This document shows positions 1 through 22,343 of a stretch of DNA of 22,343 nucleotides, in pieces (within the stretch, counting starts at the first letter, position 1; each line of letters starts with the position of its first letter). The translations under genes and the position numbers were made by a program. The notes beneath the pieces were generated by a model. The model had not been told where the DNA came from and ran no database searches. It saw nothing but the letters and a program-made list of their open reading frames with translations. This DNA is from Thermoplasmata archaeon (GTDB lineage Archaea; Thermoplasmatota; Thermoplasmata; Thermoplasmatales; Thermoplasmataceae), in assembly GCA_021811635.1 (NCBI GenBank), contig JAJZNS010000052.1, positions 1 through 22,343 on the forward strand. Reading direction: 5' to 3'.

Positions 1-46
1 CTGCCGCCAGTATAAACATCGAAATATACAGTTCAAGAAGAAGCAT
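1..46 (-). CDS. nuoM: NADH dehydrogenase-like complex subunit M (NuoM), N-terminal fragment
   Basis: Only the first 15 codons are in the window (MLLLELYISMFILAA); the gene continues past the left edge. The ATG lies 3 bases after the nuoL stop, and a GGTGA ribosome-binding motif overlaps the end of nuoL 8 bases upstream. The hydrophobic start suits an antiporter-like membrane subunit, and nuoM follows nuoL in almost all complex I clusters. The identification rests on position and hydrophobicity, not on a diagnostic motif. Confidence 0.75.
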   Translation of the reverse strand, partial: MLLLELYISMFILAA

Positions 47-49
47 CGC

Positions 50-1930
50 TCAAATCACCCCCAGTACAATTGCCAGGATTAATACCACTGCGGAAGTGAG
101 GATGATCAGGGTGAAGTAGCTTTCAAGCACACCGCTCTGGAGCTTTCTCAGAAAAGTACCAAAATCTAGTGTTTTCCGGCCCAGTTTTTCCACACCTGCG
201 TTGTATCTTTCCTCTGCGGAGGAGAATGCGCTTGAAAGTGGGAGGATTGCCCTTTCCGCAATGACATTGGTATATAGCTTGTCCATGTAGAATTTGTTCT
301 TCAGCACCCTATACGCCCTGGATCTGTGCAGGTCCAGGTGTTTCCATCTCTCTCCAGCATAGAGGAGGTATGTTATCAGGATTGCAATTAGCGCGAGAGT
401 TATTGGAAGGTATTCTATACCCAACGGCACGGAAATGGAATACGATCCGCCAAGATAGTTGAGGAAATCAGCCTGAAACAGACCGTAACCTGCCGAAAGA
501 GCGGCCAGAACCATCAACGGTGCGAGACTGATCAGCGGCGGATCTTTTGCATGGCTTGCAAGATCGGATCTTGGTTTGCCAAGTGCCACCAGGAAGAACA
601 TCCTGAATGTGTAGGCCGCAGTAAGGAATGATCCTATAGTCAGGAACAGCCATGGAAGGGATTGGTACCACTCGCCGGATGTTGTCATATAGAGATACGA
701 GGCCGAGATTATACTGTCCTTGGAAAAATATCCGGCTGTCGGGAATATTGCGGCAAGCGTCAGTGCACCCACAAACATGAGGGAGACGGTCACGGGCATC
801 CTCTTCCAGAGCCCCCCCATTTTTCTCACATCCCGGAGGTCCATCAGCGTCAGTATGATTGCCCCGGCAGCCATGAACAGCATTGCCTTGAAAAATGCGT
901 GCACAAACAGGTGATACATTGCAAAACCGACTGCACTCCCCTGTATCACGGAATAAAAACCAAGGGCAGACATCATGTATCCAAGCTGGCTGATGGTCGA
1001 GTACGCGAGAATGCGTTTTATGTCGTTTACAACCAGTCCCAGAAGTCCGGCGAATAATGCGGTGAAGGATCCAATTATTGCCAGAACGTAAAGGGTCTCG
1101 GTCCCAGAAACGTAATACAGCGGATAAAGCCTTGCTATCAGGTATATTCCGGCAGTGACCATTGTTGCCGCGTGGATCAGCGCGGAAACGGTAGTCGGGC
1201 CCTCCATGGCATCTGGTATCCAGACGTGCAGTGGGAACTGCGATGATTTCCCTATAGCCCCTCCAAGGAACAGGAACAGGACAATGTAAAGGTTAGTCTG
1301 CCCAATTGCAGCCATCACCTCCGGCGCGTGAGTAACAAGAAACTGTATGTTCAGGGGGTTCGGGAAATAGGACACCAGCGTGGAGTACAAAATCGCCAGG
1401 CCAATAATGAAGGCCATGTCCCCGACACGGGTAACAATAAATGCTTTCTTGGCGGCAGATGCCGCGTTCGGCTTGAAGAACCAGAACCCTATCAGCAGGT
1501 ACGAGCAAAGGCCGACTATCTCCCAGAACAGGAAGAATTCAAGCAGGTTCGATGAGAGCACAAGCCCGAGCATCCCGGCTGTAAAGAGAGATGTCTCGGC
1601 AAAATAGACATGCCTGTTTGGGTCCTTTCCCATATAATAGATGGCAAACAGATGTATCATCAGGGAAACGAATGAAACCATCAGCGCCATTGAAATCGAA
1701 AGGGGATCTACGTATACCCCGTAACTGAAGGAGTAGAACCAGCTGATGGAGGATTCCACCGGCGAGGTGTATCCCAGATACAGGGCAAATGAAAGGGCGA
1801 ATGAGATCGCTATCGAGGCGGACGCAACAATACCTGAAAGATTCCGGCGTACATGCCCTGCAAAGTAGCTTACGGGAAATCCTATCAGCGGCGTTAGAAA
1901 TACAAACCATGCGATGATCGAGATGTCCAT
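50..1930 (-). CDS. nuoL: Complex I antiporter-like proton-pumping subunit L (NuoL)
   Basis: A 626-residue polytopic membrane protein, close to the usual NuoL length (about 610). It is the distal proton-translocating subunit of the membrane arm. The family core is visible around residues 225-270 (GKSSQFPLHVWIPDAMEGPT, then SALIHAATMVTAGIYL), and HAFFKAMLFMAAGAI carries the conserved mid-membrane Lys region. After about residue 545 there is an amphipathic stretch (DKLYTNVIAERAILPLS) followed by a last membrane helix, matching the long lateral helix that distinguishes NuoL from NuoM and NuoN. It starts 1 base after the nuoK stop and is followed 3 bases later by nuoM, so it belongs to the nuo operon. 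Confidence 0.96.
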   Translation of the reverse strand: MDISIIAWFVFLTPLIGFPVSYFAGHVRRNLSGIVASASIAISFALSFALYLGYTSPVESSISWFYSFSYGVYVDPLSISMALMVSFVSLMIHLFAIYYMGKDPNRHVYFAETSLFTAGMLGLVLSSNLLEFFLFWEIVGLCSYLLIGFWFFKPNAASAAKKAFIVTRVGDMAFIIGLAILYSTLVSYFPNPLNIQFLVTHAPEVMAAIGQTNLYIVLFLFLGGAIGKSSQFPLHVWIPDAMEGPTTVSALIHAATMVTAGIYLIARLYPLYYVSGTETLYVLAIIGSFTALFAGLLGLVVNDIKRILAYSTISQLGYMMSALGFYSVIQGSAVGFAMYHLFVHAFFKAMLFMAAGAIILTLMDLRDVRKMGGLWKRMPVTVSLMFVGALTLAAIFPTAGYFSKDSIISASYLYMTTSGEWYQSLPWLFLTIGSFLTAAYTFRMFFLVALGKPRSDLASHAKDPPLISLAPLMVLAALSAGYGLFQADFLNYLGGSYSISVPLGIEYLPITLALIAILITYLLYAGERWKHLDLHRSRAYRVLKNKFYMDKLYTNVIAERAILPLSSAFSSAEERYNAGVEKLGRKTLDFGTFLRKLQSGVLESYFTLIILTSAVVLILAIVLGVI

Positions 1931-1931
1931 T

Positions 1932-2228
1932 TTAGTCCCTCATTTCCCTAAGAGTCTGCAGGCTGATCTTCCCGAATTTTCTGTACACCGCGACCATCAG
2001 GCTCAATCCCACGACTGACTCAACCACGCTCACCGCTATGACAAAGACCGCAAGGATCAATGGCTCGGAAGAATACTGTCCCATCGCCACCAGGTTTATC
2101 AGGGCTGAGTTCAGCAAAACCTCAATCGAGATTAGAGTCTTTATTCCACCGGCGGAGGTCATAACACCGTAGAGGCCTATGGTGAAGGTGAGGAGCGAAA
2201 GCATCTGTATGAAGTAAAGTTCCATCAC
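1932..2228 (-). CDS. nuoK: Complex I membrane subunit K (NuoK)
   Basis: A 98-residue protein with three membrane helices, the standard size of NuoK (MrpC-like). The two buried glutamates needed for proton transfer are present: Glu36 in LISIEVLLNSALINLVA and Glu70 in AVSVVESVVGLSLMVAVYR. The start overlaps the nuoJ2 stop by 4 bases, and nuoL begins 1 base after its stop, so it is translationally coupled within the operon. Confidence 0.95.
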   Translation of the reverse strand: MMELYFIQMLSLLTFTIGLYGVMTSAGGIKTLISIEVLLNSALINLVAMGQYSSEPLILAVFVIAVSVVESVVGLSLMVAVYRKFGKISLQTLREMRD

Positions 2229-2443
2229 TCTTCCCTCCCTGTAATGTAAAGCATCCCAATAATCCCCCCTACAAGGATAAGTGAAACAAGCTCGAATGGA
2301 ACTACGTACGTTGAGAACAGTAAGCTGCTGATGCCGCCGAGGCTCTCATTATAATAGCTGAAGCTGCCTGGTATGGATACCACCTCAATGGCAAAAGCGA
2401 TGAAAAAGAGCACGCTGGCAAGCAAGGGAAGTGCCCTGTTCAT
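2225..2443 (-). CDS. nuoJ2: Complex I subunit J, C-terminal half (NuoJ2)
   Basis: A 72-residue protein with two predicted membrane helices (about residues 6-24 and 46-68) and the end GGIIGMLYITGREE. It corresponds to the C-terminal half of the single NuoJ of bacteria, after the break between helices 3 and 4. It overlaps nuoJ1 by 4 bases upstream and nuoK by 4 bases downstream. Separate J1/J2 genes are known in some archaeal nuo clusters, so this is probably a stable split and not a frameshift: both halves have clean starts and stops. Confidence 0.88.
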   Translation of the reverse strand: MNRALPLLASVLFFIAFAIEVVSIPGSFSYYNESLGGISSLLFSTYVVPFELVSLILVGGIIGMLYITGREE

Positions 2444-2685
2444 GCGTCTTCACCCCCCGTGATCATGAGGCTGAATACCAGCATCGATACAATGGCACCA
2501 ACATACACGAGAAGTTCGACTGATCCTATGAATGATGCGCCCAGGAAAAAGAATATCGATGCCACCGCGATCATGAAGAACATGAGCCACACTGCGCTGT
2601 GGACTAAGTTCCTTTCAGTCACGGCTTTCGCTGAGGCAATAACTATGATCGCAGCAAAAATTAGGAAAAACACCGTATATATCAT
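2440..2685 (-). CDS. nuoJ1: Complex I subunit J, N-terminal half (NuoJ1)
   Basis: An 81-residue protein with three membrane helices. The third contains LLVYVGAIVSMLVFSLMI, the NuoJ signature around the conserved Tyr of helix 3, whose pi-bulge is thought to link quinone reduction to proton pumping. The remaining NuoJ helices are in the next gene. Its start overlaps the nuoI stop by 4 bases. Confidence 0.92.
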   Translation of the reverse strand: MIYTVFFLIFAAIIVIASAKAVTERNLVHSAVWLMFFMIAVASIFFFLGASFIGSVELLVYVGAIVSMLVFSLMITGGEDA

Positions 2686-3113
2686 TTGACGACCTCATCC
2701 TCCGGTTTGGAGAGTTCCTCCGGCGAATAGAGAAAGCTGTTCTTTGTCCTGGATGTCTCGAAGACATGGGTAAGGTAGATCGCATCGGTAGGGCAAATCT
2801 CCTCACAGTTCCTGCACACTGTGCATGTACCGAAGTTGACGTCGGGGTAAATCATCCTCTTGTTCCTCGGGTTTTCCCTCTTCACGGTTTCCATTTTAAT
2901 GGATTTATTGGGGCATACCTGTTCACAAAGGGTGCACCCCACGCAGTCATCGAGTTTCAGGAAAATGCGGAACCTGAACCTATCCGGAGTGTACTCCTTT
3001 TCTTCCGGATACTGAACCGTAACCGGTTTCATGAGTGAATGCTTGAAGACGGTCATTATTCCTTCCAGGGACCCCACAAGAGGGATCTTTCTGCCAGGTT
3101 CTTTAACTTCCAT
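2682..3113 (-). CDS. nuoI: Complex I 8Fe ferredoxin-like subunit I (NuoI)
   Basis: 143 residues with two complete CxxCxxCxxxCP motifs: Cys57/60/63/67 and Cys97/100/103/107. These bind the two [4Fe-4S] clusters (N6a and N6b) that pass electrons towards NuoB. In clusters lacking NuoE/F/G, as here, NuoI is the likely entry point for electrons from an external carrier such as ferredoxin; that is inference. It begins 1 base after nuoH and overlaps nuoJ1 by 4 bases. Confidence 0.96.
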   Translation of the reverse strand: MEVKEPGRKIPLVGSLEGIMTVFKHSLMKPVTVQYPEEKEYTPDRFRFRIFLKLDDCVGCTLCEQVCPNKSIKMETVKRENPRNKRMIYPDVNFGTCTVCRNCEEICPTDAIYLTHVFETSRTKNSFLYSPEELSKPEDEVVK

Positions 3114-3114
3114 T

Positions 3115-4155
3115 TTACCACCCCAGGTAAAGAGTCAGGAACCCGGCAAGTATCAGGTTTATCACCGAAATGGGAAACAGATACTTCCACCCCAGGTTCA
3201 CGAACTTGTCAATTCTGATTCTCGGCATAGTCAGCCAGACCGTAAAGGATATCACGATAACCACTACAGCCTTGATCAGCAGATAAATGAGCCCGAGATT
3301 CCACTGGTATGGGCCGTTGTATCCGCCGAGGTAAAAAAGGGACACTATGAATGATCCCAGGAGTATAGTGCCAAACATCCCGACGTAGAAAAGGCCGAAG
3401 CGCATACCGCTGTATTCCGTAGAATATCCGGAAACCAGCTCGCTTTCACTTTCCCCCATGTCAAAAGGTGAATAGGAAGCCCTCGCAATCATCCCGATAT
3501 AGAAGACAAACAATCCAAGCGGCTGAAGGATTCCGTACGGGAGGATTTCGCTGCTGACAACGCTGGCAATGTTGAGGCTTTCCGGCGTTCTGGCAGACGC
3601 CATCACCACAATAGCCAGGACTGAAATCATCATCGGGACTTCAAATGAGATATCCTTCGCCACCGACCTCAGGGCCCCGGTCAGAGAGTACTTGTTGTGC
3701 GAACTTATTCCTGCCAGTAGCTCACCGATTGGCATGATGGCAAGAACTGCGAAAAGTAGTATGATGCCTACGCCTGAATTTGAAATAAATACATCCCCAA
3801 CCCAGAAAAAGCTGCCATAAGGGAGCAGGGAGAACGCTATCATCAATCCGGTGAAGACAAGGATCGGAGCTACCTTGTATGGGAGATCATCCCTCAGCCT
3901 GGGTAGTATGGATTCTTTTCCCATCAGTTTGAGGGCGTCCGCAATAAGCTGCAGGGTGCCATACTTTCCCACCCTGTTCGGCCCTATTCTGAGCTGTACC
4001 CTTGCCATGTACTTCCTGAAAAAGTAAATGGTCAGAATAATTGCAACAGCCGCAACGAGGAGGAGTATGATGCTGTCTATAAGATAGGTTATGAAGGTTG
4101 AGGCATAGTAACCCAGAATACTGAATATAGAATAGGTTCTAGATAGCAGGCTCAT
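3115..4155 (-). CDS. nuoH: Complex I subunit H, quinone-chamber membrane subunit (NuoH)
   Basis: 346 residues with about eight membrane helices, which anchor the peripheral arm and form part of the quinone cavity. Family motifs are clear: RIGPNRVGKYGTLQLIADAL with KLMGKE near residues 55-80, a Glu-containing segment SFEVPMMISVL, and the charged loop GESESELVSGYSTEYSGMRF near residue 235. The length is slightly above bacterial NuoH (about 325), with the extra at the N-terminus. It overlaps nuoD by 4 bases. Confidence 0.97.
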   Translation of the reverse strand: MSLLSRTYSIFSILGYYASTFITYLIDSIILLLVAAVAIILTIYFFRKYMARVQLRIGPNRVGKYGTLQLIADALKLMGKESILPRLRDDLPYKVAPILVFTGLMIAFSLLPYGSFFWVGDVFISNSGVGIILLFAVLAIMPIGELLAGISSHNKYSLTGALRSVAKDISFEVPMMISVLAIVVMASARTPESLNIASVVSSEILPYGILQPLGLFVFYIGMIARASYSPFDMGESESELVSGYSTEYSGMRFGLFYVGMFGTILLGSFIVSLFYLGGYNGPYQWNLGLIYLLIKAVVVIVISFTVWLTMPRIRIDKFVNLGWKYLFPISVINLILAGFLTLYLGW

Positions 4156-5264
4156 CTGTCAATCTCCCCGAATACAAGATCGGTAGTTCCCAGTATGGAT
4201 ACCAGATCAGCGATCATGACGTTCCTTCCCAGTTCCCTCATTACGGACAGATTCCTCAAGCTGGGGCTGCGCACCCTGACCCTGTAGGGTTTTACTCCGC
4301 CATCTCCGACTATGTATACGCCAAACTCCCCCTTCGAGGATTCTGTTCTGGCGTAAACCTCCCCGTCCCCTCTGAGCCTGATCATCATTGATTTCTTTGC
4401 CTTGGGGTTGAAAAAAGGTCCTTCCGGAAGCTTCTTTATCGACTGTGAGATTATTTTGATTGACTGCCTTATCTCCTCAATCCTTACCAGGTATCTGGCA
4501 AGATTATCACCCTTTGTGGATGTGGGAATTTCAAAGTTGACCTTAGAATATGCAAGATAGGGCTCGGCCTTCCTGACGTCGTACTCAACACCGCTTGCCC
4601 TCAGCATGTGCCCCGTAACGCCATATTCTATGGCTACGTTCTTATCTAGAACGCCAATTCCCTTGTTTCTGGATATGAAAATGTCGTTCTTTATGAAGAG
4701 GCTGTTAATCTCTTCCACTTTTTTCGGCGCATCCTGAACAAACTTTTCGACTTCGTCTGTTATCTTTTCATTGAAGTCCTGGTACACCCCCCCAATGCTG
4801 CAGTAATTTGTAAGCAACCTGCTGCCACTGGCCTCCACAAAAATTGTCAGGATTGATTCCCTGAGATCAAAGCAGTAAAAGAAAGGAGTCAGCATTCCTA
4901 GTTCGAGGCCGAAGGCGGCAAGCCAGATCAGGTGGGAAGCTATCCTGCTCAGTTCGGCCATTATTGTCCTTATCCAAACTGCCCTTTCCGGTGGAAACAC
5001 TCCAAGGAGTTTTTCCGCGGCCTCAAGATAGCCCACTTCCATTCCGGGGGCACCCACGTAATCCATGCGGTCAAAATAGATGATGTTGTCACAGAAGAAG
5101 GTGTTCTCGCAAAGTTTCTCAGCGTTCCTGTGAAGGTAGCCTATGACCGGCTCCACTTCGCGCACCATCTCGCCTTCCACCCTGGCTTTTAGCCTCAGCA
5201 CCCCATGTGTGGAAGGGTGGTGTGGCCCGATGTTAAGCTCAACCCAGTCAGACATGGCTACCAT
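4152..5264 (-). CDS. nuoD: Complex I 49-kDa-type subunit D (NuoD)
   Basis: 370 residues, homologous to the large subunit of [NiFe] hydrogenases. NuoD forms the quinone site with NuoB and NuoH. The N-terminal NIGPHHPSTHGVLR contains the conserved quinone-site His, and the C-terminus ADLVSILGTTDLVFGEIDR is typical. The Cys ligands of hydrogenases are absent, as in all complex I. The first ATG overlaps nuoC by 7 bases; a second in-frame ATG (Met4, 5255, MSDWVELNIG) sits 2 bases after the nuoC stop with GGATGG upstream and is an equally likely start. Confidence 0.97.
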   Translation of the reverse strand: MVAMSDWVELNIGPHHPSTHGVLRLKARVEGEMVREVEPVIGYLHRNAEKLCENTFFCDNIIYFDRMDYVGAPGMEVGYLEAAEKLLGVFPPERAVWIRTIMAELSRIASHLIWLAAFGLELGMLTPFFYCFDLRESILTIFVEASGSRLLTNYCSIGGVYQDFNEKITDEVEKFVQDAPKKVEEINSLFIKNDIFISRNKGIGVLDKNVAIEYGVTGHMLRASGVEYDVRKAEPYLAYSKVNFEIPTSTKGDNLARYLVRIEEIRQSIKIISQSIKKLPEGPFFNPKAKKSMMIRLRGDGEVYARTESSKGEFGVYIVGDGGVKPYRVRVRSPSLRNLSVMRELGRNVMIADLVSILGTTDLVFGEIDR

Positions 5265-5725
5265 CCGTCTCCGGGATCGAAGGTGGCGTAATCCTCGCCC
5301 TCTTCATCCACGTTTATGTACTGCACATTTTTCAGATCATAATCCTTCCTGAGTGGGTGCCCCACCCAGTTCTCAGGAAGAAACAGCCTCTTCAGGTTGG
5401 GATGGCCGATAAACCTTATTCCTACAAGATCGTATTCCTCCCTTTCTTCCCAATCCGCGCTTTTCCAGAGGGAAGTCACGCTCGGCACTTCGCTGTTGTA
5501 AGTTACTGTCTTAACGGAAATGTACTCATTCCTCTCAAAGGAATGAAGGTGGTATACCACCTCTATGAAATCCTTCCTGTCGACCCCTGTGATAAGCGAG
5601 AGGTGTATGTATCCTTCAGACTTGAGCTTTGAAAGCGTGCTGACCAGGTCCTCCTTCCTGACCTTAATAATCCTCCTTCCGTCCTTTCCTCTTTCCTCAC
5701 CCGGCTGAAACTCCATCATAGTCAC
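5258..5725 (-). CDS. nuoC: Complex I 30-kDa-type subunit C (NuoC)
   Basis: A 155-residue soluble subunit of the peripheral arm. The family signature lies near residues 110-130: [25 protein letters not shown], preceded by [20 protein letters not shown]. The N-terminal region is short compared with bacterial NuoC. NuoC and NuoD are separate here, unlike the NuoCD fusion of E. coli. It starts inside the nuoB stop region with a 4-base overlap. Confidence 0.96.
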
Positions 5726-6195
5726 CTGGTTGCCTCTCCCCTGATCTTCTTCTGCAGGGTCATTATTCCATAGGTCAGTGCTTCCGGTGTCGGAGGGCAG
5801 CCGGGCACATATACGTCAACCGGGACGACCCTGTCGACCCCAAGCACTACTGAATAGCCTTCCACATAAGGGCCACCCTGTATTACGCAAACCCCCATTG
5901 CGATCACATATTTCGGGTAGGGCATTTCATCATAGAGCCTCTTTACCCTTGGAGCCATCTTTTTGGTTACCGTGCCGGAAACGATCATGAGGTCGCTTTG
6001 CCTAGGGGAATTCCTGAAAATCTCGCTGCCGAACCTTGAGATATCAACTTTCGAAGCCTGTATGGCCATCATTTCAATGGCGCAGCAGGCCAGGCCGAAA
6101 GTCAGGGGCCAAAGGGAATTGCTCCTGCCCCACTCGAGTGCCTTTTCGAGAGTGGTGGTCAGTATTCCTGGATCCCCGGTCTTCATCTCATCCAC
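5722..6195 (-). CDS. nuoB: Complex I PSST-type subunit B, carries cluster N2 (NuoB)
   Basis: 157 residues, the usual size. The four ligands of the terminal [4Fe-4S] cluster N2 are present: the adjacent Cys37-Cys38 in [10 protein letters not shown], Cys103 in GVCVIQGG, and Cys133 in [10 protein letters not shown]. Cluster N2 reduces quinone at the NuoD interface. The start overlaps nuoA by 13 bases; a second ATG (Met4, 6186) would reduce the overlap to 4 bases, more typical of this operon. Confidence 0.97.
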
Positions 6196-6620
6196 TCCAT
6201 GTATTTTTCCTTAAACGCATAATAGACTACGAATACTGGCATTGCCAGGAATATCATCGTTTCTGCGAATGGTATGAATCCCAGTGCCTTGAAATTGAAG
6301 GCCCATGGAAAGAGAAGTATCATATCGATGTCAAAGAGAATAAAAAGCAAAAGGACTACATAATATTGAATGCTTATGAAATTCCCCTTGTACCCCCTGG
6401 AGACTTCCCCAGACTCGTATGGGTCGAGATAGGCACTGTCCCTCACTGGCGGGGCGCCCTCGTTCGCTAGCCTGGACATCACGTCGTTGAGCTTTAGCGA
6501 AATGTGCTTTCTCTTGTCATATCTTGCCTCTCCAATGGAGGGCAGGATTGAGAAAAGCGCAACCATAGCCAGGATAAGGATAACCAGGACGAATCCCACA
6601 GCTATGTAATCCGAGAGCAT
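6183..6620 (-). CDS. nuoA: Complex I small membrane subunit A (NuoA)
   Basis: 145 residues with three membrane helices (about 4-28, 84-108 and 116-136) and a hydrophilic loop after helix 1, as in the family. The signature FDxExxxLFPWA appears as [13 protein letters not shown], so the usual Glu is Asp99. It is the first gene of the nuo operon. A TATA-like element centred 26 bases before the ATG makes a leaderless transcript likely. Confidence 0.95.
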
Positions 6621-6642
6621 TTCGGTTCTGGATTTCTAGACA

Positions 6643-6650
6643 ATATTTAA
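6643..6650 (-). promoter_or_regulatory. Probable TATA box of the nuo operon
   Basis: On the minus strand the element reads TTAAATAT, centred about 26 bases upstream of the nuoA ATG at 6620. In archaea the start of transcription lies about 25 bases downstream of the TATA centre, which puts it at the ATG itself. No Shine-Dalgarno sequence precedes nuoA, in keeping with a leaderless mRNA. Confidence 0.55.
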
Positions 6651-6839
6651 TGGTTTATCGGAGCTTTGATTTAGCCTGTCAGCGGTTAAACACGGGTTTA
6701 TAAAACTGCGCCCTAACAACGCTTCAATCGGTATTCCAAACATCCAGTTTTGACAATGATCTGCCGCATAATTAAAAATACGGAATTTAAATCTTTATGA
6801 TGAACGGCGGAGATTGTGATCCTGCTTGAAACCAGTTCC
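6651..6839. other. Intergenic region between gatE and nuoA, no gene seen
   Basis: This gap separates the end of the gat operon from the nuo promoter. I see no RNA gene or coding frame. On the minus strand just after gatE there is an AT-rich stretch with a run of five T (plus-strand aaaaa at 6775-6779) that could serve as a U-tract terminator for gatE. Confidence 0.35.
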
Positions 6840-8672
6840 TCAGGCACTTCCATCCCCGGATTTCTTTTCCTGGTCTTTCAGCCTGTCCAGCAATCTGCTC
6901 AGCACCTGGGCGTTAATGGGCCTTCCTGTTTCCTTTCTTATTCTGGCAATAATCTGGGACTGGCTCATACCGGGATCCAAGCGGGATAGTATTTGCTTGA
7001 GTTCCTCCTCGGATAGGGGGTATATGAGGGGCGATTTCTTCACCTCATCAAATGAAGCACCATGTGAGCACATTGCCAGCATAGCTTCCACGCTCTCCCT
7101 CTTCAATCCCTTCTCCTTTGCCAGGCGGAAGGTGCTTACTAAGTCCTTATAGGCGATCGCCCCCGAGGTCCTTTCAAGCTCCGGAATGGTCTGGAGGAGT
7201 ATCCTTGCCGTAAGCCTGGGATCGCCAATTATCGAGTTTAGCTCCAGGAACGACCCGGACTTGAATTCATTCACCAGTACCTCAGAATCCTGCCTTGAAA
7301 TGCCGTATTGCCTGGCAAGTCTATCCACGAGGCTTCTCATATCTTCCAGCGGCCCCATTGCTTCTGCGTTTTGAAATACTGGAACCAGGCCGATGAGTGG
7401 TATATCGGTTTCGGGATACATCCTTTCTCCTCCAGGCATTGGACGCAGGAAATGTGTGGCTCCATCTTCCGATACCGATCTTGTTTCGGAAAAGTCCAGA
7501 TCTGCGATTTTGGAAAGCCTGTTCTGTATTTCTTTTGACAGTACGTGGATCAGATCCGGCTGGGTCATCACGATCATGAAGGCATCCCCTTCACCCGGCC
7601 TGAGCAGAGCCCTGATCTTCTCAAGCTCATCCTTTTCAATGCCATATCCGGGCAGCTCGTCTGAATGAAGCAGCCCTTTTACGCCAAAGAGCTTCACCAG
7701 GTCTGCGATTTCCCTGCCTAGCCGGAATTCTCCCTTCTTCAGGAGTCCATCCATGCCCTTCAACAGGGAGCAGAAAGCGATTTTACCTGAACTGGCCTCG
7801 CCCAGTATGACCTTGGATTTAGTATTCCTGAAAATCTCAGAACACTCTATCAATTTTATATCATAGGCTTTTCCTGGATTTCTAGAGTTAAGTACTGACA
7901 CTGCCTGGGCAAGGGATGTCTGCCTGCCTATCTCACTCCTGATTCCATCACCTATAAGCGAGAGCTTGGAAACGCCCTTGATTTCAACTCTTCCGAATCC
8001 CAGTGAAATGTTCACGTCCTGCCGGATGGCCTCAGCGGATCGCTTAAAGTGACCTGCGCTTGCCACTATGAAGCTTATCATCCTGGCTGTTTCCACAGCA
8101 TGATCAGCATCCCTGATATCTGGCTCGGTAGCAATCTCTAGCAGAGGAATTCCAAGCCTGTCAAGCCCGAATACGGCCTTCCTGCCGTCTTCCGATATCC
8201 TACGGGCCGAGTCTTCCTCAAGGCAGATGGTCGATACCCTCACCGTTCCACTGGAAGTCGCTACGCTCCCGCCGGTGGCCACGAGAGAGGTCCTCTGGAA
8301 TCCTGAGGTGTTGGACCCGTCAACCACTATCTTCCTCATCACGCAAAGGTGATCAAAGACGTTGGATCCAAAAGCCCTGGCTACCCTCACAGCAGTGAGA
8401 AGTGCATCCTGGTTTATTTCATGCGGCGGGTCCTCATCAATCTCAACAAGGCATGAATTGTCAGAAACGTTGTAGTGGAATTCCCTGTCCCTTTCCTTCT
8501 CATAATAGGCAGCCCTGTCCGTTGTCCCCATTTCTCCGGAAACGAGGGAAAGCTTTCTGACGAATGTTGAGATTGACTCTTTTTCAGCCTCATTGCCGCA
8601 GCGGCAGAACAGCTTGCCGGTATCAAGCTGCATGTGTATTTCCAGCCCTATTTTAATCGGATTAGAGTTCAA
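6840..8672 (-). CDS. gatE: Glutamyl-tRNA(Gln) amidotransferase subunit E (GatE)
   Basis: 610 residues. GatE recognises Glu-tRNA(Gln), phosphorylates the glutamyl group and accepts ammonia from GatD to make Gln-tRNA(Gln) in archaea without GlnRS. The N-terminus IKIGLEIHMQLDTGKLFCRCGN is the GatB/GatE cradle with the start of its zinc-binding site. The family signature KIVVDGSNTSGFQRTSLVAT is near residues 112-131. An AspRS-like (GAD) insertion occupies roughly residues 275-400, ending near ATHFLRPMPGGERMYPETDIP, and distinguishes GatE from GatB. The C-terminal 120 residues form the YqeY-like tRNA-binding tail. The start overlaps the gatD stop by 4 bases (ATGA), so the two subunits are translationally coupled. 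Confidence 0.97.
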   Translation of the reverse strand: MNSNPIKIGLEIHMQLDTGKLFCRCGNEAEKESISTFVRKLSLVSGEMGTTDRAAYYEKERDREFHYNVSDNSCLVEIDEDPPHEINQDALLTAVRVARAFGSNVFDHLCVMRKIVVDGSNTSGFQRTSLVATGGSVATSSGTVRVSTICLEEDSARRISEDGRKAVFGLDRLGIPLLEIATEPDIRDADHAVETARMISFIVASAGHFKRSAEAIRQDVNISLGFGRVEIKGVSKLSLIGDGIRSEIGRQTSLAQAVSVLNSRNPGKAYDIKLIECSEIFRNTKSKVILGEASSGKIAFCSLLKGMDGLLKKGEFRLGREIADLVKLFGVKGLLHSDELPGYGIEKDELEKIRALLRPGEGDAFMIVMTQPDLIHVLSKEIQNRLSKIADLDFSETRSVSEDGATHFLRPMPGGERMYPETDIPLIGLVPVFQNAEAMGPLEDMRSLVDRLARQYGISRQDSEVLVNEFKSGSFLELNSIIGDPRLTARILLQTIPELERTSGAIAYKDLVSTFRLAKEKGLKRESVEAMLAMCSHGASFDEVKKSPLIYPLSEEELKQILSRLDPGMSQSQIIARIRKETGRPINAQVLSRLLDRLKDQEKKSGDGSA

Positions 8673-9880
8673 TTCAACAACCTCGCGCTGATCTCTCCCC
8701 GCAGGGATTTCATCATGGTTTCCCCGAAGTTTTCACCATGGTTCGCAAGGACATACATGGCCTTGGTGAAGGCCACCTCGGGTAGAATGTCCCCGGCCGA
8801 AATGACACCCGCATCCTTCAGTTTCCTTCCTGTTGAATAGATGTTGAGATTGACGTTTCCCTGGAGGCACTGAGAAGTCATGACAACATGGACTCCATCT
8901 CTGGCTATTCCCCTGATTTCCGAGATGATGGCTTCTGAGACATGCCCGAGCCCGGTCCCCATTACCACCAGGGCCTTCTTCTTTTCGGCAATCCTTGAAA
9001 GGATGCCGGACTCCATGCCAGGATAGAAATATACCAGGGCAACCCTGTTATCCAACTTGGCGCTAAGCACGGTTTCATCTGCTGCCGGCCGGAATTCCCC
9101 AAGAATGGAAACTTTGCCGTTCCTGATGCCTGCAAGCCCGCCGCCATCAATATCTCTTATGGCATCCCTCCTGGAGGTGTGCATCTTCCTGCTTCTCGTT
9201 GCTCTGATGAGCCTTTCAGAAAGATCCGAGCGTGAATCGTGCATGCATATTGACACCTCGCCCACGTTGAGCGATGAAAATGTGATAGCTGAACGAATAT
9301 TTTCGAACGCATCACTGCTTGGCCTGTCCGGGGATCTCTGTGAGCCGGTGAAGATGATCGACCTTGACTGCTTCTCGAACATGAATGAGAGCGCTGACGC
9401 GCTGTAGGTCATGGTGTCTGTGCCGTGGAGAATTATTACATGATTGCCCTTGTCCAGTTCTTTCTTCGTGTGCTCAGCCATGAGAATCCACTTTTCCGGG
9501 GTCACGTTTTCGCTGAGTATGTTGTCTATCACTTTCGTGCCAAGTTTTTCCCTGATATCGGCTTCGCCCAGCAGAGAGGAGATGTCATAATGTGGCTTCA
9601 CAGCCCCTGTTGCGTAATCGACCCGGCTGGCTATGGTGCCTCCTGTGGCAAGCAGGATTACGCCGCCGGAAATTTCCCGCTCCCCGTTTCGATCCTCCGA
9701 TGGTCTTTTCACCCGAGTGACTGATAGGTACTCTGCCCGGTCATCAGATAGGGCAACGTTGTATCCGTTTTTCAACTTGACCGTGATAATGCCGCTTTCA
9801 TGGCTGATGAATGTTCCCTCTATTTCCGCACCGTTATATGACAGCCTGACCTTGTCCCCGAAGCTGGCCTTCTCTTTCAC
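8669..9880 (-). CDS. gatD: Glutamyl-tRNA(Gln) amidotransferase subunit D (GatD)
   Basis: 403 residues as drawn from a GTG start. GatD is an L-asparaginase-type glutaminase that supplies ammonia to GatE. A small beta-rich N-terminal domain (1-70) precedes the asparaginase fold. The catalytic motifs are ILLATGGTIAS (Thr82) and LHGTDTMTYSASAL (Thr154, Asp155). The start is uncertain. The GTG has no ribosome-binding site. A strong GGAGG at 9916-9920 lies further upstream in open, in-frame sequence, but its ATG (9910-9912) is out of frame and is followed at once by TAA. A 120-base gap separates it from the upstream DUF72 gene. Confidence 0.95.
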   Translation of the reverse strand: MKEKASFGDKVRLSYNGAEIEGTFISHESGIITVKLKNGYNVALSDDRAEYLSVTRVKRPSEDRNGEREISGGVILLATGGTIASRVDYATGAVKPHYDISSLLGEADIREKLGTKVIDNILSENVTPEKWILMAEHTKKELDKGNHVIILHGTDTMTYSASALSFMFEKQSRSIIFTGSQRSPDRPSSDAFENIRSAITFSSLNVGEVSICMHDSRSDLSERLIRATRSRKMHTSRRDAIRDIDGGGLAGIRNGKVSILGEFRPAADETVLSAKLDNRVALVYFYPGMESGILSRIAEKKKALVVMGTGLGHVSEAIISEIRGIARDGVHVVMTSQCLQGNVNLNIYSTGRKLKDAGVISAGDILPEVAFTKAMYVLANHGENFGETMMKSLRGEISARLLN

Positions 9881-9909
9881 TTTCAGTGGAATAGTCTTTA
9901 CTTTAATTA

Positions 9910-9923
9910 CATGATCCTCCTTT
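9910..9923 (-). promoter_or_regulatory. Strong Shine-Dalgarno followed by an ATG-TAA start-stop, upstream of gatD
   Basis: The minus strand reads AAAGGAGGATCATGTAA. GGAGG is an excellent archaeal ribosome-binding site, but the ATG 3 bases later meets a stop codon immediately. The gatD frame is open through this region and reads HVIKVKTIPLKVKEK into the annotated GatD start, so the site may mark the true or ancestral gatD start, broken by a one-base change. Confidence 0.45.
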
Positions 9924-9999
9924 ATGGCGAATGCTATCTCCCGGCTCGTAAGTTCCGGCAGGATTTGATCGCCTGGATTTACCGGTGCATGAATTCAGT

Positions 10000-10806
10000 T
10001 CATGCCAGCCTGGACTGTCCTGTGAAAGGTCTTTCGGAGTCCAGCATTTCCATGAGGGAAAGCGCATTCCTTGGCGCATTGCCCCGGGGGTGATTGTTGA
10101 AAAAGATATACACGTCCTCGAAACTCGATTTATCCCGGTTTATCATGCCTGCAATTTCCTCCAGTTCTGCCCGGGAATAGTCGTAGTGGTACCTTGACAG
10201 ACCGGCGTTTCCGTCATTCCATAACCGTGAGTTCCTCCCGTGCAACCGGATATATGCACTCCTTCCCCGCGGATGGATCTGCTTGAGCGTATTATTCGGG
10301 CTGTCCACACTCACCATGCTTACTCCCCACCCTTCAGATAGTTTTTCGACGCATTTCCAAAATCCTTCGATCTGAGACCTGATTTCCAGGAACTTCCCGC
10401 TGACGTTAAGGGATTCCATAAAGCTTCCGATCATATCAACCCAGCTATCATCAGCCGAGGGCGGAAGCTGTAACAGAACGCCAGCCAGTTGACCCGCATT
10501 TCTGATGGGATCAATGCAGTTGTATGAAAATAGCCCCGATATTTTCAGAAGTTCTGGTTCCTTGATCGAGCCGAGTCTGTGAGATATATCTCTAGGCACT
10601 TTAAGCACGTACCTGAAATTTCTGATACCATGGGTTTTTCTCACCCAGCTCTCCACCATGCCTCTCGACGGAATTGCGTAAAAAGTCGTGTTGATCTCAA
10701 CCGCAGGGAAACGGCTAGAATAAAAGCTTAATTTGTCCGACCTGCTGTTTCTATAAAAAGAAATCCAGTCGGGATAGGAATAACCAGAGCATCCAATTAG
10801 GATCAT
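10000..10806 (-). CDS. DUF72 family protein (YecE-like)
   Basis: 268 residues. The N-terminus ILIGCSGYSYPDWISFYRN and the segment FPAVEINTTFYAIPSRGMVESW are diagnostic of DUF72 (YecE), a TIM-barrel family of unknown biochemical function. Later family features include YVLKVPRDISH, the xxLLQLPPS segment, AYIRLHGRNS and IFFNNHPRGNAPRNAL near the C-terminus. The start overlaps the acyl-CoA dehydrogenase stop by 4 bases. No functional link to either neighbour is evident from sequence. Confidence 0.93.
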   Translation of the reverse strand: MILIGCSGYSYPDWISFYRNSRSDKLSFYSSRFPAVEINTTFYAIPSRGMVESWVRKTHGIRNFRYVLKVPRDISHRLGSIKEPELLKISGLFSYNCIDPIRNAGQLAGVLLQLPPSADDSWVDMIGSFMESLNVSGKFLEIRSQIEGFWKCVEKLSEGWGVSMVSVDSPNNTLKQIHPRGRSAYIRLHGRNSRLWNDGNAGLSRYHYDYSRAELEEIAGMINRDKSSFEDVYIFFNNHPRGNAPRNALSLMEMLDSERPFTGQSRLA

Positions 10807-11942
10807 TTTCCCTTGAGGATTTCCCTTGCGATGATGATGCGCTGGATCTGGTTTGTTCCCTCATATATCTGGGTTATCTTTGCATCCCTCATGTGGCGCT
10901 CCGCGTCAAAGTCAGTAGTGTAGCCGTAACCGCCGAAGAGCTGCAGGGCTTCTGTTGTTATATGCATCGCCGCGTCGGAGGCGTAGAGTTTGGCCATGGA
11001 GGAGAACAGTACTGAATTATCATGCTTTTCCCACGCCTTGCATGCCTCGTATGTCAGCAGCCTGGCGGCCATGAGTTCTGTATAGAGATCTGAGATCAGG
11101 AATTGAATCCCCTGGAAATCAGCAATGGCCTTCCCAAACTGCTTCCTGTTCTTGATGTACTCCGTGGCTTCTTCAAGCGCATTCCTGGCCACACCCAGTG
11201 CCTGAGCCGCTATCCCTATCCGCCCTGCGTCGAGTGTTTCCATGATCACCTTGAAGCCTTTGTTCACCTCGCCCACAACGTTGTCTTCAGGGATCTCCGC
11301 ATCCTTGAAAACAAGTTCAACCGTGCTTGATCCCCTGATTCCCATTTTGTGGATGTCCCTGCTTATCTCGAATCCCGGGGTCCCAGCATCGATCACGAAT
11401 GTGGTTATCCCCTTGCTTCCCTTCCCTGGATCGGTAAGGGCGTCAAAAACGAAGAACTTTGCAATTCTACCGTTGGAGATGAAGGTTTTTGTGCCGTTTA
11501 TCACATATCTGTCGCCCTTCTTGACGGCGCTGGTTCTGATGGATGCAGCATCGCTGCCAGCACCCGGTTCGGTTATAGCCAAGCCCCCGACAGCACCATT
11601 TACAATCTGTGAAAAGTACTTGGATTTCAGATGATCGCTTCCAAACATCATCAGCGGCTCGGCGAAAAGGGTGAGTGCACCGTCAAGGACAAGTGCAGTG
11701 CTCGGACACGCGGCTGACAGTTCCTCTATGACCCTGACAAGAAAAGAGAAACTCAGACCTGAGCCGCCATATTTTTCCGGGATATAGGATCCGAATAGCC
11801 CGAGGTCTTTCATCCTGTCTATTAGGGACTGCGGGACTTCCTGATCCTGATCTATTTTCTTTGCAAGCGGCCTGACTTCTTTGTCTGCGAATTCCCTGAC
11901 ATATTTCAGGACGTCCTCTTCCTGCGGTGTGAGAATCTCCAT
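10803..11942 (-). CDS. Acyl-CoA dehydrogenase, short/medium-chain type
   Basis: 379 residues, the usual length of the FAD-dependent acyl-CoA dehydrogenase fold. The enzyme oxidises an acyl-CoA to the trans-2-enoyl-CoA and passes electrons on through an electron-transfer flavoprotein. Features in order: an N-terminal helical domain; GGLAITEPGAGSDAASIRTSA with the substrate/FAD segment near residues 125-145; NGTKTFISNG; and QALGVARNALEEATEYIKNRKQFGKAIADFQ in the C-terminal helical domain. The catalytic base is Glu361 in QIYEGTNQIQR, the position used by short- and medium-chain and butyryl-CoA enzymes. Substrate chain length cannot be told from sequence. A TATA-like box precedes the ATG at leaderless distance. 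Confidence 0.94.
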   Translation of the reverse strand: MEILTPQEEDVLKYVREFADKEVRPLAKKIDQDQEVPQSLIDRMKDLGLFGSYIPEKYGGSGLSFSFLVRVIEELSAACPSTALVLDGALTLFAEPLMMFGSDHLKSKYFSQIVNGAVGGLAITEPGAGSDAASIRTSAVKKGDRYVINGTKTFISNGRIAKFFVFDALTDPGKGSKGITTFVIDAGTPGFEISRDIHKMGIRGSSTVELVFKDAEIPEDNVVGEVNKGFKVIMETLDAGRIGIAAQALGVARNALEEATEYIKNRKQFGKAIADFQGIQFLISDLYTELMAARLLTYEACKAWEKHDNSVLFSSMAKLYASDAAMHITTEALQLFGGYGYTTDFDAERHMRDAKITQIYEGTNQIQRIIIAREILKGK

Positions 11943-11963
11943 GTATATCCATATGGAGTTTAG

Positions 11964-11975
11964 ATTAATAATTTA
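11964..11975 (-). promoter_or_regulatory. Probable TATA box of the acyl-CoA dehydrogenase gene
   Basis: An AT-only stretch (minus strand TAAATTATTAAT) is centred about 27 bases before the ATG at 11942, the right distance for transcription starting at or beside the start codon. It lies in the 51-base gap after the DUF3501 gene. Confidence 0.45.
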
Positions 11976-11993
11976 CTTTGCATTTATTGAAAA

Positions 11994-12569
11994 TTATCCT
12001 GAGAGTTCAGCCTTGAGGACGGCGAGAAGTTCCTTCGGGATTCTTGCGGTTTCCTCGAAACCTGGATGGCGCACCTCTATGTAGGCTGCATCGGATGCGA
12101 CGAAATATCTCAGTTTATCGCTGGAAAACCTGAATTTAAGATATTGAACAGTGGATTCCAGGGTGTCGGTTGATCTTCCATCCTCGTACTCGGCCGGCAT
12201 CTCATTTCCTCCAAAAACCAGGAACACATGCTTTTCAACGCCCGATAGCTTCGTCATGGCCTGGACCATGGTGTGTTCGTCTTCCAGCTCTATGAACATT
12301 GTGAGGCTCAGAAATCCCTTTCCCGGAAGCTGATCACTGTAAACACGTATCAGCTGGTTAATCTCCTCCTCATCGTGGATCTTTTCGAGGAATACCATTT
12401 CGTTAATCTGGTTGAGCACGATTTCCCTGTGCTCAAAAAGGAAGCTGAATGTCTTCGTTACAAGCCTCCTGTGCTTTTCGAATTCTGCCAGCCTGTGGTT
12501 TTCCGCTTCCCTGATCTTTCCGTATTTTTCCGGGGAAAGAATATCAGCAGCAGTAATTTGTTTGCCCAA
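11994..12569 (-). CDS. DUF3501 family protein
   Basis: 191 residues, about the usual length of DUF3501. The opening ITAADILSPEKYGKIREAENHRLAEFEKHRR, the segment FLFEHREIVLNQINEMVFLEKI, and the later TLESTVQYLKFRFSSDKL followed by EVRHPGF match the order of conserved blocks I know for this family. The function is not established. DUF3501 genes are commonly found beside rubrerythrin genes, as here, where the ATG is 2 bases after the rubrerythrin stop. This suggests a shared role in redox or oxidative stress. The protein has no cysteine or obvious metal site of its own. Confidence 0.8.
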   Translation of the reverse strand: MGKQITAADILSPEKYGKIREAENHRLAEFEKHRRLVTKTFSFLFEHREIVLNQINEMVFLEKIHDEEEINQLIRVYSDQLPGKGFLSLTMFIELEDEHTMVQAMTKLSGVEKHVFLVFGGNEMPAEYEDGRSTDTLESTVQYLKFRFSSDKLRYFVASDAAYIEVRHPGFEETARIPKELLAVLKAELSG

Positions 12570-12571
12570 AT

Positions 12572-13003
12572 TTATGCCTTCAGCTTCTGGAGCGTATCCT
12601 CGTATTTCTTTGCGTGGGATTTCTCTGCTTTGGAAAGTATCTCAAACCAGTGGGCGATATCTTCGAAACCCTCTTCCCTAGCAGTCTTTGCGAACCCCGG
12701 ATACATCTGAGTATATTCGTAAGTCTCCCCTGCAATGGCCGACTTGAGGTTCTGTTCTGTTGTCCCGATGGGTTCTCCCGTGACGGGATCGCCAACCAGC
12801 TTTAGATAGTTCATGTGACCGAAGGCATGGGCCGTTTCACCATCCGCGGTGGATCTGAATATGGCTGATATCTCCTGGTACCCTTCCTCATCCGCCTCAA
12901 GCGCAAAATAAAGGTATCTCCTGTTCGCCTGACTCTCTCCTGCAAAACCTGCCTTAAGGTTTTCAAGGGTCTTGCTCCCTTTCAGTTTTGTCTTAGTATC
13001 CAT
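12572..13003 (-). CDS. Rubrerythrin, rubredoxin-less (sulerythrin-type)
   Basis: 143 residues forming a single four-helix ferritin-like diiron domain. The ligand set is complete: Glu23 (GESQANRRY), Glu56 and His59 (DGETAHAF), Glu93 and Glu96 (GETYEYTQMYPGFA), Glu127 and His130 (KAEKSHAKKY). The C-terminal rubredoxin domain of classical rubrerythrin is missing; the chain ends right after the fourth helix, as in sulerythrin from Sulfolobus. Rubrerythrins reduce hydrogen peroxide, so this one would need an external electron donor. A TATA-like box lies 25 bases upstream, and DUF3501 follows in the same transcript. Confidence 0.93.
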   Translation of the reverse strand: MDTKTKLKGSKTLENLKAGFAGESQANRRYLYFALEADEEGYQEISAIFRSTADGETAHAFGHMNYLKLVGDPVTGEPIGTTEQNLKSAIAGETYEYTQMYPGFAKTAREEGFEDIAHWFEILSKAEKSHAKKYEDTLQKLKA

Positions 13004-13023
13004 GGGTAGGGATAGCGGTTCTG

Positions 13024-13032
13024 TATTTAAAA
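13024..13032 (-). promoter_or_regulatory. Probable TATA box of the rubrerythrin-DUF3501 operon
   Basis: The minus strand reads TTTTAAATA, centred 25 bases before the rubrerythrin ATG at 13003, with A-rich sequence just upstream resembling a BRE. The spacing predicts a leaderless mRNA, and there is no Shine-Dalgarno sequence. Confidence 0.55.
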
Positions 13033-13043
13033 TTTAGTTAATT

Positions 13044-14192
13044 TCAATTGATAATCGATATAATTTGAGCTCCTCCCATTCCGGCCGCAATGCAAGCTAC
13101 GTACCCGGGGACATTGTGTTCCCCTTCCCGAAGGGAGAAGAGTTCCCCCTTCATCCTTATGCTGAAATTCTTATTTACCTTAATCCTGACAGGCACATCG
13201 GAAGAATCTGGAATGGCATCTGAAAGCGGATCATAACTATTCAGCTGGGAAAGGGGGACGGGTTTCACAATCATGCCGGTCTTTCCATGCAGGCTGAAAG
13301 GGTACCTTATGAGCCTGTGGACGTCGGTCGTAACAGGCTCGTCTATTTCACATGCCCGTTCTTCCCTTACCTCATCTATGATACTGGACACGACATTGGT
13401 GTCATATTGGTTAAGGAACCCATACTTTTCCCTGCCTGGGCGCAGGAATACCTGGATTCTTTTAGCTCTCGTGCCGAGAAAATTGATCTCCGTCTCGAGA
13501 GCGGACTGCATGGCGGATATTTCCTTTTCCCCCATAAATGCAGGGAACATGCCCTTCGAGATACCCTCATAAATGGAGACGACAGCGTCGTCGATCCACT
13601 TCAACCACCCCGTGAACCTTGCCGAAGATTCCAGGATCGGAAGAGCGTCTTTGATAGTGAGCCCCTCGCCCCTTACGAGATTGGAAATCTCCCTCCTCGC
13701 ATCCGAACTCAAGGAGTAGACCTTTTCAGAGACCACATGGACATGGTACCCTCTACCACCTGAGAAATAAAGCTTCAGTTCGTCCTCCCCGAATCCTGCC
13801 ATACCCATCAGAAAATCCTGTACAAGCCTGTAGGTGTGTTTCCTGACTTCCAGAAGGATCTGCTCATAGGTCATTGAAGGCGCCCCCTTTAGATGATCTG
13901 CATCCAGATCGAAGATCAACTCTGCGCCCTGCCACCCCTTATCATTCATCTTTTTCTCCAGCGGGAATTTATAGTAGGTGCTGGAATAATACAGGTGTCT
14001 CGGGACCTTCTCATAGGCAAACTTTTCTATTTCCTGGTGGGTCCGGAAACCCATGTGCCTTACCATTGTGCCGTCAAACGGTATGTACCCAATCTCCCTC
14101 TTTGAGATCTGATCGGGTTCCACAGACCTGAAATTCCTGTAGTATCTGCCAAACAGTTGCTTCAGGCCAGCTGTTCCGTTGAACTCAGGCAT
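13044..14192 (-). CDS. priS: DNA primase small (catalytic) subunit PriS
   Basis: 382 residues from the preferred start. PriS is the catalytic half of the archaeal/eukaryotic-type primase and works with PriL, which is not in the window. The catalytic pair is in LIFDLDADH (Asp95 and Asp97 from this start), the SGGRGYHVHV motif follows near residue 144, and the third acidic region is near TTDVHRLIRYPFSLHGKTG. No Cys lies between DLDADH and the next helix, so the zinc knuckle of the Pyrococcus enzyme is absent. The open frame extends to an ATG at 14234, but I chose the ATG at 14192 (MPEFNGTAGLKQLF): the extra 14 residues are atypical and the region holds a TATA-like box correctly placed for 14192. 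Confidence 0.94.
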   Translation of the reverse strand: MPEFNGTAGLKQLFGRYYRNFRSVEPDQISKREIGYIPFDGTMVRHMGFRTHQEIEKFAYEKVPRHLYYSSTYYKFPLEKKMNDKGWQGAELIFDLDADHLKGAPSMTYEQILLEVRKHTYRLVQDFLMGMAGFGEDELKLYFSGGRGYHVHVVSEKVYSLSSDARREISNLVRGEGLTIKDALPILESSARFTGWLKWIDDAVVSIYEGISKGMFPAFMGEKEISAMQSALETEINFLGTRAKRIQVFLRPGREKYGFLNQYDTNVVSSIIDEVREERACEIDEPVTTDVHRLIRYPFSLHGKTGMIVKPVPLSQLNSYDPLSDAIPDSSDVPVRIKVNKNFSIRMKGELFSLREGEHNVPGYVACIAAGMGGAQIISIIN

Positions 14193-14215
14193 CAGGAACA
14201 AGATTCGATCGTACG

Positions 14216-14225
14216 CTATAATTGT
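14216..14225 (-). promoter_or_regulatory. Probable TATA box of priS
   Basis: The minus strand reads ACAATTATAG, centred about 28 bases upstream of the ATG at 14192. This favours a leaderless or near-leaderless priS message and the shorter start. Confidence 0.4.
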
Positions 14226-14239
14226 ATTCAACATGGGCA

Positions 14240-14582
14240 GGATGACATGCTGTGGATATCTGCTGCCTTCGGAGTCGGTACTGTTGCGATTTGCTTTCCC
14301 GCTGTTCCATGAAGTTACAATTAAGTGCAGCCGTAGAATGGGTAGCTGCTATCGCAATGATCGACAAAGATGACATGATTTCATGCGACCGCTCAGTCAT
14401 TCAGTGTATAATCAGTTCTTGTTTGTCATAGACCACGCCTGCATTCCACCGCACAGCCCATGTTGTAAGGAACACCCCGTCACATTGCTCCTGATACCTG
14501 TTCCGCCGTACATGAACCACGTGCGCTCACGCATGTAAGTGATATTTCACTTCCCGCCGGGAGAGAGGATGCGGAAAATAAG
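14240..14582. other. Gap upstream of priS, no recognisable gene; small hairpins
   Basis: No gene is recognised here. A 40-codon minus-strand frame (14412-14534, starting MRERTWFMYGGTGIR) and a neighbouring frame in another phase look like decayed coding sequence, but I recognise neither. Near the right end are a 6-bp hairpin at 14537-14552 (AAGTGA-TATT-TCACTT) and a short TCCC-GCC-GGGA hairpin just after it. These lie within 50 bases of the group II intron 5' end. Confidence 0.3.
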
Positions 14583-14840
14583 GTGCGCCGTTGAAGATGG
14601 ATAACCATGAGTGAAAATCTCAACGTATTAATAACCGGAAGATACGAAGCGAGGGTAAGGATGGATTGGCAAAAGTTCCGTCTGAAGCAACCCGACAGCG
14701 TGAAACATGGGTCCTTAGCAATAAGGATCAGAGATCTCTACGCGAAGCCGCAGGTTTGAATGAAAAGGAACCTGTGTGTAGCGTCGTAATCCGCACCTCC
14801 AGTAATGGGGTGAGTGAACGTGCCGATCCTGTCTTATTAT
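14583..14840 (+). ncRNA. Group II intron 5' end and partial domain I (truncated)
   Basis: The segment starts with GTGCG, the group II 5' consensus. A stem CGTTGA/TCAACG then encloses TGG-ATAA-CCA and GAG-TGAAAA-TCTC, the latter like the GGGTGAAAGTCCC hairpin of bacterial introns. Next come GCGAGGGTAAGG with the matching TCTGAAGCAACCCGAC (GGGT pairs with ACCC) and, between them, the GATGGA/TCCGTC stem. An 8-bp hairpin with a GNRA loop (GGTCCTTA-GCAA-TAAGGATC, 14710-14729) and a CAGGTT/AACCTG stem (14751-14774) follow. The order and motifs match domain I of bacterial-type group II introns. It stops exactly at the inverted end of the insertion sequence at 14841. Domains II-IV and the reverse transcriptase are not here. 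Confidence 0.72.
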
Positions 14841-14851
14841 GAGACTGTCAA
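14841..14851 (+). repeat. Left terminal inverted repeat of the insertion sequence
   Basis: GAGACTGTCAA pairs perfectly with the repeat at 15943-15953. It abuts the group II intron domain I sequence. Confidence 0.8.
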
Positions 14852-14914
14852 TTCCTGGTTGAAATTCTGTGATGATCTGCCCCATGACCGCAATCATGAA
14901 ATATCACGAGTGCA

Positions 14915-15946
14915 TTGTATTCCATGCGGATACTCCGGATTCCGGGCATAAAGAGGGTCGTGATCCCCACAAACCTCGACGACTATTCCGGCGATCATCC
15001 ATCATCGCCATTGAAACTGGAGGAACAGCCCAAAGGCATCGGGTTCCTCACAGACGAAACTCCGTTGCTTCATTATTCCTGCCCTGTCTCTCAGAGATGT
15101 GTATCGCGCAACGTTGCAAGGAACTGCACATACATGCGCGAGATCCACGGCACACTGTAAAGGTACAGAAATACGTCTGCAGGGACTGTTCATATTCATT
15201 CGAAGCACGCCTTCCGGGATACGGATATAGAAAACACTTTCCAGACGATCCGGGGGACAAGAACGCCAGATCTCGGGTGATCTCATCTCCCAGGAAAGCG
15301 GCGAAGATGCACGGAATATTCCTTGGGATTTCCGTCTAGCATGAAGCCATAAAGGGAGAACTGGGAGAGGATGCAACAACGGTGTTCATGCTGGATACAC
15401 TGAAGCGATTTGATATCTCTTCCAGAGCAGGGATCATCATCACAACGGACGGATCTCATTACGGCGATGCAATCAAGTGCGTTTCCCGCGCCATGAGGAT
15501 CGGGATGGCCGGGCAGAGGTGCCTGTTCCACATCCTCAATGGCCTGACCAGGAAGGCGTATGATGCCGGAAAGCCGGAGGAACTGAGGGATGCCCTGGAT
15601 CTGGTAAACTACATGTTCTTCCTGACCCTGAGAACTGGGGAATAATTCTGAGCCGATTGCAAGGATCGTCTCCGGGTTGCCGGAGAAAAAGGTGACATTC
15701 AGGATACTCGATCCTGTCCGTGACCTGTATTCCGGAGACCCGATTATGGGGAAGTTCCTGGAGTTCCTCAAGAGGAACAGAAGACAGGTGTTCGGGTATC
15801 TGGAAGATGACAGGGTGCAGAAGGCGAAAAACATGACTGAACCCCATTTCTCCATGAGATTGGAACTTCTGAAGAGGAGGTTCAAGACAGACGGCGGATT
15901 GCTGAGAACATCCTACTGGTATCACAAGTTCTCAACGGAGATTTGA
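14915..15946 (+). pseudogene. Transposase pseudogene, zinc-ribbon DDE type
   Basis: The reading frame must be pieced together. Frame 1 (14915-15160) gives VVIPTNLDDYSGDHP, then YSCPVSQRC and NCTYMREIHGTL. A frameshift near 15157 leads to KVQKYVCRDCSYSFEARLPG, completing a zinc ribbon. An in-frame TAG at 15337-15339 (after GIFLGISV) interrupts it. It resumes as HEAIKGELGED..MLDTLKRFDISSRAGIIITTDGSHYGDAIK, the middle catalytic Asp region, and on to RCLFHILNGL. A second frameshift near 15644 gives SGLPEKKVTFRILDPVRDL through to LLRTSYWYHKFSTEI. The step from HEAI straight to the TTDG region looks too short for such transposases, so the segment with the first catalytic Asp seems deleted. It cannot be active. 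Confidence 0.85.
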
Positions 15947-15953
15947 CAGTCTC
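15943..15953 (-). repeat. Right terminal inverted repeat of the insertion sequence
   Basis: TTGACAGTCTC is the exact reverse complement of 14841-14851 and contains the TGA stop of the transposase remnant. Confidence 0.8.
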
Positions 15954-15966
15954 CTCTTAAAGCAAG

Positions 15967-15976
15967 TTTAATAAAT
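15967..15976 (+). promoter_or_regulatory. Probable TATA box of the surface-protein operon
   Basis: TTTAATAAAT is centred 25-26 bases before the ATG at 15997 and starts only 14 bases after the insertion-sequence end. The spacing predicts a leaderless mRNA. Confidence 0.5.
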
Positions 15977-15996
15977 TCACTAATGATGTTACGCTG

Positions 15997-16692
15997 ATGC
16001 TCGCGGCAATCAGGAAACATAAGGCAGTTGTCATAGCAATAATGCTTGCCATTGTAATAGTTGCCCCGGCATACTATTTCCTTATGCCCAGAGGTGCTGC
16101 CAGTTTACCGGTGATTACCGCCACGAACGCAACGACGGTTTACGACTGGACTGAGGATTTTTCAAACACCTCAGTAGCTTGGTTTTTCCTCAACGGGACT
16201 TTTGATACCGAATTCACGAACGGTTACTTGGGATATATTTATGCAAATTCAACTGTGCATCAGAAGGGGTATCCTGAGTCACACTTATACGTCAATCTTA
16301 AAGCTGGATACTCACCACAATCTTATAGTCTGGATGTTGGAGTGAACGTCACCGGGTACACTTACCTTAGTCCGAGTCCCAATGAGCTTAACATATCGTT
16401 CCGTGAGAATCTACCAGGCGCATTCTCTAATGTATCGTTTGTAAATTACTGGATCAATGCGACAACTGTGAAGGATACTTTAGGATACGCACAATTTACT
16501 TTGAACAACGGTTCCGGTATTGGAAGCGATCATGGATACCGTTTCTGTGCAAACTGGAGCGGATCTACAACCCTTTTCTATCCGCTGAAATCAAGCTACC
16601 CCTATCTGCTTAAGATAACCGTTTCCATAGGTGGCCTCTATGCACCAGTGACATCAACATTCATCGTCAACTTCACGGACGTGAAATCATGA
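15997..16692 (+). CDS. Membrane-anchored extracellular protein of unknown function
   Basis: 231 residues and not recognised as a known family. A short basic N-terminus (LAAIRKHK) precedes one strong membrane helix (about residues 10-30), most likely a signal anchor with the rest outside. The exterior part is rich in Ser, Thr, Asn and aromatic residues and has 11 N-glycosylation sequons, typical of archaeal cell-surface proteins. The RKHK-AVVIAIML boundary also resembles a class III (pilin-type) signal, a weaker alternative. The fold looks beta-rich (alternating hydrophobic residues). The stop overlaps the next start in ATGA, so it is translationally coupled to the large secreted protein and probably acts with it. 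The AT content is visibly higher than in the flanking core genes. Confidence 0.85.
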   Translation: MLAAIRKHKAVVIAIMLAIVIVAPAYYFLMPRGAASLPVITATNATTVYDWTEDFSNTSVAWFFLNGTFDTEFTNGYLGYIYANSTVHQKGYPESHLYVNLKAGYSPQSYSLDVGVNVTGYTYLSPSPNELNISFRENLPGAFSNVSFVNYWINATTVKDTLGYAQFTLNNGSGIGSDHGYRFCANWSGSTTLFYPLKSSYPYLLKITVSIGGLYAPVTSTFIVNFTDVKS

Positions 16693-19373
16693 AAAGCAGA
16701 TCCAAATTACTCAGAACCCTGCTTTCTCTGCAGTTCGCCATACTGATGATCGTTTCTTCCCTTATGGTGCTGACTTCATCCTCCGCAGCATCCCCTGCCA
16801 CGGAAAATACCGCTCTGGTTCCCGGAGCCCCTGTACACTATGATTGGGTTGGATACGCCGGAAACGATACGGTTTACCTTTCATCCGGCTTAAAAAGTAA
16901 TCTTCTTCTGTCTCAAAGTTTGCCCGGAACTGCAGGAGCAAGCTTGGTGACTGCCAATACGAGTTATACTGACTTTGATCGAAACCAAGTCACTAACAAA
17001 GTGCAGGTCGCGAATGATGTCGAAATGGGAACTGGAGGCAACATTGCCCTTGGAGGTGGAAATAACTTTTCATTTTCTGAACAATATCATCCTGCAGGTC
17101 CACGACTGGAAATCGCAGTGCCAATTGTCGTAGCAGTAAAGTCCGCTACATTCAACGAATCCAATAGAATGCTGGACTATGTCAATGATGCTTCCGAAAA
17201 TATTTATCCAAGCTGGCAAAACATTTCGGCCTGGGGAGTAAATATTTCCTCAGTCATTACAGGAATAAAACAATCAGATTATGGATACGTAAACCAACTA
17301 AATGAAACCGGTTTGTTTGACGAAGCGGTTAACTCATCCACATCCATAGATCAAAAACTGATAGGCAGCGATTACTGGGGCATCATACTGAGAATTGCGG
17401 ACATGACTGCAGGGGTCCTTAATGCTGCGTTGCCATTTTTACTTGGAAGTGACCCTGTTCCTATTCTTGACTTTATAAAGATTCCGCTTACGGCTTTCAC
17501 TTTTACCTATGACGCATATGATCTGGTTCAGGGAGTCCAAGGTTCGGCACAGAAGATTGTTCAAATCCCAGTGTGGAGAACCAATTCGTACGAACCGAAT
17601 CCAATATACCACAATTATACGGCAACGAATGGAACCTTCTGGGGGTCAAACTGGTCAGAGCTCGCAAGCGAGTTCAAGAACAGCAATTATTCAGATTCGA
17701 ACAGTAGCTATGAAGGGCCACCTATCGTACCTGCCGAAATTAACTACACGAATACGTTTTTCTGCAACGAGATGTTGCATTATTATATCTGGAAGCCTTA
17801 TTTCAACCAGTCCGGATACCTCAACCTGACTGCACAGAACTACATTTCACAGCAAAACCCAGGACTCTTCGCTACGTTAAACAACGATTCAAGTGCTCCT
17901 CTCCCCGGAGCCAAATCAACACTCAGCATCCACCTTGTGCCTGCAAACACGCTTTGGGGTCAAGTCATAGTAGATAATATTACAACATTAAAGAATCAAA
18001 ATATACTTATCACCCAGAAAAGCAGCAGCGGACAAGTGACTTATTTCTATGAAAAGATCAATGGGAATGGAAGTTATAGATTCATGGCACATCCCGGTTG
18101 GAACTACACCCTTCAGGCAGTAACGCCGTATGGCCTTACTAATGGTAAATCAGTTACCCCTTACGGTGAGGGTGGCACCGAGCTTACCCTAAACACCTAC
18201 CAGTCCAGATTGGGAATATCTGTTACAGAGGATGGGTTACCATCCGGTGATCAGTGGAGCGTGACATTGGGTAGCAATAGTAATGGTTACCAGACAGAGT
18301 TAAGCACTTCCCAGACTGTACTATTCAATGTCAGCAGTGTGGTGGATAACGACAGCTATATATTCAGCTATAACTATAACGCATTTGCGGAAGGTGGATT
18401 CAACTTCACATCCCCGGCAGGTGTTATTTCCGCTACTAACCTCTCTCCCATAGTTATCCTGAAAGCAGTCCCAGCAACCGGGAGCATAACCTTCCTTGAA
18501 TCTGGCCTGCCTGCCGGAGACGAATGGTCGATATACTTTTGGGTAACCGGGCAAACCATAAGCACCACCAGTTCGGGTATACTGTTCACCAATCTGCCCT
18601 ATCTGGGATATGGTTATACCGTTATATCGCCAAAGGGTTACACATCCACCCCTCAGATGTCGAGCGTTAACCTAAACTCGAATTCGGTAACTGTGAACAT
18701 AACCTTTTCCAAGATCCCCCCAACCAAATACAGCATCACGTTCGAGGAGAAGGGATTACCCTCAGACACTAGCTGGGGGGTGAAATTCAATGGCACACTG
18801 GTAAGCTCCACCACGCCCATCACTTTCTACGCTGTCAACGGAACGTACCCGTTCAGCGTCCCTGATACCATGTCCGGGAAATACACATATGTTTCGTCTC
18901 CGTCCAGCGGAACAATCCTGGTGAATGGTAGCAACCAGGTGCTGACCATCAGTTTCAATACCAATTACAATTCCTGCGTGAATCTCACCACCCCAATACT
19001 GATGGCCAACGGAACCTACGAACTTGCAAAATACATAACCGCAGGGGACAGGATAATGACCTACAATTACTCCACCGGGCAGCTGCAGCCGGAAACGGTG
19101 GAACTGGCTTATCATACGCCGCAGAAAGGTCAGGTGGCGATAAACCATTTCCTCCTGATCGCCCCGGACCAGAAAGTTCTCACCAGCAGGGGATACCAGG
19201 AAGCCATGAACCTCACCATAGGGGAGAGAATATACAACATATTCACCGGTCACTGGACAAGGATCAACTCACTGTACTCCCGGCAGGGCACTTTCACCAT
19301 GGTTGACTTTTACGTACTCGTCAACCATGACTATGTTGCCTGGTTCTACGTTATGGAGGACAAGATAATTTAA
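16689..19373 (+). CDS. Large secreted surface protein with GLPSG-type repeats and C-terminal Hint-like domain
   Basis: 894 residues. A signal peptide covers about residues 1-34 (basic start, hydrophobic core, SSSAAS cleavage region). Residues 35-500 are sequon-rich and unrecognised. Three beta-sandwich-like repeats follow: 508-598 (EDGLPSGDQWSV), 599-680 (ESGLPAGDEWSI) and 681-758 (EKGLPSDTSWGV), a module common in Thermoplasmata surface proteins and thermopsins. From Cys763 (SCVNLTTPILMANGTYELAK, then YITAGDRIMTYN) to the end there is a Hint-like domain, including KVLTSRGYQEAMNLTIGERIYN. Its usual TxxH block reads APDQ (825-828), and no terminal His-Asn is present, so self-splicing or autocleavage is unlikely. 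The protein has over thirty sequons and no C-terminal membrane anchor; attachment may come from the coupled upstream protein. The last third is richer in GC than the first two. Confidence 0.88.
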   Translation: MKSRSKLLRTLLSLQFAILMIVSSLMVLTSSSAASPATENTALVPGAPVHYDWVGYAGNDTVYLSSGLKSNLLLSQSLPGTAGASLVTANTSYTDFDRNQVTNKVQVANDVEMGTGGNIALGGGNNFSFSEQYHPAGPRLEIAVPIVVAVKSATFNESNRMLDYVNDASENIYPSWQNISAWGVNISSVITGIKQSDYGYVNQLNETGLFDEAVNSSTSIDQKLIGSDYWGIILRIADMTAGVLNAALPFLLGSDPVPILDFIKIPLTAFTFTYDAYDLVQGVQGSAQKIVQIPVWRTNSYEPNPIYHNYTATNGTFWGSNWSELASEFKNSNYSDSNSSYEGPPIVPAEINYTNTFFCNEMLHYYIWKPYFNQSGYLNLTAQNYISQQNPGLFATLNNDSSAPLPGAKSTLSIHLVPANTLWGQVIVDNITTLKNQNILITQKSSSGQVTYFYEKINGNGSYRFMAHPGWNYTLQAVTPYGLTNGKSVTPYGEGGTELTLNTYQSRLGISVTEDGLPSGDQWSVTLGSNSNGYQTELSTSQTVLFNVSSVVDNDSYIFSYNYNAFAEGGFNFTSPAGVISATNLSPIVILKAVPATGSITFLESGLPAGDEWSIYFWVTGQTISTTSSGILFTNLPYLGYGYTVISPKGYTSTPQMSSVNLNSNSVTVNITFSKIPPTKYSITFEEKGLPSDTSWGVKFNGTLVSSTTPITFYAVNGTYPFSVPDTMSGKYTYVSSPSSGTILVNGSNQVLTISFNTNYNSCVNLTTPILMANGTYELAKYITAGDRIMTYNYSTGQLQPETVELAYHTPQKGQVAINHFLLIAPDQKVLTSRGYQEAMNLTIGERIYNIFTGHWTRINSLYSRQGTFTMVDFYVLVNHDYVAWFYVMEDKII
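18210..18962 (+). repeat. Three tandem GLPSG-type domain repeats within the secreted protein
   Basis: Each unit is about 78-91 residues. The repeats start near ISVTEDGLPSGDQWSV, SITFLESGLPAGDEWSI and YSITFEEKGLPSDTSWGV, and units 2 and 3 end in a V-x-I-x-F strand. They are divergent protein repeats, not DNA repeats. The first unit is the least conserved in its second half. Confidence 0.75.
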
Positions 19374-19581
19374 GGCCATCGTACTTGATTTGAGCCATTT
19401 GATTTTGGACAGATATTCCGTCTTCCAATGAGACATTTTCTATTAACCTCCTTTTCTTCTCAATTCTGTTTTTCATTCTTCTTTCCTCCTTTCTGTTCCT
19501 CTCTTCCAGAAATTTAATCCTGAAATTCTCATTTTCATACCATCTCCTTTCAAATTCATCCGGTGAAAGGAACGAATGCAT
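19351..19581 (-). CDS. Small charged hypothetical protein (uncertain)
   Basis: 76 residues and not recognised. The first half (MHSFLSPDEFERRWYENENF) and a long Glu/Lys/Arg run (residues 22-48) predict one extended, charged helix or coiled coil. It overlaps the end of the convergent surface-protein gene by 23 bases. No Shine-Dalgarno or clear TATA box precedes the ATG. A second minus-strand frame upstream overlaps it by about two dozen bases, so it may be the tail of a gene broken by a frameshift. Confidence 0.4.
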   Translation of the reverse strand: MHSFLSPDEFERRWYENENFRIKFLEERNRKEERRMKNRIEKKRRLIENVSLEDGISVQNQMAQIKYDGLKLSCPP

Positions 19582-19708
19582 ATTCTATACATTTCTCTGC
19601 ATCTTCAAATTGTTCAACACAGCGTATTACAAAACAATATGCAAATGGTGATACGATACACCGTCCCCACACAATAGGGATCTTATCCGCAACAACAACC
19701 ACTCTCAC
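19556..19708 (-). pseudogene. Short open frame, probable gene remnant
   Basis: A 50-codon frame from a GTG reads VRVVVVADKIPIVWGRCIVS, continues with FAYCFVIRC and ends EKCIEYAFVPFTG. The composition looks like real protein, but there is no start signal and the frame is open only 6 codons further upstream. It runs into the 19351-19581 frame in another phase, so the two may be pieces of one decayed gene. No family is recognised. Confidence 0.3.
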
Positions 19709-19926
19709 AAATTCATTTGCCGAAAGTCAAGTTCGCACACAGCCTGGAATCGGACATCTTCAATGGTGTATGGGACTACACGCAGTGCAGACTGATGCAC
19801 ATGCACCGCTGGCAGCACAACAGGCCAGGCACATGGAAAAACGCTGATATCATGAATCCCGGGCTGTCCATCATGGAGACAAAGCCATCCACCTTTCTGG
19901 AAGAACTGCATGATTCCGTCCCATGA
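19678..19926 (+). other. Open plus-strand frame ending just before intron domain V
   Basis: The open frame contains FAHSLESDIFNGVWDYTQC and ends FLEELHDSVP with a TGA at 19924-19926, 11 bases before domain V. In group II introns the reverse transcriptase normally stops shortly before domain V, so the place fits a C-terminal remnant of that protein. However, I see no reverse transcriptase, maturase or HNH motif in it. It may equally be a chance frame. Confidence 0.2.
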
Positions 19927-19937
19927 AGGCAGTCGGT

Positions 19938-20009
19938 AAGCAGTGTGCGGGAAAACCGCAAGCGCTGTTTGATGAGAGGCTTCTGGGTAACGCCAGAAAT
20001 CTAATCTAC
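19938..20009 (+). ncRNA. Group II intron domains V and VI with 3' splice site
   Basis: Domain V: lower stem AGCAGTG/CGCTGTTT with the catalytic AGC triad at 19939-19941, a 2-base AG bulge, and upper stem TGCGG/CCGCA closed by GAAAA. This is the canonical domain V layout, except that the loop has five bases where four are usual. Domain VI (19971-20009): GAT pairs with ATC and AGA with TCT, leaving A20003 bulged opposite G, then a TTCTGG/CCAGAA hairpin. The bulged A is 7 bases from the end ...TCTAC, matching the usual branch-point distance and the AY 3' end. Confidence 0.78.
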
Positions 20010-20041
20010 GAAGAAAATCAGCATCCCGGGAACTGGATCTC

Positions 20042-21586
20042 CTAAACCGGGAAACTGACGTCCTGCGATAGAGGGATGTCGTTTCCGTAGTTGATAGTGA
20101 CTGTCTGTCTCTTCATATATGCCTTCCAGGCATCGGAACCGCTCTCACGTCCTCCACCGGTCTCCTTCTCCCCTCCGAATGCGCCGCCTATTTCAGCGCC
20201 TGCGGTTGCGGTGTTTACGTTGACTATTCCACAATCGCTCCCCCTTGCGGAGGTGAATTCCTCTACCTCTTTCAGATCATTCGAGAAAATCGAGGAAGAC
20301 AGCCCCTGCGGGACGGAATTGTGTATCCGGATGGCTTCTTCCAGGTTTCTGTACTTGAATACATACAGTATTGGCGCAAAGGTCTCCTTCCTGACGATGT
20401 CCATGTCAGGGCTAGCCTCAACTATTGCAGGTACAACGTAGTTCCCGCCTTCGAATCCGCTTATCTCTGCTTCTGTTCCGCCGAAGATGGTCTTTCCGCC
20501 CTGTTTTCTGGCCTCTTCTATTGCATTCCTGAATTTTGCCACGGCATCCTTGTCTATCAATGGACCCACCAGAACGCTATTTTCCAGGGGATTGCCTATT
20601 TTTGCCCGCCTATAAATATCCTTAATTCTATCCATGAACTGTTCGTAAACTTTCTCGTGAAGTATCAGCCTCCTTGTGGAGGTACATCTCTGCCCTGCCG
20701 TTGCAAGAGCACCGAATGAAACGCCCTTCGCTGCCAGCTTCAGGTCACACCTGTCGGAAACCACTGCTGCATTGTTTCCTCCAAGTTCCAGTATACTTCG
20801 GCCCAGCCTCCCTGCAACGCCTTCCGCTATCCTCTTTCCTGTGGGAACTGATCCCGTAAAGGAAATCAGAGGCAGGCGCCTGTCTGTGGCCATCTTGTTG
20901 CCTGTTTTCTTTCCTTCTCCTGCGACGAGGAAGAAAATTTCCGGTGACTTTAGCCTCTTGATTACCCTCTCTGCCACTTTCGTAATGGCAGCAGCAGTCA
21001 GAGGTGCTTTAGAAGACGGTTTCCATACAACCACATCACCGCATACGGCAGCGATCAGGGCATTCCATGACCAGACTGAAGCTGGGAAGTTGAAGGAAGT
21101 GATCACGCCGATTGGTCCAATTGGGACATATTGCTCTATCATCCTGTGCCTGCTGCGTTCGCTAGCGATTTCCAGCCCGTACAACTGTCTGGAAAGCCCT
21201 ACTGCAAGGTCCGCGACGTCGATCATCTCCTGGATTTCGCCTTCACCCTCGGTCAGAGTTTTGCCGACCTCTATGGAGAGAAGCCTGCCCAGATTTGACT
21301 TGTTCCTCCTCAGTTCTTCTCCTATCTCCCTTATTATGGAACCACGCTTTGGCGCAGGAATGTCGCGCCACTTCAGGAATGATTCCTCTGCGGCCGAAAC
21401 CACCTTCTCATAATCATCATCGCTGGCAAGGGTTATCTCGGCGGTTTCTTCCCCGTCTATCGGAGAAATAGATGCGATGCTCTCCCTGCCATGGGTCTCA
21501 GCCCAGATTCCATAATATGTACCGGAATTCAGCTTCCCCAGTCCCAGGGCACTCAGAACGTCCTTTTTCTGTGACTTTATATCCAT
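20042..21586 (-). CDS. Aldehyde dehydrogenase, ALDH7 (aminoadipate-semialdehyde/antiquitin) type
   Basis: 514 residues, the size of ALDH7 enzymes. NAD(P)-dependent aldehyde oxidation is supported by SFNFPASVWSWNALIAAVCG with VVVWKPSSKAPL (cofactor site), FTGSVPTGKRIAEGV, the catalytic Glu in LELGGNN (near 268) and the nucleophile Cys in TAGQRCTSTRRL. The C-terminal GGAFGGEKETGGGRESGSDAWK and RQTVTINYG are hallmarks of ALDH7, whose members oxidise alpha-aminoadipate semialdehyde in lysine breakdown. The substrate in this organism is inference; no other lysine-pathway gene is in the window. It is separated from rsmA by 23 bases, which hold a TATA-like element. Confidence 0.93.
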   Translation of the reverse strand: MDIKSQKKDVLSALGLGKLNSGTYYGIWAETHGRESIASISPIDGEETAEITLASDDDYEKVVSAAEESFLKWRDIPAPKRGSIIREIGEELRRNKSNLGRLLSIEVGKTLTEGEGEIQEMIDVADLAVGLSRQLYGLEIASERSRHRMIEQYVPIGPIGVITSFNFPASVWSWNALIAAVCGDVVVWKPSSKAPLTAAAITKVAERVIKRLKSPEIFFLVAGEGKKTGNKMATDRRLPLISFTGSVPTGKRIAEGVAGRLGRSILELGGNNAAVVSDRCDLKLAAKGVSFGALATAGQRCTSTRRLILHEKVYEQFMDRIKDIYRRAKIGNPLENSVLVGPLIDKDAVAKFRNAIEEARKQGGKTIFGGTEAEISGFEGGNYVVPAIVEASPDMDIVRKETFAPILYVFKYRNLEEAIRIHNSVPQGLSSSIFSNDLKEVEEFTSARGSDCGIVNVNTATAGAEIGGAFGGEKETGGGRESGSDAWKAYMKRQTVTINYGNDIPLSQDVSFPV

Positions 21587-21603
21587 AGCTGGATAGCTGT
21601 CAG

Positions 21604-21613
21604 CATAAATTAA
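21604..21613 (-). promoter_or_regulatory. Possible TATA box of the aldehyde dehydrogenase gene
   Basis: The minus strand reads TTAATTTATG, centred 22-24 bases before the ATG at 21586. It overlaps the last codons of rsmA. The spacing is slightly short for a leaderless start, so confidence is moderate. Confidence 0.35.
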
Positions 21614-22343
21614 GGTTTTTTCTCTTTCAGCGTATTTCTCATTATGTCCAGGAGTTTCAGGAACTGAACCTCACCCAGTTCTTCAATTCTCATATCGCCA
21701 AGCTCCGGAGGAAGTCCTGGCAAGACATTTTTCAGTTTCTTCCTCTTACCGGCAAATGCTGTCCGGAGGATGTCCTCATATTTGTCGGGATACATCATTT
21801 CCTTCCTTTCAAATCTAAGTATAATTGAGTCGACCTTCGGCGCCGGAGTAAAGAAAGTTCTTGGAACGTTTCTGATTCTTCTGGCATTCACGTTAAGGTA
21901 GGATAAGGCTGATATCCTCGAGAATCCCCTTTGGCCAGGTAGTTTCAGCAATTTTTCTCCGAACTCTCTCTGGAACATGAGGACCGCAAATCTGAAGCTG
22001 GATTTGCAGAGAAGCTCGAACAGCGGGGAGGATATAGAATAGGGGATGTTGCCTGCGATCCCGTCTGTATTCAGAACTCCAGGAAAATCAAGAATGTTGC
22101 CCTTTACAATGGAAAGTCTCCCTTCACCCAATTCAGCGCTGAATCTCTCTCGCAGCACATCAATAAACCTGTGATCGGTCTCCACTGCCTTGACGTAATA
22201 CCCAATTTCGAGGAGAAAAGCAGTCAGAATGCCAGTGCCTGGCCCAATCTCAACAACTTTTGAGCCTGCAGGGAGGGATAGGGCTCTAGCCTCGGCGCGT
22301 GCAACGGATGCATTTCTGAGAAAAACCTGGCCGTACCGCCGGT
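21610..22343 (-). CDS. rsmA: 16S rRNA (adenine1518/1519-N6)-dimethyltransferase RsmA (KsgA/Dim1), 5' end missing
   Basis: About 244 codons are present, and the frame is open to the right edge of the window, so the true start lies outside. The enzyme dimethylates two adjacent adenines near the 3' end of 16S rRNA late in small-subunit assembly. The N-terminal RRYGQVFLRNASVARAEARAL corresponds to the family GQxFL segment. VVEIGPGTGILT is the S-adenosylmethionine loop, and GNIPYSISSPLFELL is the NxPY catalytic motif. FFTPAPKVDSIILRFERK and the C-terminal helical domain follow. A GTG at 22185 is internal and not the start. Confidence 0.96.
   Translation of the reverse strand, partial: RRYGQVFLRNASVARAEARALSLPAGSKVVEIGPGTGILTAFLLEIGYYVKAVETDHRFIDVLRERFSAELGEGRLSIVKGNILDFPGVLNTDGIAGNIPYSISSPLFELLCKSSFRFAVLMFQREFGEKLLKLPGQRGFSRISALSYLNVNARRIRNVPRTFFTPAPKVDSIILRFERKEMMYPDKYEDILRTAFAGKRKKLKNVLPGLPPELGDMRIEELGEVQFLKLLDIMRNTLKEKKP

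Follow-up and report, generated by a model that had tools for sequence, protein, structure and literature searches.

Two ends of a group II intron, very probably one copy hollowed out by insertion sequences, enclose a surface-protein operon in an archaeon

Two intron ends around a surface-protein operon

The window (the whole stretch of DNA analysed, 22,343 nucleotides) is archaeal, and the nearest genome among those compared, G001, shares 79% of sampled 31-mers with it. Between priS and an aldehyde dehydrogenase gene (ALDH), the window holds the two ends of a group II intron and, enclosed by them, insertion sequences (IS) or their remnants and a two-gene operon (Table 1). The IS at 14841-15953, the two open reading frames (231 and 894 aa) and the decayed frames had been noted between the intron ends in a first-pass annotation, and our analysis confirmed all of them; the decayed frames (19387-19731), unnamed until now, are the end of an IS3-family element and a probable IS1634-family end.

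Table 1 Features of the locus, in window coordinates
Feature	Positions	Strand	Basis
5′ exon IBS1, six bases preceding the intron	14577..14582	+	Exact complement of 14833-14838
Group II intron 5′ fragment (domain I start)	14583..14840	+	258 nt; G021 match, RF02003
EBS1, intron nt 251-256	14833..14838	+	Same place as G021 EBS1
IS66-like insertion sequence, transposase gene broken	14841..15953	+	1113 bp; 11-bp inverted ends
231-aa protein, probably secreted or membrane-anchored	15997..16692	+	ORF; relatives G001:C26, G004:C21
894-aa protein, probably secreted, C-terminal Hint domain	16689..19373	+	ORF; Hint domain
IS3-family element, 3′ end	19387..19618	-	DNA repeats; relatives in G029, G016
End fragment, probably IS1634-family	19619..19731	-	Common to G032:C2, G032:C22, G024:C190
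Last 64 codons and stop of intron reverse transcriptase	19732..19926	+	Protein match to G021; open frame
Intron domains V and VI, 3′ end	19936..20009	+	RF00029; G021 match

The two ends are real, lie on the same strand and are compatible with one intron family. Decisive for both are their matches, far beyond chance, to an intact group II intron of 2027 nt in another genome (G021:C16), which encodes a 436-aa reverse transcriptase/maturase (399.7 bits against NCBIfam TIGR04416, group II reverse transcriptase/maturase). In DNA comparisons, 14583-14832 matches nt 1-251 of this intron at 78% (E 1e-53) and 19736-20009 matches its last 289 bases at 67% (E 1e-34), and both fragments are collinear with it and in the same orientation. 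The 5′ fragment begins with GTGCG, a GUGYG-type end as expected of the relic of a mobile group II intron. Rfam models agree below their curated cut-offs, with RF02003 (domain I start) matching 14605-14703 at 31.4 bits (E 0.0011) and RF00029 (domains V-VI) matching over model positions 1-77 of 77 at 36.3 bits (E 6e-4; cut-off 40). The shared orientation of a 5′ end at 14583 and a 3′ end at 20009, reported earlier, is thus borne out by both the Rfam and the G021 matches, and the match of both fragments to the one intact intron fits a single intron family. Against so simple a reading stands the 3′ fragment, which resembles copies in G035:C54 (73%) and G032:C60 (72%) more than it does G021 (67%). 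Neither copy allows a comparison at both ends: the G035 one shows no similarity to the 5′ part of the G021 intron, and the G032 one is truncated where its contig stops.

The window copy agrees with the G021 intron at both termini, in the position of EBS1, in domains V-VI and in the C-terminus of the reverse transcriptase; unlike it, the window copy has lost an interior of ~1.5 kb, corresponding to about nt 259-1735, and is split by IS and the operon. The 5′ fragment breaks off at EBS1, within domain I and upstream of the position of the reverse-transcriptase gene. The remainder of domain I is missing, as are domains II-III and the greater part of the maturase. The absence of domains II-III had been remarked on in the first-pass annotation and holds against the intact intron. 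Its statement that there is no reverse transcriptase does not hold, as the C-terminal end of the protein persists: 19732-19893 matches residues 368-421 of the G021 reverse transcriptase (59% over 54 residues, E 4e-16), in a frame that stays open to a stop directly before domains V-VI.

G001, which is 91% complete, contains one intron 3′ end and one 5′ piece, and we found no other intron piece or maturase domain in it. Given this and the missing domains, splicing and movement are not expected, and the intron remnant should neither splice nor move. Trans-splicing with domains supplied from elsewhere was considered and rejected on the same inventory of G001, with the reservation, set by its 91% completeness, that the argument is not absolute.

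One insertion site between priS and ALDH

The six bases at the end of the 5′ exon pair exactly with EBS1 (AATAAG/CTTATT). Across the 200 upstream bases, which contain 195 six-mers, pairing with the EBS1 loop is confined to the six-mer at the junction. The G021 intron has its own EBS1 at nt 252-257, with different letters and exactly complementary to its own exon, so that the pairing covaries between the two copies. In total, nine intron 5′ ends were examined for EBS1, four of which start with GTGYG; among these four, the window and G021 copies pair exactly, a search of the G035:C48 intron gave no exact EBS1, and the contig carrying the G032:C55 end stops before EBS1. That two copies pair at the same place with different letters suggests EBS1-guided targeting in this Thermoplasmata intron family, as is usual for group II introns.

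In G002, a genome of the same genus, the whole 5.4 kb is absent between priS and ALDH. One G002 contig, the first of two loci returned by a search of the genome contigs with the priS protein, aligns with window positions 13878-14265 and 14393-14555 and, on the other side, with 20035-22343, and only 18 bases separate the alignments to 14393-14555 and 20035-22343. Both intron ends therefore mark one insertion site. G002 is a low-coverage draft (62% complete); its alignment is not clean over the 52 window bases adjoining the site, and it also lacks ~110 bases at 14266-14392, so the empty site is established to some tens of bases rather than to the base. The first-pass annotation had named an empty site joining 14582 to 20010 in a relative as proof of a single unit: the locus without the 5.4 kb was found, its junction placed to within tens of bases. 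In the window, the two arms of a six-base inverted repeat, at 14567-14572 and 20021-20026, flank the insertion site; no such repeat was seen in the aligned G002 sequence, and six bases can match by chance.

The same alignment bears on whether the ends descend from two separate intron copies, one on either side of the operon, that recombination later cut back. Multiple related copies do occur in some genomes, for example six each in G032 and G035, but the outer flanks here are the two sides of one site, adjacent in G002, such that both copies would need to have entered at practically the same place, and G001 has no other copy. We consider this explanation, raised in the first-pass annotation, very unlikely.

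priS and ALDH are also neighbours in G003 and G004, where the interval holds a different large gene encoding 1119 and 1128 aa, respectively (L128:4088-7474 and L129:4992-8351). The protein is probably secreted and, judging from its sequence, we take it to be a sedolisin-like protease; against Pfam, the 1128-aa protein gave CarboxypepD_reg-type and DUF4397 matches, all below cut-off. No remnant of this protein was found by tblastn in window positions 14001-20060, where the sole match had an E value of 0.11. The placement of this gene in G003 and G004 shows that priS and ALDH are old neighbours, and its absence from G002 and the window indicates that the interval changes content repeatedly.

Insertion sequences at both inner borders

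Both inner borders of the intron are ends of IS. On the 5′ side lies an element with inverted ends GAGACTGTCAA, related DNA of which was found in 15 of the 61 genomes, G001 included. Its transposase gene is in three pieces and two frames in the window. The IS66 assignment reflects a weak resemblance: an open-frame relative in G012 scored 23.3 against the Pfam DDE_Tnp_IS66 cut-off of 23.1 and 27.6 against the NCBIfam IS66 cut-off of 180, which is far below it. The window element lacks a flanking 8-bp duplication. Of the five other copies with both ends, whose flanks we read by eye, one has such a duplication (G004:C15, clean), so its absence here argues only weakly for recombination. When the loci were scanned by pattern for paired IS ends, the window copy alone came up.

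On the 3′ side, the stretch 19374-19735 is repetitive, with matches in 16 of the 61 genomes. Its IS3 part (19387-19618) matches an IS3-family relative of 329 residues in G029 over residues 251-327 (E 8e-8), and a relative in G016 scored 211.8 bits against the IS3 family model. In the three places that share the adjoining fragment with the window, similarity breaks off no more than a few bases from the point at which intron sequence begins again (fragment end at ~19731). The name IS1634 is only probable for this fragment, because a transposase gene of that family (153.8 bits) adjoins it in one of the three places, G032:C2.

The locus in G001 lies on two contigs, with 99.5% identity to 14583-15814 and 99.4% to 15688-20009. 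Both contigs break inside the 5′ IS, one (C2) ending at 15814 and the other (C10) starting at 15688, and their exact overlap of 127 bases is what a k-mer overlap would give; G001 alone does not, therefore, prove passage through the IS. This pattern would suit an assembly chimera joined via a repeated IS. Against it, the neighbouring priS and ALDH of G002, G003 and G004 indicate that C2 and C10 belong together, in this order, and the other junctions of the locus are carried by the two contigs themselves. A chimera is thus extremely improbable.

The operon occurs without the intron

The first gene of the operon encodes a protein with no Pfam match, and the second a protein with matches in 45 of the 61 genomes, mostly to its repeat region. 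In G004, the two genes are adjacent (47% and 50% identity), the second being broken by two stops within the match, and no RF00029 match was found in that genome. A further copy of the first gene in G001:C26 shares 38 bases of the leader and retains just the first codons of the second gene. Its neighbours, judged by their sequences, presumably encode an aminopeptidase and a methionyl-tRNA synthetase, and the stretch has no match to the intron ends. At the locus itself, G001 lacks one base at window position 18013, so that its 894-aa gene falls into two frames; this is either a strain difference or a sequencing error.

Conversely, we looked for the operon beside other introns. Intron 3′ ends were found in 12 of the 61 genomes, at 23 places in all, a count obtained with strict filters that may have lost some weak ones. 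Leaving aside the G001 place, neither operon protein was encoded at E 1e-3 in the 21 loci with the 22 other 3′ ends; five of these loci are under 3.2 kb, such that their surroundings were little tested.

These observations, together with the borders, speak to the idea that the intron carries and moves the surface operon as cargo in its domain IV. An operon lying between two intron ends in one orientation is what first suggests it, and such cargo should sit inside domain IV and recur with the intron. Here, however, the intron ends at EBS1 in domain I, ahead of its reverse-transcriptase gene, the catalytic core is lacking, IS sequences occupy both borders, the two genes stand without an intron match in G004, and neither protein is encoded at any of the 21 loci, five of them short. 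The cargo reading, rated the least supported in the first-pass annotation, is accordingly most improbable, and what might have been a novel class of intron with cargo drops out of consideration.

An intein-like Hint domain in the large surface protein

The 894-aa protein ends in an intein-like Hint domain (18975-19370), which is also present in seven relatives in other genomes. A profile built from the eight sequences matches mini-inteins (7cfv, E 1e-6), and five of the eight match Pfam Intein_splicing at E values up to 1, the best being 2.5e-4. The structural model of the Hint domain has a mean pLDDT of 67, which is moderate (49-51 for the other four models), and resembles bacterial-intein-like domains in Foldseek (E 5e-7, TM 0.66). 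The first cysteine is kept in all six rows that reach that position. The block-B histidine and the C-terminal His-Asn, which we take to be intein motifs and looked for in the domain, are missing, so that self-processing is putative only. No proteins of this Hint type in Thermoplasmata were found in the literature by title, and this ending of a large surface protein may be more interesting than the intron relic.

Origin of the locus and relation to known introns

Taken together, the locus is very probably the remains of a single group II intron that was split and hollowed out by IS and now brackets an incoming surface-protein operon. It is an ordinary genomic relic rather than an intron with surface-gene cargo. 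Of the origins proposed in the first-pass annotation, an intron split by successive insertions is the one that fits, given the single site indicated by G002 and the EBS1-IBS1 pairing and the IS at both inner borders. One reverse-transcriptase-bearing intron would have retrohomed between priS and ALDH through this pairing, a step to which the outer borders, the pairing itself and the G002 locus without the insertion all attest. IS would then have struck the intron, with deletion or recombination between them removing the ~1.5-kb interior; the IS at the inner borders and the missing interior are directly visible, and the process and the order of the insertions are what we infer from them. The operon, with its own leader, lies between the IS66-like element and the IS3/IS1634 remnants, and it would most likely have come there either through IS-mediated recombination or by travelling along with the IS cluster; it would need nothing from the intron. 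A further, tentative and rather unlikely reading is that dead elements act as a landing pad, IS recombination having swapped a surface cassette with the Hint protein into the intron relic. If so, this would be among the routes by which surface proteins may be traded from locus to locus in these archaea.

Fragmented group II introns of bacteria and group II introns of Thermoplasmatota are both already known. Group II introns are reported in 15% of the Thermoplasmatota genomes surveyed in PMC8919778, so their presence here is not novel; a split copy of the kind in the window is not described in the passages of that survey consulted. Decay of bacterial group II introns to inactive fragments is covered by PMC4496777, on RmInt1 inactivation, and intron fragments in Enterobacteriales by PMC3522654. 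These two reports stress loss of 3′ ends, whereas in the window both ends survive and the interior has been replaced. We found no comparable split-intron locus in a search of the literature by titles. The locus offers a worked example of an archaeal group II intron dying under IS attack.

Several other introns and fragments were noted in passing. A plasmid search returned six records, each aligning over ~63 bases around domain V only. The intron copy in G035:C54 (L230:1213-2482) has an open reverse-transcriptase frame of 395 aa and no recognisable 5′ part, which suggests the outcome of a 5′-truncated insertion. Finally, no maturase domain was found in the genomes G017 and G057, each of which carries a group II intron of ~0.7 kb (L221:2254-2923 and L224:2248-2923, respectively) with Rfam D1D4 and D5-D6 matches within 670 bases, and both introns therefore look ORF-less.
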